Shown: positions 1 to 64,000, numbered from the stretch's first letter. The stretch: DNA of 64,000 nucleotides from Clostridiales bacterium (GCA_030446305.1 JASUSA010000001.1:1-64000); one strand, 5' to 3'. Translations and numbers: made by a program. Notes: generated by a model from the letters alone, not told the origin.

Positions 1-100
1 TTACTGCAACGCACTGGGATTGGCTACGTGGCTCACTGGCGATTACCACGATGGGACTTGAACCCACTAGTGTGGTCCAGCTTCGCTGGACACACAACGA

Positions 101-140
101 TAAAAAGCACACGACGCGTTCATACGCCGTGTGCTGTCTT
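101..140 (-). terminator. Rho-independent terminator of tnaA
   Basis: A GCACACG/CGTGTGC stem lies just past the tryptophanase stop codon. On the minus strand it is followed by a run of five T. Its position and orientation fit termination of the tnaA transcript. Confidence 0.7.
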
Positions 141-266
141 TTACAGTTTTAGTATTTTATTCAGCGCTTGCCACATCCTCATTTCATTCACGAATGAGCG
201 CTATGGTCAGTTCGCCATTTTTTATGTTCGTGCAGCATTTTACGTGATCCGTACGCGCACGGCAAC

Positions 267-1649
267 TTAATCGACAGGTTTGAGTTTTGCCGTAAAATGC
301 CTCAGCACTTTCGGCTCATAGTCAAACGTAAAGCCTTTGAGCGTATCTGCTTTCTTTGCCACTTCGATGACTGCGTCGGCAACATAATCCATATGATCGT
401 TGGTATAAACGCGTCTTGGAATCGTTAACCGCATCAGTTCGAGCGGCGATTCAAGCGGTTCGCCCGTCTCACCGTCTCTGCCTAACAGAAATGAACCAAT
501 CTCAACAGCTCTCACACCACTGTCAATATAAACTTCATTGCAGACAGCCTGTGCCGGAAATTGATCAAATGGAATCTGTGGACAGAGTTTTTTACAATCT
601 ACAAATACAGCATGACCGCCCGTTGGGTATTGGATGGGAACGCCGGCTTCTCTCAGTCGATCGCCCAAGTACTTAACTTGCCCAATTCTGTAGTCAAGGT
701 AATCAAAGTCAAGGCCCTCTTCAAGTCCGACTGCGAGCGCTTCCATATCTCGGCCAGCGAGGCCGCCGTAGGTTGGAAACCCTTCCATTGGCACAACGGT
801 TGATCGACAAGCATTGTAAAGATCTTCATCATCTTTAATGCCGATAAGACCACCCATATTGACAATACCATCTTTTTTAGCGCTCATCATAAGACCGTCC
901 GCATAACCAAACATCTCCTGCGCTATTTCAAGAATGGTTTTATCTTCGTAACCTTTTTCTCTCGTTTTCACAAAATAAGCGTTTTCTGCATATCTTGCTG
1001 CGTCTATAAAGACCTTGAGTCCGTGACGATGGGCAATTTCACTAGCCGCTTTCATATTCGCCATGGAAACAGGCTGACCACCTGCGGAGTTGCATGTCAC
1101 TGTTATAATAAGACAGGATATGTTCTCCACGCCTTTATCGACGATAAAGTTTTCCAGCATCTCTAGGTCGAAATCGCCTTTGAAGTCATCATAAGCTTCA
1201 GTATGATAGGCTTTTTCATGAATGAGGTTTACCGGCTTGCCGCCAGCGATGAGCACATGGCCCATGGTGGTGTCAAAGTGCATGTTGTTCAGTACGTAAT
1301 CGCCCCTTTTCTTAATGACGTTTGGCAAGACAACTTGCTCGGCACCCCTACCTTGATGTGATGGTATGATGTACTTGTAACCCGTAATTTTTTGAACCAC
1401 CGTTTCAAGCTTGTAGAACGATCGGCTTCCCGCATAGGATTCATCGCCGAGCATCAGTGCAGCCCACTGTCTGTCACTCATAGCACCTGTGCCGCTGTCC
1501 GTTAAAAGGTCAATATAGATGTCTTCGGCGCGCAGGGCAAATGGATTGTAACCCGCTTCGACAAGACGCTGTTCTCTGACCTCCTTTGGAATAATGCTCA
1601 TGCTTTCCACCATCTTGATTCTGAATGGTTCTGGTACTCGCTTTGCCAT
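267..1649 (-). CDS. tnaA: Tryptophanase (tryptophan indole-lyase)
   Basis: PLP-dependent beta-eliminating lyase that splits L-tryptophan into indole, pyruvate and ammonia in the cytoplasm. The 460-residue length is normal for the family. Family signatures seen are EPFRI near the N-terminus, [19 protein letters not shown] and the PLP-lysine region SAKKD near residue 259. It was told apart from tyrosine phenol-lyase by FDTTMGH (tyrosine phenol-lyase has FTTTRYH) and by [13 protein letters not shown] (tyrosine phenol-lyase has an arginine, RSMERG). The ATG has AGGAGG eight bases upstream. The gene is monocistronic between its own terminator and a leader of about 290 bp. No TnaC-like leader peptide with a tryptophan codon is visible, so control differs from E. 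coli. Indole production and amino-acid fermentation are inferred. Confidence 0.93.
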
Positions 1650-1784
1650 AAAATTAATCCTCCTTATGTGATGATATAAGGTGAATTTTTAAAAGGTATC
1701 CATAGACGCCTTTGCAAATCACAATGTCATTCCTTCTCAGCTTCCAAAAAATTTTTATGGCTTCAAAATTTCGTGGTCATCCTT

Positions 1785-1813
1785 ATTATAACGGATTTCC
1801 AGTTCATTTTGAA
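1785..1813 (-). promoter_or_regulatory. Candidate tnaA promoter
   Basis: On the minus strand TTCAAA is followed after 17 bases by a perfect TATAAT, about 130 bp upstream of the tnaA start. The -35 box is weak (4 of 6). The leader between promoter and start holds no convincing ORF or riboswitch that I can recognise. Confidence 0.4.
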
Positions 1814-1944
1814 GCCAATCTCTCTTGTATACAATAAATATCATCCTCTGATCGCGTTTTTATAGATATTCTTCTTATCGTCATGCCGTCAAAGTACAAA
1901 TCATAGATGGGCAAAGATTAAACACCGCAAGACATTTGCAATGT

Positions 1945-2937
1945 TTATACTTTTAGATCATGACCTGTCGGCGTATAGGCGCGTTCACAGATGGATTCCA
2001 GTTTTAATGCAATACATCCCGCATTGTGTCTGACATAGCCCTTGACCACTTCGATCAGATCGTCTTTATAGACATCTATCCCCATTTCTGCCAACAGTGC
2101 TTCACATGCAGATGTGTAGGCAACGAGGTTTGAATCTTCTTTTAAGTATCGCGCCATCTGTTCTTCCGTCAGCGTTCCCTCGTTAATAAAGACGGCATCA
2201 AGCGCTTTTAGTTTTGTATGGGCAAACAGTGCTTTAACGTGATCGCTGACGGTAAAATGATCCGTCTCTCCCGGCTGCGTCATGATATTGCAGACATAGA
2301 CGCGTTTTGCACGGGTTGTATTAAGTGCCGTCATCAGGTTATCGACGAGCAAATTGGGAATCACACTGGTAAATAAGCTTCCCGGCCCCAATACCACGAC
2401 ATCCGCTGATAAAATTGCCTCAATAATTTCATCACCGCTTTCCACATCGTGCGGTTCAACCCATATCTTTTTAATGCCGGCACCGCGTTTTACCACTTCA
2501 AGCGGGATATTGGATTCGCCTTTTACGTGAATGCCGTCAGTCAGCTGTGCATAGAGCACCATTGGAACGACAGAAACAGGCAACACCTTTCCCGTAATGG
2601 CAAAAATATCTGATATTTTCCGAATTGCATCTTCAAAACCATCTGAAATACCCTGCATAGCGGCGATCATTAAATTGCCAAAGTTCTGCCCTTTTAAACG
2701 GCCTTCTGAGAAACGGTATTGCAGCAAATCCTGTAAAATGGGTTCCGTGTTGGCCAGTGCCAAAATACAGTTTCGGATATCGCCCGGCGGCAGCATCCCA
2801 AGGTCTTCTCTCAGCACGCCCGATCCGCCGCCATCATCGGCAACGGTTACAACTGCTGTAATCTCTTGTGAAACTTCTTTTAACCCCCTTAGGAGGATGG
2901 ACAGACCGGTTCCGCCTCCTATTGCTACTATTTTCAA
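1945..2937 (-). CDS. yvcK: YvcK family gluconeogenesis factor (CofD-like fold)
   Basis: A 330-residue CofD-like Rossmann protein. In Bacillus the YvcK family is needed for growth on gluconeogenic carbon sources and for normal cell-wall synthesis, and it binds UDP-sugars. Seen here are the N-terminal AIGGGTGLS nucleotide loop, TVADDGGGSG near residue 32, and VLGPGSLFTSVIPNLL in the middle. The start is TTG, preceded by AAGGAG nine bases upstream. It lies 72 bp downstream of rapZ on the same strand, the standard Bacillota order. The usual next gene, whiA, is not found; tryptophanase with its own promoter follows instead. Confidence 0.9.
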   Translation of the reverse strand: MKIVAIGGGTGLSILLRGLKEVSQEITAVVTVADDGGGSGVLREDLGMLPPGDIRNCILALANTEPILQDLLQYRFSEGRLKGQNFGNLMIAAMQGISDGFEDAIRKISDIFAITGKVLPVSVVPMVLYAQLTDGIHVKGESNIPLEVVKRGAGIKKIWVEPHDVESGDEIIEAILSADVVVLGPGSLFTSVIPNLLVDNLMTALNTTRAKRVYVCNIMTQPGETDHFTVSDHVKALFAHTKLKALDAVFINEGTLTEEQMARYLKEDSNLVAYTSACEALLAEMGIDVYKDDLIEVVKGYVRHNAGCIALKLESICERAYTPTGHDLKV

Positions 2938-3009
2938 GTATTGTATCTCCTTTTATTGATTTTGTCAGATCCGTTGGTATTTTTCGTTATGCTTTCGCCT
3001 CGTTTTAAT

Positions 3010-3861
3010 CTAATCCAACTCTCTGTGAACGCATTTGACAGGGTAATGCTGTTCGCGATAATAAGCGGCAAGCAAGTTCGCAAACGTTACAGAACGATGC
3101 TGTCCACCGGTACACCCTATGGCAATCACCAGCTGACTGCGCCCTTCCCGCATAAAGCCTGGCATGGCGAAATCAAGCAGCGACTGAATATGTGTCATCA
3201 GCTGACGGCTCTCATCAAATCCCATGACATAGGACTGAACAGCGGCTTCGTTCCCTGTGCGATGTTTCAAATCTTCGATATAATACGGATTTGGTAAAAA
3301 TCGCACATCAAAGACAAAATCCGCATCAAGCGGCAACCCTTTTTTAAACCCAAAGGACATAATGGTCAGATTCAGACTTTGATCGCCTTCTGACAAGTCA
3401 AGATACCGTGTGATTTCTGCCTTTAACTCGGCATGTGTCAGATTGGACGTATTGATCACATAGTGCGCCTGATCTTTCAAGGTTTCCAAAATCTGCTTTT
3501 CATAGGCAAGCGCATCTTCAATACGACCTGTAGGGTCGAGCGGATGCGTCCGACGCGTTTCTTTAAATCGCTTTACCAGAATATCGTCATTGGCTTCAAA
3601 ATAGAAAATCTTATAATCGTAGTGTTTTTCCTTAAGCCCTTCGAGATGATCTTCAAGATCTTTAAAAAACCTGCCGCCACGTATGTCAATGACGAGGGCG
3701 ATATTGTGAATTCCTTCGGAATTCTGCTCAACCAGCTCCACAAAATTTGGAATGAGCGACGGCGGTAAATTGTCAATGCAATAATACCCTAAGTCTTCAA
3801 AGACCTTTTTCGCTTGGCTCTTGCCTGCACCGGATTGTCCGGAGATGATAATAAAATTCAC
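3010..3861 (-). CDS. rapZ: RNase adapter / nucleotide-binding protein RapZ (YvcJ)
   Basis: P-loop protein of the RapZ/YvcJ family, which binds nucleotides and glucosamine-6-phosphate and in enterobacteria guides RNase E to sRNAs. Its role in Bacillota is less clear. Walker A is GQSGAGKS near the N-terminus; the C-terminal signature GCTGGQHRSV is intact. The ORF track begins at an upstream TTG. A GTG six codons later, directly preceded by GGAAGG at normal spacing, gives the usual family N-terminus (VNFIIISGQSGAGKS) and 283 residues, so I chose GTG. It is probably co-transcribed with the upstream PHP gene and with yvcK. Confidence 0.9.
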   Translation of the reverse strand: MNFIIISGQSGAGKSQAKKVFEDLGYYCIDNLPPSLIPNFVELVEQNSEGIHNIALVIDIRGGRFFKDLEDHLEGLKEKHYDYKIFYFEANDDILVKRFKETRRTHPLDPTGRIEDALAYEKQILETLKDQAHYVINTSNLTHAELKAEITRYLDLSEGDQSLNLTIMSFGFKKGLPLDADFVFDVRFLPNPYYIEDLKHRTGNEAAVQSYVMGFDESRQLMTHIQSLLDFAMPGFMREGRSQLVIAIGCTGGQHRSVTFANLLAAYYREQHYPVKCVHRELD

Positions 3862-3954
3862 GTGACACCTTCCTATCAAACTTCATCATGGGTTCTATTG
3901 GCATTTTATTTTAATATAACACAGCTCATATACAGGTCATTTCCGTAAACGCAG

Positions 3955-4040
3955 TGGTTGAGAACACCGCTGTTGCAAAACAATGCTGCTACAGAACACT
4001 ACTATTGCAAAACACCACTGCTACAAGACAACGCTGTTTA
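3955..4040. repeat. Degenerate tandem repeat, unit about 15-17 bp
   Basis: About five imperfect units of the form (A)ACACCGCTGYTRCAA follow each other between the PHP gene and rapZ. They do not form an ORF on either strand. It is one of several unrelated short tandem repeats found just past gene ends in this window. Confidence 0.6.
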
Positions 4041-4079
4041 AGTACGCGATAATAGATACAAGCCGTGATGGTTTCAAAC

Positions 4080-4808
4080 TCACGCGTCATCCAGATTGTA
4101 TATGCGCTCAGCAGGCAATCCCGCTTCGACAATTCGCCGAATGCTGTCAGTGACGACGCCTATTCGTTCAATGCGATGCGCATCACTGTTCGCCACAAAG
4201 ACGACATCGTACTGCATTGCAATTTTAATTTCTTCTGTTGTGAGGTGCCCGTGTGACTGATTTATTTCAAGCATGGTGCCTGTTTCCGCTGCGACACGCG
4301 CCACGGTATCAATATCGATAGGACCTTTGGCGCCGGGATGTGTCAGCATGCGAATCGAATGCTGACGCATTGCGTTGACCATGGCCATTGTATTGTCCCT
4401 TTTGGCACGTTCATAAATGCGTTTGCTGAACTTGCTTAAAAAATTTCGAATGTGAATCCCCATATCGCGTCCAAGATTGCTGCCAAAATGATAGCCAACG
4501 TTCAGCCAGTCACAGAGCGGTTGCATGGTATCCGTGAGATCAATCTCGCCGTCCGTCCCAATGAGGTTAGCCTCTAATCCGAGTAAAATACTGATTTGAG
4601 GGTACTTCTGCCTTAAAGTGTCAATTTCGGCGCGCATTTTCGGATATTGCGACGCCTTGATGCCATATCCCGAATGCATTGGACCATGATCTGTAATAGC
4701 AATCTCTGACAGTCCCATTTCAATGGCTTGTTTGACAACCGCTTCCATCTCATTTTTGCAGTCACCGCTGTATTTAGAATGCATATGATAATCTCCTTTG
4801 AGTCTCAT
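4080..4808 (-). CDS. PHP domain phosphoesterase (YcdX-like)
   Basis: A 242-residue single-domain PHP (polymerase and histidinol phosphatase) protein, expected to be a metal-dependent phosphoesterase with a distorted TIM barrel. Metal-binding motifs seen are HMHSKYSGD at the N-terminus, TDHGP near residue 40, a GLEAN motif near residue 98, MLTHPGA near residue 155, and NSDAHR near residue 207. In many Clostridia a PHP gene sits between murB and rapZ; here it precedes rapZ but murB is 3 kb away. The substrate is unknown. The closest named relatives are YcdX and histidinol phosphatase. Confidence 0.8.
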   Translation of the reverse strand: MRLKGDYHMHSKYSGDCKNEMEAVVKQAIEMGLSEIAITDHGPMHSGYGIKASQYPKMRAEIDTLRQKYPQISILLGLEANLIGTDGEIDLTDTMQPLCDWLNVGYHFGSNLGRDMGIHIRNFLSKFSKRIYERAKRDNTMAMVNAMRQHSIRMLTHPGAKGPIDIDTVARVAAETGTMLEINQSHGHLTTEEIKIAMQYDVVFVANSDAHRIERIGVVTDSIRRIVEAGLPAERIYNLDDA

Positions 4809-4899
4809 GGCAACCCTCCTTTCTATTCACTATTATACCATCCCGTCAGCAAAAAAATCAGAAGCAATGTCGCAAAGTTAAAACAATGCAATCTTTCTT

Positions 4900-4930
4900 A
4901 AAAACAAAAAGAGATGTTGATCACATCTCA
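4900..4930 (-). terminator. Rho-independent terminator of the EFR1 operon
   Basis: GAGATGT-gatca-ACATCTC followed on the minus strand by TTTTTGTTTTT. It lies about 230 bp beyond the EFR1 stop, so the transcript's 3' UTR would contain the tandem repeat at 4930-5105. Confidence 0.8.
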
Positions 4931-5105
4931 TTACTGGCTTATTAGCTTATTTACCTACTTGCTTATTTACTTACTTGCTTATTGGCTTACTTGCTTATTA
5001 GCTTACTGGTTTCTGGCTTACTAGTTTTTGGCTTATTGGCTAGGCTATATTGGCTTTATTAGCTTTATTAGCTTTACTAACTTTACTGGCCTGACTATAT
5101 TTTCA
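4930..5105. repeat. Degenerate tandem repeat, unit 8-9 bp (GCTTATTA-like)
   Basis: About twenty imperfect copies of an 8-9 bp unit (GCTTATTA, GCTTACTT, GCTTTATTA) fill most of the non-coding gap between the EFR1 stop and its terminator. There is no ORF. The copies are too degenerate for recent slippage and have no spacer structure, so it is not a CRISPR. Confidence 0.7.
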
Positions 5106-5162
5106 TGTGCCTTATCGACTTTTCCCGGTTATTAGAAACCCTCAAAAATCTCTGCGGCAGTC

Positions 5163-5933
5163 TCAAAGTGTCTTAATGGCAGTCACCTTTTTCTGTGTCA
5201 CGTGTTTGCCGCCCAATGTAAACGCATTTTTGGGACAGTAATTCACACAGCGCATACAGGCCATACACTTTTCATATTGAATCTGAACACCGCCCGCCGT
5301 CATCGTCATCGCATCGACTGGGCAATGTTTTTCACATAAGCCGCACTGAATACACAGCGGTGCTTCCAACTCAATGCGTTTACTGGTCTTGGTCCAAATG
5401 CCGCGCCCCTTTGATATGGCACGCATTGCATCGGATAGAAAGGGAATTCGCGGCCAAACTGCTTTTTCTGTCACAATCGCCTGAACATAGGCATCCGCCT
5501 CCAACAGCGCTTTCTTATTTTTCAGCATGCCCTCTTCTGCCTTTTTCAAGGTCGTCTGCATACTGGTCGCCATTTTGAACTCGCGTGCGGCAATACATGT
5601 ATAGCCTTTTTTCATCAGCACCTTTTTCATCGGTCCCACAATACCACCGGAAAAGCTTTCCATCGTATCTGCTAAAAAGACTGGTCTACCATTGCCGGGT
5701 GGCAGTTGTTCAATAAAATCCCATACGAGCGGAAATGTCGACTGCACTGCTACGGGGACGACAATCCCCAAAAGGCCTTCATTTGTTGCATCAGACGCTG
5801 ATGCTTGCGTCATGTTTTTAAGTGTTGCGGTATAATGCCTTTGTTCAAACGCTTTTTTAATCGCATCTGCCATTAGCAGTGTATTGCCGGTTCCGGAAAA
5901 ATAATAGATGGTAATCGGCGCTTTGGCTAACAT
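5163..5933 (-). CDS. EFR1-family flavodoxin/ferredoxin fusion protein
   Basis: A 256-residue electron carrier. The N-terminal flavodoxin-like half contains the FMN-phosphate loop YYFSGTGNT (residues 10-18). The C-terminal half has two [4Fe-4S] motifs, CIQCGLCEKHCP and CMACMRCVNYCP. This is the EFR1 architecture, common in anaerobes and of unknown partner. Its ATG directly follows the stop codon of the upstream membrane-protein gene (TAA then ATG), so translation is probably coupled. An AraC regulator lies immediately upstream, which suggests the three genes form one regulated unit. Confidence 0.85.
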   Translation of the reverse strand: MLAKAPITIYYFSGTGNTLLMADAIKKAFEQRHYTATLKNMTQASASDATNEGLLGIVVPVAVQSTFPLVWDFIEQLPPGNGRPVFLADTMESFSGGIVGPMKKVLMKKGYTCIAAREFKMATSMQTTLKKAEEGMLKNKKALLEADAYVQAIVTEKAVWPRIPFLSDAMRAISKGRGIWTKTSKRIELEAPLCIQCGLCEKHCPVDAMTMTAGGVQIQYEKCMACMRCVNYCPKNAFTLGGKHVTQKKVTAIKTL

Positions 5934-6353
5934 TTACATCACAACCTTTCCAGCGGCTGTAACGCAAATAAAGAGCAGGACAGCCATTGACGCATTGACG
6001 ATTTCCATCAGCATCAGCACTTTCGACATCTTCGTCGGCGATTTTGGAAATATGCCTGCCAGATCGACCATATAAACGCCAAAATATAAGACGGCAAGCA
6101 CTTGTGCCATCCGTACCGCATAAGGACTGGCCGTCATCAATAAATAACTTGTGACATAAGAAGCAATCCCCAAAGAGATGAGAAAAACATTAAATCCCCA
6201 AAATACAATGCCTTTAAGCGCCTGAAAGTCTCTATTTTCAATTGGCCCTCCCGGCACCAAAACAGTCAGCAGCAAAACATTCATAAACATCATCATACCT
6301 GCAAAAAATAACATTGTCGATTCTCTATCAACACGACAGAAGCTTTTACGCAT
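5934..6353 (-). CDS. Four-helix integral membrane protein, unknown
   Basis: A 139-residue protein with about four hydrophobic segments (roughly residues 14-34, 50-70, 78-98, 112-136) and no recognised family motif. The true start is uncertain: the first ATG has only a weak GGAT upstream, and an internal ATG (MLFFAGMMMF) would remove the charged N-terminus. It is adjacent to and likely co-translated with the EFR1 gene, so it may be a membrane partner or electron acceptor for it; that is inference from position only. Confidence 0.6.
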   Translation of the reverse strand: MRKSFCRVDRESTMLFFAGMMMFMNVLLLTVLVPGGPIENRDFQALKGIVFWGFNVFLISLGIASYVTSYLLMTASPYAVRMAQVLAVLYFGVYMVDLAGIFPKSPTKMSKVLMLMEIVNASMAVLLFICVTAAGKVVM

Positions 6354-6535
6354 CTATCCGAACGTGTCAATTTTCCTTTCTTAAAGATTTGATATGCTCA
6401 TCTTAACAGTGAAGCTCAAATCTGTATTGTAAAAAATCGGCGTTTGCTGCTCTTGCAGTCTTTTTCTAAGAAAATTGCATTATAAGCTTTCATTCATTTT
6501 TACATTATATCGTTTTAAATTATGTCGTTTTTACA

Positions 6536-7354
6536 TCATTTCGAGGGCGGTTCTCCTTTAATCAAATAGTGAAGCGTCAGTTCATCCTGAACCGTTTCCA
6601 GTGTCCCCGCAGTCCTGCCCGAAAGTTTTTTTGCCTGCTTGATCAAATGTGACTGATCGTAATATTGACTTTGTATTTCTTTTCGCAGCGATTCATCTTC
6701 GACGTTTTTTCGAAATTTAATAATCTCACCATATGCTTTTGGAGACAATCCGACATATTTTTTTAAAAAACGCTCCAATGCACTAATCGATAGCTCGAAG
6801 TTCGATGCCATTGACGGAATGTTAAGCGTTTCCCAGTGTGCTTCGACATAGGATGTCATCTGCACCACACGTGAATGACGGCCTTGATGGATTCCCCTTC
6901 CCACAGCACAGCACTGTTCGAGATATGCATAAAGCATTTCTGCACGCATCGACATGCTTTCTGTCTCTTTAACTGCGGCAATCATCGCTTGGTACATGGG
7001 TAAAACAGTCGTTGCATCGACAATTTTTTCCGTAAGTGAAATACCGGGTAATTGCAGGCAAGCCAAAACGCCGGCAGGTTTTAAAGCGATGCCGATCTGA
7101 TTGACAAAATCACCATAGCGGACATGCTTTGCATTTTTGATCTGACCGATAATCGCTGTATTCGGCACCTGTTTGGACTCACCATTGTCTACCGTAAAGT
7201 ATGGGGATGCTAAATTAAAAATGATATTGACGTGCCCCAACGGCATGATAATATCATTTTGACTTGCTTCTGACAGATTCTCAACGTTGACTGACCAAAT
7301 GTAATCGATATCATTTTTAAGCGTAACACTCGGTAAAAACTGTTGAATGGTCAT
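6536..7354 (-). CDS. AraC family transcriptional regulator with DUF6597-type N-terminus
   Basis: A 272-residue regulator. The N-terminal half (about 10-115) resembles the DUF6597 domain found in front of AraC helix-turn-helix domains (IMPLGHVNIIFNL, and IGIALKPAG near residue 106). The C-terminal half (about 165-260) is the AraC-type DNA-binding domain with LSISALERFLKKYVGLSPKAYGEIIKFRK. It lies 182 bp upstream of the membrane/EFR1 pair on the same strand and is their likely regulator. The effector is unknown. Confidence 0.82.
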   Translation of the reverse strand: MTIQQFLPSVTLKNDIDYIWSVNVENLSEASQNDIIMPLGHVNIIFNLASPYFTVDNGESKQVPNTAIIGQIKNAKHVRYGDFVNQIGIALKPAGVLACLQLPGISLTEKIVDATTVLPMYQAMIAAVKETESMSMRAEMLYAYLEQCCAVGRGIHQGRHSRVVQMTSYVEAHWETLNIPSMASNFELSISALERFLKKYVGLSPKAYGEIIKFRKNVEDESLRKEIQSQYYDQSHLIKQAKKLSGRTAGTLETVQDELTLHYLIKGEPPSK

Positions 7355-7430
7355 AAAAAAACTCCTGTTTACAGACTTTAGGACATTGCATCATCGCAAT
7401 CACGATAGAAATTGCATACCGACATTAATG

Positions 7431-7543
7431 ATGGAAATTGCATAGTGGCCTTTCATTGATCCTTCACGACAATCTATTAATGCCTGTCTTTCAAGCAACC
7501 TATACAAACGGCGTGAAAGGCGTTAGCGTTAAATAATTCAATG
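7431..7543. repeat. Dispersed 114-117 bp element, copy E (degenerate)
   Basis: It starts GGAAATTGCATAG and contains the family core TTGATCCTTCACGACAA. The right end (AATAATTCAATGG) has decayed. It sits between a small membrane protein gene and the AraC gene. See copies at 12183, 32902, 34709, 37881 and 57369. Confidence 0.55.
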
Positions 7544-7550
7544 GCTACAA

Positions 7551-7850
7551 CTATAAGACTTGTTTAATAAAAAATGAAAGCTCGCTGATTAAAGCGAGAC
7601 CAAAAGCAACATTGAGGAGGCGTCTATTTTGGAAATGCTTAACATGACGAAAGGCTGTCCCTACAATTAAAATGCCGGACACGAAAAAAGAAAGGTGTGC
7701 CAACAGCTGCATCTCTTCAACCAAGTCAAAATAGTAATGGCTGAAAAAAAAGCCCGATCCAATAAAAATAAGTTGTACGAGACTGATGGTAATGAGGATT
7801 CTGAGCATCAATGTCGTTTGTTCAGAATCCAGCCAATTCATGTGTTTCAC
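7551..7850 (-). CDS. Small three-helix membrane protein, unknown
   Basis: A 99-residue protein with three hydrophobic segments (about 15-37, 47-65, 77-97). The start is GTG with AGGAGG eight bases upstream, which is good evidence for translation. No family motif was recognised. It lies alone between the murB operon end and the AraC gene. Confidence 0.6.
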   Translation of the reverse strand: MKHMNWLDSEQTTLMLRILITISLVQLIFIGSGFFFSHYYFDLVEEMQLLAHLSFFVSGILIVGTAFRHVKHFQNRRLLNVAFGLALISELSFFIKQVL

Positions 7851-7933
7851 GAGATTGCCTCCTATTCTGTCCTATGTCTAAATTGTAGCGTACGCCCATT
7901 ACAAGACACTGAGAGTTTTCTTAAAATCCCATT

Positions 7934-7960
7934 AAAAAAGGAATAAGCATTTGCTTACCC
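7934..7960 (-). terminator. Probable terminator of the pan-murB transcript
   Basis: A GTAAGC/GCTTAT stem with an AAAT loop, followed on the minus strand by TCCTTTTTT, about 80 bp past the murB stop. The stem is short. Confidence 0.45.
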
Positions 7961-8040
7961 CTTCATGCTGCTCAAAAAATCAGTATCGCGATGACCGCAT
8001 TTCATCCATATCGTTACCCCGTACTTTAATCTCCGATACT

Positions 8041-8946
8041 TTATTCTCCAATAATTTGCACTTCTCGTGCCAGCTTAACCTGTGCATGATCGAATACGAC
8101 CTTTTGGATGATGCCAATGAGCATTAGCACATCTTCACAGGTTGCCTGCCCTCTATTGACGACAAAACCGCAATGTTTTTGTGAAACCTGCGCATCCCCG
8201 TAGCGCAATCCTCTCAGCCCTGCCATTTCAATCAGTTGGCCTGCAAAATGACCTTCCGGTCGCTTAAAGGTGCTGCCTGCACTTGGCAATTCTAATGGCT
8301 GCTTTGATTTTCTGCGCATTGTATAGTCGTCCATTTCTGACTGTATGGTTTCTTTTTTACTTTTTTGAAGTGTCATACCACATCTTAAGACAATATAGCC
8401 CTTTGATTTGACAATACTGGTTCGATAACCAAACTGCATTGCTTCCGGTGTCAGTCTGATGATATCACCCTCCGGCGTCAATGCTTCCACCCATGTAACC
8501 ACATCTTTCATTTCACCGCCATAGGCACCTGCGTTCATAAAAATCGCACCGCCGAGCGTCCCCGGAATACCCGAAGCAAAAGCCAGCCCTGCCAGCGATG
8601 CTTCTTTGGCTTCGTTTGCCAGTCTTGACAAAAGAATGCCTGCTTCGGCTACCATCTCTGTTCCTTCAATGGAAACGCGGTTAAACGGTTCTGAAACTTT
8701 GATAACCGCCCCACGAAATCCCTTATCCGTCACAAGGACATTGGATCCGTTGCCCAATATAACATAGGGAAGCTCTGCCTTACGGCAGAGCTCTACAGCC
8801 ATTGCAATTCCTTCTATCGATCCCGGTGTCAGCAGGACGTCGGCTTTACCGCCGATCTTAAATGTCGTGTGATTTTTTAAAGGTTCCTGATATTGAATCA
8901 TACATTGAGGGTCGATTGCCATTAAACACTGAAAATCAACTGTCAT
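8041..8946 (-). CDS. murB: UDP-N-acetylenolpyruvoylglucosamine reductase
   Basis: FAD/NADPH enzyme that reduces enolpyruvyl-UDP-GlcNAc to UDP-MurNAc in peptidoglycan synthesis. At 301 residues it has the type II (Gram-positive) form. Seen are the FAD-binding NGSNVLVTDKGFRG, ASGIPGTLGGAIFMNAGAYGGE, the catalytic serine in PSAGSTFKRP, and the C-terminal glutamate region REVQIIGE. The ATG has AGGAG six bases upstream. It follows panD by 51 bp on the same strand and may be read from the pantothenate promoter. Confidence 0.95.
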   Translation of the reverse strand: MTVDFQCLMAIDPQCMIQYQEPLKNHTTFKIGGKADVLLTPGSIEGIAMAVELCRKAELPYVILGNGSNVLVTDKGFRGAVIKVSEPFNRVSIEGTEMVAEAGILLSRLANEAKEASLAGLAFASGIPGTLGGAIFMNAGAYGGEMKDVVTWVEALTPEGDIIRLTPEAMQFGYRTSIVKSKGYIVLRCGMTLQKSKKETIQSEMDDYTMRRKSKQPLELPSAGSTFKRPEGHFAGQLIEMAGLRGLRYGDAQVSQKHCGFVVNRGQATCEDVLMLIGIIQKVVFDHAQVKLAREVQIIGE

Positions 8947-8997
8947 GTGCTGCTCCTTTTTTAAGTGTTGCCATATTATTTAATATTGTAGCACAGC

Positions 8998-9381
8998 CTA
9001 CTTGATATCTCCATGTTTTTCAACGTGATCAATTTCTACGATGCGATTCTGGTCATCCAGAAAGACGACATTTGGTTCAAACGTCTTCGCTTCTTCGGCC
9101 GTCATCATCGCATAGGCAATAATGATAACCGTATCTCCCGGCTGAACGAGACGTGCAGCAGCGCCATTTAGACAGATGACACCACTGCCCGGTTCCCCTG
9201 CGATTGTATAAGTTTCAAGCCGTGCGCCGTTGTTGTTGTTGACGATTTGAACTTTCTCACCCGGCAGGATATGCGCCGCATCCAGCAAGCTGCTGTCAAT
9301 GGTGATACTGCCAACATAATTTAAATTCGCCTCTGTGACGGTTGCACGGTGCAATTTACTTTTAAACATGTTTAAAAACAT
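8998..9381 (-). CDS. panD: Aspartate 1-decarboxylase
   Basis: Pyruvoyl enzyme making beta-alanine from L-aspartate for pantothenate. The ORF track opens 49 codons too early. The ATG at 9381 has GGAGG six bases upstream and gives 127 residues, the normal size. With this start the self-cleavage site is Gly24-Ser25 in NYVGSITID, exactly the family position; RATVTEANL and the [11 protein letters not shown] loop are also present. It is the last pan gene, 155 bp after panC. Confidence 0.95.
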
Positions 9382-9536
9382 GGTCGACCTCCAATATACT
9401 TCGTATCTGATTCCTGCATATACCTTATTAGTGTCAATCAAGGCAATTGCCTCAATCGTGAATAACGCGATTCTGTTATTTAAAAATAACAGGGGTGGCG
9501 AAGTCATTCGATAACGTCGCCGCATCACGCCGTTGT

Positions 9537-10391
9537 CTATTGTGACAAGGTGAATCGCATATTGTCAATAAGCCTCGTTTTGCCAATGCGCACTGCCATT
9601 GCAATTAGCACTTCACCCTGTATGACATCGAGATCTTCCAGCGACTGCGCATCTACGATCTGAATATATTCAACCGCTGCCGACGGTGATGTTGCAATGT
9701 GCTTTTTCATGCTTTCGATAACTTCGACCGCTTCTTTCACGCCAAGGTCGATCGCCTGTTTCGCAATTTTAAGCGACTGACTCAATACCAGCGCTTCCTT
9801 ACGCTGCGATTCACTTAAGTACGTGTTGCGGGAACTCATGGCCAAACCATCCGCTTCGCGCACAATTGCACATGGTACGATTTCAAGATCAAAATTTAAA
9901 TCTCGCACCATTTTCTGAATAACGGCAACCTGCTGTGCATCCTTTTGACCAAAGTACGCTCTCGTCGGCGCAACGATATGGAACAATTTAGTGACGACTG
10001 ATGTCACGCCTTTAAAATGTCCCTCTCTGGAAGCGCCACAGAGCGTTCTCGTAATGTTCCCTTCAGCATTGACATACGTACTGTAACCCGTTGGATACAT
10101 TTCTGACACAGATGGTGTAAAGACGATGTCGACACCAACGGATTCGCACTTCGCCAAATCGGCTGTAAGATCTCTCGGATAGGATTCAAGATCCTCATTT
10201 GGACCAAATTGTGTCGGATTGACGAAAATACTGACAACTACCAATTCATTTTCAATACGCGCCCGCTTCATCAGAGACAGGTGTCCATCGTGAAGGAAGC
10301 CCATCGTCGGGACCAGCCCTACTTCCTGTTCTTTCAACTTGGCATTTTTTACGGCGGCCCTTACGGCTTCAACGGTTTCTAAAACTCTCAT
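9537..10391 (-). CDS. panC: Pantothenate synthetase
   Basis: ATP-dependent condensation of pantoate and beta-alanine through a pantoyl-adenylate. At 284 residues it shows [13 protein letters not shown] (HxGH nucleotide motif), [13 protein letters not shown], and the MSSRNTYLS signature. It lies 20 bp downstream of panB with a GAGGTG ribosome binding site, in the same operon. Confidence 0.95.
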
Positions 10392-10411
10392 GCTTCACCT
10401 CTTGGTCTTGC

Positions 10412-11242
10412 TTAATAAAGCTTTTCTAATACTTCTTCATTTATTTTAAACGTATGCTTTTCCTCTGGAAAAGCACCTGATTTGACTTCTTCACAGTACG
10501 CTTTTGTCGCATCTTGGATGATAACTTTCAAATTAGCGTACGTCTTGACAAATTTTGGACTCAGCGCATCATACATCCCGAGTACATCTTGAATCACCAG
10601 CACTTGGCCGTCACAGCCATTGCCTGCACCAATGCCGATGGTTGGAATACTGATCGCTTCTGAAATCATCTTGGCAAGTTTAGCCGGCACACATTCCAGT
10701 ACGATACCAAAGCAGCCTAACGATTCTAGCAGTTTTGCCTCCTCAATAAGCTTTCGCGCCTGCGATTCAGATTTGCCCTGTACTTTAAAACCACCCATCA
10801 TATTGACAGATTGCGGTGTCAGGCCCAAATGACCCAGTACTGGAATTTGAGCGGCAATAATCGCTTCAATTTTATCCTTTACAGCAAACCCGCCTTCGAG
10901 TTTAACGGCATGCGCACCGGCCTCTTGAATAAATCTTCCGGCATTTAAAACAGCCGCTTCCGGCGTCGTGTGATAGGAAAGAAAAGGCATATCGGCAATA
11001 ACCATTGCCTGTTTTGCCGCCCTCACCACTGCTTTAACATGGTGAAGCATATCTTCCATTGTGACAGACAGCGTATTTTCGTACCCGAGCATTGTCATCC
11101 CGAGGGAGTCGCCAATGAGCAAACTGTCGACACCTGCATCGTCCAAAAGTTTGGCCATACTGTAATCGTAAGCCGTCAACATGGTGATTTTTTCACCCTT
11201 TGCCTTCATTTCCAAAAATGTGCTGACACTCTTTGTTGCCAT
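10412..11242 (-). CDS. panB: 3-methyl-2-oxobutanoate hydroxymethyltransferase
   Basis: Makes ketopantoate from 2-oxoisovalerate and methylene-THF. At 276 residues it shows [20 protein letters not shown], the KLEGG motif, GHLGLTPQ and PTIGIGAG. Its AGGAGG is embedded in the last codons of the upstream reductase gene, whose stop is separated from the panB ATG by one base, so translation is coupled. Confidence 0.95.
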
Positions 11243-11243
11243 A

Positions 11244-12134
11244 TTAATCCTCCTTAAGTCGATTGAGCAACTGATCGCTTAACGTCCTCGACAACCCCTT
11301 TGCATCCGCCAGTGCAAGTGTCCGTCGACCCAGTGCTTTATACAGCACCGCGTCTTCACCCGACAATTTTGCGAGATGTTTATCTACGGTATGGACATCC
11401 CCTCTTGCGATAGGACCCGTTAGGGCATCTACCGTTCCCAAGCGATCAATGTTATCAATGGTACCTTGGATTAATGGAAATAATGCTTTCATTGCAAATC
11501 GCTGATCGCAGCCTATCTTTTCAAACTGACTGAGTGCGAAATCCAGTGTTGCGACGAGATAATTCGAGCTAATCACCGCGGCGGCATGGTAAAGTGCCTT
11601 ATCTTCCGCCAACATGACAAAATGTTCATAGGCAGCACGATTCATGAGGTCAATGACCTTTTGTGCTGATGGCGTTGAAGCAATTGGCTGACCATTTTCA
11701 TGTGTCAACCCGGTTCCCTCTACGCTAAACACTGTCTGTCCCACCAGTTTCAGCGCCTGTTCAACTGAAGCAAACGCCTGAAGCGGGTGAATAGCATAAC
11801 CCGATATACCTTTCTCTAAGAGTGGTGCAATCAACCCTGATTCGTGAACACCACTGGTATGAGCAATGATCTTGTCATCAAACCGCATTGGAAGTGTATG
11901 AAGCAAACTGACAACACCTTTAATGGCGTCATCATTAACGGTTAAAAACACAAAATCACACGCTTTGACGAGTGCTTCAGCTGACTCGAATGCTACACCA
12001 TCAACGGCTGCTGCCGCCGCTACAGCATGATCAAATGTCTTGCTGTAATAGCCCATAACATTGAAATGCTTTCGGTGTAAATCCTGTCCAAGCGAGCATC
12101 CCACTCTGCCGGCGCCAATAAATCCAATTTTCAT
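11244..12134 (-). CDS. Rossmann-like/DUF2520 oxidoreductase, probable alternative ketopantoate reductase (PanG-like)
   Basis: An N-terminal NAD(P)-binding Rossmann fold ([14 protein letters not shown]) is followed by a C-terminal helical DUF2520 domain ([18 protein letters not shown], near residue 185). The window has panB, panC and panD but no classical panE. From memory, a non-homologous ketopantoate reductase called PanG was described in Francisella and occurs in Clostridia; this gene's fold and operon place make it the best candidate for that step, but I cannot verify the match. The ATG at 12134 is chosen over 12146 because GGAG sits six bases before it, giving 296 residues. It is the first gene of the pan operon. 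Confidence 0.75.
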
Positions 12135-12182
12135 GTTCTTCTCCATTCGAAAAATTTATTGATTGTATAAATCTTTACTTTT

Positions 12183-12299
12183 AAGGAAATAACATCATTA
12201 CCTTTCGTAGATCCTTCACGGCAACAGGTTGCATTTTCGTACGATGAAAATAGTGCCAATTGTCATGAAAGGGTTAAAATTTAAATGATGTAATTTTCT
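12183..12299. repeat. Dispersed 117 bp element, copy A
   Basis: The ends are inverted repeats (AAGGAAATAACATCATT and AAATGATGTAATTTTCT). The inner arms CCTTTC and GAAAGG also pair, so the whole unit can fold as a long imperfect hairpin. It lies between the pan leader terminator and the first pan gene. It has the same length and orientation as copy B. Confidence 0.75.
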
Positions 12300-12301
12300 C
12301 A

Positions 12302-12334
12302 TTTAAAAAGCTCTTTTTGCACAAGACAAAAAGA
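12302..12334 (-). terminator. Rho-independent terminator in the pan leader
   Basis: AGCTCTTTTTG-tcttgtg-CAAAAAGAGCT followed by TTTTTAAA on the minus strand: an 11-bp stem. It lies downstream of the pan-motif hairpin and upstream of the operon, so it could be a regulated attenuator; it could also simply end the upstream NodB-SLH transcript. Confidence 0.8.
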
Positions 12335-12431
12335 GCTATGGTATCATAACCTTGCTATTCCTGTCTCGGGCATATGCTCAGAGCAGTATTTGTTTTTTTC
12401 ATACATTTTTCGTGCGATCTAAATCCAAATT

Positions 12432-12457
12432 GCGTATAGTCCATTAGGTACTATCGC
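12432..12457 (-). ncRNA. pan-motif RNA hairpin (candidate cis-regulatory leader of the pan operon)
   Basis: In the RNA, GCG-ATAGT-(A)-CC-TAAT-GG-ACTAT-(A)-CGC forms a ten-pair hairpin with two bulged adenosines, one on each strand. As I recall, the orphan pan RNA motif is exactly a stem-loop with two conserved bulged adenosines located in front of panB/C/D genes, often in tandem pairs. A second, weaker hairpin follows (CTGCTCTGAGCATATG...AGACAG, about 12361-12388). The position upstream of the pan operon and its terminator supports the call. Confidence 0.65.
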
Positions 12458-12461
12458 ATTT

Positions 12462-12467
12462 ATTATA
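12462..12467 (-). promoter_or_regulatory. Possible -10 box for the pan leader RNA
   Basis: A perfect TATAAT lies four bases before the pan hairpin on the minus strand. No good -35 box is visible 17 bases upstream, and the spacing to the hairpin is tight. A TAATAT farther upstream (about 12487-12492) is an alternative. Confidence 0.3.
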
Positions 12468-12510
12468 ACATACTATCCTAAACAAAATATTACGTTTTTT
12501 TAACATTCAT

Positions 12511-13878
12511 TTAACCGAACAACACTGGTGCAAGTATTTCAACTGCCTCTGCCCGCGTATAGGTTTCGCTTGCAGGTTCTTTCACATAAGCCTGATTGCT
12601 TCCAACTGCTTTGGCAACGCCGCCTATAAAATCAACCATAAACTCCATTGACACTTCTGCCTCTGCATTGACGGTTCCTATGCGATTTAAATACCCCATT
12701 GACCGTGCATATGTCAGATGCTTTGCATATGATGCTCTGTATTTTCGAAGATTCAGCCTTTTATCACGCGGTTCGGAAAGCAGTTCTTCCCGCAGCATTT
12801 TGTAGTAATCTCTTGGCGTTACCATGGTGACGAGCTCGCCGATTGTAATCTTTCGATTAGGCTGGAACGTGTTGTTGCGATAACCTACGATGAAGCCCGC
12901 ATTGTCCATGCGCCGTGCCGCTTCAAATCCCGGCATGCCCTCGCCGAAATCTTCAAACGGCGACAGTTTCAACAGTTCTGACACCGTGATGACTTCATAA
13001 TCATAAGATTCCAAAAGCGCAAGCTGTTTCGACAGCGCATCTGCAATCGGCGTCTGAATCGACATATTACAGCCGTCTTTCTGAAAGATAATCTGCCCAT
13101 TCAATGCATTGGGATCACGCTCAAGCAATGCGCGCATTGGTGCAATCATCGCCTCGACATCTTTTTCGTAATTACCGCTCGATGCCTTCCACCCGCCGCC
13201 GTCATAACTTGCCGCCATGTAGTGATAGCCCATGATCGCATAGGCATCATAAGCATCATAACCGTCTTTGATTCGGTCAATATAATGCGGCGGTCTCGCA
13301 AATCGCATGCCTTCGCCGGTGAGTTCTGTGACCGCATCCTCTAAAGCAGATAAGTCTTCAACGACTTCAATGAGATTATGAAATGTTTCGCGCCTGCCGT
13401 AAACCATTCTATTCTTACCAAACAAAACATGTCGATAGCCGTGATTGGCCAGTTGATTCCCAGATTCAAACAGCATTTTTACGAGTTCAGGCTGATTGAC
13501 CGCACCTGCCGACGCGTCTTTTTCAAAATCCGGATAGTGATCGTGTTTTATGCCGCCCCAGCTTGCCGTGTGCAGTTTGCCGCGCTGATCCGGATAGTTG
13601 TCAGCCGTCGTGCCAATGATGTCGAAGGTGCCTTTTGCGCCGTAAGCACGAAGGATCTCATTTAATGTAATGGTCAATCCTTTTCCCAGTGCTGCCGTAT
13701 CCGGCGACGGTGGCAATGCGCTGGGACCATCATCAAATGTCATGGCGCAGACGCGTTTTGAAGCCAGTGGATAGACGCGTTCGATACGTCTTACAGGGGA
13801 AAGAAACTTCCCGGCACGTTCTTTTTTTACCTGCTTAAACCTTTGGTTTATTTTTCTTAAACTCTCATATCCAATCAT
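12511..13878 (-). CDS. NodB-type polysaccharide deacetylase with C-terminal S-layer-homology-like region
   Basis: A 455-residue protein. The NodB domain shows the metal/catalytic aspartates in AMTFDDGPS (near residue 46), the histidine motif LANHGYRHVLFG (near 155) and FARPPHY (near 205). The C-terminal part (about 325-455) looks like SLH repeats (NAGFIVGYRNNTFQPNRKITIGELV, then YTRAEAVEILAP). There is no visible signal peptide: the N-terminus is basic and hydrophilic, which is odd for a cell-surface enzyme; an upstream start was not found. It shares strand and neighbourhood with a PHP protein and an ATP-grasp enzyme. Deacetylation of a cell-surface glycan is inferred from the domain. Confidence 0.8.
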   Translation of the reverse strand: MIGYESLRKINQRFKQVKKERAGKFLSPVRRIERVYPLASKRVCAMTFDDGPSALPPSPDTAALGKGLTITLNEILRAYGAKGTFDIIGTTADNYPDQRGKLHTASWGGIKHDHYPDFEKDASAGAVNQPELVKMLFESGNQLANHGYRHVLFGKNRMVYGRRETFHNLIEVVEDLSALEDAVTELTGEGMRFARPPHYIDRIKDGYDAYDAYAIMGYHYMAASYDGGGWKASSGNYEKDVEAMIAPMRALLERDPNALNGQIIFQKDGCNMSIQTPIADALSKQLALLESYDYEVITVSELLKLSPFEDFGEGMPGFEAARRMDNAGFIVGYRNNTFQPNRKITIGELVTMVTPRDYYKMLREELLSEPRDKRLNLRKYRASYAKHLTYARSMGYLNRIGTVNAEAEVSMEFMVDFIGGVAKAVGSNQAYVKEPASETYTRAEAVEILAPVLFG

Positions 13879-14049
13879 CGCGTTCCCTCACTCATCTCAT
13901 CCTAATCGTATAACCTTCCATTACACCATGTATTCGGCTTTTATCAAACTTATATCAAGCTTTTATCAAGTATTTCATATCGTCAAAGGCTTTCGTCTGC
14001 ATATGCCAAAGTGCTATGTCCCCTTTGATCATGCATTCAGTCATTACGT

Positions 14050-14865
14050 CTATTCTGAATCCTTCCCCCGATATGTCATAATCAGCCCTTCAAGTGCTCT
14101 TCCAGATGGATTCAGCGCTAAAAAAAGACTGTATAAAAGTTTGGCAGTATTTTTTAGCAGTGCACCGGGTTTCTTTTGACAAATCGCCTTGTACATCTGA
14201 CTGATACACTCATACATGGGATGTGTCGGATAACCGTATGCACGTGTTTGATAAGCTGCAAACTGTTTCAGTGAAAATGCTTCCGGCAGGCAGTCAATTT
14301 CTAAATAGGCATTGCCGACTTCCATGGGCAAATGGGCGTCACTGCCTGCGACAATGGGCTTCCCATATTTCTTAGCCGCTTGTACCGCCAGTGCATTTGC
14401 TTGAAAATGATTTCGCAAATAGGCTGAACGCGCATTGTAAACTTCAATGGCATCCACCTTTTGGAGCAGTTCATCTGAAGGCGGTTTTCCCTTTATGCGA
14501 TATGGATGAGCCAAGATAATAAAGGCATCCTGCAGGCGAGCAGCTTCAATTACCGATGCACACTGGTAACGCCTTTCTTCGCACATTAAAATCGCCTCAA
14601 GAGGCGTTCGCAATCCCAGTACGATCAAATGCCCATACTCTGTCGAATATTCTGCGCCCCTTATAATCAGCGGTCGCCTTTTTGGATCAACATCCTTATA
14701 ATGCGTTTCAATAACGCTATTGAGCGTTTCGATCTCTGACATGTTGTTATGGTCGACAATGACAACGCCATTTAATTTGCGAATGTCCATACGCTCCAAT
14801 ATCGTTTTAAACTGCATATAGGAATCTAATGAAATTGCTGAATGAACATGAAAATCTATCTTCAT
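14050..14865 (-). CDS. PHP domain metal-dependent phosphoesterase
   Basis: A 271-residue PHP protein with FHVHSAISLDS at the N-terminus, VIVDHNN near residue 37, RGAEYSTEYGH near 72, ILAHPYR near 116 and GSDAHLP near 174, so the metal ligands look complete. The last 60 residues form an uncharacterised extension. It starts 39 bp after the ATP-grasp gene on the same strand, which suggests a shared transcript and perhaps a phosphorylated product or substrate of that enzyme. The exact substrate is unknown. Confidence 0.8.
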   Translation of the reverse strand: MKIDFHVHSAISLDSYMQFKTILERMDIRKLNGVVIVDHNNMSEIETLNSVIETHYKDVDPKRRPLIIRGAEYSTEYGHLIVLGLRTPLEAILMCEERRYQCASVIEAARLQDAFIILAHPYRIKGKPPSDELLQKVDAIEVYNARSAYLRNHFQANALAVQAAKKYGKPIVAGSDAHLPMEVGNAYLEIDCLPEAFSLKQFAAYQTRAYGYPTHPMYECISQMYKAICQKKPGALLKNTAKLLYSLFLALNPSGRALEGLIMTYRGKDSE

Positions 14866-14904
14866 ATTTTTACTCCATGATAAAACGAGGTAGTGCCATC
14901 CATC

Positions 14905-16095
14905 TTAACGTCGATGTAAAAATGCATTCATCATGTATTTAATGCCCGGATGGGGATCATTCAAACTCAACAGGCCATCTTTGGTTGACGGGTTAATCAA
15001 ATGGCCGAAATAGCTCAAAATACCCATTGGATGTTTGCGAATATTGCCAACCGTTGACAAGAAGTCCTGTAAAACAAACTGCATGCGAACACCCAGCCGA
15101 TAGCGACCGCCAAATGATACTTGTCCCTGATACGCTGTAGACAGTCGCTGAACAGATTTATAGTAGGCAAACGGCATATCACAGCCAGCTTGCAAGGATA
15201 ACATCATGCTGCCCCAAAACCTCGGGTTGATTTCCATTAAATAGACGTCGCCGTCAATTTCTCCCTTGAATTCCACCATGGCAAATCCTCGCCAATTCAA
15301 TGCTCTCAGCAAATCCACGGCATAACGCACCATGCGATCATCCCATATGCTCTCGCACAGGGTGCTTGGGCCGCCGCTGACAGGATACTCCCTCAATCGC
15401 TTATGGCAAAAAATCGCCGTTGGTTCATGCGAGCCATCAAAGACGCAAGAGACGCCAAAACCACTACCGGTTACATAGCGCTGCACCAATGGCGATGCCT
15501 GAATGGCATGCATATTTGAATAGGCAGCAATAAAATCTTTGGCATTGTCAACAATGCGATAGCGCTGCTCAGGCTTGAGTGTCAGGCGTTCAGCAAATCG
15601 ATATTTTATGACCACCGGATATGTCAGTCGATCAGCCAATGATTGAATGGTTTCTTCCTCTTTCAGCCACGTCGTTTCTGGGAACGGCACATTGACATCC
15701 TTGGCAACTTCCGACAGCAAAAAAGTATTGTTCGCCCGTTCCAAATTTTCATGGCAGACCAAATGATATTCAAAGTACGGTTTGATTAATTCACTGTACT
15801 GCACAATGCATTCATGTGTCTGACTTCTTGGCACAATCAATACGGGACACTCACCTGTTCGTTCCAGAATACGATTGCCAATTGACGCCAGCTGATTGAT
15901 AAATGCCTGCTTAGATTGTTCCGGCCCCGTAATGACTTCTTGATAAGTGACATATTTCGAAAAAAAACCGAGTCTTTCATAGGGCTTTGTCGTTTCAAAA
16001 GCAACTGCTGTTATAGGAATGCCCTTTCTCCCCAATGACCAGATTGCCGTCATGGTCATTCTATATTGTATATCGGTAATGACGACTTCTCTCAT
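14905..16095 (-). CDS. ATP-grasp family ligase, unknown substrate
   Basis: A 396-residue ATP-grasp protein. An N-terminal pre-ATP-grasp Rossmann region carries VITDIQYRMTMTAIWSLGRKGI. The core includes YPVVIKYRFAERL (ATP-binding lysine), GFAMVEFKG and VYLMEINPRFWGS (Mg-binding glutamate and asparagine). It resembles carboxylate-amine ligases that act on sugars or amino acids near surface-polysaccharide genes. With the NodB-SLH and PHP genes it forms a three-gene unit that may decorate a surface polymer; this is inference. Confidence 0.78.
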   Translation of the reverse strand: MREVVITDIQYRMTMTAIWSLGRKGIPITAVAFETTKPYERLGFFSKYVTYQEVITGPEQSKQAFINQLASIGNRILERTGECPVLIVPRSQTHECIVQYSELIKPYFEYHLVCHENLERANNTFLLSEVAKDVNVPFPETTWLKEEETIQSLADRLTYPVVIKYRFAERLTLKPEQRYRIVDNAKDFIAAYSNMHAIQASPLVQRYVTGSGFGVSCVFDGSHEPTAIFCHKRLREYPVSGGPSTLCESIWDDRMVRYAVDLLRALNWRGFAMVEFKGEIDGDVYLMEINPRFWGSMMLSLQAGCDMPFAYYKSVQRLSTAYQGQVSFGGRYRLGVRMQFVLQDFLSTVGNIRKHPMGILSYFGHLINPSTKDGLLSLNDPHPGIKYMMNAFLHRR

Positions 16096-16255
16096 ACCGC
16101 CTCCTGCAAAATAGCTTGAGTCGAATCTTTGCTGATCTCAGGCGTACAGTTAACCCTCTTCAGCAATAAAAGCTCAATAAGTAAGGAAATTGTATCAAAT
16201 CGCCAATATCGTGTCAATCAGCCACCGCACGAACGTCAGCACTGCCGCCCATGTA

Positions 16256-16302
16256 AAATTAAAAGCGGCTTAGACTATCGTCCAAACCGCTTACATTCAT
16301 TA
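16256..16302 (-). terminator. Terminator of the zinc-ribbon gene
   Basis: On the minus strand AAGCGG...GAC-gat-AGTC...CCGCTT is followed by TTTTAATTTT, just past the stop codon of the 52-residue ORF. Confidence 0.6.
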
Positions 16303-16323
16303 TGGCTTATTGCGTTACAAAGT

Positions 16324-16482
16324 TTAGTGTTCCTTTGTCTTGGTTTCATACATGAGTGAATATTCTAAATCAACTTCACTCTCGCATCCTTTACATAATC
16401 CAAACTTGTTAACTTTTTTCTCATCGCCACAACGCTTACAAAATTCTACTTTGAATTGGTTGCCTTTAACAATATTTCTCAT
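16324..16482 (-). CDS. 52-residue zinc-ribbon protein (missed by the ORF track)
   Basis: A short ORF of 52 residues with two CxxC knuckles, FCKRCGDEKK and LCKGCESE, 12 residues apart, the pattern of a small treble-clef or rubredoxin-like zinc ribbon. The ATG has GAGGTGAT directly upstream. The gene is framed by its own terminator and an AT-rich promoter region, so it is probably real. The C-terminus is acidic then basic (KTKEH). I do not recognise the family; a nucleic-acid or protein-binding adaptor is plausible. Confidence 0.7.
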   Translation of the reverse strand: MRNIVKGNQFKVEFCKRCGDEKKVNKFGLCKGCESEVDLEYSLMYETKTKEH

Positions 16483-16650
16483 ATAATCACCTCACATAGT
16501 TGTTCTCAAGTATTTTTGTATACAATTATTCTCTATGTGAATATTATAGCGAAAGGCATTGCATAATTCAAGTCCTTTTTAGCAGTTTTTTTGTTTTTTT
16601 TAAAAAAATATGAAATTTACGAACATTCAACTTGCATCTCAAGTTGCATG

Positions 16651-18321
16651 TTACTCGTTTAACCATTTAGAAAGGAACACATCCATTGAATCTGAACTGT
16701 AACCTCTTCGCCATGCAGCAATTCCAGGCAATTCATATGTTTCAACCAAGTTGAGTCTCGATTGCATTGATGTTTCGTCTTCAATCCATACACGATACTT
16801 TTTGTCATTTTCGTAATATTCAGCGTAATATTGTTCGGAAGCTGAATCCCATTGAATTTCCAACGATTTATCGTCTTTAAGCTGTGTCAGTCCATTCATG
16901 GTTATCGCTTTGGAACCCGTTTTCACGTACGTTCCTCTACTGTTCTTCGTTTCCTCCCATACACGCATATATTGTGGTACACCCAAGAGTATTTTTGACG
17001 CCGGAATTTCATTTAGCGTCATTTGAATGCTCTCCTCTGTCCAAGGCAATGAGGCAACGGGACCGCTTAGCGGGCTAGATCCCCAGAATTCATCATATGC
17101 CATCAGACATACATAATCTACAGATTGCCCTAAGCGAGTTCTGTCATAAACTTTGGACCACTGATCGCTGCCGCCAGGTCTCGTCACATCAATGCTCACT
17201 GTTAAATCAGCGGCCTGCAGCATCTCTGATGCATTTGCAATAAAGTCGGCAAATGCAGTCTGATCTTCTAGGTACATATTTTCGAAATCAAAATTGATGC
17301 CATCGAGTTCGTAAAAGGCACTGTAAAAAAGCAGCTGTGCAATGGCATAGCGTTGATCAATCTCGTTGGTCAGCAAATCATGCGTCCAGTCTGGGTCGAA
17401 ATTGTTCTTAACCAGCCCCCATACTTTCACACCATTTTCATGAGCCGATCTCACATAAGAAAGTTCTGCGCTGTTGATGAGTATGCCGTTGACATTTAGA
17501 TTAAACCAAGTTGGTGAAACAACGTTAATACCAGCTTCGAAAGGTGTTTTAAGCTTCGAAAAATTTTGGCTGAACTGTTCAATTGCTTCCCACGTCAAGC
17601 TGATCGGTTCATTGGATGAGGGTTTCACAGGATCATATGTCACTTGCGGTTCAAAGGCCACGGGTGTGGTCTGAACTTTCTCCTTAAGGTAAATCAAATG
17701 CCCTGTTGCATCCAGTGCTGATACATAGTCATTTGCACTGCTAAGCATATACACCGTTTCACTGACGCCTGCTTCACCATACCTTGCGAAACCATTCGGC
17801 AGCGCTTTATATTTTGTGACGCCCTGCTGGAGCATTCCTACGCCAACATTGGTCGTTTCATTATAAAGCAACAGGGCACCAGTCTCTTCAAAATACACAT
17901 AGCGGTATGCATAAAGCCGGCACAATGTCTCCAAAGAGAGATACGCTCGGTCTTCATTGTAAACAAGCGGCACGTTAATCGCGCTCATATTGTCTTCGAG
18001 ATATGCTCTAACCACTTCATTGTCTATATTAAACGCAATCTCAGACAAATCTACGTAAATACGCTGACCACTGTTTGACAGCGTTACCGTATCATCAATA
18101 TACTGCGTCAATAAATCTAGTGCGATATAATGCTGACCTTCATAATCCGTCAAGTACTCTGATCCAATTAACTGGTCATTTAAATAGACAGCATTGAGAT
18201 CTGCCTCATCATCAATAAGAGATGTCAGCAGCGATTGATAGCTTTGATTTAAAAAAAAGAGCTTTACACTGAGCCCAATAACACAAATGAGCAATATGGC
18301 AATGGCCAATTTGGATTTCAT
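16651..18321 (-). CDS. Exported glycoside hydrolase family 18 protein with copper-amine-oxidase-like N-domain
   Basis: A 556-residue protein. An N-terminal membrane anchor or signal segment (about 4-25) is followed by a region similar to the stalk domains called Cu_amine_oxidN (about 43-155). The GH18 barrel (about 260-555) has the catalytic DGINFDFE with the acid/base glutamate at residue 347, plus MAYDE and the terminal GIAAWRRGY strand. Close types are YdhD/SleL-like N-acetylglucosaminidases that act on peptidoglycan or the spore cortex. Function outside the membrane, on the wall, is inferred. A TATAAT at 18359-18364 may be its promoter, though the -35 box is poor. Confidence 0.87.
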   Translation of the reverse strand: MKSKLAIAILLICVIGLSVKLFFLNQSYQSLLTSLIDDEADLNAVYLNDQLIGSEYLTDYEGQHYIALDLLTQYIDDTVTLSNSGQRIYVDLSEIAFNIDNEVVRAYLEDNMSAINVPLVYNEDRAYLSLETLCRLYAYRYVYFEETGALLLYNETTNVGVGMLQQGVTKYKALPNGFARYGEAGVSETVYMLSSANDYVSALDATGHLIYLKEKVQTTPVAFEPQVTYDPVKPSSNEPISLTWEAIEQFSQNFSKLKTPFEAGINVVSPTWFNLNVNGILINSAELSYVRSAHENGVKVWGLVKNNFDPDWTHDLLTNEIDQRYAIAQLLFYSAFYELDGINFDFENMYLEDQTAFADFIANASEMLQAADLTVSIDVTRPGGSDQWSKVYDRTRLGQSVDYVCLMAYDEFWGSSPLSGPVASLPWTEESIQMTLNEIPASKILLGVPQYMRVWEETKNSRGTYVKTGSKAITMNGLTQLKDDKSLEIQWDSASEQYYAEYYENDKKYRVWIEDETSMQSRLNLVETYELPGIAAWRRGYSSDSMDVFLSKWLNE

Positions 18322-18477
18322 GATGCCTCCTCGCTAATGTCTTATGTTTGCTATCCTTATTATATCACGACATTAGAGGGATACGCTTTACAGTGCCGTT
18401 ACAAGTATTGACGCATCGAAATAGATAATCGCAATTGCTGCTTGATTTTGAATGCGTGTCATATAAAGCACGGATGG

Positions 18478-19116
18478 TTACAGGCAGCGAACAAATGCTG
18501 AATGCAAGGCCTCTGCCGTATCATACCGATCAGCCTGATTTAATGCCAGAGCTTTTGCAAGTACATTGAGATGATCCGGTTTAAAGGATTTCAACCTGCT
18601 CTCATAACAACGGTAAAACGTCTTAACGTATGCAAAGATGTCAGAAGTTTCATTGTATTTTTCAGGTTCAAAAAGTGCCTCAGGCGCTGCATATGCAATG
18701 GTTCCCACAATCGAATCCTGTGCTTCATGAGCTGTTGCACTGCCAAAGTCAATAAAGGATATACTGTCGGTTTCATCTACAAGCAAATGTCTTGGGCATA
18801 TATCGCGATGCAGAATATGCCGTTCATGCATCGCACTTAATACCTTTAACCCGTCTAAAAACAGCGCATCAAACGGCTGTTGACTTTGATTCAGCGGTAC
18901 GCCTTCTGCATACTGAATAAACAAATGCATGATTCCGTCTCCCACTTGATAGTCCATAAGTCTGGGAATACCGCGAATGCCATTTAATGCTTTTAAATTT
19001 TTTACTTCTTCAAGCCCGCGATGCAGCGGCAATATTTTTTTCACGCGCTTGGCACGTGTCATCTCATTTATTTCTACTGTGCAATTATCGCTCAGCACAC
19101 GCTCTTTTTCCCACAT
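18478..19116 (-). CDS. Minimal Hanks-type Ser/Thr protein kinase
   Basis: A 212-residue kinase domain with a shortened N-lobe. Catalytic-lobe motifs are complete: ILHRDICPRHLLV (HRD), SFIDFGSA (DFG) and YAAPEALFEPE (APE). The glycine-rich loop is absent, and the ATP lysine is not obvious (RAKRVKKI is the only candidate). No membrane, PASTA or sensor domain is present. The strong AGGAGG is 14 bases from the ATG, so the start could be wrong. It is the last gene of the pseudopilin cluster and might phosphorylate one of those proteins; that is inference. Confidence 0.8.
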   Translation of the reverse strand: MWEKERVLSDNCTVEINEMTRAKRVKKILPLHRGLEEVKNLKALNGIRGIPRLMDYQVGDGIMHLFIQYAEGVPLNQSQQPFDALFLDGLKVLSAMHERHILHRDICPRHLLVDETDSISFIDFGSATAHEAQDSIVGTIAYAAPEALFEPEKYNETSDIFAYVKTFYRCYESRLKSFKPDHLNVLAKALALNQADRYDTAEALHSAFVRCL

Positions 19117-19191
19117 CCTTATAACTTGCCTCCTTTGGCCTCATATATTTTTACTGCATTGGTTCACCGATGATTCAATAGCCATCACCCA

Positions 19192-19800
19192 TTATTGCGA
19201 TGGCGGCCGACAGTGACTGCATGGTCTATAGCCATCCGCTTTCGCCTTTTCAAGTGTCGTCTTAATCTTACTAAGCCTTAAATGATAGCAGCTTCCGGTA
19301 TGATAACATTCTCCCGTTCGTGTAATGTAGACGATGGTACTCTTAGGCTTAATCGTATCACCTGACAAAGCAGCGGATACCGGTACTGAAAACTGCTTTC
19401 TCATAACATTCAGCGGCAGGTTTATATCATATGTAAGGGTCCATACAAAGATGCCCTCATTGTCTAAACTGCTTCCGGCGCTGCTGTAAGCCGATACAAG
19501 CTCCAAATCATCGCATTTGCTCTTAATGCGCTGTGTCCCCCATGCTGCCAGCATCAAACGATTGACCTCTCTTACAGGCAACTCATTTGAAGTTAATGTC
19601 GCAGACATAATAACGGACATTTCTTTTGAAATCGTCTGCATTTCACCAACAACACGTGTTTCGACAAACAGACTATAGACAAACCCTATGGCTGTAAACG
19701 TGATGAGCATCGTAACCGTCATCACAATAAGGCTCTCAATGGCAATACTGCCTCGTCGCCTGCACTTTTTATCTCTCTGTTTTAACAAAGCCCTATTCAT
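19192..19800 (-). CDS. Pseudopilin-like protein with C-terminal cysteine/histidine metal-binding motif
   Basis: A 202-residue protein. A basic N-terminus (KKCRRRGSIAIESLIV) and one hydrophobic helix (about 20-45) give a TadE/TadF-like prepilin shape. The extracytoplasmic part ends with TRTGECYHTGSCYHLR...GYRPCSHCRPP, the YHxxxC plus CxxC pattern resembling an Ada-type zinc site seen at the ends of various clostridial surface proteins. It overlaps the upstream TadG-like gene by 8 bp. The combination of a pilin-like anchor and this metal motif is unusual. Confidence 0.7.
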   Translation of the reverse strand: MNRALLKQRDKKCRRRGSIAIESLIVMTVTMLITFTAIGFVYSLFVETRVVGEMQTISKEMSVIMSATLTSNELPVREVNRLMLAAWGTQRIKSKCDDLELVSAYSSAGSSLDNEGIFVWTLTYDINLPLNVMRKQFSVPVSAALSGDTIKPKSTIVYITRTGECYHTGSCYHLRLSKIKTTLEKAKADGYRPCSHCRPPSQ

Positions 19801-21643
19801 AATGACGCTCCGTCGTCATAATCACTTGATGATCCAGCGTGATCTCCACTTGGTGCCCAACAGCATAGTTTGAAAGCGGTGTGCTAATGTTGGCCTCCAG
19901 AATTGTCTGCAGATAGGCCAGCGTTTCGTCTACCGGCTGCCAAAACAACAATAATCTTAAGTAGTCTTGATAGTACAAATCCGTATCCAGTATATTATTC
20001 GTCTGCGTATGACTGCCTGTAGCATTGGCACCTGTCGCATTGCCACCTGTCGCATTGGCGCTGGCTGCTGCAGAAATATCTTCAACAGTCGATGTCATCA
20101 GCCTTGTTGAGCTCAATTCAAAATCTGCATACGTCTTAACAAGCGGCAGCCCCTTGCCATTATGAAGTGACTTTATATCAAAAATTGATTCGCCAACGCT
20201 CCACGCTGTTACCAGAGCACCTTGGGCAAGTACCTGAAAAGGCATTGGAATGGCAACGGTCACACTGACCACCTGCTGTCTTGCCGTAGCATCTGTCAAC
20301 AATGTCATGGCATTGCTCAATGTTCTCAATGCGAGAATCTTGCCGTCAACAATGGTTTGATTTAATTGATCATCTGTTGTATGCCCGATCAAATACTCAA
20401 CTTCACCTTTATAAACACCTTCTCTATCTGATTTCGTCCCGGGAAAATCAAAATTACGCACGGTTCCAGGATCTTTGCTCTTCAGTACACCTAGGCAATA
20501 TTCATTGATAATCATTTTTTCATCCAGACCAATGGCAATTTGCTTAAAGGCTTCTCTTTTAAGTTTCACCTCATCACGCTCTGAACCGCTTATCATGCCA
20601 ACTGTACTTTCATAATATGTGGATAATGACGCTTTAATTGACTTTAATTTATCCCAGGCACTACTTGATTCACTTGCATATGTATTGCTAAAAGTTTCTG
20701 CCTCTGCCGAAAACTGTCTTTGAAGCCTTTTCAGCCTTTCTTCCAATCGATCGATGTCATCCTTTAAATCCTTTTTATCTTCTTTTAATGCTTTAATCGC
20801 CTCACTAATGGCCGGCTTTTCTGATACTTTTGCATTATCACGTCTTTCTTTTAATTTATCAATCCGATCATCAAGCGTATCCACATCATCTTCTAAGTCA
20901 TCAATATCCTCTTCTATTTTTTTCATATCTGAAATGCTTTCCGATCCTTTTTCTATAAACACTTGAAGTTCTTGTGCAAGGGCTATCGAAGCTGCAACAT
21001 CTTGATCATAGGCATTTTGATCTTCAAATGTCGGACGCGCATCATCAATCACCTGCTTCAGCGCTTGTTTTGCATTTGACAAGTCATCGAGCTGACCTGT
21101 AATCGCAGCAGACGACATGCCGACACAATCGCGCAAATCATTTAACTTATCCGCAACCTTATAACGCTCAAACGTATCAAGAAATTTTTCATTTACTTTT
21201 TTAACGGATTCAAATCGCTGGTAAACACCCTCATTTGCCATTTTTTTATCTGCCCAACTTAAAGCCAGGTCAATCGCCTCAGATACGCCTTCTGCGGAAC
21301 CTGCCAGCAATATCGCTGATTTAAAATATTCAGGTTTTGAGAGCGTTTCATATGAGACATTGTAATAGACGCGATCCTTGTAACCATTTCGGACGATAAG
21401 CTTATTAAAGAGATCATGCATTTGATCACTCTTTTCATAAGCTAAAATACGATAATCATCATAGAGAACGTTGCTGAACCTCGCCAATCGCACCTCCGAG
21501 ACTTCAACACCCGTTATAATCGCATTATTCTCAAGCTTTCGCTCTTCCAGCTGCTGATAAATCATAAAAATACCAAACAAAATAACTGGCACGACGATAA
21601 CGGCAAAAATAGAAACACTGCCACGTGATGCGCGATTCAGCAT
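19793..21643 (-). CDS. TadG-like (DUF5702-type) surface protein with long coiled coil
   Basis: A 616-residue protein with an N-terminal hydrophobic helix (about 10-30) typical of Tad pseudopilins (SRGSVSIFAVIVVPVILFG). A charged coiled coil follows (about 225-320, rich in DDIDDLEDDVDTLDDRIDKL). Near residue 535 a low-complexity NATG repeat occurs three times, encoded by 15-bp DNA repeats. I chose the ATG at 21643, with AGGAGG eight bases upstream, rather than the GTG that overlaps this site. It starts just past the TadE-like stop. It is probably a structural or assembly part of a surface fibre; no other Tad machinery is in the window. Confidence 0.72.
   Translation of the reverse strand: MLNRASRGSVSIFAVIVVPVILFGIFMIYQQLEERKLENNAIITGVEVSEVRLARFSNVLYDDYRILAYEKSDQMHDLFNKLIVRNGYKDRVYYNVSYETLSKPEYFKSAILLAGSAEGVSEAIDLALSWADKKMANEGVYQRFESVKKVNEKFLDTFERYKVADKLNDLRDCVGMSSAAITGQLDDLSNAKQALKQVIDDARPTFEDQNAYDQDVAASIALAQELQVFIEKGSESISDMKKIEEDIDDLEDDVDTLDDRIDKLKERRDNAKVSEKPAISEAIKALKEDKKDLKDDIDRLEERLKRLQRQFSAEAETFSNTYASESSSAWDKLKSIKASLSTYYESTVGMISGSERDEVKLKREAFKQIAIGLDEKMIINEYCLGVLKSKDPGTVRNFDFPGTKSDREGVYKGEVEYLIGHTTDDQLNQTIVDGKILALRTLSNAMTLLTDATARQQVVSVTVAIPMPFQVLAQGALVTAWSVGESIFDIKSLHNGKGLPLVKTYADFELSSTRLMTSTVEDISAAASANATGGNATGANATGSHTQTNNILDTDLYYQDYLRLLLFWQPVDETLAYLQTILEANISTPLSNYAVGHQVEITLDHQVIMTTERHYE
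20018..20066. repeat. Tandem 15-bp repeat inside the TadG-like gene
   Basis: Three near-identical units of GCATTGGCACCTGTC encode the ANATG/GNATG low-complexity stretch. The repeat keeps the reading frame. Confidence 0.6.
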
Positions 21644-21648
21644 TTCTG

Positions 21649-22053
21649 TCACCTCCTGAACAAATTAGCCGCTTCATTAACATACTGTTTAAGCAAAAGC
21701 ATACGTCTATAGTTAAATTTATAATCACGACGTTCAAGTTCTACCTCAGCTAATTCCTCCCCCAGTGCTGTATTAATCCCATTTTCAATGGTAAATGTCT
21801 CATGGCTCTTGTAACGTTTCAGCAAACCAAGATTATTCACTTCGATATCGGCTATAAGCCCACTGCCGTTTTGCGGCACGGATACATTGCCATTGCCCGG
21901 TAAAGGGGGCACGCCGTTCACAGTTTCCAAAAAGCTATTTTCCATTTCAATTGCAGCATAGGTCTCCATTGCAATATCAATAAAAAAGCCTAAGATGCCC
22001 AATAACAGAATAAAGACAACCGTAAAGGCAATTGTCGTTTCAAGTGTTAGCAT
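21649..22053 (-). CDS. TadE-like pseudopilin
   Basis: A 134-residue protein with an N-terminal hydrophobic helix beginning at once after the start (LTLETTIAFTVVFILLLGILGFF) and a glutamate near the cleavage-type position, as in TadE-like pseudopilins. The ATG at 22053, five bases after GGAGG, was chosen over the track's TTG. Its stop TGA lies inside the ribosome binding site of the TadG-like gene. It is the first gene of a four-gene unit with the TadG-like protein, the Cys/His pseudopilin and the kinase. Confidence 0.72.
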   Translation of the reverse strand: MLTLETTIAFTVVFILLLGILGFFIDIAMETYAAIEMENSFLETVNGVPPLPGNGNVSVPQNGSGLIADIEVNNLGLLKRYKSHETFTIENGINTALGEELAEVELERRDYKFNYRRMLLLKQYVNEAANLFRR

Positions 22054-22227
22054 GAATACCTCCAAGATTTAATTTAACATATTTGTTATATTTTTACATT
22101 TTAGCATAAAAAAATGAACCCCACAACTGTTAATCGTCATCATTTGTCATGAATTATCATCATTTGATGTCCACTATAATTGATTAATCATTCGTCATTG
22201 GGATCATTGTCAAATTTGAGGCTTTCG

Positions 22228-23616
22228 TTATGCATTTTTATCCAAGCCATATTTATGTCTTTTACGTGTAATCGTCGATGGGTCAACCTTTAATATTTCT
22301 GAAGCTTCGCCAAGGCCATACTGTGAAAGAACAAAAGCCAGTAACGCTTTTTCATAATTTTCAACAGATGTTTTCAAAGAAAAATCACTGGCTTTAAAAG
22401 TGTCTTCATTGAATAAATGATTTTCATTAACCTGTCGTGCGCTTTCATGCAAAAATAATTCTGGGAAATAAACAAACTCCAACTTTTCATTATCACTCAT
22501 GATGACAAGGCGTTCAATAAAGTTCTTAAGCTCTCGCACATTACCAGGCCAGTGATATGCCGTTAAATCTTTGTATGCCGTAGGGGTTAGTAATTTAATT
22601 TTATCGTATCGCTTACAAAACATTGCCAGAAAATATTTGCTGAGTATGCGAATATCTTCAGGTCTTTCCCACAGTGGCGAAATTGTCAGCGGCAAGACGT
22701 TAATACGATAATAGAGATCTGCTCTAAATGTTTTCTCCGCCACCTTATGTTCCAAGACAGCATTCGTTGCCGTAATCAGTCGAAATCTTATCTCACGCGA
22801 TTTCAATGCCCCAATGCGCTGTACCTTTTTTTCTTCAAGCACTTTCAGCAGTTTCCCCTGCAAATTTAATGAAAGGGAATCTATCTCGTCGAGAAAGAGC
22901 GTTCCATTCTCTGCCGTTTCAATCAAACCAGGCTTTCCCGTTGCCAGCGCACCTGTAAATGCCCCTTTTTCATAGCCAAACAGCATTGATTCAAGCAGCG
23001 TCTCTGGGAATGCTGCACAATTGACTTCAACGAGTTCATGACTGCCAAAGCGACTCTCATTGTGAATATATCGCGCCAAAACACTTTTACCCGTTCCGGA
23101 TTCTCCTGTAATGAGTACTGCCGTATCAACTTTCGAGACGCGCTTTGCCTGTGCAATGAGCCGTTTCATTGATGCACTCTCATAAATCAAATCCGGTGAT
23201 TTATCACCTATTTGTTTAAGCTCTCGGTCTGTACTTTCGCCTTCCATCCAGACGCTCATCAACAGTTCCTGCAAATGCCCCATGATCATGGACATAACAT
23301 AAAGAACGTCGCCATTTTCATCCAAAATAGGTGATGAGAAGCCAATGATTTTGTGCGCTTTCCCTTCATCCGTATAATAAGTATTTGACAAAAATGCAGG
23401 CTTTTTGCTTTCTCTTACGCTTTTTGTAATATTGCGTTTAATCAATCCTTCCCGATACATTTCATCAAAGTTCAGCACCATAAATGCCGCTCTCTCCATA
23501 TCTACTAAATCCAGCATTGACTGATTTACATAGGTTACAGAGCCATTTTTATCTGTTACAAAGATGCCGAACACCATGTTGTCCAGCATCATTTCATATA
23601 GTGCTGCATCACTCAT
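22228..23616 (-). CDS. Sigma-54-dependent transcriptional activator (PAS-AAA+-HTH)
   Basis: A 462-residue enhancer-binding protein. A PAS domain (about 8-110) senses an unknown signal. The AAA+ domain (about 150-380) has Walker A GESGTGKS, the sigma-54 contact loop KGAFTGA, and the FLDEIDSL Walker B. The C-terminus has a Fis-like helix-turn-helix (LGEASEILKVDPSTITRKRHKYGL). The start was moved to the ATG at 23616 because GGGGG lies eight bases upstream. The adjacent upstream gene is an amidohydrolase with a sigma-54-type promoter and TGCA palindromes, so that gene is the likely target. Confidence 0.9.
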   Translation of the reverse strand: MSDAALYEMMLDNMVFGIFVTDKNGSVTYVNQSMLDLVDMERAAFMVLNFDEMYREGLIKRNITKSVRESKKPAFLSNTYYTDEGKAHKIIGFSSPILDENGDVLYVMSMIMGHLQELLMSVWMEGESTDRELKQIGDKSPDLIYESASMKRLIAQAKRVSKVDTAVLITGESGTGKSVLARYIHNESRFGSHELVEVNCAAFPETLLESMLFGYEKGAFTGALATGKPGLIETAENGTLFLDEIDSLSLNLQGKLLKVLEEKKVQRIGALKSREIRFRLITATNAVLEHKVAEKTFRADLYYRINVLPLTISPLWERPEDIRILSKYFLAMFCKRYDKIKLLTPTAYKDLTAYHWPGNVRELKNFIERLVIMSDNEKLEFVYFPELFLHESARQVNENHLFNEDTFKASDFSLKTSVENYEKALLAFVLSQYGLGEASEILKVDPSTITRKRHKYGLDKNA

Positions 23617-23719
23617 CGAATTTCCCCCTTTACATGCATACAGCATAAACGCCTATGTGCCAAATCACCATTTTTAAATCCATTAACGGCATCTCGAACA
23701 CGCTTTTAGCGCTTATTAT

Positions 23720-23882
23720 CCTCAATCTCTCAATTTCCTATTCTCCTATTCTCTTATTCTCTTATTCTCTTATTCTCTTAATTTCTTAATTTCTTATTCT
23801 CTCATTTTCTTATTTTCTTAATCTCTCAATCTCTTATTCTCTTATTTTCTCATTTTCTTTATATCTTCGCTTAATATTCTCA
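23720..23882. repeat. Degenerate tandem repeat, unit 8-9 bp (TTATTCTC-like)
   Basis: About eighteen imperfect TTATTCTC/TTAATTTC units fill the gap between the amidohydrolase stop and the activator gene. No ORF or hairpin terminator is seen in this 300-bp gap. It resembles in style, but not in sequence, the repeat at 4930-5105. Confidence 0.7.
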
Positions 23883-23920
23883 TTTTCTGTCCTGATCTGC
23901 AACTACTAATAGTAATAATT

Positions 23921-25171
23921 TTATAAGATTTCAAGCGGCAGTTCATAAAGGCGAATGGCATTGTTTCTTAATATATCCTTTGCTATTTGAACAGCAACAG
24001 GCTCAGTGACAATACCATCGTCGATCATCCCTGCCAACGCCAGATAAACAGCTCTTCTGCCGGTCTTTGCACAGGTAAAGAGAAATCGCTCGCCTAAGAG
24101 CGTATCTGAACCATATAAAATCTTTTTCCAAAGTGCTGGCACTTCCAAAAAATTTCTCAGCATTTTGGCGATTATCGTTGGATCATTGGCAAACATCACT
24201 CTTCCTGAAATATCAATGTAGACATTGTTGACTGTCAGCGGTTTAGACGCCATCGCCATTAACTTTGCATTGTCAAACATTGGGTAACCTGCGTGCAGCA
24301 GCACAATTTTCGCTTGATACGTTGTTTCATCTTTCAAAAAATTACTTAGGTTGATAGGATTGGTTACATCAATGTGTCCATCAATCAGTGCCGTATGAAG
24401 CTGAACCGGCATTCCGTTTTGCGCCGACTTCTCCATTACCTTCCATACGATAAAATCCTGAAATGCACGGTAGGCGTTTGCATCACCGCTGCGCGCTGCT
24501 TCGTAAAGTTTATTGCCGGTTTCCGAAGGCTTTTCAAAATACAGGCTCCTCACATAGGCGGAAATAATTTTATAACCCTTATAGCCTTTCAATTTGTAGT
24601 CGTCCAATACGCGGTCGACCATTGCCATATACGTATCGAAGTCGGGATCATCGCATACGCCATAAGTCTTTTTTATCTCACTCAGTATATAACCAAAACT
24701 CAATACATAAGGTTTTGCCATAGGCCGATCCGTTACAAAATAATCGCCAAACGGATACATCAATGGATCTATCATTGGTATTAGTGAAATGTTGGCTTCA
24801 TCCTTTAACGCTTCCGGCAAAAATAGATTTGAAATGACGTGCTCGACATTTCCCATTTTCATAAAATCATTAAATGTCTGCTTAAGATCACAGCGTTTTG
24901 CTTCATAGGCAACGGCAAGCTTTTTATATTGACTGGCTTGATTCAAATCTTCAGGTATAAAACCATAATAATTCACATAAGCCTCTTCGTGTAGCGCTTC
25001 CAAATATGGAAATCCAAAAGAACTCTGTATCGGCGGCAAGTATACATCAGACGCTGGAAGCAACGGTTTAATATAAGCCCCCAGCTCATTTACAGCCTGC
25101 GTTATCCCAACATGTGCATGATCATCTACAATTGAAATAGTATCCGTGATACGTCTTAACTCAAAATACAT
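23921..25171 (-). CDS. Amidohydrolase family protein (PF04909-like), sigma-54 target
   Basis: A 416-residue metal-dependent TIM-barrel hydrolase or decarboxylase. Metal-site motifs are DDHAHVG (near residue 18), PVQLHTAL (near 252), VLLHAGYP (near 290) and LYGSDT (near 355). It is similar in type to FluG-like and uronate-isomerase-like amidohydrolases; the substrate is unknown. GGAGG precedes the ATG. It is controlled by its own upstream region with a -24/-12 element and lies next to a sigma-54 activator, so it is probably induced by a specific substrate sensed through the PAS domain. Confidence 0.82.
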   Translation of the reverse strand: MYFELRRITDTISIVDDHAHVGITQAVNELGAYIKPLLPASDVYLPPIQSSFGFPYLEALHEEAYVNYYGFIPEDLNQASQYKKLAVAYEAKRCDLKQTFNDFMKMGNVEHVISNLFLPEALKDEANISLIPMIDPLMYPFGDYFVTDRPMAKPYVLSFGYILSEIKKTYGVCDDPDFDTYMAMVDRVLDDYKLKGYKGYKIISAYVRSLYFEKPSETGNKLYEAARSGDANAYRAFQDFIVWKVMEKSAQNGMPVQLHTALIDGHIDVTNPINLSNFLKDETTYQAKIVLLHAGYPMFDNAKLMAMASKPLTVNNVYIDISGRVMFANDPTIIAKMLRNFLEVPALWKKILYGSDTLLGERFLFTCAKTGRRAVYLALAGMIDDGIVTEPVAVQIAKDILRNNAIRLYELPLEIL

Positions 25172-25232
25172 ATTGACCTCCTATTCAAATAGCCGCGTGT
25201 CTTTTATCATCACACGATACAAATTATTTATA

Positions 25233-25249
25233 CGCAAGCTTCATGCCAA
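25233..25249 (-). promoter_or_regulatory. Sigma-54 (-24/-12) promoter of the amidohydrolase
   Basis: The minus strand reads TTGGCATGAAGCTTGCG. GG and GC are separated by exactly ten bases, matching TGGCAYG-N4-TTGC. Predicted transcription start is near 25222, about 50 bp before the ATG. The -24 half overlaps a perfect 11-bp inverted repeat (ATGCCAATTAG...CTAATTGGCAT, 25243-25272). Confidence 0.7.
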
Positions 25250-25320
25250 TTAGACAAAGGGCTAATTGGCATGATTCGGTGCATTTTTCGATATGAAAAC
25301 CGGCTTCTTTTAAATATTCG

Positions 25321-25437
25321 TGCACATTTGCATTACTTTGATTTGCAGCCTTGTATTTTCATGCAATATTGCATGCTATTTAAGATACACATTTATCATC
25401 TTGGGAATTCCAACAATCATGCTCGTGCAAAATTGCA
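25321..25437. promoter_or_regulatory. Three TGCA-N4-TGCA upstream activator sites
   Basis: TGCACATTTGCA (25321-25332), TGCAATATTGCA (25362-25373) and TGCAAAATTGCA (25426-25437). Centres are 41 and 64 bp apart, close to four and six helical turns. They lie about 105-210 bp upstream of the predicted start, the usual place for sigma-54 enhancers. A fourth, weaker match (TGCATATCGCAT) is at 25472. Confidence 0.6.
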
Positions 25438-25506
25438 CGTTTTACATGTACATAGCCACGCACGTTTCGCGTGCATATCGCATGCTTAACCATCCCTTTC
25501 AAAAAC

Positions 25507-25570
25507 AGAAAATGCACCTTTTCACCATACGATTCTTAATCGTCGTACCATTGTGAAAGGTGCATTTTTT
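25507..25570 (-). terminator. Terminator of typA
   Basis: A long hairpin whose outer stem is AAATGCACCTTT(T)CAC/GTGAAAGGTGCATTT with an inner dyad ACGATT-ctt-AATCGT. It lies 60 bp past the typA stop, has T runs on both strands, and insulates typA from the sigma-54 region. Confidence 0.75.
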
Positions 25571-25631
25571 ATATACCGTCCATAAAGGACATGCTCATTC
25601 TAACTAAAACTTATTTTCAACCGTATGCCGA

Positions 25632-27479
25632 CTAACCGATTTCTCGGTCCGTCAATTCACGGTTGACGCGATTTCGCGCACGTACACGATCCGTTTCGTT
25701 CAAAATGCGTTTACGCAAACGAAGTGAATCAGGTGTAATTTCCAAAAGCTCATCGTCTTCAATAAATGTCAGTGCTTCTTCCATGGTAAAGATTTTAGGC
25801 GGCAGCAATTTAATGGCATCATCTGAACCAGAAGCGCGCGTATTGGTCAATTTTTTATTTTTGGTCGGATTAACCGTCATATCGTCTTTACGAGAGTTAA
25901 TCCCAATAATCATGCCCTCATACACGTCTGTGCCGGCATCAATGGTCATAACAGCGCGTTCAGACAAATTGAAAAGTGAATATGCCATTGCCGTTCCACC
26001 TGTTTGGGAAACGAGCACACCGTTGTTACGCTTTGGAATTTCACCTTTGTACGGTTCGTATTCATAAAAAGATCGAAGCAAAATGCCTTCACCGCGCGTT
26101 GTATTGATAAAATCACTGCGATAGCCTAAAAGGCCGCGTGTTGGTACAGTAAATTCAATACGCGTATGGCCATCTTCCGTTGACATCGTCTCCATTTGTC
26201 CTTTACGCTGATTGAGTTCTGATATGACGGCACCCGCATATTCATCCGGTACAATTGCCGTCACTTTTTCAATTGGTTCGCAGCGTGCACCGTCAATGAC
26301 TTTTGTGAGAACTTGCGGTTTTGACACGGCAATCTCATAACCTTCACGGCGCATGTTTTCGAGCAGAATGGATAAGTGCAGTTCGCCTCTTCCTGAAACC
26401 TTAAAACCATCTTGAACAGAGTCCAGTGCTTCAACGCGTAAGCCGACATTGACTTCGAGCTCTTTCTCCAGACGGCTTTTAATATGGCGGCTGGTGACAA
26501 ATTTACCGCTCTTGCCGCAGAAAGGTGAATCATTTATCAGAAAGTTCATTGATAGTGTTGGTTCTTCAATTTCGATAAGCGGCATTGGATCAATAGCATC
26601 CGGCGCACAGATGGTTTCGCCAATCGATAAATCTGCAATTCCAGAAATAACGACCATGTCGCCAGCTACTGCTGATTTAGCCTCAGTTTTAGCCAATCCC
26701 TCATATACATAGAGTTTGCCGATTTTCGACTTTACAACACTACCATCTCGCTTGCACACAGCAACCTGTCCGCCTTGCTCAATCGTTCCCTGTACAACGC
26801 GGCCTATTCCAAGTCTGCCGACGTATTCATCATATCCAAGCGAGGATATCTGCATTTTTAAAGGCGCTTCTACTGGCGCGTCATACGGTTTGACATGACT
26901 TAAAATCGTCTCGAAAAGCGGCGTTAAATCAGTGCTGTCATCTTCGATTTCGTATTTTGCAATACCTTGTTTCGCAATACCGTAGATTATTGGAAATTCG
27001 AGCTGTTCATCAGATGCATCAAGCTCAACAAAGAGATCAAATGTCAGATTGACAACTTCTTCTGCACGCTGATCTTTTTTATCAATTTTGTTAATCATCA
27101 GAATTGGTCTTAAGCCACACTCAAGTGATTTCTTGAGGACAAACCGCGTTTGCGGCATTGGACCTTCACTTGAATCCACCAACAGAATAACCGCATCGAC
27201 GGTTTTCATAATTCGCTCAACTTCTGAAGAGAAGTCAGCATGCCCCGGTGTATCTACAATGTTGATTTTATAATCCTTGTACATAATGGAACAATTTTTG
27301 GAATAAATCGTTATTCCACGTTCTCTTTCGAGATCATTGCTGTCCATAACACACTCAGGAACGGCCTCATTGGCTCTAAAAACACCACTTTGGCTTAAAA
27401 ATGCATCAACGAGTGTCGATTTCCCGGCATCGACGTGTGCAATAACGGCAATATTAATGATCCCTTTACGATTTGACAT
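25632..27479 (-). CDS. typA: Translational GTPase TypA/BipA
   Basis: A 615-residue ribosome-associated GTPase of the EF-G family that helps 50S assembly under stress. G1 is [10 protein letters not shown]3 is DTPGHADF and G4 is NKID; a C-terminal EF-G-like domain and the BipA-specific domain are present ([17 protein letters not shown] near residue 435). It is transcribed alone, from a strong promoter about 120 bp upstream to the hairpin at 25507. Confidence 0.95.
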
Positions 27480-27602
27480 TTTTTACTCCTAATCTAATAT
27501 GATACGTTTAACCTGCGCTGGCAAGCGCATTTATAAAAAAGCTGTCCTGTCCGTCCTGTTATCGGCCCATTGCAGCATGGTGACACACTAATATTGTATT
27601 TC

Positions 27603-27631
27603 ATAATAGTCACAACAGGCATAGCTGTCAA
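27603..27631 (-). promoter_or_regulatory. Promoter of typA
   Basis: TTGACA, 17-base spacer, TATTAT on the minus strand. The resulting leader is about 120 nt and contains a small GCGC-ttgcca-GCGC hairpin near the start codon. The rest of the 27480-27888 gap shows AT-rich palindromic sequence around 27680-27710 but no gene. Confidence 0.7.
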
Positions 27632-27847
27632 AATGATTGCGTCTATCGTCAAGCGTCTTCTCTCTGATTCTTCCTATTATTGTATACAACTTATATATTG
27701 TATAACACTTTTGGTTTAAAAGATACTTAAAGTTTTAATTTAACAGTAAGTTTACAAATGAGGCAATTGCAGACGGCTGTGTAATCGCCTTTTCTCATTA
27801 GCGCAATCAATTGGCTGTATCCCAGATTAGCTTCGATGAAGCGCATA

Positions 27848-27886
27848 AAAAAACATCACCGCTTAATGCTAGTGATGCCATGTGCG
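27848..27886 (-). terminator. Terminator of the DRTGG/hydrogenase-like operon
   Basis: CATCAC...GTGATG stem followed by seven T on the minus strand, three bases past the stop of the last small gene. Confidence 0.8.
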
Positions 27887-27888
27887 AA

Positions 27889-28062
27889 CTAATCCATGTC
27901 ATTATCATCATAACCCTTAAAAAATATCAAAAATACACCTGATCCCAGCATAAATGTCGTCAATGCCGTGCGAATATAAGAATCAATGGGAATCATTGAC
28001 CCCAAGAACATGGCGGCAATGCTGACTGCAATGAGAATCAGGCCAACTTTACGATAGCTCAT
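27889..28062 (-). CDS. 57-residue two-helix membrane protein (missed by the ORF track)
   Basis: It begins at an ATG that overlaps the stop of the upstream HATPase gene (ATGA), so translation is coupled. It encodes two hydrophobic segments (about 6-24 and 32-49) and an acidic tail (GYDDNDMD). The operon terminator follows directly. The family is unknown; it may anchor the upstream signalling proteins to the membrane. Confidence 0.65.
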   Translation of the reverse strand: MSYRKVGLILIAVSIAAMFLGSMIPIDSYIRTALTTFMLGSGVFLIFFKGYDDNDMD

Positions 28063-28619
28063 ATAACAACCTTCTCCTCTGCTCTGATCTCTGCCAATCC
28101 TTCGTTGATATAGCCTCTAAGCCAGCTTAATACTTCAACATTATTGATCGATATGCCTTCCAACAGCTTTTTGATTTCCTTCGTATTGAGCGTAAATGTT
28201 CTGCCCTGAATCTGATGGGTATAAATAAGATCCATCTCTTCACATACATTCAAAATCGTAACAATCGTCTCTGCCATATTGCCAAGTGGAACGCGATCAA
28301 TATGGCTGTACTGGAAAGTCGCCATAATTTCAGTTCCCTTTCCCAGCTGACTCTTTATTTCAAAGCTCCCGCCACACTGAAGCGCTGATATTTTAAAAAG
28401 CGGAATGCCCAGACCGACTTTTCGCGTCGTTCGCGTCGTATAGAATGGATCGACAACCCGCTTTACTGTTTCTTCGTCCATGCCAATGCCATCATCTTTG
28501 ATTTTAATCGTCAGCAAATCACGGTCATAATCTTCAATAATCGCTATTCTGAGTGTTTCGGCTTCTGCCTTAATAGAATTTTGTGCAATGTCCAATATGT
28601 GTAATGACAATTCTCTCAA
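28059..28619 (-). CDS. Histidine-kinase-like ATPase domain protein
   Basis: A 186-residue stand-alone GHKL ATPase: N-box SLHILDIAQNSIKA (asparagine 14), G1 IKDDGIGMD, G2 KVGLGIPLF, and GKGTEIMATF. No phospho-accepting histidine domain or sensor is present, so it cannot work alone as a classical sensor kinase. Its C-terminal 70 residues (MAETIVTIL...) are an extra domain. It sits between a PHP protein and a tiny membrane protein in the hydrogenase-linked operon. Confidence 0.82.
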   Translation of the reverse strand: MRELSLHILDIAQNSIKAEAETLRIAIIEDYDRDLLTIKIKDDGIGMDEETVKRVVDPFYTTRTTRKVGLGIPLFKISALQCGGSFEIKSQLGKGTEIMATFQYSHIDRVPLGNMAETIVTILNVCEEMDLIYTHQIQGRTFTLNTKEIKKLLEGISINNVEVLSWLRGYINEGLAEIRAEEKVVI

Positions 28620-28624
28620 TCAAA

Positions 28625-29323
28625 TCACGCTCCCCGCAAACACTTAAACACCGCTGCTGCTGTCTTTTCATCCACTTCAAGATAATACTCAGGTTCGGAT
28701 ATTGCAGCGAGCGCATGTGCATCAGAATTAAACAACTGTACGTAATGATCAAAAATTCCTGGTGGCAAGGGTGCACCTTTATAGATTTCAACCGTACGGA
28801 TATCAGCCGATTTCGGCATAAAGCCAAGATTGGCGAGAATGCTGTTGCTGCCCTTGTTGACATGTGCAGGTATTGCAATACCGCCATGCTGTTTAACCAA
28901 TGCGATAAGTGCTTCAAAGCTTAAATCCATTGATGTTATCAGCGTGTACGCATACGTATCAATGATGCTGTCTGTGGTATCCATCAAATACTGTTCACCG
29001 AAATAATCTGGGCGGTTTGGCAAACACAGCCGATACGTATCAAATATTTCAAAAAAAGCCTGCATATGTTCAAGTGTTTCAAAATAGCAGAGAACATGTA
29101 CCTCTTCCCGAGTTTGAACTTCCATTCCCGGAATACATAAAATGCCTTGCGCATTTGCCAATTCACATACAGGCGCGACATTGCCACAGTGATTGTGATC
29201 TGTCACCGCAATAATATCAAGCCCTTTTAAAGCACTCATATTGACAATGTTATTTGGCGTCATCGTCTCATCACCGCACGGTGACAAACAACTGTGCATG
29301 TGCAAGTCATAATACAGTTTCAC
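28625..29323 (-). CDS. PHP domain phosphoesterase of the hydrogenase-linked operon
   Basis: A 232-residue PHP protein: YDLHMHSCLSPCGDE at the N-terminus, VTDHNHCGN near residue 40, PGMEVQTREEVHVL near 64, IPAHVNKG near 150 and LFNSDAH near 190. It shares one base with the stop of the DRTGG gene before it. Such genes recur beside [FeFe]-hydrogenase-like genes in Clostridia. It could dephosphorylate a protein or small molecule in the signal chain; the substrate is unknown. Confidence 0.82.
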   Translation of the reverse strand: MKLYYDLHMHSCLSPCGDETMTPNNIVNMSALKGLDIIAVTDHNHCGNVAPVCELANAQGILCIPGMEVQTREEVHVLCYFETLEHMQAFFEIFDTYRLCLPNRPDYFGEQYLMDTTDSIIDTYAYTLITSMDLSFEALIALVKQHGGIAIPAHVNKGSNSILANLGFMPKSADIRTVEIYKGAPLPPGIFDHYVQLFNSDAHALAAISEPEYYLEVDEKTAAAVFKCLRGA

Positions 29324-29658
29324 TACTCAATACCCGCTTCATATAAAATCTTAAAAATATGATAGGAATCCAACGGTGTTGACAAGAGAATAATCTCCTG
29401 CTCATTGGCTTTATCAATAATTTCCGCGTCAATTTTAATGCCTTCAGGAATAATGACACATGCAAAATCCAAAAGTGCGGCTACCGCCAGAATATTATTA
29501 TGCGTCTGTACAGTAATCCAAGCGGTATTATTTTTTCCCTTTGCCATTACCCAACTCAGCAAGTCACACGAGTAGACATTTTCAATTGTCCGGTCAAGTG
29601 CTTCTGCTGACAGCTTGGTAAAATCGTACTGAGCCACCAAATCATTTACAGTGATCAT
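29323..29658 (-). CDS. DRTGG domain protein (second copy)
   Basis: A 111-residue single DRTGG-like domain, a ligand-binding module also found in phosphotransacetylases and HPr-kinase-like proteins. The start is the ATG with AGGAGG five to six bases upstream, seven codons inside the track ORF. It is related in shape to the first DRTGG gene of the operon (both end with a SYHIFKILYEAGI / LFTVSGILYKEGL motif), so the pair may bind a common ligand or form a heterodimer. Confidence 0.72.
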   Translation of the reverse strand: MITVNDLVAQYDFTKLSAEALDRTIENVYSCDLLSWVMAKGKNNTAWITVQTHNNILAVAALLDFACVIIPEGIKIDAEIIDKANEQEIILLSTPLDSYHIFKILYEAGIE

Positions 29659-29770
29659 AACGGCCTCCTTATACTTCATTCTTTATCGTTTACTTTATCG
29701 CTTTCGTGTTCATTTTACATGTCTTTTGTTTATGTTTTATGTTAGATCTGTTTCATATGCTTTATACTTG

Positions 29771-29795
29771 AGGAAATTGCATCATTCAAATATGA
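29771..29795. repeat. Fragment of the dispersed 114-117 bp element
   Basis: AGGAAATTGCATCATTCAAA is the terminal 20-25 bases of the family found whole at 37881. It stands alone just past the stop of the hydrogenase-like gene. Confidence 0.5.
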
Positions 29796-29796
29796 A

Positions 29797-31050
29797 TCAT
29801 TTTTCCTTATTCTCCTGCTGCATCTGAAGCACCACACAACGTGAAATTGTCGCTCGTTTGTTGACGATGTCTTCGACTAAAACGCGACAGGTTGGCGCAC
29901 CGCAAGCACCACAGTTGATACCGGGCAGTATCTGTGATATTTCTTCAATTTGCGCCATTTTTTCCAGCGCTTTTCTAAAATCCGTATCCAATTTGAAAAT
30001 TGGCAATGCCTCAATTGGCGAATCCCATGCCATGTTTTCAGCTTTTAACGGCATATCAACATTGATTTCTTTTGTAAGATCATAATTTTTCACATGTTTC
30101 CGAATACGATTTTTGCCAATAAATGTATTTTCTACATTGAGCGGACCGCCGACACAGCCGTTGACGCATGCATAACCTTCAAAAAAATCCAAGGTATTGA
30201 GCTTGCCGAGTTCCATTGTCTCAAGTACCTTTATAACCTCTTCTATGCCATCGACAGCAATATAATCCTCTATTTCCATTGCATAACTTTGGCCGCCAAC
30301 GCGTCCCCATCCAATGCCCTTGCCCGTTGCGCACTGAATTTGACGTTTTACTTCAATTTTATCAATGAATTTCATCAGACGATAATAAACTTCCTCTGTG
30401 GAAATGGCTTCATCAATATGAGAATGTGTCAGACCGATTGGGTTTTTGATACTCGTAATTTTTGCTGGACATGGTGTAATATAGAAGATACCAATATCCT
30501 CTCGCTTCATGCCCGCATCTGCAAGCTTCTGTTCAATAAAACGCGCTGCAATTTCCATTGGCGATTCGAGTTTAATAATATTGTCAATCAGCGATGGAAA
30601 TCTTATTTGAATAAGTCGTGTGATCACGGGACAATAAGTTGAAATAAGTGGTTTATTCTCCGTTGTTTCTTGGATAATTTTCTTTTGATAAATGGATAGG
30701 ATTTCAGCGGCATGCGCCAGATCAAAGACATCGTCAAAACCAAGCTGCAACAAACCGTTGTATATTGTATTCATATCGTGTTCCAATCCGAATTGGCCAT
30801 AAAATGATATTGCTGGCAAAGCCACTTTGTATTTATATCTATCAAGCGTTTCAAGTGTACTTACTTGTGCACCCTTTGCATGAAAAGGACAGACGCGCAA
30901 ACACTCGCCACAGTCAATACATCTGGATTCAATGATCTTCGCCTTTCCGTCAACAACGCGGATAGCTTGTGTTGGACATCGATCCAAACAATGCGTGCAG
31001 CCATTGCAATAATCCTTTTCAAGAATAACCGAATGCCAGTATTCTTTCAT
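29797..31050 (-). CDS. [FeFe]-hydrogenase-like (probable sensory) protein with extra Fe-S domain
   Basis: A 417-residue protein. The N-terminus has two [4Fe-4S] motifs (CNGCTHCLDRCP, CIDCGECLRVCP). The H-domain keeps the four H-cluster cysteines: STYCPV, TPCPAK and ACVNGCVGG. The proton-relay cysteine that normally precedes the first ligand (TSCCP) is tyrosine here. The C-terminus adds a CGACGAPTC...C motif of the PF04060 Fe-S type. It lacks the ferredoxin-like and histidine-ligated domains of catalytic HydA. From family knowledge this resembles group C/D-type putative sensory hydrogenases. It lies between an RsbT-like ATPase and a DRTGG protein, and the operon carries a Rex-like site. Confidence 0.82.
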   Translation of the reverse strand: MKEYWHSVILEKDYCNGCTHCLDRCPTQAIRVVDGKAKIIESRCIDCGECLRVCPFHAKGAQVSTLETLDRYKYKVALPAISFYGQFGLEHDMNTIYNGLLQLGFDDVFDLAHAAEILSIYQKKIIQETTENKPLISTYCPVITRLIQIRFPSLIDNIIKLESPMEIAARFIEQKLADAGMKREDIGIFYITPCPAKITSIKNPIGLTHSHIDEAISTEEVYYRLMKFIDKIEVKRQIQCATGKGIGWGRVGGQSYAMEIEDYIAVDGIEEVIKVLETMELGKLNTLDFFEGYACVNGCVGGPLNVENTFIGKNRIRKHVKNYDLTKEINVDMPLKAENMAWDSPIEALPIFKLDTDFRKALEKMAQIEEISQILPGINCGACGAPTCRVLVEDIVNKRATISRCVVLQMQQENKEK

Positions 31051-31124
31051 GTATGCCTCCGTTCGATCGGTCTTAATACGGTCCTGTCATCGCCTTCGTT
31101 GTCATACTTTCTCAGCCATCGTTC

Positions 31125-31574
31125 CTAAGTATAGCGGACAATCATTTTTACCTTCGTCCCTACGCCCACTTCCGATTCGATCACAAAATCATCGGAGACT
31201 TTTTCCATATTGGGAAGTCCCATGCCAGCGCCAAATCCCATCTCGCGCACAGCAACTGAAGCCGTTGAAAAGCCTTTGGTCATCGCCAGCTCAATGTCTG
31301 CAATGCCTGGGCCAACGTCTTCTACATAAATTTCAATGCAATCCGGCTTAATATACACCTCCAAAGTCCCGCCTTCCGAGTGAATCACCAGATTGATTTC
31401 TGCTTCATATGTTGCAATCGCCGCCCTTCGAATAACCGTAGCGTCAATTGCCAATTGCTTTAAGACCTTTTTAATTTTACTCGAAGCTTCTCCTGCCCTC
31501 GTAAAATCATCGCGCAAAATTTGATACTTCAACCGCATTGCTACGTCGCGCTCATCTTTAAAATACTTATCCAT
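31125..31574 (-). CDS. RsbT/RsbW-like anti-sigma regulatory ATPase
   Basis: A 149-residue GHKL ATPase of the Ser/Thr kinase anti-sigma type: TYEAEINLVIH (N-box), VEDVGPGIAD (G1) and REMGFGAGMGLPNM (G2). It is 10 bp from the first DRTGG gene. No cognate anti-anti-sigma factor is in the operon. It may phosphorylate a partner in response to the hydrogenase-like sensor; this is inferred. Confidence 0.8.
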   Translation of the reverse strand: MDKYFKDERDVAMRLKYQILRDDFTRAGEASSKIKKVLKQLAIDATVIRRAAIATYEAEINLVIHSEGGTLEVYIKPDCIEIYVEDVGPGIADIELAMTKGFSTASVAVREMGFGAGMGLPNMEKVSDDFVIESEVGVGTKVKMIVRYT

Positions 31575-31584
31575 TCATACCCAC

Positions 31585-31932
31585 CTATATCTGTAGTCCC
31601 TTTAAACCTTCCTTATATAGAATGCCAGATACGGTAAAGAGTGTATGCTTCGTCGTCAATAAAACAATTTCTTTTTCCTTCGCTAATGCAACGACTTCCT
31701 CGCACGGAACCTTGCCACGTACAAAGAGAATGGCCTTTAAGTCAAGCATTTCTGCTGTTCGAATCACTTGCTGATTAATTAGCCCAGTTATCAGCAGCGT
31801 GTTTTCTTCAACATATGCCAGTACATCGCTCATGAGATCTGAACCAAACGCTGAACTGACTTCATGGTCGAGACCTTCTTGACAGGCAATCACCTCGCCA
31901 TCTACAAACGCCATAATTTCCTTTAACGTCAT
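31585..31932 (-). CDS. DRTGG domain protein (first copy)
   Basis: A 115-residue single DRTGG-like domain (FGSDLMSDVLAYV and LLITGLINQQVIRTAEMLDLKAILFVRGK). It is the first gene of the seven-gene hydrogenase-linked operon, directly behind the Rex-like operator. The ligand is unknown. Confidence 0.75.
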   Translation of the reverse strand: MTLKEIMAFVDGEVIACQEGLDHEVSSAFGSDLMSDVLAYVEENTLLITGLINQQVIRTAEMLDLKAILFVRGKVPCEEVVALAKEKEIVLLTTKHTLFTVSGILYKEGLKGLQI

Positions 31933-31995
31933 AATGCCCCCTAAAATGACTTTCGCTACTGTTTCTTTATTTGCAGCGTAAAGGCGGATCTAAAA

Positions 31996-32013
31996 AAGTT
32001 AATATTTTAACAA
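31996..32013 (-). promoter_or_regulatory. Rex-like operator of the DRTGG/hydrogenase-like operon
   Basis: On the minus strand TTGTTAA-AATA-TTAACTT, 16 of 18 against the clostridial Rex consensus TTGTTAA-N4-TTAACAA. It begins 11 bases downstream of the -10 box, so a bound repressor would block transcription. Rex senses the NADH/NAD ratio. Confidence 0.7.
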
Positions 32014-32024
32014 TCCCTATTTTC

Positions 32025-32053
32025 ATTATAACATCTAACCCAAGTCTATTCAA
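32025..32053 (-). promoter_or_regulatory. Promoter of the DRTGG/hydrogenase-like operon
   Basis: TTGAAT, 17-base spacer, TATAAT on the minus strand, directly upstream of the Rex-like site. Confidence 0.7.
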
Positions 32054-32183
32054 TTTTATTCATTGAAATTTTGCGAAAAAAAGCTTGTTTTTTGACCTTT
32101 GAATCATGACACCTTCTGACATCTATATACATGCATTTTTCAGTTGCTTTCAACCGCTGATACATTAGCGCATAATCTTGAAA

Positions 32184-32873
32184 CTAACGTATGCGCTTCT
32201 CTAAAAAGGCAGTCACTTTTTCATATAATTCATCATTAATATTCTCAATTGACCGCAATTGACCATCGTGAATACAGCTGACAACATCCCAGCCATACAG
32301 TGAGCTGACAAAATGAGCATTATTATATGACTTGACCAAATGTGACGTATCTTTTTCATGAATATCTTTTTCCTGCTCACCGGTGATCTTGTTCTGACGT
32401 GCCTTAATGAGCTGTTCACTCACTGCCGGTGGCATATCCAGAAAAAAAACGATATCCGGCTTAGGAATTTTATAAATCTCATATTCCAATTGCCATAACC
32501 ATGCCAGAAAGGTTTTCTTTTCAGGTTCATCATCAATCTTTGATGCTTGATGCACCATGTTGGCAGTCGTATAGCGATCGGCAATAATAATACCTCCCTT
32601 TTCATAATGTGCTCGCCATTTGGTCATAAATGAGGCATACCGATCTGCCGCATAAAAAGTTGATGCGACATAAGCCGTCACGTCCTGCGGATCTTCGCCA
32701 AACGCGCCTGAAAGATACATTTTCACAAGTGATGAAGATTCCGACTCGTAATCCGGAAAACTCAGTCTGATGACACTGTGTCCCTCTTGCTTCAAGCGCT
32801 CATAGAGCGCGCGCGTCTGTGATTCTTTGCCGCTGGCATCAACGCCTTCAACTACAAATATTTGTCCCGACAT
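32184..32873 (-). CDS. tmk: Thymidylate kinase
   Basis: A 229-residue dTMP kinase-like P-loop protein: VEGVDASGKESQ at the N-terminus, SFPDYES (the fold usually reads FPR or FPD), ADRY in IIIADRYTTANM, and a lid region KARQNKITGEQEKDIHE. It phosphorylates dTMP to dTDP. Relative to E. coli Tmk the P-loop has a glutamate after the lysine (GKES instead of GKTT), so a related deoxynucleotide kinase is possible. AAAGGA precedes the ATG; copy B of the dispersed repeat lies just upstream. Confidence 0.83.
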   Translation of the reverse strand: MSGQIFVVEGVDASGKESQTRALYERLKQEGHSVIRLSFPDYESESSSLVKMYLSGAFGEDPQDVTAYVASTFYAADRYASFMTKWRAHYEKGGIIIADRYTTANMVHQASKIDDEPEKKTFLAWLWQLEYEIYKIPKPDIVFFLDMPPAVSEQLIKARQNKITGEQEKDIHEKDTSHLVKSYNNAHFVSSLYGWDVVSCIHDGQLRSIENINDELYEKVTAFLEKRIR

Positions 32874-32901
32874 GGTTATTTCCTTTCGTTTCTTTATATC
32901 A

Positions 32902-33018
32902 AAGGAAATTGCATAACCAGCATTCGTTCCGCCTTCACGACAATATGTTGTACTTCAGCCTTGTGATAGATATACATATTGCGGAAAAAGCTTGAAATTT
33001 AAATGATGCAATTTCTTT
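32902..33018. repeat. Dispersed 117 bp element, copy B
   Basis: The ends are AAGGAAATTGCAT and ATGATGCAATTTCTTT (inverted). Inner arms TTCCGC/GCGGAA and CAATATGT/ACATATTG pair perfectly although they differ from copy A, so the fold is kept by compensating changes. The rest of the 32874-33237 gap holds only the gntR terminator and AT-rich sequence. Confidence 0.75.
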
Positions 33019-33171
33019 GTCTTTCTCTATTTTAAACTATTTATCTTGTTTTTGAAACCATACATTTAAAAAACATGCGCTTTCCATCCATCTTCACGTC
33101 TACTCGGACAACATGTCAAACAAACCGATGACCGTTTCAGAGGATGATCAGCGCATATAATAATAGACAAT

Positions 33172-33204
33172 AAAAAACGACAGACTAAAAATCTGCCGTT
33201 TTCG
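33172..33204 (-). terminator. Terminator of the catabolic locus / gntR
   Basis: AAAACGGCAGA...TCTGTCGTTTTTT on the minus strand: a ten-pair stem with one mismatch and a T-rich tail, 35 bp past the gntR stop. Confidence 0.8.
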
Positions 33205-33237
33205 CCGCAGCAAAATGCTGCCGGAATTGAAATCATG

Positions 33238-33879
33238 CTAAAATAAAATATGGTAATTATCTCTCAATGTCGTTCTGACATTGTGAATATGAATACGCAT
33301 CACGCGCTCTGCTTCATCGGGATCACCAGCCTCAAGTGCGTGAAATAACGCTGTATGTTCTTCAAGCGATTGATTGCTCCGACCTGTGATGAGAACCGTG
33401 CGTTTGTTGTATCGCCTCAACTGCAGCCTGATAGATTGTATCAGTTCAATTGCTTCACGATTTGGACAAATATCATACAGCACTTGATGAATCATATCGT
33501 TTATTCCCGAGTATTCGAGCAGTTTATTTTCCGCTAGAAATCCCTTCATTTCCCCTAAATTATTTCGAAGAATTGAAAGCTCTTTTTCTGTGATAACCTT
33601 TGCTGCACTGTAGGCAATAAGCCCTTCTAGCCGCTCTCTTATTTCAAGGAGATAAACGGCTTCTTCCAGCGTCAGTGACTTAACGCGAGCGCTCTTGTTT
33701 GCTTCCAGTTCAACGAGTTTTTCGTTCACTAGCATCATCAAGGCTCTTTTAACCGTGTTTCTGCTAACGCCAAGCTCCTCAGCAAGCGCTGATTCAACCA
33801 GTGTTTGCGATGGAACATACACGTGATTTAATATTCTGCTTTTAATGGTTTCATATGCCTTTTCTCCGGACAGTGACAA
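33238..33879 (-). CDS. GntR family regulator, FadR/FCD subfamily
   Basis: A 213-residue regulator with an N-terminal winged helix (QTLVESALAEELGVSRNTVKRALMML) and an all-helical FCD effector domain (IRERLEGLIAYSAAKV...NDMIHQVLYDICPN...EEHTALFHALEAGDPDEAERVMRIHI; the histidines are metal-ligand-like). The track ORF starts 32 codons early; a TTG with GGAAGG nine bases upstream gives the standard FCD length. It has its own promoter and lies at the end of a catabolic cluster it probably controls through the dyad at 39658. Confidence 0.87.
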   Translation of the reverse strand: MSLSGEKAYETIKSRILNHVYVPSQTLVESALAEELGVSRNTVKRALMMLVNEKLVELEANKSARVKSLTLEEAVYLLEIRERLEGLIAYSAAKVITEKELSILRNNLGEMKGFLAENKLLEYSGINDMIHQVLYDICPNREAIELIQSIRLQLRRYNKRTVLITGRSNQSLEEHTALFHALEAGDPDEAERVMRIHIHNVRTTLRDNYHILF

Positions 33880-33924
33880 AAAAATCGACCTTCCTTTCGC
33901 TAAATTCAAACGATTCGCATGCCT

Positions 33925-33953
33925 ATTATACCATAAATTGTGATGACTGAAAA
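33925..33953 (-). promoter_or_regulatory. Promoter of the GntR regulator
   Basis: TTTTCA, 17-base spacer, TATAAT on the minus strand, about 45 bp before the TTG start of the regulator. Confidence 0.55.
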
Positions 33954-33997
33954 CTGAGTGTATTAACGATTTCAATCACCCATGTTTAGTGTTGTCT

Positions 33998-34684
33998 TTA
34001 AATAACTCCAGCTTTCGCCAATGTATCGTCAATCGCCTTTTTCGCAATAACGCCAGAAAGTATTTCCGCCATCCGTGCACGGTCTTTTTCGAGTTTTGCT
34101 TCCGCACCCTCTAAAATCGCTTGCCATTGATTTTTTGGTACGACGACAACGCCATTGGCATCGCCTACAATAATATCCCCGGGTGTCACTGCCACACCGC
34201 CGCATGCAATAAGGCCGTTTATTTCACCGGGACCATCCTTGTCGCCGACAGCAGGTGTGATACACCTTGCAAAAACTGGTGCATTGCCCTGTTTCAATTC
34301 TAAAATATCGCGAACACCACCATCAATTACAAGGCCGCTGACACCTTGTGCCATTGCTGCGGTCGCCATGAGATCACCCATAACGCAATTGCTGTCACAG
34401 CCACATGTATCCACGACAATGACATCCCCAGGTTTAGCCATGGCTATTGCCTTATGCAGCATCAAGTTGTCGCCCGGACGCATTTTAACCGTAAGTGCAC
34501 ATCCAGCGATCGTCAGCATTTCATCAATGGGTTTTATTTGATGATGCATGGCATTAAATTTATTAAGACCGTCGCTTACTGCACAAGTACCCGCTTTTTT
34601 AAAGCGTTCCAGTATTGCATTGTCAAGGCGTTCAAAATCATCATTAATTCTAAATCCAATTTTACCTTTGTTTATATTTTCCAT
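33998..34684 (-). CDS. RraA-family protein, probable 4-hydroxy-4-methyl-2-oxoglutarate / 4-carboxy-4-hydroxy-2-oxoadipate-type aldolase
   Basis: A 228-residue RraA-like fold. It keeps the aldolase signature GDLMATAAMAQGVSGLVIDGGVRD, including the Arg-Asp pair used by class II HMG/CHA aldolases, and PVFARCITP. These enzymes release pyruvate from oxo-acids. The alternative role as an RNase E inhibitor does not fit this context. The ATG at 34684 has AGGAA seven bases upstream; the track start lacks a site. The neighbouring hydratase-like PIG-L gene and transporter make an oxo-acid breakdown step likely. Confidence 0.8.
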   Translation of the reverse strand: MENINKGKIGFRINDDFERLDNAILERFKKAGTCAVSDGLNKFNAMHHQIKPIDEMLTIAGCALTVKMRPGDNLMLHKAIAMAKPGDVIVVDTCGCDSNCVMGDLMATAAMAQGVSGLVIDGGVRDILELKQGNAPVFARCITPAVGDKDGPGEINGLIACGGVAVTPGDIIVGDANGVVVVPKNQWQAILEGAEAKLEKDRARMAEILSGVIAKKAIDDTLAKAGVI

Positions 34685-34708
34685 AACCAGTTCCTTTATC
34701 ATTTATTG

Positions 34709-34823
34709 TGCAAGACAATTACATAATAGCCTTGCGTTGAACCTTTGTCACAATAAGGTCGAATACCCCACTTTCAGCGAACTTCCCCATTGTGGCAAAG
34801 GCGTTAAATTTGAAAGATACAAT
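34709..34823. repeat. Dispersed 114-117 bp element, copy F (degenerate)
   Basis: It contains ACAATTACATAATAGCC at the left, the core TTGAACCTTTGTCACAATAAGG like copy D, and GCGTTAAATTTGAAAGATACAAT at the right. It lies between the aldolase and permease genes, inside the probable transcription unit. Confidence 0.5.
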
Positions 34824-34904
34824 ACGTTTCTCTTTCTTCATTGTTGCGTTTAGATCTGTAAAAAATCACATTAATATTTATTACCATCTCTATTAATTGG
34901 TTCA

Positions 34905-36785
34905 TCATGCAGCGTTTGCTGCAGACATTCTTTTCCGAATGGTAAATTCACCGGCGATAATCACAGCACTCAGAACCAAACCAACAATACTCAGGATCGG
35001 TGGATTTGCCATAAAGAGCATGATCGCACAAGGCAAGAGCAGTAAACGGCTCACTATAGAGAGCTTTGTGCCAAACCATCCAATTAATGATGACGCCAGT
35101 ACCAAACAGCCGATCATCGCTGTTATAAATGCGATGGCAATTTGCATACCATTGCCAACGAGCAGCAGTTCTTCGTTAAAGACAAAAACAAATGGAATAA
35201 TAAAGCCCGTCGCCGCCAATTTAAGCGCATCAATCCCCGTCTTCCAGATATTTGCCTCCGCAATGCCTGCCGCGGCAAAAGTTGATAGTGCCACAGGCGG
35301 CGTAATCGTTGACAGCGCCCCAAAGTAGAGAATAAATAGGTGTGCTGAAAGCGTTGAAGCACCCATTTTAATCACAGCAGGTGCAACGAGCACTGCCAAA
35401 ATCATGTAAGCAGCAGATGTCGGCAACCCCATCCCCAAGAGCAGACTCGTGAGCATTGCGAGAATCAAAGCAATTAGCAGTCTTCCTGCAGCAATGCCTT
35501 CAATGATGCCGCTGATTTTTAAACCAAGGCCTGTTAGGTTGATAACACCCATGATAATGCCGGCAAGAATGCAGGCAGATGCAATGGGGGCAATACCGTT
35601 AGCCGCTTTTTTCAGTGCTGTTATAAAATTAGCGAACGTCATATTGGCACGATTAACAATAAAGCCAACCACCAGTGTCGCAATAATGGCACCAAATGCA
35701 GAACGTTGCGGACTGTATCCTTTAAAAAGCAGTGCAATCAGCATGACGAGGGGGAGAAAGTAAAGCCATCCGCTTTTTAGTGTTTGAAAAAAGTCTGCCA
35801 ATTCCTCTTTTGGAATAGCGGGAATATGATCGCGTCTTGCTGTGAGATACACCCCGGAAGACAGTGTCAAATAGTAAAGAACCGCCGGAATTAATGATGC
35901 CATCGCAATGGTTGCGTACTCAATCCCAGTTATTTCACTCATGAGAAAAGCAACTGCACCCATAACCGGCGGCATAATTTGTCCACCGCTTGATGCAACA
36001 GCTTCAATGGCGCCAGACATACTCGGCTTAAAACCAACTTTTTTCATCAGCGGAATCGTAAACGTTCCCGTCGTTACAACATTCGCCGCACCAGAGCCAT
36101 TGATGGTTCCCATGAGCATTGATGAATAAATAGCTGCCTGAGCCGGGCCACCTCTGGCACGACCTGTCAGCGAAAATGACATGTCGACAAAAAAGCTGCC
36201 CGCTCCAGTCATATCCAATATCGTGCCAAAGAGCACAAACAGGAAGATAAACTGCGCCGATACGAGTAATGTCTGTCCAAACAGTCCATCCGTCGATGTA
36301 TAAAGATATGGCGCTATTCGACTAATTGAAAAACTTACCGTTTTAAACAATCCTGAAAGATGTGAACCGAGCAGTGCATAGCTCAGAAACAAAACTGAAA
36401 TAATGGGAAGAATGAACCCAATGACGCGCCTTGAAACTTCCAGTGCAATGAGCAGTGCAATGACAGAAAGGACGATTTCATACTTATAATATATCCCAGC
36501 CCTAAAAATCATATCCTCTTGAATAACCATCTGATAATATGTCAGGTAGACGTTGACAGCAATAATGGCGAGGTCAATCAGTCTGCCAAATTTAAACTTT
36601 AACGGCTTTGTCAGCAGTATATAGGCCGAGACCAGCGCCCAATGCACAGATGCTTGGGCGTAGCTCGGTAAAATGCCGACAGAAGCAGTATATAAATGAA
36701 ATGATGCCAGTGCGGCAATAATGACGACAATACTGATGTCCACCCAGTTATGGCGTTTCACTGCACTGTTTTTTTCCTGATTCAT
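34905..36785 (-). CDS. TRAP transporter permease, fused DctQM type (TAXI family)
   Basis: A 626-residue membrane protein with about sixteen or more hydrophobic segments. The N-terminal DctQ-like quarter is fused to the large DctM-like part, as is usual for TAXI-type TRAP systems. Signature stretches are GTINGSGAANVVTTGTFTIPLMKKVGF, SSGGQIMPPVMGAVAFLM and GMGLPTSAAYMI. It moves an organic acid with a cation gradient. It lies 24 bp after its binding-protein gene. Confidence 0.92.
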   Translation of the reverse strand: MNQEKNSAVKRHNWVDISIVVIIAALASFHLYTASVGILPSYAQASVHWALVSAYILLTKPLKFKFGRLIDLAIIAVNVYLTYYQMVIQEDMIFRAGIYYKYEIVLSVIALLIALEVSRRVIGFILPIISVLFLSYALLGSHLSGLFKTVSFSISRIAPYLYTSTDGLFGQTLLVSAQFIFLFVLFGTILDMTGAGSFFVDMSFSLTGRARGGPAQAAIYSSMLMGTINGSGAANVVTTGTFTIPLMKKVGFKPSMSGAIEAVASSGGQIMPPVMGAVAFLMSEITGIEYATIAMASLIPAVLYYLTLSSGVYLTARRDHIPAIPKEELADFFQTLKSGWLYFLPLVMLIALLFKGYSPQRSAFGAIIATLVVGFIVNRANMTFANFITALKKAANGIAPIASACILAGIIMGVINLTGLGLKISGIIEGIAAGRLLIALILAMLTSLLLGMGLPTSAAYMILAVLVAPAVIKMGASTLSAHLFILYFGALSTITPPVALSTFAAAGIAEANIWKTGIDALKLAATGFIIPFVFVFNEELLLVGNGMQIAIAFITAMIGCLVLASSLIGWFGTKLSIVSRLLLLPCAIMLFMANPPILSIVGLVLSAVIIAGEFTIRKRMSAANAA

Positions 36786-36809
36786 CTAACCCTCCTGCAC
36801 AATATCCAA

Positions 36810-37856
36810 TTACTGAATAACACCTATTTCACGATAGTACTTTTCTGCACCTGGATGAAGCGGCACAGGTACTTGCCAAGCCGTTTCCGGCGTAATCTCT
36901 TTAACGACATTATGTGCAGTTGCATAATCATCGACACCTTCCAGCGCATGCTTCACAAAATCATAGGCAGCTTCGTCTGAAAGTGATGATTTTGCAAAGA
37001 TATTGGTCATGATTTTAAGTGTTGTCGTGTCATGATCAATGCCTTTGTAGGTTCCTGCCAGAATAGTGTATTTTTCATAATAGGGTGATTCCGCAACGAT
37101 TTGATCTAAAATCGCATCATCGACGGTCACCAAATCCACATCTGCCGTTGCACTTGCATTCATTAATGCCGCTGTTGGAATGCCGGCAACAAAAAATGTC
37201 GCATCCAAATCGCCGTCTACGAGCTTGGATACACCTTCGTCAAAAGAGAGGTAGTATGGCTTAATATCATTTTCAGGATCGACACCATAAGCGCTTAAAA
37301 TTGCTTTTGACATTTCAACAATCGTCGTACTCGGCGGTCCAAGACATACCTTTTTACCTTTAAGATCTGCATAGCTCGCAATGCCCGAATCAGATTTAAC
37401 CACCATATGACCTGCGCTCATGTACAGCGACATCAATCCAACAATATCTTGCTTGCCGATGTTCTCGTAACTTCCAGTACCATAGTAGCCAAAATAGACG
37501 CCGTCTGCATTTGACATCCCCATTTGAATATCACCCGCATTTGTTAAATTGATATTTTCCATAGACCCTTTTGTCGCCTGTACAATAACGTTAACCTTAT
37601 CAGAACGCTCAGAGATCACCTTTCCCATTGCCGCACCAACGACATAATAGGTTCCCGCTGTACCGCCAGTGCCGAGAATTATATCTTCTTTCGCCGTCGA
37701 TGCCGTCGCCTCAGATGATGATGTTTCTGTCGATGACGCGCCTTCAGATCCTGTACCGCCAGTTGTTTCCGGTGCCGATGATCCACAAGCTGTCATCACC
37801 ATGATGATAACCAATAATAAGCTCAATAACCCACTAAACTTTGCCTTATTTCTCAT
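36810..37856 (-). CDS. TAXI family TRAP transporter solute-binding lipoprotein
   Basis: A 348-residue extracytoplasmic receptor. A lipoprotein signal (residues 1-25) ends in the lipobox VMTACG, then a Ser/Thr/Glu-rich linker, then the TAXI domain beginning ILGTGGTAGTYYVVGAAMG. The start is the ATG preceded by GGAGGGTG, 13 codons inside the track ORF. It pairs with the downstream permease. TAXI systems often carry di- or tricarboxylates or amino acids. Confidence 0.92.
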   Translation of the reverse strand: MRNKAKFSGLLSLLLVIIMVMTACGSSAPETTGGTGSEGASSTETSSSEATASTAKEDIILGTGGTAGTYYVVGAAMGKVISERSDKVNVIVQATKGSMENINLTNAGDIQMGMSNADGVYFGYYGTGSYENIGKQDIVGLMSLYMSAGHMVVKSDSGIASYADLKGKKVCLGPPSTTIVEMSKAILSAYGVDPENDIKPYYLSFDEGVSKLVDGDLDATFFVAGIPTAALMNASATADVDLVTVDDAILDQIVAESPYYEKYTILAGTYKGIDHDTTTLKIMTNIFAKSSLSDEAAYDFVKHALEGVDDYATAHNVVKEITPETAWQVPVPLHPGAEKYYREIGVIQ

Positions 37857-37880
37857 GTTTTCACCCTCCAAATTAAGTTT

Positions 37881-37994
37881 AGGAAATTGCGTCATTCAAA
37901 TTATAAGCCTTTCACGATACAGCGATTATTTAATAGCACGAAGATTCAGCATTTCGTCGCGAAGGATCAACGATAATGATGATGCAATTTCCTT
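37881..37994. repeat. Dispersed 114 bp element, copy C (inverted)
   Basis: The ends AGGAAATTGCGTCATTC and AATGATGATGCAATTTCCT are inverted repeats. The reverse complement aligns along its length with copy A (core GTTGATCCTTCGCGAC; then GTGAAAGGCTTATAATTTGAATGA). It lies between the PIG-L and binding-protein genes. Confidence 0.75.
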
Positions 37995-37999
37995 AGTTT

Positions 38000-38725
38000 C
38001 TAAAATTCCGTTGCCACCCTTGGAAAGAAATTCGAAAAACTCTCTGCATATTGATAATCTTTAACACCAGACAGCCGCCTTGCATGATTACCGCGCATAA
38101 AAGCACGCTGTGTGTAGTACTCAATCAAATGCCCCTGTGCCTTAAAACATTTCATCGCCTGTACTTTTTGTTCATACGTCTCAGTAATGTCAATGATTGT
38201 TCCCAGCATAAAATCGCTGATCTCCGTTTGATGCGGTTCAAAACCATAAAGCTGCATCTGTTTTGTCGCCGCTGTTTCTCCAAACCTCACCCCTGCCGAA
38301 TTCGACATAATGCTCGCTTGGAAGACAAAATTTCGAACGGCGTCATGATCGGGATTAATCGCATCTTTTTTATCATGCGTCAAAATAATGTCCGGTCTAA
38401 ACGTCCTAATCGACTCTGCCATGCGATCAAGACGATCACGTGTAATCGTCATCGGATAATCTTCAAAATCCCAAAATTCAATCTGTTCAACACCAAGTAG
38501 TGCTGCTGCATTGCCTGATTCTTCTTTGCGGATAGCCTTGACACGCTCTGCTGTCTGTCCTTCCTGCTTCCACAAATCATTGGATTCACCCCGGATGCCG
38601 AAACTCAGAACGATTACCTTTACCTCAGCGCCATGTTTAATATATTTTGCTATTGTTCCGCCAGCACGCCATACAAAATCAGCCGCATGCGCACTGACAA
38701 CCAGTAATTTCTTGTCTTTCAACAT
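38000..38725 (-). CDS. PIG-L/LmbE family protein of the GalB type (probable 4-oxalomesaconate hydratase-like)
   Basis: A 241-residue PIG-L fold. The usual deacetylase motif AHPDDE reads SAHAADFVWRAGG here: the zinc ligands His and the second Asp remain, but the catalytic-base Asp is Ala. The second metal region NPDHDAVR is kept. From memory, GalB (4-oxalomesaconate hydratase of gallate catabolism) is a PIG-L-fold zinc hydratase with a similar AHSADFVWR motif, so a hydratase is more likely than a deacetylase. Six bases separate it from the DUF6282 gene, and the aldolase lies downstream in the same locus. Confidence 0.75.
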   Translation of the reverse strand: MLKDKKLLVVSAHAADFVWRAGGTIAKYIKHGAEVKVIVLSFGIRGESNDLWKQEGQTAERVKAIRKEESGNAAALLGVEQIEFWDFEDYPMTITRDRLDRMAESIRTFRPDIILTHDKKDAINPDHDAVRNFVFQASIMSNSAGVRFGETAATKQMQLYGFEPHQTEISDFMLGTIIDITETYEQKVQAMKCFKAQGHLIEYYTQRAFMRGNHARRLSGVKDYQYAESFSNFFPRVATEF

Positions 38726-38731
38726 TGCCTC

Positions 38732-39613
38732 CTACTTCAATAATGCCACATTGTTATGAACAGTCATTTTTTCAATTTCAGCTTCCGGCATACCAGCTTG
38801 AAACAATTTTTCAGCAAAGATCATCAGACCTTCATCGGGATAGAGTGCCGTTTTCTGTCCCAAGTCCGTTCCAAGTACCACATGATCTGCACCAATGGCT
38901 TTGATTTGAGCCAATGTCGTTTCAAAATCAACTTTACCTGTGGCAAATGTCGTATAGCAGTGCTCCATCACGGCACCGAGTTTTACCAATTCCCGCTGCT
39001 CATCAACACTGTAAAAAGTTGTTGGAAAATCAACGTGTGTTGCAATAATGCGTTCAACTTTTCTCTTCTTTGCTTCTCTAAGCAGCGCAAAGACCTCTTT
39101 ATGTGAGAGATGTGCCGTCGCTAATATCATATTGTACTTTGCGATGATTTCCAATACCTGAATGGTTTCAGCTGTCAGTTTACCATCTTTTAATACACTA
39201 ATCGGCGGTGCAACAATCCCTTCCGCTTTCATATCCAGAACGATCTTTGCCCAGTAAGGCATCTTTTTATTCGGATCGCCCGAAAAGACATGCGACTGTT
39301 CATAAGCGCCGTCACATGTTGGAAACCACACGAGCTTCGCCCCGGAACGACCGGCCATTTCTACTGCAGACGGATTGATGCCGCCAACTGAGTTATTTAA
39401 AGTAATGGTACCAACTGTATGGCATTCGGGATATAATGTGTTCATAAGTTCTGCTCGTTCTGATGTACAAAAATAGTGCGATTTAATGGCATACCCTTTC
39501 ATGCCCGCATCTATTATGCGCTTTGCCATCTCAAGATCATTCATCTTTCTGGGGAGAACATCTGGTGCTGAATGGACGTGTAAATCATACGCCCCATCAA
39601 TTAATGACTTCAT
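38732..39613 (-). CDS. DUF6282 family metallohydrolase-like protein
   Basis: A 293-residue TIM-barrel protein of the amidohydrolase/PHP type. Probable metal ligands: YDLHVHSAPD (residues 8-17), TAHLSHKE near 170, IATHVDFPT near 190, and LGTDLGQ near 252. It is assigned to DUF6282 by its shape and context from memory. It is the first gene after the consensus promoter of the catabolic locus. A lactonase or hydrolase acting before the hydratase is a reasonable guess (2-pyrone-4,6-dicarboxylate lactonase is also an amidohydrolase), but no substrate can be read from the sequence. Confidence 0.72.
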   Translation of the reverse strand: MKSLIDGAYDLHVHSAPDVLPRKMNDLEMAKRIIDAGMKGYAIKSHYFCTSERAELMNTLYPECHTVGTITLNNSVGGINPSAVEMAGRSGAKLVWFPTCDGAYEQSHVFSGDPNKKMPYWAKIVLDMKAEGIVAPPISVLKDGKLTAETIQVLEIIAKYNMILATAHLSHKEVFALLREAKKRKVERIIATHVDFPTTFYSVDEQRELVKLGAVMEHCYTTFATGKVDFETTLAQIKAIGADHVVLGTDLGQKTALYPDEGLMIFAEKLFQAGMPEAEIEKMTVHNNVALLK

Positions 39614-39657
39614 CTAAACCTCCTGAGTCACATTGTACTTCTAGTTAGTCGACTTAA

Positions 39658-39674
39658 TTGTATTACAATATTGT
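39658..39674. promoter_or_regulatory. GntR/FCD-type operator dyads
   Basis: TTGTATTACAA (39658-39668, a perfect dyad around one base) overlaps ACAATATTGT (39665-39674). The form TTGTnnnACAA is typical of FadR-subfamily operators. It lies just below the -10 box of the locus promoter, where binding would repress. Confidence 0.55.
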
Positions 39675-39680
39675 GTCTAC

Positions 39681-39709
39681 ATTATATATTGCAATTTTGG
39701 CTCTGTCAA
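39681..39709 (-). promoter_or_regulatory. Consensus promoter of the catabolic locus
   Basis: Perfect TTGACA, 17-base spacer, perfect TATAAT on the minus strand, followed by AGGAGG and the DUF6282 ATG about 60 bp downstream. Such a strong promoter needs a repressor; the overlapping dyads and gntR fit. Confidence 0.85.
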
Positions 39710-39731
39710 TGTCTATTTTAATAATATGTAC

Positions 39732-39781
39732 ATAAAAAAACCCTCTACAATTGTCATAAACGACAGCTGTAGAGGGTTTTC
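39732..39781 (-). terminator. Terminator of the hnd operon
   Basis: AAAACCCTCTACA...TGTAGAGGGTTTTTTT: a stem of over 12 pairs with a long T tail on the minus strand, about 95 bp past the hydrogenase stop. Confidence 0.9.
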
Positions 39782-39873
39782 AAAAGTTATAGCATTTTAA
39801 TGCATTTACTTTTTGACGGCTGAGTACCATTTCAATTACAGGTTAAGCGATTAAGGCTTTCCTGAATGGCCTA

Positions 39874-41625
39874 TTAGTCTTGTACTGGATATTTTTCTCT
39901 TGCATAGTAATGTGTATGCAGGAGTTCATGCGCTTTATGTGAATTTGGTTCTCCCAAGTATTCATCATAAAGGCGCTTGATTTCTGGGTTTTTATGCGAT
40001 TTACGAACAGTTGATGCCGCATCTTCACTGTAAAGTGCTTTTGCGCGTTCCGCTCTAATATCGATAACATTGCGAACACTTGCAGGTTGAATTGGCTGTC
40101 CACCGCCGTTTACACAACCGCCTGGGCAAGCCATGATTTCGACGAAGTGATAATCCGCTTCGCCTGCTCTGATTTTATCGAGTATAATCGCTGCATTTTT
40201 AGTGTTGTGGGCAACGGCAACTTTAATGTCTTTACCGGCAATATTGACAGTGGCTTCTTTAATGCCTTCAACGCCACGAACAGCCGTATAATCGACGTTT
40301 TCAAGATCTTGTCCTGTCAAGACGTCTGCAACCGTTCTGATTGCTGCTTCCATAACGCCGCCAGTTGCACCGAAGATAACGCCGGCACCTGAATAGTCAC
40401 CCATGAATGGGTCAAATGTGCCGTCTTCGAGTTTATCGAATTCCATACGCGCTTCTTTAATCATACGCGCAAGCTCTCTCGTTGTAATGGAGACATCAAC
40501 ATCGCGAACGCCGCCAACTGAAAGCTCAGGTCTCTCGATTTCCGTTTTCTTAGAAGTGCATGGCATAACAGAAACGACAAAAATGTCTTTCGGATCAATG
40601 TTATTCTTTTCAGCATAGTAACTCTTTGCAAGTGCACCAAACATATTTTGCGGCGATTTACAAGAAGACAGATGATCTAAGAGATCAGGATAGTTGAATT
40701 CAATAAAGCGCACCCAACCTGGCGAACACGATGTAATCATCGGCAGTTTACCGCCGTTTTGGAGTCTGCCAAGCAGTTCGGTTCCCTCTTCCATAATGGT
40801 AACGTCTGCTGCCCAGTTTGTATCGAAAATTTTATCAAAGCCCAAATTGCGGAGCGCTGACGCTAATTTGCCAGTGACATTGGTGCCGATTGGATAACCG
40901 AATTCTTCACCAAGCGCCGCTCTAACAGCCGGAGCTGATTGGACGATCACATGTTTTTTAGGATCTTCCAGCGCATCCCACACTTTGTCAATCGCTGGTT
41001 TTTCAGTTAATGCGCCAACAGGACATACAACCATACACTGACCGCAGTAGATACATGGCGCATCTTTCATGCTCACTTCAAAAGCAGGGCCAACAGTGGT
41101 TTCAAATCCTCTGTTAACAAAATCGAGGATGCCGATACCCTGTACATTTTTACAGGCGCTTACGCAACGTCCGCAAAGAATACATTTGCTGGAATCTCTG
41201 ATGATTGAATGTGAAAAGTTATCGTATTTGCCTTCCCGTTTTGCACCCGTGTAACGGATATCTCGAATACCGAGTTCTTCAGAAACGGATTGCAATTCAC
41301 AGTTTTTGCTTCTAACGCAAGTTGTACATTCTCTGTTGTGGTTGGCGAGAATGAGTTCAACCGTCGTTTTACGCGCATTTCGAACGCGTTGGTTATTTGT
41401 TTTGACGACCATGCCTTCTCTTACAGGCAATACACACGATGCTTGAAGCGCTCTAGCGCCTTCAACTTCGACAACGCAGACACGGCACGCGCCCACTTCA
41501 TTGATATCTTTTAAGAAACAAAGCGTCGGGATATCAATGCCGACTGTTCTAGCAGCCTCAAGTACCGTTAAGTTGCTCGGTACAGCGTACTGATTGCCAT
41601 TTATCGTAATCGTAACATTATTCAC
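39874..41625 (-). CDS. hndD: [FeFe]-hydrogenase catalytic subunit of the NADP-reducing/bifurcating complex (HndD type)
   Basis: A 583-residue hydrogenase. Domains in order: [2Fe-2S] ferredoxin (residues 1-75), His-ligated [4Fe-4S] (HNRECTTCVRSKNCELQ), two [4Fe-4S] (CILCGRCVSAC, CIYCGQCMVVCP), the H-cluster domain (TSCSPGW, MPCTSKK, MACPGGCVNGGGQP) and the small-subunit tail (SHKNPEIKRLYDEYLG). The GTG at 41625 with AGAGGTG upstream is the start. L1 is TSCSPGW, where the other hydrogenase of this window has TSCCPAW. It is the last gene of hndA-B-C-D and makes or uses H2 with NAD(P)H and ferredoxin; bifurcation is inferred from the complex type. Confidence 0.92.
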   Translation of the reverse strand: MNNVTITINGNQYAVPSNLTVLEAARTVGIDIPTLCFLKDINEVGACRVCVVEVEGARALQASCVLPVREGMVVKTNNQRVRNARKTTVELILANHNRECTTCVRSKNCELQSVSEELGIRDIRYTGAKREGKYDNFSHSIIRDSSKCILCGRCVSACKNVQGIGILDFVNRGFETTVGPAFEVSMKDAPCIYCGQCMVVCPVGALTEKPAIDKVWDALEDPKKHVIVQSAPAVRAALGEEFGYPIGTNVTGKLASALRNLGFDKIFDTNWAADVTIMEEGTELLGRLQNGGKLPMITSCSPGWVRFIEFNYPDLLDHLSSCKSPQNMFGALAKSYYAEKNNIDPKDIFVVSVMPCTSKKTEIERPELSVGGVRDVDVSITTRELARMIKEARMEFDKLEDGTFDPFMGDYSGAGVIFGATGGVMEAAIRTVADVLTGQDLENVDYTAVRGVEGIKEATVNIAGKDIKVAVAHNTKNAAIILDKIRAGEADYHFVEIMACPGGCVNGGGQPIQPASVRNVIDIRAERAKALYSEDAASTVRKSHKNPEIKRLYDEYLGEPNSHKAHELLHTHYYAREKYPVQD

Positions 41626-41661
41626 GATGCACACCTCTTTCTTTTAATGTTCAACCCAAAA

Positions 41662-43458
41662 TTACTGCTTGTAAATAACCTTTTTAGGACATTTAGGAAT
41701 ACAAGCGCCACACTTGATACACTTCGATTGGTCAATGACATGCTGTCCTTTTACTTCGCCGGTAATAGCGCCGACTGGGCAGACACGTGCACAGGCTGTA
41801 CAGCCGATACAGCCGTCGCCAATGACGATTTGTAAGAGATCTTGGCATACGCCTGCAGGACATTTTTTGTCGACAACGTGTGCAACATATTCATCTCTAA
41901 AATATCTGAGTGTTGATAATACTGGGTTTGGTGCAGTTTGTCCCAAACCGCAAAGTGCTGAATCCTTAATCGAGTAAGCAAGCTGCTCCAATGTGTCAAG
42001 GTCTTCGAGGGTTCCTTTGCCAGAAGTGATCTTTTCAAGGATTTCAAGCATACGCTTAGTCCCTTCACGACATGGTACACATTTTCCACAGGATTCATCA
42101 ACTGTAAAGTCTAAGAAGAAGCGTGCAAAGTCTACCATACAGTTGTCTTCGTCAACGACAATCATACCGCCTGAACCCATCATGGAACCAATCGCTGTTA
42201 AATTGTCAAAGTCAATTGGCGTATCAAGATGCTGTTTCGTTATACAGCCGCCTGACGGTCCGCCCGTTTGAACCGCTTTAAACTCTTTGCCGCCAGGAAT
42301 ACCGCCGCCGATATCATAAATAACTTCTCTAAGTGTTGTTCCCATTGGAATTTCCACGAGACCCGTATTATTGATTTTACCGCCAAGTGCAAATACTTTT
42401 GTACCAGGTGATCTTTCAGTACCCATTGACGTAAACCAATCGGCACCATTTAAAATAATCTGTGCAATAACTGCATAGGTTTCAACGTTGTTAATGATTG
42501 TCGGTTTGCCAAATATCCCCTTTACTGCTGGGAATGGCGGTTTTGGTCTAGGCATACCGCGTTCACCTTCGATAGAGGCAATCAGCGCTGTTTCTTCACC
42601 GCAAACAAATGCACCGGCACCTAAACGGATTTCAAGGTCAAATTCAAACCCCGTACCAAAAATATCCGTTCCGAGCAGGCCCATTTCTTTTGCTTGTGCT
42701 ATCGCAATCCCTAAACGCTTAACGGCAATTGGATACTCAGCACGGATATAAACATAACCTTTTTTTGCACCAATTGCATAAGCGGCAATCGCCATTGCTT
42801 CAATGACTGCATGTGGATCGCCTTCCAAAACGGAACGGTCCATAAATGCACCCGGGTCGCCTTCGTCTGCGTTGCAGGCAACATATTTAATGTCCCCTTC
42901 TGATTTGCTGGCAAATTCCCATTTTAGCCCTGTTGGGAAACCGCCGCCACCACGGCCTCTTAATCCAGATTTTTTGATAACGTCAATAACATCTTGCGGT
43001 GTCATTTCCGTTAAGACTTTACCAAGTGCCTGATAACCGTCAAATGCGATATATTCTTCAATAACTTCCGGATTGATTACACCGCAGTTTTTGAGGGCAA
43101 CGCGTTTTTGCTTTTTATAAAAATTCACTTCACTAATTGAAGTGGTGATATCTCTAGCTTCATTGGCATGGTCGACATAGAGTAAATCTTTTACAATTCT
43201 ACCTTTAAGCAAATGTTCTTCGACGATGCGCTCAACATCGGCCATTTTAACATGCGAGTAGAATGATCCCTCTGGATAAACGATACAAATAGGGCCCGCT
43301 TCGCAAAGACCGAAGCAACCCGTTCTGACGACCTTTACTTCTTTTTCTAATCCTCTTGCCTTTAGTGCCGTATTGAACATCTCTTCAATCGTTAAAGAGC
43401 CGGATGACGTACAGCCAGTTCCGCCGCATACGAGCACGTGCGCTCTATAAAAATCCAT
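41662..43458 (-). CDS. hndC: NADP-reducing hydrogenase subunit HndC (NuoF-like flavoprotein)
   Basis: A 598-residue diaphorase subunit: N-terminal thioredoxin-like [2Fe-2S] (CGGTGCTSSG...GCFGLCEAGP), FMN/NAD(P)H-binding NuoF core (RGRGGGGFPTGLKW; GAGAFVCGEETAL), SLBB and [4Fe-4S] ESCGKCVPCREG, and a C-terminal two-cluster ferredoxin (CIGCTACARVCP, CIKCGACIPKCP). It passes electrons between NAD(P)H and the HndD hydrogenase. GAGGAGG precedes the ATG. Confidence 0.94.
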   Translation of the reverse strand: MDFYRAHVLVCGGTGCTSSGSLTIEEMFNTALKARGLEKEVKVVRTGCFGLCEAGPICIVYPEGSFYSHVKMADVERIVEEHLLKGRIVKDLLYVDHANEARDITTSISEVNFYKKQKRVALKNCGVINPEVIEEYIAFDGYQALGKVLTEMTPQDVIDVIKKSGLRGRGGGGFPTGLKWEFASKSEGDIKYVACNADEGDPGAFMDRSVLEGDPHAVIEAMAIAAYAIGAKKGYVYIRAEYPIAVKRLGIAIAQAKEMGLLGTDIFGTGFEFDLEIRLGAGAFVCGEETALIASIEGERGMPRPKPPFPAVKGIFGKPTIINNVETYAVIAQIILNGADWFTSMGTERSPGTKVFALGGKINNTGLVEIPMGTTLREVIYDIGGGIPGGKEFKAVQTGGPSGGCITKQHLDTPIDFDNLTAIGSMMGSGGMIVVDEDNCMVDFARFFLDFTVDESCGKCVPCREGTKRMLEILEKITSGKGTLEDLDTLEQLAYSIKDSALCGLGQTAPNPVLSTLRYFRDEYVAHVVDKKCPAGVCQDLLQIVIGDGCIGCTACARVCPVGAITGEVKGQHVIDQSKCIKCGACIPKCPKKVIYKQ

Positions 43459-43479
43459 TAAAATACCTCCTCAAATCGT

Positions 43480-43848
43480 CTATTTATCAGCAGCGCCGAT
43501 GGTGTACTCCGTAACGACGTTTCCGTTCACGATATGTTCTGCAATGACGCGTCTCGCTTTTTCTTCTGTCATTTCTACATATGTGACTTTTTCTTGCCCT
43601 TCACTGTATACCTCGACAATCGGTTCTAATCTGCATACGCCAATACAACCGGTTTGAGTGATTTCAACTTCTTTTAAACCTCTTTTTTGTGCTTCGTCAA
43701 GCAGTGCTGTTAAAACAGGTCTCGCCCCAGCCGAGATCCCGCAAGTAGCCATGCCCACAACAATGCGCGTACCTTTTCTGTCTGTTCTCAAATCGACGCG
43801 CTTAAGTGCTTCTTCTCTAATTTTCGCTAATTCCGCTAACGATTTCAT
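43480..43848 (-). CDS. hndB: NADP-reducing hydrogenase subunit HndB ([2Fe-2S] thioredoxin-like)
   Basis: A 122-residue thioredoxin-like ferredoxin with cluster cysteines in MATCGISAGA and TGCIGVCR. It lies between hndA and hndC and forms part of the electron chain of the complex. Confidence 0.9.
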   Translation of the reverse strand: MKSLAELAKIREEALKRVDLRTDRKGTRIVVGMATCGISAGARPVLTALLDEAQKRGLKEVEITQTGCIGVCRLEPIVEVYSEGQEKVTYVEMTEEKARRVIAEHIVNGNVVTEYTIGAADK

Positions 43849-43900
43849 TAAGCTTCCTCCTCAGTGTATTCCGATGTACTCTGAAATAACAGATCCATCA

Positions 43901-44380
43901 TTAACCTTGATATTTCGCGATAATACCTGGAACATCGTCGACAACCAATCTTCCATAGACATCATCATTTACCGTCATTACCGGTGCAAGACCGCACGCG
44001 CCAATGCATCGCGTTGCTTCAAGTGAAAATTTGCCATCTGCAGATGTCGTTCCCACTGAGACACCTGTCAACTCGGTAACTTTATCGATTAGCTTTTGAG
44101 AACCCTTAACATAGCAAGCCGTTCCCAAACAAACACTGATGAGAAAATCGCCTTTTGGTTCAAGTGTGAATTGCGAATAAAATGTCACGACGCCGTAAAT
44201 CTCAGCAAGCGGGACATTTAGCTTTTCCGAGATGACCTTTTGAACTGCCATAGGAATAGCACCGAAAATATGCTGCGCTTCGTGTAACACCGGCATTAAG
44301 GGTCCCTGCATGTCCTTATGCGCTTCGATGACACTTTCAAGCTTCGCAAAATTTTCTGCCGTCAAAAAGTTTTTTGCCAT
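43901..44380 (-). CDS. hndA: NADP-reducing hydrogenase subunit HndA (NuoE-like)
   Basis: A 159-residue NuoE-type thioredoxin-like [2Fe-2S] protein with CLGTACYVKG and RCIGACGLAPV. The start is the ATG with AAGGAGG upstream (MAKNFL), seven codons inside the track ORF. It is the first gene of the hnd operon, under the Rex-like site. Confidence 0.92.
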   Translation of the reverse strand: MAKNFLTAENFAKLESVIEAHKDMQGPLMPVLHEAQHIFGAIPMAVQKVISEKLNVPLAEIYGVVTFYSQFTLEPKGDFLISVCLGTACYVKGSQKLIDKVTELTGVSVGTTSADGKFSLEATRCIGACGLAPVMTVNDDVYGRLVVDDVPGIIAKYQG

Positions 44381-44398
44381 TAATCGTTCCTCCTTATA

Positions 44399-44459
44399 CA
44401 ATCGTAACGATTGAGTTAAAGCAACACCCTAATCGTTTAAATCCTAGTAAATTACTAGG
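44399..44459. promoter_or_regulatory. Two further dyads in the hnd leader
   Basis: CAATCGTAACGATTG (44399-44413, perfect) lies next to the ribosome binding site, and CCTAGTAAATTACTAGG (44443-44459, perfect) lies midway to the Rex site. Both are odd-length dyads like operators. No matching regulator is known to me. Confidence 0.4.
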
Positions 44460-44470
44460 TTTAAGGTTGT

Positions 44471-44488
44471 TTGTTAATAAATTAACCT
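44471..44488 (-). promoter_or_regulatory. Rex-like operator of the hnd operon
   Basis: The plus strand reads TTGTTAA-TAAA-TTAACCT, 16 of 18 against TTGTTAA-N4-TTAACAA. It starts 12 bases below the -10 box, the same layout as the site at 31996. Confidence 0.7.
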
Positions 44489-44500
44489 TTATTCGAAATG

Positions 44501-44529
44501 ATTATAACACAGATTTTTCTGTATGTATA
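44501..44529 (-). promoter_or_regulatory. Promoter of the hnd operon
   Basis: TATACA, 17-base spacer, TATAAT on the minus strand. The leader to hndA is about 115 nt. Confidence 0.6.
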
Positions 44530-44595
44530 CAGCTTATTCGGGATAAAGGAATGTTAACAAATCGTAATATTATTGTATAGAAAATAGCTCAAAAT

Positions 44596-44641
44596 ATGAA
44601 AAAGACACATTTCGCATCAACAGCGATTTGTGTCTTTTTTG
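44596..44641 (-). terminator. Terminator of uvrC
   Basis: AAAAAGACACA...TGTGTCTTTTTT hairpin with T runs on both strands, about 75 bp past the uvrC stop; it insulates uvrC from the hnd promoter. Confidence 0.8.
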
Positions 44642-44712
44642 TAACATTTATTTCGATTACGTTTTATTTTTTTGAAAAATTGGGCTATTTTTCACCTAGC
44701 GAACAAATGTTG

Positions 44713-46620
44713 TTAACTATTCGTAACATTTTCAGAATCGGTTGTATGAAAAAATACGTATATCGCTTCTGCAACATTATGGGGAATTTCTGAAAGTGTC
44801 GACAATTCCTCAACAGATGCCTTCCTAATCGCTTCAATTGATTTAAAATGCTTCATTAGAGCGATTCGACGCTTCTCGCCGACACCTTCTATTTCATCGA
44901 GTTCAGATGCGGTCATCGCCTTGGTTCTAAGTGATTTATGGTATTCTATAGCAAATCGATGGACTTCTTCTTGAACGTCATAAATATAACGATATGCAGC
45001 TCTTTTTTGCTTTAATCCACATAATACACCATCATAATAAAGATCCTCTGTCTTATGATAGTCGTCTTTTACCATCCCGGCTACTGGAATATGCAGCTCA
45101 AGTGCATTCAAGACATCCAAGACGGCATTGACATGTCCCTTTCCGCCATCGATCAGCAAAAGGTCTGGAAAAACAGAGAATTTATTCGTATCAACACCTG
45201 TGTCAGCTGCTATCGCCTGCTCTTCGAGGCCACGTTTAAAACGCCTGTACAACACTTCTTGCATGGCCCCGTAGTCATTGGCACCTTCAATAGTTTTGAC
45301 GCGGTATCTTCTGTAATCGCTTCTTTTTTTCTTGCCGTCTTCATAGACAACCATACTGCCAACTGTATAAACACCCGACGTATTGGATATATCATAAGCT
45401 TCAATGCGATTGAGCGGCAAATTATCCGGCAATCCCAGGAGCACGCGAAGTTCTTCGATCGTTTGCTGCTTAAGAGCGCTTTCTTTTTCAATGCGTTCTT
45501 GGAATTTAATAATGTATTCTTTGGCGTTTTTTTCGACGAGTGCCATCATCTGCTTTTTTTCACCTTTAAGCGGTACGGCAATTTCAACTTTGCTGCCGGC
45601 AAGTTTTGACAGCCAAGCCCCATACGCTTCCCGCTCTTCAATCTCCGTTGATAAATAGATTTCCTTTGGTATAAAAAGTGCACCTGCATAATACTGAAGG
45701 AGAAACGAACTGAGTAGCGCACTGCCGGCTTCGCCTTCGCCGCCAGTGATATTATAAGCCTCCCGACCTTCTATTTTGCCCCCTCTTACTTGGAAGAGCA
45801 TGACGCAAGTGCGCGCTTCAAAGCGATAATAAGCAATAAAATCCTGATTTTTATCATTGTTTTGAATCGCTTTTTGCTTTTCATTCAATGCCTTTAATGC
45901 AATGATTTTATCCCGCAGAACTGCTGCGTCTTCAAAATTCATTTTTGCTGCGGCATGCTGCATCTGCTGTTCGAGATCATCGATCAGCCAGCCTTTGTCC
46001 CCGTTGAGAAAGCGAATAATTTGCTCGATATACGCTGCATAAGCTTCTTTGGTAATTTGATGATTGCAAACACCTGCACATCGGCCAATATGATAATTAA
46101 GGCATGGCCGATCAATTTTGTCTGTGATTTTTTTGCTGCACTCTCTAATTGGAAAAATAGTTTGAATGACCTCAAGGGTCTTCTTAACCTGATCTGCACC
46201 GGTAAATGGCCCAAAGTATTTGGACTTGCCCTTCACAACTGTACGCGTCATAAAAACACGCGGAAAATCCTCTTCAAGTGTGATTCGGATATAGGGATAC
46301 ATCTTGTCGTCTTTTAATAAAATATTGAATCTAGGCAAGTGCTTTTTAATCAAATTGGCTTCCAGCACGAGCGCTTCCGTTTCACTGTCAGTAATAATAT
46401 AGTCAAAGTCTGCAATATTGACAACCATGGTCTGCACTTTTGGCATATGTGTATTAAAACCTCTAAAATAGGAACTTACACGGTTTTTTAAGTTCTTTGA
46501 TTTGCCGACATAAATAATCTCGCCCCGATTATCCTTCATAATATAAATACCCGGCAAATGCGGCAAACGTTTGAGTTGTTCCTTTATATGCTCTTTGACT
46601 ACAAATTTTGATGATGACAT
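44713..46620 (-). CDS. uvrC: Excinuclease ABC subunit C
   Basis: A 635-residue dual-incision nuclease of nucleotide excision repair. N-terminal GIY-YIG (LPGIYIMKDNRGEIIYVGKSKNLKNR), UVR domain (MNFEDAAVLRDKI), RNase H-like domain (LLLIDGGKGHVNA) and C-terminal helix-hairpin-helix (EIEGVGEKRRIALMKHF). The start was moved to the ATG with AAGGAG upstream (MSSSKF). Confidence 0.95.
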   Translation of the reverse strand: MSSSKFVVKEHIKEQLKRLPHLPGIYIMKDNRGEIIYVGKSKNLKNRVSSYFRGFNTHMPKVQTMVVNIADFDYIITDSETEALVLEANLIKKHLPRFNILLKDDKMYPYIRITLEEDFPRVFMTRTVVKGKSKYFGPFTGADQVKKTLEVIQTIFPIRECSKKITDKIDRPCLNYHIGRCAGVCNHQITKEAYAAYIEQIIRFLNGDKGWLIDDLEQQMQHAAAKMNFEDAAVLRDKIIALKALNEKQKAIQNNDKNQDFIAYYRFEARTCVMLFQVRGGKIEGREAYNITGGEGEAGSALLSSFLLQYYAGALFIPKEIYLSTEIEEREAYGAWLSKLAGSKVEIAVPLKGEKKQMMALVEKNAKEYIIKFQERIEKESALKQQTIEELRVLLGLPDNLPLNRIEAYDISNTSGVYTVGSMVVYEDGKKKRSDYRRYRVKTIEGANDYGAMQEVLYRRFKRGLEEQAIAADTGVDTNKFSVFPDLLLIDGGKGHVNAVLDVLNALELHIPVAGMVKDDYHKTEDLYYDGVLCGLKQKRAAYRYIYDVQEEVHRFAIEYHKSLRTKAMTASELDEIEGVGEKRRIALMKHFKSIEAIRKASVEELSTLSEIPHNVAEAIYVFFHTTDSENVTNS

Positions 46621-46687
46621 GGATGCTCCTTCTTTATTTTTTAAAGACATTTCATAAGATAATCGTTATAATAGTAATGATGCCGTT

Positions 46688-46734
46688 ATTTGCACGTTCA
46701 TTACACGGTTCATTGCAGGGCCCATTGCACGGCC
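46688..46734. repeat. Tandem repeat, unit 12 bp
   Basis: Four imperfect units of CACGGYYCATTG lie in the divergent gap between uvrC and the plus-strand membrane gene. No ORF; two TATAAT-like boxes flank it. Confidence 0.55.
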
Positions 46735-46814
46735 CATTTAACAGCATACTGCATTCGCAAATCTGTCTTCACATGGGCAGACCTACAGATCGATAACATT
46801 AGAAAGGTGATCTT

Positions 46815-47489
46815 ATGAATCAAACGACGCGAACCATCATTTTCTTTTCGAGTCTCGTGATGATGTTCTTATATTATCTCATGATTATCCCACGTTTGCC
46901 ACTGGCATTCGATAATGCTGTACTCTATGCAAACTATTCATTTTCATCCTTTTTCATCTGCGTTCCGGCAACACAAATGCTGCTGAGAAGACGAATATTG
47001 GCGCGATTTAAGGATGATCACCTTTATGAATTTCGCATTCACGATGCCATTGCCGTTCAACATCTCATTTATCTCGTCATCGGTTATCTGATGCTTATTA
47101 GGCCCCTGACAGCATCTTTAACAGATTTCAGCAATGTTGAACCGATTAACTGGCTTAGTTTCATTGGATGGCTCGCTGTGGCACAAGTGCTTATTGCATT
47201 AACTTACCGATCGACAAAAGCGCAATTCTGCCGTGAACATATTCTCATCTACGGCTGGGATCTTCGAATGGATTTTCCTTTTGGCAACCCTTTGTACAGT
47301 CATTCCGGTGTTTATGCTTACAGCGATTTTGAATATTACTTTTTTGACGGCAATCGATTAACGCTGAGGCTTAAAGGCGAACTCGGCAAAATTGTCATTG
47401 TCGTCCCTTCTGAAATGCAGGAACAGGTTGGCGAGTATTTAAAAGCACAGCAGCTTGACAAACCAAAAAAACAGCAACATCAATACTAA
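46815..47489 (+). CDS. Integral membrane protein, unknown
   Basis: A 224-residue protein with about four hydrophobic segments (10-30, 40-58, 84-102, 116-136), then a soluble C-terminal part of about 85 residues ending in a Lys/Gln-rich tail (KPKKQQHQY). GAAAGGTGATC precedes the ATG. No motif was recognised. It is one of only two plus-strand genes and stands alone between two terminators. Confidence 0.65.
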   Translation: MNQTTRTIIFFSSLVMMFLYYLMIIPRLPLAFDNAVLYANYSFSSFFICVPATQMLLRRRILARFKDDHLYEFRIHDAIAVQHLIYLVIGYLMLIRPLTASLTDFSNVEPINWLSFIGWLAVAQVLIALTYRSTKAQFCREHILIYGWDLRMDFPFGNPLYSHSGVYAYSDFEYYFFDGNRLTLRLKGELGKIVIVVPSEMQEQVGEYLKAQQLDKPKKQQHQY

Positions 47490-47537
47490 TTACCTTTGCA
47501 AAACCAAGTCTTAACAATCGCTATTGCAATTTTTATA

Positions 47538-47587
47538 AATAGCCTGTAGAGACAACCCATATGAATAACCTGTAGAGAAACCTATAT
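47538..47587. repeat. Two-copy direct repeat of about 25 bp
   Basis: AATAGCCTGTAGAGACAACC... and AATAACCTGTAGAGAAACC... follow each other directly downstream of the membrane-protein gene. Confidence 0.5.
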
Positions 47588-47633
47588 CAATATGCTTCAT
47601 TGACAATTTACAGCAGCAATCCGTTTTCATGCT

Positions 47634-47665
47634 GAAAAGACACCTTATAACAGGTGTCTTTTTTA
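47634..47665. terminator. Bidirectional terminator
   Basis: AAAAGACACCT-tataac-AGGTGTCTTTTTT between the converging membrane-protein gene and uvrA. Confidence 0.85.
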
Positions 47666-47676
47666 ATGATTAACGC

Positions 47677-50600
47677 TTAACTGGATGCTTTTTGACCTCT
47701 TTTTGCCGTTGCGGTGGTCTCAGTCATTTTCTTTGTCTTGGCCGATGCGCTTTTCGCCTCGGCCGCTGCACTTTTCGTCTTAACTGGTGCATTTTTCGCT
47801 TTCGTTGCTGTACTTTTCGTCTTAGCCGATGCGCTTTTTGTCTTAGCTTGTGCACTTTTTGTTTTTACGGCTGATTGATTTTTCTCAGTTGCCGCATCTT
47901 TCATCACTGCTGATATCGTTTTTTTCTTTTGTTTTAAGGGCTTTGCAGCGGCTGCATCTGTAGCTGCAACGGTTTTGCCACTCCGCTTTTTAACTGGTTC
48001 TGCGACTTTTGGGACAAAAGGCTCTTTCGCAAGAATATCCGCAAGAAATGCACCTGTGTAGGACCCTTCCACACGCGCCACTTCCTCAGGTGTCCCGTTA
48101 GCCACGATGCCACCGCCTTTGTCACCGCCGTCAGGACCTAAGTCAATAATATAGTCGGCAGACTTTACAACGTCCAGATTGTGTTCAATGACAATCACCG
48201 TATTGCCAGCATCAACAAGTTTTTGCAGCACATTAATAAGATTGTGAACATCCGCCGTATGAAGTCCGGTCGTCGGTTCATCTAGAATATAGAGTGTTTT
48301 GCCCGTACTCACCTTGCTGAGCTCCGTCGCAAGCTTAATCCGTTGTGCTTCTCCACCGGAAAGTTGTGTTGACGGCTGCCCAAGGCGTATATAATCTAGG
48401 CCAACGTCATGCAGTGTTTTAATTTTACGCTTAATCTTCGGAATATTGGCAAAGAAATCAAGTGCCTCTTCAACCGTCAGATCCAAAACATCCGAAATCG
48501 TCTTGCCCTTGTATTTTACTTCTAGCGTTTCACGATTATACCGCTTGCCCTTGCAGACATCACACTGAACATAGACGTCCGGCAGAAAATGCATTTCGAT
48601 CTTGATAATGCCATCGCCTTTGCAGTGCTCACAGCGGCCGCCGGCGACGTTAAAACTAAAACGTCCCTTTTGGTATCCTCTCATTTTCGATTCCGGCACC
48701 TGTGCAAAAATATCGCGGATGTAATCAAAGACACCTGTATAAGTAGCGGGATTAGAACGCGGTGTACGGCCAATTGGCGATTGGTCGATATCAATAATCT
48801 TATCAATATTTTCAAGACCTAAAATGTCTTCGTGCTTTCCCGGTTTTACGCGACTTTTATTGATCTTTAACGCACAGCTTTTGTAGAGAATTTCATTGAC
48901 CAGTGTACTCTTGCCAGAACCTGAAACCCCCGTTACAACACAGAGTACACCCAAAGGAAAATCTACGTCAATGCCCTTCAAGTTATTTTCTGCTGCTTTT
49001 GTAATGGTAATTCGCTCTGGTCTCGGCAGTCTTCTAACCTGTGGCAAATCAATATGCTTTCTGCCGGAAAGGTACTGACCTGTAATCGATTCTTCAGAAT
49101 TCAGAATCGTTTCATAGGGTCCCTCAGCAATAATATAACCGCCGTGTTCGCCAGCGCCCGGACCTAAGTCTAGGATATAATCCGCTTCAGTAATTGTCTC
49201 TTCATCGTGTTCAACGACGATGAGCGTATTGCCGAGATTCGTCAAACTCCGAAGTGTCTTTAAAAGTTTTTGATTGTCCTTTTGATGGAGTCCAATGCTT
49301 GGTTCATCAAGAATGTAAAGCACACCGACGAGACCGGAGCCAATCTGTGTGGCCAGCCTTATGCGTTGTGATTCACCACCGGACAAGGTACTCGCTGCCC
49401 TGGAAAGATTAAGGTATTCCAGGCCGACATTTTGAAGGAAGGTCAAACGCGCCACGATTTCCTTTAAAATCTGTTCCGCAATTTTTTGTTCGGTTGCCGA
49501 CAAGGCGAGCTGATCGAAAAAAATCAGTGCATCTTTAACAGACATTTCTGTGATATCGCTTATCCGCATACCGCCCACTGTCACCGCCAGGACTTCATCC
49601 TTAAGGCGTTTGCCATGACAGGTCTCGCATTCAATCATGCTCATAAATTCATCGATTTTTTCGCGGATATATTCAGAATTTGTCGCCGCATAACGTCTTT
49701 CAAAGTTATTGACAAGACCTTCAAAAGGACGGCTAAATGAGGTATAACCCGCATACTTACTATCGTATTCAAAAGTAACGACACGATCGCCGGTACCATA
49801 GAAAATCTCATTTTTCAGTTTCTCGGGAAACGCTCTAAAAGGTGTCTGCTGTGTCACGCCATAGTCTTCCAGCATAGCATTAATCATGCTCACATAGAAA
49901 GATCCCTCAGAACTATTGGCAATTGGCAGCAATGCCCCTTCCTCAATACTGAGTTTCGTATCCGGCACAAGCAGTTCAGGGTCAACCTTCTTCGTAAAAC
50001 CCAATCCATTGCAGGTTGGGCACGCACCATAGGGCGCATTGAAGGAAAACATCCGCGGTTCCATTTCAGTAATGCCTTCACCGTGTTCAGGACATGAAAA
50101 CTGCGTATTAAAGGATAAATCCTCACCACCGATAACATCAATAATAATCAGTCCCTCTGTCAATTTTAAAACAGTTTCCAGTGCGTCTGTTAGACGCTGC
50201 TGAATTTCTGGTTTTACAATCAATCGGTCAATGACAACTTCGATGGTATGTTTCTTATTTTTATCGAGATCAATACTGTCTGCGAGATCAAAGGTCTCCG
50301 TATCAATGCGCGCACGTACATAGCCTTCTTTTTTAAGCTGCTCGAGCAGCTTTTGGTGCTGTCCCTTTTTCCCGACGACCACCGGTGCCAGCACTTGAAT
50401 TCTCGTTCCCGCTTCAAGCGCCAGAATTTTATCGACAATCTGATCGACTGTTTGGGGTGAAATTTCAATGCCGCAAACTGGGCAGTGCGGGATGCCGACG
50501 CGCGCGTACAGCAGCCTTAGGTAGTCATATATTTCCGTAACCGTTCCAACAGTGGATCTGGGATTTCGGCTGGTCGTCTTCTGATCAATTGAAATGGCAG

Positions 50601-50847
50601 GCGACAATCCTTCAATGTACTCAACATTTGGTTTCTCCATCTGTCCGAGAAACTGTCTGGCATATGCTGACAAACTCTCAACATAACGTCTTTGTCCCTC
50701 TGCATAGATGGTGTCAAACGCAAGTGATGACTTGCCCGATCCGCTAAGCCCTGTGATGACGACCATCTGATCTCTCGGAATATGGACATCAATCCCTTTA
50801 AGGTTGTGCTCTTTCGCACATTTTACAAATATTTCATTCTTACTCAT
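47677..50847 (-). CDS. uvrA: Excinuclease ABC subunit A with histone-like Lys/Ala-rich tail
   Basis: DNA-damage recognition ATPase of the UvrABC system. Two ABC domains are seen ([12 protein letters not shown] and [10 protein letters not shown]; signatures LSGGESQR and LSGGEAQR), plus zinc fingers ([24 protein letters not shown]...CDVCKG). At 1056 residues it is about 110 longer than usual UvrA. The excess is a C-terminal tail rich in Lys, Ala, Ser and Thr, built partly from six KSAxAKT heptads. The core is normal. The tail probably binds DNA without sequence preference; this is inference. It starts 15 bp after uvrB. Confidence 0.95.
47735..47860. repeat. Six tandem 21-bp repeats encoding the UvrA tail
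   Basis: Six units of the form GTCTTAGCCGATGCGCTTTTT (plus strand), each 21 bp, encode heptads such as KSASAKT. Exact codon-size periodicity keeps the frame. Confidence 0.8.
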
Positions 50848-50862
50848 GTCTCCGCCTCGTCA

Positions 50863-52845
50863 CTATTTTCGCTTTCTCGTCTGTTTCAGTTCAATAATTA
50901 AATCCCTCAACTCTGCCGCACGTTCAAACTGCAGCTGCTTAGAGGCATCATACATCTCGCTTTCCAGCGTTTCCAGGTATTGATTAAATTCATGTTTTGT
51001 CATTTCTTCAATGCGGTCAATACCATAAGGTGCTGTCTCTTCTGCCGCGACGGTTGCTTCAATAACATCGCGAATCCCTTTTTTAATACTCTGTGGTATT
51101 ATCCCATGCGCCTGATTATAGGCTTCCTGAATCTCACGTCTTCTATTGGTTTCACTTATGGCGACATTCATGGATCGCGTCATCTGATCGGCATACATAA
51201 TAACCTTGCCGTGTTCGTGACGCGCAGCCCTGCCGATGGTTTGTATAAGTGACGTTTCCGATCTCAAAAAGCCTTCTTTATCCGCATCGAGAATAGCGAC
51301 CAATGACACTTCCGGTAAATCGAGACCCTCTCTCAACAGGTTAATGCCAATGAGCACGTCAAATTGACCGCGCCTAAGATCCTGAATAATCGTCATGCGC
51401 TCCATCGTCTTGATATCCGAGTGCATATACCTGACCTTAACCTCTAACTTTTTAAAATAATCGGTCAAATCCTCGGCCATTTTTTTCGTCAGCGTGGTAA
51501 TGAGAACGCGTTCATTCTGTTCAACGCGCTTCATAATTTCACCGTAGAGATCGTCAATTTGATTCTTGATCGGCCTGACTTCTATAATGGGGTCCAGCAA
51601 CCCTGTCGGCCTGATAATCTGTTCTGTAATCTGTGCCGTCTGGTCGTACTCATAGGGTCCCGGTGTTGCACTGACAAAAATAATCTGATTGATTAGCGAC
51701 TCGAATTCGTTGAAATTAAGCGGCCTGTTGTCAAGTGCTGACGGCAGTCTAAAACCGAAATCTACCAATGATTCTTTTCGCGTTCTGTCGCCGCCGTACA
51801 TCGCGCGTATCTGTGGAATCGTAACATGTGATTCGTCAATAACCAGCAAAAAATCATCTGGAAAATAATCTAGCAATGTGAACGGCCTACTGCCTGACGG
51901 TCTTCCAGATAGGATTCTGGAATAGTTCTCGATGCCCTGACAGAATCCAACTTCTTTAAGCATTTCAATATCATAGCGCGTTCGTTGATCAATACGCTGC
52001 GCCTCAATGAGCTTATTGTTGTCTTTGAACTGCTTAACTTGGGCATCCAGTTCTTTTTCAATTTCTACGATTGCCGTTTCCAGCTTGTCCTTTGGCGTCA
52101 CATAATGGGAAGCCGGATAAATGGTGATATGTGTGCGATAGCCCAGAATTTCTCCGGTTAGTGCATTGATTTCGCCAATGCGTTCAATTTCATCACCAAA
52201 GAGTTCAATTCTGTATGCTTTTTCAAACTCGTACGCCGGCATTACTTCGATGACGTCACCGCGTACGCGAAAGGTGTTTCGCGTAAAATTGATATCATTG
52301 CGTGAATATTGAATATCGACGAGCCGTTTTAAAATTTCATTTCTCGTCTTGGTCATGCCAGGCCTAATGGATAATGTCATATTGGCATAGTCAATCGGGT
52401 CACCCAAACCATAGATACAGGAAACGGACGCGACAATAATGACATCGCGCCGCTCAAAGAGTGCGGAGGTCGCAGAGTGTCTTAGCTTGTCAATTTCATC
52501 ATTAATAGACGCATCTTTTTCAATATACGTATCACTTGCGGCAACGTAGGCTTCCGGCTGATAGTAATCATAATAGCTGACAAAGAATTCTACTGCATTG
52601 TCTGGAAAAAACTCTTTAAATTCAGACGCCAACTGCGCTGCAAGCGTTTTATTGTGCGCTATAATCAATGTTGGCCGCTGAACGGCTTCTATGATGTTTG
52701 CCACTGTAAACGTTTTGCCCGATCCCGTGACGCCTAGAAGGATACTCGCCCTTTCATTGGCGTCAATGCGATTGGTGATCTCCTGAATGGCAGCAGGCTG
52801 ATCGCCGGTTGGTTTATATTCTGATTTGATGACAAATTTATTCAA
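50863..52845 (-). CDS. uvrB: Excinuclease ABC subunit B
   Basis: Helicase-like damage-verification subunit. Walker [11 protein letters not shown], beta-hairpin [15 protein letters not shown]-like VIDESHVT, helicase motif [14 protein letters not shown], and a C-terminal UVR domain ([13 protein letters not shown]). The start is a TTG with GGAGG five bases upstream, giving 660 residues as in Bacillus; the track ORF adds a false 20-residue extension. It lies in an operon with uvrA under a LexA-type site. Confidence 0.96.
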
Positions 52846-52854
52846 GCAAACCTC

Positions 52855-52868
52855 CAAACATGTGTTCG
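52855..52868 (-). promoter_or_regulatory. LexA (DinR) box of uvrBA
   Basis: CGAAC-ACAT-GTTTG on the minus strand, matching the Gram-positive SOS box CGAAC-N4-GTTYG. It lies between the -10 box and the ribosome binding site of uvrB. Confidence 0.8.
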
Positions 52869-52876
52869 TTTTTTCT

Positions 52877-52905
52877 ATTATATGATTTTTGATTCCATTC
52901 GTCAA
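52877..52905 (-). promoter_or_regulatory. Promoter of uvrBA
   Basis: TTGACG, 17-base spacer, TATAAT on the minus strand, directly above the LexA box. A second, extended -10 (TGGTATAAT) lies about 100 bp farther upstream and could be another start. Confidence 0.75.
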
Positions 52906-53090
52906 CGCGCGCTTTTAAAGGATCAAAATTTTTTACCCATTTATATAAAATTTGATAGAAAAATTTATAGACCAACATTATACCATGAATTTATGAATAC
53001 CAAGTTAAAAAAAAGAAACAATGTATCGCGAATCGCCCACATTGCTTCTTATATATATGCTCAGTCATCTTTGCAGCACATCAATCTACT

Positions 53091-53294
53091 TCAATTCAAC
53101 AGCCAGAAATGCAGGCCAACAACACTCAAAAGGATAATGGCACCTATAATGCCAAAGAGAATTTTCGTATCGCGCTGTTGAGCGCCGGACGGCTGTTCCC
53201 TTTGCTGCTTTTCCGCAGTATTGCTTGATGCACCGCGCATCGATTCAACATCACTTTGAATGCGTTTGGCATATGTCATATACTTTTTGATCAT
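53091..53294 (-). CDS. Small tail-anchored membrane protein, unknown
   Basis: A 67-residue protein with a hydrophilic N-terminal two thirds (basic start, Gln-rich middle) and one hydrophobic helix at the C-terminus (residues 45-65, LFGIIGAIILLSVVGLHFWLL). GAGGAGG six bases from the ATG supports translation. It lies between ctp and uvrB on the same strand. No family was recognised. Confidence 0.65.
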   Translation of the reverse strand: MIKKYMTYAKRIQSDVESMRGASSNTAEKQQREQPSGAQQRDTKILFGIIGAIILLSVVGLHFWLLN

Positions 53295-53342
53295 TAAAGC
53301 CTCCTCAACCTCAGCCGCTAAAGCTTTGTGAATAGTCCCCGT

Positions 53343-53386
53343 AAAGGCATTGCAAAGGCATTACAAAGGCCTTTCAAGCGCAATGC
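53343..53386. repeat. Short tandem repeat, unit 11 bp
   Basis: Three imperfect AAAGGCATTGC units lie past the ctp stop; flanking GCATTGC/GCAATGC can pair, so it may form a hairpin in the 3' UTR. Confidence 0.45.
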
Positions 53387-53402
53387 TCGCTTGTATATTC
53401 CG

Positions 53403-54611
53403 TTATTCTGCTCTAAGAATTTCAAGTGCCTTCTGAAGCTGGTTATCATCTTCATCAGTAGGATTTTCTTTTTCTAGGTAAGCATCATCCAGCGGAACGA
53501 CAATATCCGGTTCGATGCCAATCCCATGAATATTCTCTCCATTTGGTGTAAAATACTGTGCCGTCGTCAGCTTGTAACCCGTATCGTCGAGATAAGGTCT
53601 AACCACTTGTACAATGCCCTTGCCAAATGTTGTAACGCCTATGATGGTCGCCGCATGATTATCTTTTAACGCGCCTGTCAAAATTTCTGAAGCGCTTGCA
53701 GATCCCTCATCAACGAGTACAGCCAATTTAACATCGTAGTGCTTTGCATCGGATTCAAACGATTCATGATCGCCGTTACGGCTGTCTGTATAGACAATCA
53801 GACTTTTGCCCAATAAGCTGTCTGAAATATCTACACATTGATCCAAATAACCGCCCGGATTTTGTCTGAGGTCGATCACCACTTTTTTTGCACCTTTTGA
53901 AACGAGTTCATCCATGTGTTTTTTGAATTCTTCCGCAGCATTTTCATCAAACATTGACAATCTGAGATAACCGATTTCATCATCAATCATTCTCGATTTG
54001 ACAACTTTGACATCAATCCACGCACGTACGATTTCAACATCAAATTTTTCCCGTTTAGATGGTCTGTATATTGTAATCGTCACCGCTGTACCCGGTTCAC
54101 CTTTTATTTTGCTGATCGCTTCATCCATTACCTCAGCATTGACTTCTTCGCCATTGACTGCGACGATGAGATCTTTTGCCTGTAGTCCTACATGATCTGC
54201 GGGTGTATCTTCTATTGGTGAAACAATCTCAATTTCATTGTTGTCATTCGGCGTCAAATAGATGCCAATACCCGGATACTCTCCGGAAGATGATTCCATA
54301 TAACTTGAAAATTCTTCAGCATTCATAAAGACGGAATAAGGATCGTTCAACACCTCAAACATACCCTTTTTCATGCCTTCGTAAAGCAGTGCATCATCAA
54401 CTTCTTTGTAATAATTTGTTTCAATATACGTCTTGAGATCGTTTACTTCCGAATACGACGAATAGAGTTTCTGATAGGCATCCATGCTCTCACGGCTGAT
54501 GACGACTTTATCACCTATAGTAAGTTCAATAAAATTAGTTGCGAAAAAAGTACCCATAACACTGATTAACACTAAAAAAATACTTAACATTACAACATTT
54601 GATTTCTTCAA
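53403..54611 (-). CDS. S41 family carboxy-terminal processing peptidase
   Basis: A 402-residue exported serine protease. N-terminal membrane anchor (residues 6-28), PDZ domain (about 105-185; GIGIYLTPNDNNEIEIV and GLQAKDLIVAVNG) and the catalytic Ser-Lys dyad in DEGSASASEILTG and TTFGKGIVQ. The start is TTG with GAGG upstream. It follows the M23 factor by 10 bp. CtpA/CtpB-like proteases cut envelope or sporulation substrates; here it may regulate the FtsEX-linked wall hydrolase. Confidence 0.92.
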   Translation of the reverse strand: MKKSNVVMLSIFLVLISVMGTFFATNFIELTIGDKVVISRESMDAYQKLYSSYSEVNDLKTYIETNYYKEVDDALLYEGMKKGMFEVLNDPYSVFMNAEEFSSYMESSSGEYPGIGIYLTPNDNNEIEIVSPIEDTPADHVGLQAKDLIVAVNGEEVNAEVMDEAISKIKGEPGTAVTITIYRPSKREKFDVEIVRAWIDVKVVKSRMIDDEIGYLRLSMFDENAAEEFKKHMDELVSKGAKKVVIDLRQNPGGYLDQCVDISDSLLGKSLIVYTDSRNGDHESFESDAKHYDVKLAVLVDEGSASASEILTGALKDNHAATIIGVTTFGKGIVQVVRPYLDDTGYKLTTAQYFTPNGENIHGIGIEPDIVVPLDDAYLEKENPTDEDDNQLQKALEILRAE

Positions 54612-54621
54612 ATTCTACACC

Positions 54622-55758
54622 TCAATTTCCTTTTACATATGGAATCGGATCAACGTATTCACCATTGACGCGAACTTCGAAATGAACGTGTGGCCCTGTT
54701 GAAAAACCAGTGCTGCCTGATTTTGCAATCGAATCACCTTTTGAAACAGCATCGCCTACCGAAACCAGCAAGCTGTTATTATGTGCATACAATGTTGAAT
54801 AGCCGCCGCCGTGGTCAATAATCACCACTTTGCCATAACCGCCGTACCAGTCGGCATAGATAACTGTACCCGATTGTGCTGCAACAACCGTTGTATTGGT
54901 AGATGCCGAAATATCAATTCCCGTATGCATCGTTTCCTTTTTCGTTATCGGATGAACGCGCACACCAAAATCAGAGGTAATAATCGTATTGCCCGGTACG
55001 GGCCACATCATCTCACCACCTACATAGGTTTCAGAAAGCTTTAGATTTTTAATGACACTTGTCAGTTGATCTGCTTCATCCAATAATTCACCTTCAGCTT
55101 CATTCAGCGCCGCTTCGTCTTTTTTGAGATCTTCCTTGTAGGCGACTAAATCTTTAAGCTGGCCTTCCAGTTGATCCTGTTTATTGCTCTTATCTTGAAA
55201 TAAAGATTCGAGATCCTGTTTGACCGCCTCGAGCTCTGTTTTTTTTGCAATAATGGCATCGCGCTGTTCTTTTAACTCTCTGATAAGATTTTGATCGTGT
55301 ACAAGTACCTTTTGGAGCATGTCAATACGGCTCAGGAGATCTGAAAAATCTTCTGAACCAAACAGCACTTCAAGGTAACCAATGGTTCCCGTTTTATACA
55401 TGACGCGAAGTCTTGAATCCAGCAAATCGTTTTTATCGGAAATCTGCGTCTCAGCATCTGCCAGTTCATCTGTCTTTACTACGATTTCATCCTCTGTCTG
55501 CGCAATATTGCCATCGAGCTTTTCAATTTCCCGTTCAAGTCCTTTAATCGCTTCGGTCGTATTTACAATTTTCGTATTGGTGGTATTTTGGAGTGATTTA
55601 TTCTGGCTGATGGAATCATCAAGCGCTTCAATTTTTTCTTTTAACGTCTCCAGTTCCCGCTCTCTCTTTTTCAATTCATCATTGTCAGACCATACAATTG
55701 AACTCGCCAGAATAATCATAGAAAGCAATATCACAACCGTTTTTCGACATCTCACCAT
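54622..55758 (-). CDS. M23 (LytM) peptidase with EnvC-like coiled coil
   Basis: A 378-residue exported protein: signal peptide (residues 1-25, VVILLSMIILASSIVWS), long coiled coil (about 28-245) and LytM domain (about 265-375) with HTGIDISA and HVHFEVRVNGEYVDP. The zinc-ligand pattern HxxxD...HxH looks complete, so it may be an active endopeptidase. The start is the ATG with AGGAGG five to six bases upstream; the track start sits on top of that site. It lies directly behind ftsX, as is typical for FtsEX-controlled hydrolases. Confidence 0.9.
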   Translation of the reverse strand: MVRCRKTVVILLSMIILASSIVWSDNDELKKRERELETLKEKIEALDDSISQNKSLQNTTNTKIVNTTEAIKGLEREIEKLDGNIAQTEDEIVVKTDELADAETQISDKNDLLDSRLRVMYKTGTIGYLEVLFGSEDFSDLLSRIDMLQKVLVHDQNLIRELKEQRDAIIAKKTELEAVKQDLESLFQDKSNKQDQLEGQLKDLVAYKEDLKKDEAALNEAEGELLDEADQLTSVIKNLKLSETYVGGEMMWPVPGNTIITSDFGVRVHPITKKETMHTGIDISASTNTTVVAAQSGTVIYADWYGGYGKVVIIDHGGGYSTLYAHNNSLLVSVGDAVSKGDSIAKSGSTGFSTGPHVHFEVRVNGEYVDPIPYVKGN

Positions 55759-55768
55759 GCTATGCCTC

Positions 55769-56662
55769 CTAGACATTCAAGTACTTGCGCATTGACCAGA
55801 TACTCCCGAGTGCACCAATCCCCGCCCCAATAATGAAGAACAGGAAGATCAAATCGCCAACCAGCACTTCCGGCTTTACGACATAGGCAGATATAAGTGC
55901 GTAAAAGTCAGAATTCAACAAATCATAAACATACGTATACAAGAATTTCATAACAAGGGTCGATACACCGGCCCCCATCATGCCAAGCAAGGTTCCCTCC
56001 GTTAAGAAAGGCCATCGTATAAACCAGTTGGTGGCACCAACGTATTTCATAATGTTAATTTCGCGTCGGCGCGCATTGACAGCTAGTTTAATGGTATTGT
56101 GTATGATAAAAGTAGAAATTGCAATGAGGACAAACATGATTATCATCCCCGCCTTGCGCATCATTTCCGTAAAATTCAGAAGTGTTTCAACAATGTCCTG
56201 ATATGATTTTACTTCTTCGACGCCCGGCAGTGTTGACATCGTACTCACGACTTGCGCAGAATAGTAGATATCCGTTAAATAGACGATAAATGAGTTTGGC
56301 AGCGGATTTTCTTCAAGTCCCTCTAATAAATAGGCATTGTCCTGCCATGATTCTTTCATCTGTTCAAGTGCATCTGAACGGCTTTCATATATAACCTGAT
56401 CGACGCCGGTAATGCCTTCAATCGTCGTTTGAAGTGATTCGCGTTCCTCGGCACTGACATCGTCTCCGATATAGACTTGTATGGAATTGAATTGGTCTTT
56501 AGCCGACTGCGCCATGGCATTAATGTTGATAATCAATGCAAAAATAATGCCTAATATAATCAGTGTCGCAGAAACAGATGAGATCGATGCGATGCTCATC
56601 ATGCGGTTCCGCCACAAACTCTTTAATGCTGTCTTAAGTGTGAAAATGGGCTTAATCGTCAT
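55769..56662 (-). CDS. ftsX: Cell division permease-like protein FtsX
   Basis: A 297-residue protein with four membrane segments (about 22-42, 170-190, 220-240, 268-290) and an extracytoplasmic loop after the first. Family stretches are LKSLWRNRMMSIASISSVSATLIILG and RRREINIMKYVGATNWFIRWPFL. It works with FtsE to switch cell-wall hydrolases. It overlaps ftsE by 11 bp. Confidence 0.94.
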   Translation of the reverse strand: MTIKPIFTLKTALKSLWRNRMMSIASISSVSATLIILGIIFALIININAMAQSAKDQFNSIQVYIGDDVSAEERESLQTTIEGITGVDQVIYESRSDALEQMKESWQDNAYLLEGLEENPLPNSFIVYLTDIYYSAQVVSTMSTLPGVEEVKSYQDIVETLLNFTEMMRKAGMIIMFVLIAISTFIIHNTIKLAVNARRREINIMKYVGATNWFIRWPFLTEGTLLGMMGAGVSTLVMKFLYTYVYDLLNSDFYALISAYVVKPEVLVGDLIFLFFIIGAGIGALGSIWSMRKYLNV

Positions 56663-57338
56663 ATCCGTAAACTCCTATTTTGTCATCTCTTGCTACGTTG
56701 CCCTTTTCAAGTGCAATGACGCGTTTGCGCATAATATCCACAATTTCGCGATCGTGCGTTGCCATTAAGATCGTCGTGCCGCGGCGGTTGATGGTTCTCA
56801 ATATTTTCATAATTTCCCATGATGTCTCGGGGTCAAGATTGCCTGTCGGTTCATCTGCAATGAGAATTGGCGGATTATTAATCATCGCACGTGCAATGGA
56901 TACACGTTGCTGTTCACCGCCTGAAAGCTGGTTTGGATAGACATTGCCCTTTCCCATTAAGCCTACCAGCGCCAAAATCATCGGAACTTGTTTCCGAATA
57001 ATACGCTGATTGGTGCCGACAATTTCCATGGCAAAGGCAATATTTTCATAAACTGTTTTGTTCGGCAAAAGCCTAAAATCTTGAAAGACAACACCGACTT
57101 TGCGCCGTAAATAGGGAATGCGTCTACGGTGAAGCCGCGTGATATTGGTTTCATCAACCCATATTTTCCCGGTTGATACGTCCACTTCCTTAAGAATCGT
57201 CTTGATAAAGGTTGATTTGCCTGCGCCGCTTGGCCCAACGATAAACACAAATTCACCCTTTTCTATTTTTATGTTAACATTATCCAGCGCCATGACGCCG
57301 TTGTCATACTTCTTGGATACATTCTGAAATTCAATCAT
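56652..57338 (-). CDS. ftsE: Cell division ATP-binding protein FtsE
   Basis: A 228-residue ABC ATPase: Walker [10 protein letters not shown], signature LSGGEQQR, Walker [14 protein letters not shown] and the H-loop MATHDRE. The ATG with AGGAGC upstream ([11 protein letters not shown]) was chosen over the track start. It leads the ftsE-ftsX-M23-ctp unit. Confidence 0.95.
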
Positions 57339-57368
57339 AGTTGCTCCTAATCTAAGCAAAGTTTATCT

Positions 57369-57482
57369 AAGGAAATTACATCCTATCACTCAGTTGAACC
57401 TTCACCCAATGGGTTGAATACCCGCTTTAAATAGGGTATATATTGCAGTGAGCGTGTTAAACGCTTAATGATGCCATTTCCT
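57369..57482. repeat. Dispersed 114 bp element, copy D
   Basis: The ends AAGGAAATTACAT and ATGATGCCATTTCCT are inverted. Inner arms ATACCC/GGGTAT and TCACT/AGTGA pair. It lies in the divergent gap between ftsE and the plus-strand cyclo-ligase gene. Confidence 0.7.
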
Positions 57483-57566
57483 CATCTACTAACTATTATA
57501 CCTGTATTTTCCGCTTTTTTAATAGTATAATTATTAAATAAATATTACACGAACGGAGTGTTGAGA

Positions 57567-58142
57567 ATGGATAAAAAGCAATTGCGTCAACAGGTTATCA
57601 CGGCTCGAAACGCACTCGGCGATGAAATGCGCCTTACCTTGAGCAAGCAAATACAACAGAAAGTGCTTAGTTTACCTGAATTTAAGTTTGCACGCGCCGC
57701 TGCAGGGTTCGTCGATTTTCGCAATGAAGTCTACATGCGCCCGATTTTACAGTCTGTATTAAATGCCAATATTCCGTTAATGCTGCCAAGAATCAGCAAT
57801 GACGGAAAAGAAATGATCTTTTATCAGGTCAGCAATTTAGATCATTTGACAACCAGCCGTTTCGGTATTAAAGAACCGAATCCTGACCGCTGTACACTGG
57901 GCGATACGAGTCAACTCTCAATTGTCTTAACCCCTGGTGTTGCTTTCACACAGGATGGTTACCGCCTTGGATATGGCGGCGGTTTTTACGACCGCTTTTT
58001 TCAAAAGATCAGCGAGGACGTCCAACGCGTTGGCATTGCTTTTGAAATGCAAATGGTATCTGAAATTCCACACGAATCACATGATATTCGCGTTCATTGC
58101 ATCGTTACTGAACAGAATATCTACGAAGTTTCTCTAAAATAA
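57567..58142 (+). CDS. 5-formyltetrahydrofolate cyclo-ligase
   Basis: A 191-residue enzyme that turns 5-formyl-THF into methenyl-THF using ATP. Signature VLTPGVAFTQDGYRLGYGGGFYDRF near residue 120, and an N-terminal KKQLRQQVITARNAL. The ATG with GGAG eight bases upstream was chosen over the track's TTG. A TATAAT inside a perfect TTTAATA-N7-TATTAAA dyad (about 57519-57539) may be a controlled promoter. Confidence 0.92.
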   Translation: MDKKQLRQQVITARNALGDEMRLTLSKQIQQKVLSLPEFKFARAAAGFVDFRNEVYMRPILQSVLNANIPLMLPRISNDGKEMIFYQVSNLDHLTTSRFGIKEPNPDRCTLGDTSQLSIVLTPGVAFTQDGYRLGYGGGFYDRFFQKISEDVQRVGIAFEMQMVSEIPHESHDIRVHCIVTEQNIYEVSLK

Positions 58143-58177
58143 AGATATTACAAAATCATCTTATGATGATTATGAAT

Positions 58178-58225
58178 CAGCAAGGGCAGTGATTAATGAA
58201 TCACCGCCCTTGTTGAGGTTTTTCT
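58178..58225 (+). terminator. Terminator of the cyclo-ligase gene
   Basis: AAGGGC-a-GTGATT...AATCAC-c-GCCCTT hairpin followed, after a short gap, by TTTTTC. Confidence 0.55.
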
Positions 58226-58286
58226 ATCCTATTATTGTTGTCTATCCTATTATTATGAAATCATTTCCCCAATGATTTATTCAGTA

Positions 58287-60071
58287 TTATTTTCTGCTCA
58301 TGGCAATATTAATGGCAATCGTCTTGACAACTTCTTCTGATTTATAGGCCGCCTTATGATGCCAGTTCTCATCTGTATGCAACAGTGCATGTGCCTTTGC
58401 ACCCAACGGTTTGCCTAAAAAGTCGCGATAAAGCGCTGATACTTCTTCATTTTCATGTGAATAACGTATGGCAGCCTGCTGATCTAACCGCCATAGCATC
58501 TCACCTCTCTCTTCAGCGCATTCCTTCGCCTCGTGAATAGGCTGACCGCCACCACCTGCACATCCGCCGGGACAAGCCATAACTTCTACAAAGTCATATG
58601 CCGCTTCGCCTTTTGAAAGCGATTCCATGAGCGCCCTTGTATTGCCAAGTCCCGATACGATGGCAACGCGAATGTCGCCAAAACTCGGAATGGTGAATGT
58701 CGCTTCTTTCCAGCCTTCCATGCCTCTAACTGCATCAAATGCATCAGCATCGACATTTTTTCCTTCAATTAAATAATAGGCACTCCGCAGTGCAGCGTCC
58801 ATGACGCCTCCCGTCGCACCGAAGATAACACCGGCACCCGTACTGCTGCCCAATGGTGAATCAAACGGCCGGCTGGCAATTTGATTCATATTCAAATGCT
58901 GCGCTTTCATTAATCGGATCAGTTCACGCGTTGTTAAAATAACATCGACATCTAAATCCCCACAGGCTGATCGCATGTTTTCCAGTTTGTTTTCTTCTTT
59001 CTTAGCAATGCAGGGCATAATGGAAACAACCATCATTTTATGTGGATCAATGCCCGTCCTGTCAGAAAAATAGCTTTTGGTGATTGCCCCGAACATTTGC
59101 TGCGGGCTCTTTACAGTTGAAAGTGCAGGTTTAAATGACGGGTATTGTTTTTTTAAGAATTGAACCCATGCCGGACAGCAGGAGGTGAACATCGGCCACT
59201 GGTGCGCATCTTTATGCTGCAAGCGTTCAAGAAGTTCAGCGCCTTCTTCCATGATGGTTAAGTCCGCCGCAAAATTGGTGTCAAAAACATAATCAAAACC
59301 CATGTGTTTTAAAACGCCAACCATTTTCTCCGTCGTCACTTCCGCTTCAGAAAGTCCCATTCCCTCAGCCCACGCAACGCGAACAGCCGGCGCAATTTGG
59401 ACAATCGTCGTCGTCTTTGGATCTGCTAAAGCACGTCTTACCGCCGCTGTATCGTCACGTTCATGCAGCGCACCTGTTGGACAGTGTGTGACACACTGAC
59501 CGCAATGTGTGCAATCCGTTTCACTTAGCATTGCTGCCGGTATGCCAATTGTAGCGCGACTGCCTGAACCAAATACCTGCCAGACATTCATGGCCTGTAC
59601 CTTATCACAGACCTGTACACAGCGCATGCACTGAATGCACTTCTCCGTTTCCTTCACGAAAGGCGCACGTGGATCCCATGAACCCGTTCGCGTTTCAACT
59701 TTAAAGGGCAGTGATAAAATGCCTAAATCGCCTGCAAGGTTCTGCAGTTCACAGTTGCCGTTTCGCAGGCAAAGTGCACATTGACAGTCATGCTGAGACA
59801 GCAATAATTCTACATTGGTTCGTCTTGCCTGCTGCACGCGCGCTGTATTTGTAAAAACGCGCATGCCTTCTTGAAGCCTTGTTGCACATGCTGGTACGAG
59901 TCGATCTAAACCTTCTACCTCAACCATGCAAACACGGCACGCCGCAATTTCATTAATGCCTTCAAGATAACAGAGACTCGGAATATGAATAGCCGCTGCT
60001 TTTGCAGCATTTAAAATTGTCATTTCTTCGTCTGCCGTCATCCATTGTCCATCGATTTCAACGGTTACCAT
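58287..60071 (-). CDS. Second [FeFe]-hydrogenase (NADH-linked, HydA/HndD type)
   Basis: A 594-residue hydrogenase with the same domain order as HndD: [2Fe-2S] domain, His-ligated cluster (HDCQCALCLRNGNCELQ), two [4Fe-4S] (CIQCMRCVQVC, CTHCGQCVTHCP), the H-cluster domain with canonical TSCCPAW, MPCIAKK and MACPGGCAGGGGQP, and the small-subunit tail. It is clearly a paralogue, not a recent copy. Its ATG overlaps the end of the flavoprotein gene by 7 bp, so the two make one complex. Unlike the first set there are no HndA/HndB genes nearby. Confidence 0.9.
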   Translation of the reverse strand: MVTVEIDGQWMTADEEMTILNAAKAAAIHIPSLCYLEGINEIAACRVCMVEVEGLDRLVPACATRLQEGMRVFTNTARVQQARRTNVELLLSQHDCQCALCLRNGNCELQNLAGDLGILSLPFKVETRTGSWDPRAPFVKETEKCIQCMRCVQVCDKVQAMNVWQVFGSGSRATIGIPAAMLSETDCTHCGQCVTHCPTGALHERDDTAAVRRALADPKTTTIVQIAPAVRVAWAEGMGLSEAEVTTEKMVGVLKHMGFDYVFDTNFAADLTIMEEGAELLERLQHKDAHQWPMFTSCCPAWVQFLKKQYPSFKPALSTVKSPQQMFGAITKSYFSDRTGIDPHKMMVVSIMPCIAKKEENKLENMRSACGDLDVDVILTTRELIRLMKAQHLNMNQIASRPFDSPLGSSTGAGVIFGATGGVMDAALRSAYYLIEGKNVDADAFDAVRGMEGWKEATFTIPSFGDIRVAIVSGLGNTRALMESLSKGEAAYDFVEVMACPGGCAGGGGQPIHEAKECAEERGEMLWRLDQQAAIRYSHENEEVSALYRDFLGKPLGAKAHALLHTDENWHHKAAYKSEEVVKTIAINIAMSRK

Positions 60072-61042
60072 TTGGCTTGCCTCCCCCCTTTAAAACTGCC
60101 ATAGCCGTAATAATCACAGCGCAGACATCGTGATGCTTCCTGTTTTACTTCTCGTTCAGACATCTCACATACAATGCTTGAAAAATCATTTTTGCGTTCT
60201 GAAGCACTGCGATGCGCAATTGTCGCTCTGCCGCACGGCTGACGATTAATCAGAAGCGGACGCGGAATTACCACATCTGATGTCATTTCATGCGCAAAAC
60301 CCAAATAGCTGTCTATATTGGCAGCTGCCACCTTGCCGGCTGCAATTGCCTTGATGACAGTTTCCGGCCCCGTTACGCAGTCACCGCCTGCAAAAACGCC
60401 TTTGAGATCGCTGACCTGACAGGCTGCATTTGCCTGAACACGGCTTTTCCCAATTTTATCGCGTATATTCTCTTCTTTAAATAAATCAACCGCTTGGCCA
60501 ACGGCAATTAATAAAATATCCGCTGAAATGCGTCTTGTACTCGATGACGCCTTTGACGGTTTGGGTCTTCCTGCATTGTCATAAAGACCAATCATTTGCG
60601 GCTGTACGATCAATGCGGATACCGAACCCTCTTCATTTGTTTCGATTTCAATGGGTGCCTGCAAAGTTTCCATGATAACGCCTTCTGCGATAGCGCCCTC
60701 AATTTCTTCTGCCAATGCCGTCATATCCTCCTGGCGGCGCCTATAGACACAGGATACACTCTCGGCACCTAACCTGACAGCAGTCCTGGCACAATCCATC
60801 GCCACGTTGCCGCCTCCGATCACCGCCACCTTCATGCCGTTGAAATCGGGAATTTGGCCATCACCAATCTGTCTCAGCATCGTCACTGCTGAGTAAACAC
60901 CTCTCGCGTCTTCACCTGAAATGCCCAGCATTTTCCCCGAATGTGCGCCAATTGCAACATAGAGTGCATCAAAAGACTGTCTCAAATCTTCAACGGCAAG
61001 CTGTTTACCAATTTCAAAACTGGTTTTGACCTTAACGCCCAT
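60065..61042 (-). CDS. Flavoprotein partner of the second hydrogenase, downstream half (after frameshift)
   Basis: The C-terminal half of a GltD/NfnB-like FAD-NAD(P) oxidoreductase: second Rossmann fold VAVIGGGNVAMDCARTAVR, FAGGDCVTGPETVIKAIAAGK, and the C-terminal cysteine pair CLRCDYYGYG. It lacks the first FAD-binding fold, which is in the preceding reading frame. Its apparent start (MGVKVKT) has no ribosome binding site. Joined with the upstream half it forms one protein of about 610 residues. Confidence 0.8.
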   Translation of the reverse strand: MGVKVKTSFEIGKQLAVEDLRQSFDALYVAIGAHSGKMLGISGEDARGVYSAVTMLRQIGDGQIPDFNGMKVAVIGGGNVAMDCARTAVRLGAESVSCVYRRRQEDMTALAEEIEGAIAEGVIMETLQAPIEIETNEEGSVSALIVQPQMIGLYDNAGRPKPSKASSSTRRISADILLIAVGQAVDLFKEENIRDKIGKSRVQANAACQVSDLKGVFAGGDCVTGPETVIKAIAAGKVAAANIDSYLGFAHEMTSDVVIPRPLLINRQPCGRATIAHRSASERKNDFSSIVCEMSEREVKQEASRCLRCDYYGYGSFKGGRQAKW

Positions 61043-61902
61043 GAAAGAATGGTGGTGATGTCTGCATCTAATTTTTCCCTTGGCAGCCGATAACTTGGAA
61101 TACCGTAGCGAAGCATGCCGCCAAGCTGATCCCTTTTTTCAAATATTGTCACCTGATGCCCCATAATCGCCAGATAGTAAGCTGCTGTCAGTCCTGCCGG
61201 ACCGCCGCCAATCACGGCAATTGTTTTACCGGTACTCGTCCCCGGTATCGGCGCCGGTACATGATCCGCATAATCAACCGCCGCTTTTTTAATGCCCCTT
61301 ATATTCACAGCACTGTCGACAATGCCCCTTCTGCATTGAGATTCACATGGATTTTCACAAATATAGGCACAGACAGCCGGAAATGGATTATCTTTTCGTA
61401 TTAATCGAACGGCATCCTCATATCGCCCAGCCTCAACAAGTGCTATATAGCCCGGAATATCTACATTAGCAGGACAAGCCGAAACACAAGGAATCGACTG
61501 CTTGTAATCATTGCTACAATGCCCCGTCATTATGTGCGCCAAATAGTCTCCCGCAAAACCTCTTACACCCAAAAACACTTGTTTTGCTGCCTCTACACCA
61601 ATAGCGCAGTCCGCGGTATCCATGATAACCATCGCCAGTTCTTCTATCTTTTCGAGGTCGGATGCCTCACCATTGCCATCCAATATTTGCCTTATCATCG
61701 ATGCCAACTGCTGTAGTCCAATACGACATGGTACACATTTTCCGCAGCTTTGCGCATGGCAAAGTGTCAGCAGATTAAGCGCCATGTCGACAGGACACAC
61801 ACCTGAAATACGTGTCGCCAATTGGCGTTCAACATCTTTATAAAGCATTTCGAGCACATCTTGCGAATGGCTCTTCGCTTGTAAAGTTAACCTATCCAAC
61901 AT
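60982..61902 (-). CDS. Flavoprotein partner of the second hydrogenase, upstream half (ends in frameshift)
   Basis: It starts with a NuoF-like [4Fe-4S] region (CGKCVPCRIGLQ), then a DPYD/GltD-type double-cluster domain (CVSACPANVDIPGYI...ENPCESQCRRG), then the first FAD-binding fold (IAVIGGGPAGLTAAYYLA). It keeps family sequence to PSYRLPREKLDADITTILSW and then loses it. Adding one G to the GGG at 61038-61040 would continue it as ILSWGVKVKT into the downstream ORF. The ATG has GGAAGG upstream. Whether it is a true pseudogene or a read error cannot be decided here. Confidence 0.8.
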   Translation of the reverse strand: MLDRLTLQAKSHSQDVLEMLYKDVERQLATRISGVCPVDMALNLLTLCHAQSCGKCVPCRIGLQQLASMIRQILDGNGEASDLEKIEELAMVIMDTADCAIGVEAAKQVFLGVRGFAGDYLAHIMTGHCSNDYKQSIPCVSACPANVDIPGYIALVEAGRYEDAVRLIRKDNPFPAVCAYICENPCESQCRRGIVDSAVNIRGIKKAAVDYADHVPAPIPGTSTGKTIAVIGGGPAGLTAAYYLAIMGHQVTIFEKRDQLGGMLRYGIPSYRLPREKLDADITTILSWALRSKPVLKLVNSLPLKI

Positions 61903-61973
61903 TTTATCCTTCCTTTAACACATTATAAATCACACTGCTCTAAGCCGCTTAGAATAAAGCTTTCCGTTATTTA

Positions 61974-61991
61974 TCGTTATATTTTTAACAA
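61974..61991 (-). promoter_or_regulatory. Possible Rex operator of the second hydrogenase operon
   Basis: The minus strand reads TTGTTAA-AAAT-ATAACGA, 16 of 18 against the clostridial Rex consensus (both mismatches in the right half). No clear -10 box lies just upstream; a TATAAT at about 61922-61927 is downstream. A second dyad TCTAAGCCGCTTAGA is at 61939-61953. Confidence 0.5.
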
Positions 61992-62075
61992 TCTTTTTAT
62001 GCGTACAAGTCCCCCGTAAAATTCTTTTAATGGAACTTTCCGTTTTTTAATGCGATTTATCAACTTGTCGACGTT

Positions 62076-63338
62076 TTACAGTTGCCGAAATTGAGCGCGA
62101 ATAGCACCTACCATATAAAGTGATCCAAAGGCACAAGTATCCCATCCCATTTTCAGCGCCAAGGCTACACCATCTGCAACACTGTCTGTATCAAGAACAT
62201 CACCGTCAAAGTACATTTGGATCTGCTCTTTTAACCGCCTTGACGGCAACGCGCGACTATTCTCCGGTGTGACGCAAATAAAGCGCTCTGCATAGGGGAT
62301 GATGCATTTAATCATCTCCTGATATGCTTTATCTGCCATAACCCCCATTAAGATGGTTGCTTTGCCTGCCGGAAAAAGCATGGCCAAACTTTCTGCCATC
62401 GCTTTAATGCCGTTGACATTATGTGCACCGTCAACAACAAACAAAGGCTTTTGACACATGTATTCAAACCTGCCCGGCCATTTCACCTTTTCGAGACCAG
62501 TTCTAACCGCTTTATCTGAAATAGTGTACCCAATGCGCCTCAGAACGTCTATCACCTCAACTGCCAAAGCGGCATTTGACAGCTGATAGAGTCCCAAAAG
62601 CGGTATTTTCAATGCTTCGTAATGCCCATAGTCAAAACATTGCATGTGATCAATGCGTTGGCTCCGGCAGATCGTGCCTTTAGACACAACGGTCAATGGT
62701 GCTTGAAACCGTTCACAGGTTTCTCTCATTAATTTCATTACCACTTCATCCTGATTTAGGAGGACAACCGGGGTTTTCTCACGAATAATCCCGGCTTTCT
62801 CACCTGCAATCTTTGAAAGTGTGTCCCCCAGCACTGACATATGATCTTTGTCAATTTGGGTGATGACTGAAACGGCAGCTTCTTTAATAAGGTTTGTCGC
62901 ATCCATTCTGCCGCCCATTCCCACTTCCAGCACAACGAAATCACATGCGATTTTTTCAAAATAGATGAATGCGATGGCAGTCATCAGTTCAAACAGCGTC
63001 GGTTTATCATCCATTTTATCAGCCTGCAAGGTGACGAGGTTTGCTATTGCCATGAGGCTTGCATCATCTATTTCTTCACCGTCAACGCGAATGCGCTCAT
63101 TAAAGCGATTGAGCGCCGGCGATGTATATAGCCCCGTTTTATAGCCGGCTGATGACAAGACCGAAGCAATCATCGAGGCCGTAGACCCCTTGCCGTTTGT
63201 CCCTGCAATGTGAATATATTTTAAATCATCCTGTGGATCGCCGAGCGCGTGCATAAGTGCTTTGACACGTTCCAGACCGAGTCTGCTGCCCGGCGATGCA
63301 TAGGCTTCTAAAAATGAGGCAGCTTCCAATGCGGTCAT
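62076..63338 (-). CDS. folC: Bifunctional folylpolyglutamate / dihydrofolate synthase
   Basis: A 420-residue Mur-ligase-like enzyme that adds glutamates to folates. P-loop AGTNGKGSTASM near residue 46, ELMTAIAFIYF and LEVGMGGRMDATN (near 140), and VDGAHNVNGIKA (near 300). It overlaps folT by 4 bp and is controlled with it by the THF riboswitch. Confidence 0.93.
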   Translation of the reverse strand: MTALEAASFLEAYASPGSRLGLERVKALMHALGDPQDDLKYIHIAGTNGKGSTASMIASVLSSAGYKTGLYTSPALNRFNERIRVDGEEIDDASLMAIANLVTLQADKMDDKPTLFELMTAIAFIYFEKIACDFVVLEVGMGGRMDATNLIKEAAVSVITQIDKDHMSVLGDTLSKIAGEKAGIIREKTPVVLLNQDEVVMKLMRETCERFQAPLTVVSKGTICRSQRIDHMQCFDYGHYEALKIPLLGLYQLSNAALAVEVIDVLRRIGYTISDKAVRTGLEKVKWPGRFEYMCQKPLFVVDGAHNVNGIKAMAESLAMLFPAGKATILMGVMADKAYQEMIKCIIPYAERFICVTPENSRALPSRRLKEQIQMYFDGDVLDTDSVADGVALALKMGWDTCAFGSLYMVGAIRAQFRQL

Positions 63339-63862
63339 GCAGTTGCCCTTCTCTCTAAAACGCGTTCAGATGCCTTAGCAACCGGTACAATGACAACCAT
63401 TTGGATTGGCACCATTAAAATGATTTGCAGCAAACGCGCAGGCAATAGCCCCTGAAAAGGCGCACCATATAAAATTGAGATCCAAAACGTATTGACAAAC
63501 AAGCTAAAAATAAGCTGATTAATGCTGACGGCAAGCAGTGCCCGCCAAATTGTCTGACGATGATATAAACAAAGGCCGAAAGTCATGCCCACTAAGAAAG
63601 CCGTCAATGTAAAGCCTGGAAAATAAGCGCCAATTGGAAATAAAATCGCACCGATGAAATCACCTAGCGCACCAACGATCCCTGCATAAATGGGCCCCAG
63701 TGCAATCGCTGCAATAACAACGGGTATGAAGCTTAAACCAATCTTCATATTCCAGACTGAAAAGGATAGAAATCGCGACAACACAATTTCCATAGCAACC
63801 AGAACACTTAGTGTCACCATAACATTTGTCGACCATTTTACGCCCAATAATTTTGTTTTCAT
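63335..63862 (-). CDS. folT: Folate-specific ECF transporter S component
   Basis: A 175-residue membrane protein with about five to six helices (FolT family: VLVAMEIVLSRFLSF, KIGLSFIPVVIAAIALGP and GALGDFIGAILFPIGAYFPGFTLTAFLVG). It binds folate and uses a shared ECF energising module encoded elsewhere. The upstream leader is a THF riboswitch. Confidence 0.93.
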   Translation of the reverse strand: MKTKLLGVKWSTNVMVTLSVLVAMEIVLSRFLSFSVWNMKIGLSFIPVVIAAIALGPIYAGIVGALGDFIGAILFPIGAYFPGFTLTAFLVGMTFGLCLYHRQTIWRALLAVSINQLIFSLFVNTFWISILYGAPFQGLLPARLLQIILMVPIQMVVIVPVAKASERVLERRATA

Positions 63863-63868
63863 CTTATA

Positions 63869-63905
63869 ACCCTCCTTTTAATTCGCTGGTGTTTGAAAAG
63901 AGGGT
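63869..63905 (-). promoter_or_regulatory. Shine-Dalgarno-sequestering hairpin of folT
   Basis: ACCCTCTTTT in the leader can pair with AAAAGGAGGGT, which is the folT ribosome binding site (one bulged base). This is the expression platform of the riboswitch, acting on translation. Confidence 0.7.
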
Positions 63906-63911
63906 CTCTCT

Positions 63912-64000
63912 TTCTCATCAGCGGATGCGGTACGTCATCGCAGAAAAATCTTTCGTCCGTCGGCAACCTCCCATCCGACGGCACTTAACGCGTCGTACCT
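63912..64000 (-). ncRNA. THF (tetrahydrofolate) riboswitch, left end possibly cut by the window
   Basis: In RNA sense: GGTAC...CGCGTTAAGTG...GGATGGGA...ACGAA...GTACCGCATCCGCT. CGTTAAGTG, the GGAUG element and GCATCCGCT are hallmarks of the folT/THF riboswitch, and GTGCCGTCGG...CCGACGG forms the central helix. It sits in front of folT, the classic target in Clostridia. The 5' strand of the closing helix is at or beyond the window edge. Confidence 0.88.

Follow-up and report, generated by a model that had tools for sequence, protein, structure and literature searches.

The closest described systems are the Tad (type IVc) pili, with which the locus described here shares a TadA ATPase, two platform proteins, an Flp1-like pilin (G/MGTIE, the slash marking the end of the leader), TadE-type minor pilins and a TadZ-like protein. 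Tad tip complexes made of three pilins are known from the Kil system of Myxococcus (KilL/KilM/KilN; PMC12075869), and the tip of type 4 filaments is capped by a pilin of the GspK/PilK type that has no Glu5 (PMC10191384). Threonine phosphorylation is known to control the type VI secretion system, and sets of DUF6382-FHA protein and kinase are found in variants of the type VII secretion system of Bacillota (PMC11217815).

We analyzed a 64,000-nucleotide stretch of a Clostridiales genome (GCA_030446305.1, JASUSA010000001.1:1-64000), here called the window, which sits in a 181 kb contig. The genome is about 91% complete and is that of a Fusibacter close to F. paucivorans. The locus differs from Tad pili in that it is divided into a motor and a tip half, has no TadV, encodes a leaderless TadE1 and a one-helix TadC, carries DUF5702 in place of TadG-type proteins, and has added a kinase and an FHA protein. 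It resembles Kil, by description, in its three minor pilins (a short one, a large one and one extended at the C-terminus) and in encoding its tips in multiple clusters, but all Kil tip pilins have predicted peptidase sites and Kil has four tip sets where this system has one. A large Glu5-less minor pilin beside smaller Glu5 pilins is shared with the tips of type II secretion systems and type IV pili, an analogy only, the DUF5702 model having no fold match. The Bacillota type VII variants likewise encode a DUF6382-FHA protein and a Hanks-type kinase with an export machine, and some adjoin Tad genes; here, in contrast, the two proteins are part of a Tad pilus and are encoded at two loci, and the short kinase is apparently soluble and partly degraded. 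We consider it likely that the cluster serves as the tip, or minor-pilin, cassette of a Tad/type IVc pilus whose locus is split, the motor cassette, TadZ-A-B-C-Flp-FHA, lying elsewhere on the chromosome.

The four genes of the cluster lie at positions 18478 to 22053, all on the minus strand, and form the tight group of three prepilin-shaped proteins and a Hanks kinase that a preliminary description had recognized there. The features of the region are as follows.

22228 to 23646, minus strand: PAS sigma-54 activator upstream of TadE1, a possible regulator (Pfam and synteny).
22054 to 22063, minus strand: Shine-Dalgarno GGAGG and 5-base spacer of TadE1, which fix the start codon (sequence).
21649 to 22053, minus strand: TadE1, a leaderless TadE-type minor pilin of 134 aa from its ATG, beginning M1-L-T-L-E5.
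19793 to 21652, minus strand: DUF5702 large minor pilin with a GTG start, leader SRG/SVSIF and no Glu5; predicted tip subunit.
19192 to 19800, minus strand: TadE2, a TadE/F-type minor pilin with leader RRRG/SIAIE5 and a C-terminal H-C-C-C metal-binding-like module.
19207 to 19332, minus strand: the TadE2 C-terminal module, VYITRTGECYHxxxCYH...PCSHC, Ada-zinc-like (alignments and a weak PF02805 match).
18478 to 19116, minus strand: short Hanks-type kinase (Pfam and alignments).
16651 to 18321, minus strand: membrane-anchored GH18 glycosidase, possibly in the transcription unit (PF00704 and synteny).
16263 to 16292, minus strand: terminator-like hairpin and T-run after GH18, a candidate unit end (consensus scan).

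The DUF5702 gene overlaps TadE1 by 4 bases and TadE2 by 8 bases, and 75 bases separate TadE2 from the kinase. Pfam searches assigned the large protein to DUF5702 (PF18960, E 4.9e-27) and the kinase to Pkinase (E 3.4e-18), while TadE1 and TadE2 matched no family above threshold. Compared with F. paucivorans, all four cassette genes have zero stops and dN/dS of 0.06-0.14 (0.135 for TadE1), showing that they are real genes under purifying selection. Homology searches found no TadABC, prepilin peptidase or Flp in the window, bearing out what had been said of it before. The transcription unit probably runs through the GH18 gene, which adjoins the tip cassette in many relatives, to the hairpin at 16263-16292. 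Beyond GH18 it is the first terminator-like hairpin whose stem is long; it is a consensus match, and such sites number 8, where shuffled sequences have 6.1 on average. Among close relatives the PAS sigma-54 activator occupies its position only in F. paucivorans. A sigma-54 promoter driving the cassette under this activator was considered and rejected, as no site near TadE1 scored above chance.

The motor genes are present in the same genome. A T2SSE search located TadA (PF00437, 173 bits) on contig C55, where the gene order is TadZ-like protein, TadA, TadB, TadC, Flp and FHA protein; Pfam identifies Flp1_like (PF16982), T2SSF and DUF6382+FHA. The Flp begins DERG/MGTIE, and thus has the G/xxxxE of the Flp major pilin, and TadC is a 176 aa protein with one predicted membrane helix. 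The window's DUF5702 is the only copy in the genome. We therefore favor one of two readings in the preliminary description, that the cluster is the tail of a larger split locus, over the other, a small stand-alone surface system. The C55 genes do not form a complete tad operon beyond a contig break; they occupy the interior of a 31 kb contig. The preliminary description had also proposed to look for a peptidase elsewhere in the genome; the single A24 prepilin peptidase detected is the PilD of a PilB-PilT-PilC-PilD-type operon on contig C52. TadV was not found in the Tad locus; at about 91% genome completeness, a peptidase specific to Tad could have escaped detection. We use the term Tad-like for the motor, platform and pilin, and treat the absent TadV as a variant feature.

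The separation of tip and motor is old and common to the family. DUF5702 was found in 40 of the family's 41 genomes, mostly on another contig than TadA. For a wide search, a first DUF5702 alignment was too poorly conserved to serve as the query; a narrower one served. The pseudopilin half is contiguous with the motor in three family genomes (G005, G011 and G013). In the closed genome G014 the tip and motor cassettes lie at 0.94 and 2.19 Mb, 1.25 Mb apart, and in nearly all other family members they are on different contigs. The contiguous order TadA-B-C-Flp-(TadE)-DUF5702-TadE2 is seen in the same three genomes, in G037 and G056, which belong to other families, and in Butyrivibrio. The set continues with FHA and kinase in the three family genomes; the sets of the other families and Butyrivibrio have the same order without the kinase, the G037 contig ending before any FHA gene. 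After the split, the FHA gene remained with the motor and the kinase with the tip.

These distributions bear on two other readings of the cluster. Three pilin-like proteins could be anchored in the membrane as a stand-alone surface system that does without a motor and polymerization, as the lack of motor genes in the window, and around the cassette in most genomes of the family, would allow. We regard this as very unlikely, since the TadA half was found in every adequately covered genome having the cassette, contiguous loci of ancestral type exist, Glu5 and leaders are retained in TadE2 and Flp, and the tip and motor trees agree. The split locus, the shortened TadC and the degraded kinase features might also suggest a decaying Tad remnant with no present function, a reading to which we give hardly any credence: every gene of both halves is under purifying selection (dN/dS 0.02-0.19), with intact frames and conserved order.

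The most unusual component of the split pilus is TadE1. Its gene begins GGAGG-TATTC-ATG CTA ACA CTT GAA, which encodes M1-L-T-L-E5 followed by a hydrophobic stretch, and an in-frame stop lies 6 codons upstream. A leader ending in Gly or Ala before the helix is absent from TadE1; no codons are available for one, and residue -1 would be Phe. In F. paucivorans the Shine-Dalgarno sequence is conserved while the spacer has diverged. Leadered relatives read ...KG/SLTVE, ...RG/STTVE and the like, with Glu at +5, so that the TadE1 start codon falls exactly where mature residue 1 is expected. The preliminary description had used the correct start codon in its coordinates and had not reported the missing leader. 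Two ways of restoring a leader were examined and rejected: alternative upstream in-frame starts have neither Gly/Ala at -1 nor a proper leader, and no out-of-frame start-led tails that a frameshift could join occur in the window and most relatives.

The genomes compared include F. paucivorans DSM 12116 (G001), Fusibacter sp. 3D3 (G017), F. ferrireducens (G029), F. tunisiensis (G031) and F. bizertensis (G062). An M1-x-x-x-E5 start is common to 14 genomes and uses ATG, GTG or TTG codons; variants are MLTLE, MVSLE, MVTTE, (GTG)FTTE, MLTTE, MFTTE, MFSTE, MLTSE, MISIE and, in F. bizertensis, (TTG)NALE. Two further genomes, G010 and G015, have M1-x-x-E4 instead. Sequences resembling a Shine-Dalgarno site lie 4-9 bases before the start in most (weak in G019). 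Mean pairwise TadE1 identity among ten leaderless lineages is 19%, so that simple recent descent does not account for the fixed spacing. Profile alignment of leaderless with leadered TadE1 places column 1 on column 1 (E 3e-7), equating M1 with mature +1. All sixteen leaderless cases fall in one clade of the combined DUF5702 and TadE2 tree (support 100/99), and the thirteen sampled in the TadA tree also form one clade (support 99), so that the two trees, tip and motor, agree on this group. The leader was thus lost once, within a single clade, and because TadE2, DUF5702 and Flp retain theirs in these genomes, the loss is specific to TadE1.

The same clade has a reduced TadC. A single membrane helix is predicted in the 12 readable clade members and three or more in 12 others; the helices lost in the sampled members are the N-terminal ones. 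A wrong start call does not account for the shortening, since TadB and TadC are only 15 bases apart in the window's genome. As all leaderless cases derive from one event, the TadC change that they share cannot be counted as independent evidence. We put at about even the chance that, in this clade whose TadC lost its N-terminal membrane helices, TadE1 is synthesized as a mature pilin that joins the pilus with no need of prepilin peptidase. Alternatively, TadE1 might have lost its leader because it left the filament and might now be a membrane protein of one helix, such as an adaptor in platform assembly, with the tip formed by TadE2 and DUF5702. Pilins do not usually carry an initiator Met at the membrane face, and with TadC down to one membrane helix TadE1 might have turned into part of the platform; we judge this role unlikely, though not negligibly so, because the distance from start to Glu5 is identical in 14 genomes at 19% identity and a plain anchor needs no such spacing. 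The E4 spacing of G010 and G015 slightly weakens that last argument.

The two other minor pilins, with TadE1 in mature form, suggest how the tip of the split pilus may be organized. Both have leaders ending in Gly (TadE2 RRRG/SIAIES; DUF5702 SRG/SVSIFA). DUF5702 has no Glu5 in 43 of 43 genomes, the residue being mostly Phe, with the rows of G017 and G023 placed by script in an alternative register. Among 20 relatives the only invariant columns of TadE2 are E22 (Glu5) and H167, C171, C194 and C197. A set of pilins in which one is short with Glu5, one is large without it and one has an added C-terminal module would, by analogy, fit the tip logic of type 4 filaments and Kil. AlphaFold models of TadE2 and DUF5702 were of moderate confidence (pLDDT 74 and 77, the latter from AF2) and matched no solved structure in the PDB; the tip roles are accordingly deduced from sequence logic and by analogy. 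A GspK-like fold of DUF5702 was rejected, its model being without a match. We do not claim a DNA-binding tip by way of the Ada-like TadE2 tail, for which the PF02805 match is weak (E 4.5e-4, below cut-off) and no fold match was obtained.

The kinase of the window keeps the Lys, helix-C Glu, HRD, DFG and APE in alignments. It has no Gly-rich loop, and the catalytic-loop Asn is replaced by His (HRDICPRH), as in F. paucivorans; for these two reasons its activity is doubtful as judged from sequence. The kinases of G005 and G011 are canonical and carry an extra C-terminal domain; those of split loci are shorter. By eye the extra domain looks TadZ/CpaE-like, with no Pfam match in G011. Kinases of G010, G015 and F. 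tunisiensis have lost the HRD Asp. The FHA protein of C55 has the pocket residues Gly-Arg, Ser-x-x-His and Asn-Gly (IGR, STHH, KNGT); in F. tunisiensis, whose kinase is degraded, the pocket is degraded as well (IGS, ESMH, NKL). Neither kinase nor FHA was found in a reduced-genome clade of 12 genomes on one branch (100/100), where 2 of 8 motor contigs seen end soon after Flp, and G056 has no kinase in the region and no FHA domain. One genome, G008, is a clear exception, with an intact FHA and no cassette kinase. Joint absence or degradation argues that kinase and FHA are a functional pair, on few independent events, about three for and one against, and supports the DUF6382-FHA protein encoded with the motor as the kinase's natural partner. 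With such a partner, lost or degraded together with the kinase, control of the cassette by phosphorylation is plausible.

The kinase could also be a pseudokinase scaffold, with the FHA domain reading phosphothreonine made by another kinase, such as that of a 664-codon open frame on contig C51. The altered loops in the window and F. paucivorans, the missing HRD Asp in three genomes, the other kinases of the genome and the FHA retained in G008 all fit this reading, which we hold to be quite possible, a little short of an even chance. On the other side, the window kinase retains its remaining catalytic residues, HRD Asp included, at a dN/dS of 0.060 against F. paucivorans, and the joint loss of HRD Asp and FHA pocket in F. 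tunisiensis suggests direct pairing.

In the assembly that we propose for the split pilus, Flp, DUF5702 and TadE2 would be cut in trans, probably by PilD of the type IV pilus operon, whereas TadE1 would remain uncut, its translation product being already mature, with Met at the N-terminus and Glu5. TadE1, TadE2 and the Glu5-less DUF5702 would form a priming or tip complex, on which TadA, TadB and TadC would polymerize Flp. The exposed functional parts would be the metal-binding-like tail of TadE2 and the head of DUF5702, and the kinase, or its pseudokinase form, may signal to the motor half's DUF6382-FHA protein and so time pilus production.

We found no prior description of DUF5702, of leaderless pilins, or of a Tad system with FHA and kinase in the open-access literature that we searched; priority over subscription literature is unproven. 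A split Tad tip alone would be a modest finding, and it is the leaderless TadE1 and the shortened TadC that deserve specialist attention. If true, a TadE1 made in mature form breaks the rule that minor pilins require peptidase processing to function, and the leader would be dispensable for targeting and assembly of that minor pilin. The clade would then be a natural test of the role of the peptidase and of the contact between Glu5 and the N-terminal amine. The split locus shows two cassettes, tip and motor, that can be inherited separately. Kinase and FHA range from canonical through degraded to absent, and so provide a natural set of genomes in which to compare phospho-control of a Gram-positive pilus.

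TadC, which the window's genome encodes on another contig, C55, has been reduced there and in 11 relatives: about 100 N-terminal residues are missing and a single membrane helix is left, the rest having been lost. This reduction falls in the same clade as the loss of the TadE1 leader.

L011:4968-5498 (C55), TadC of the window's genome, shortened at the N-terminus
Window 19207-19332, Ada-zinc-like H-C-C-C module at the C-terminus of TadE2
L049:13552-14982, Tad kinase with extra C-terminal domain, contiguous locus
L060:11993-13459, Tad kinase with extra C-terminal domain, contiguous locus
Window 16651-18321, membrane-anchored GH18 protein, N-terminal region stalk-like
Window 12357-12457, pan motif (Rfam, 38.9 bits)
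Window 63917-64000, THF riboswitch truncated by the window end (Rfam, 60.5 bits)

Comparison across the order showed the H-C-C-C module to be the best-conserved portion of TadE2, and in two loci (L062 and L063) it is doubled in tandem. In two contiguous loci the Tad kinase is extended at its C-terminus by a further domain, which by eye looks like CpaE/TadZ, with a P-loop-like GVIGMTSGCGTTH; Pfam gave no match for the L049 copy.

Several relatives have an additional, second Tad locus (L067, L070, L072, L074, L077, L080 and L083), typically with QGMVEYAL in its Flp; no such second locus turned up in the genome of the window. The two RNA element matches in the window are ordinary.

The GH18 gene is kept adjacent to the tip cassette in many relatives, and its product may clear a way through peptidoglycan for the pilus, or the gene may be a mere neighbour.
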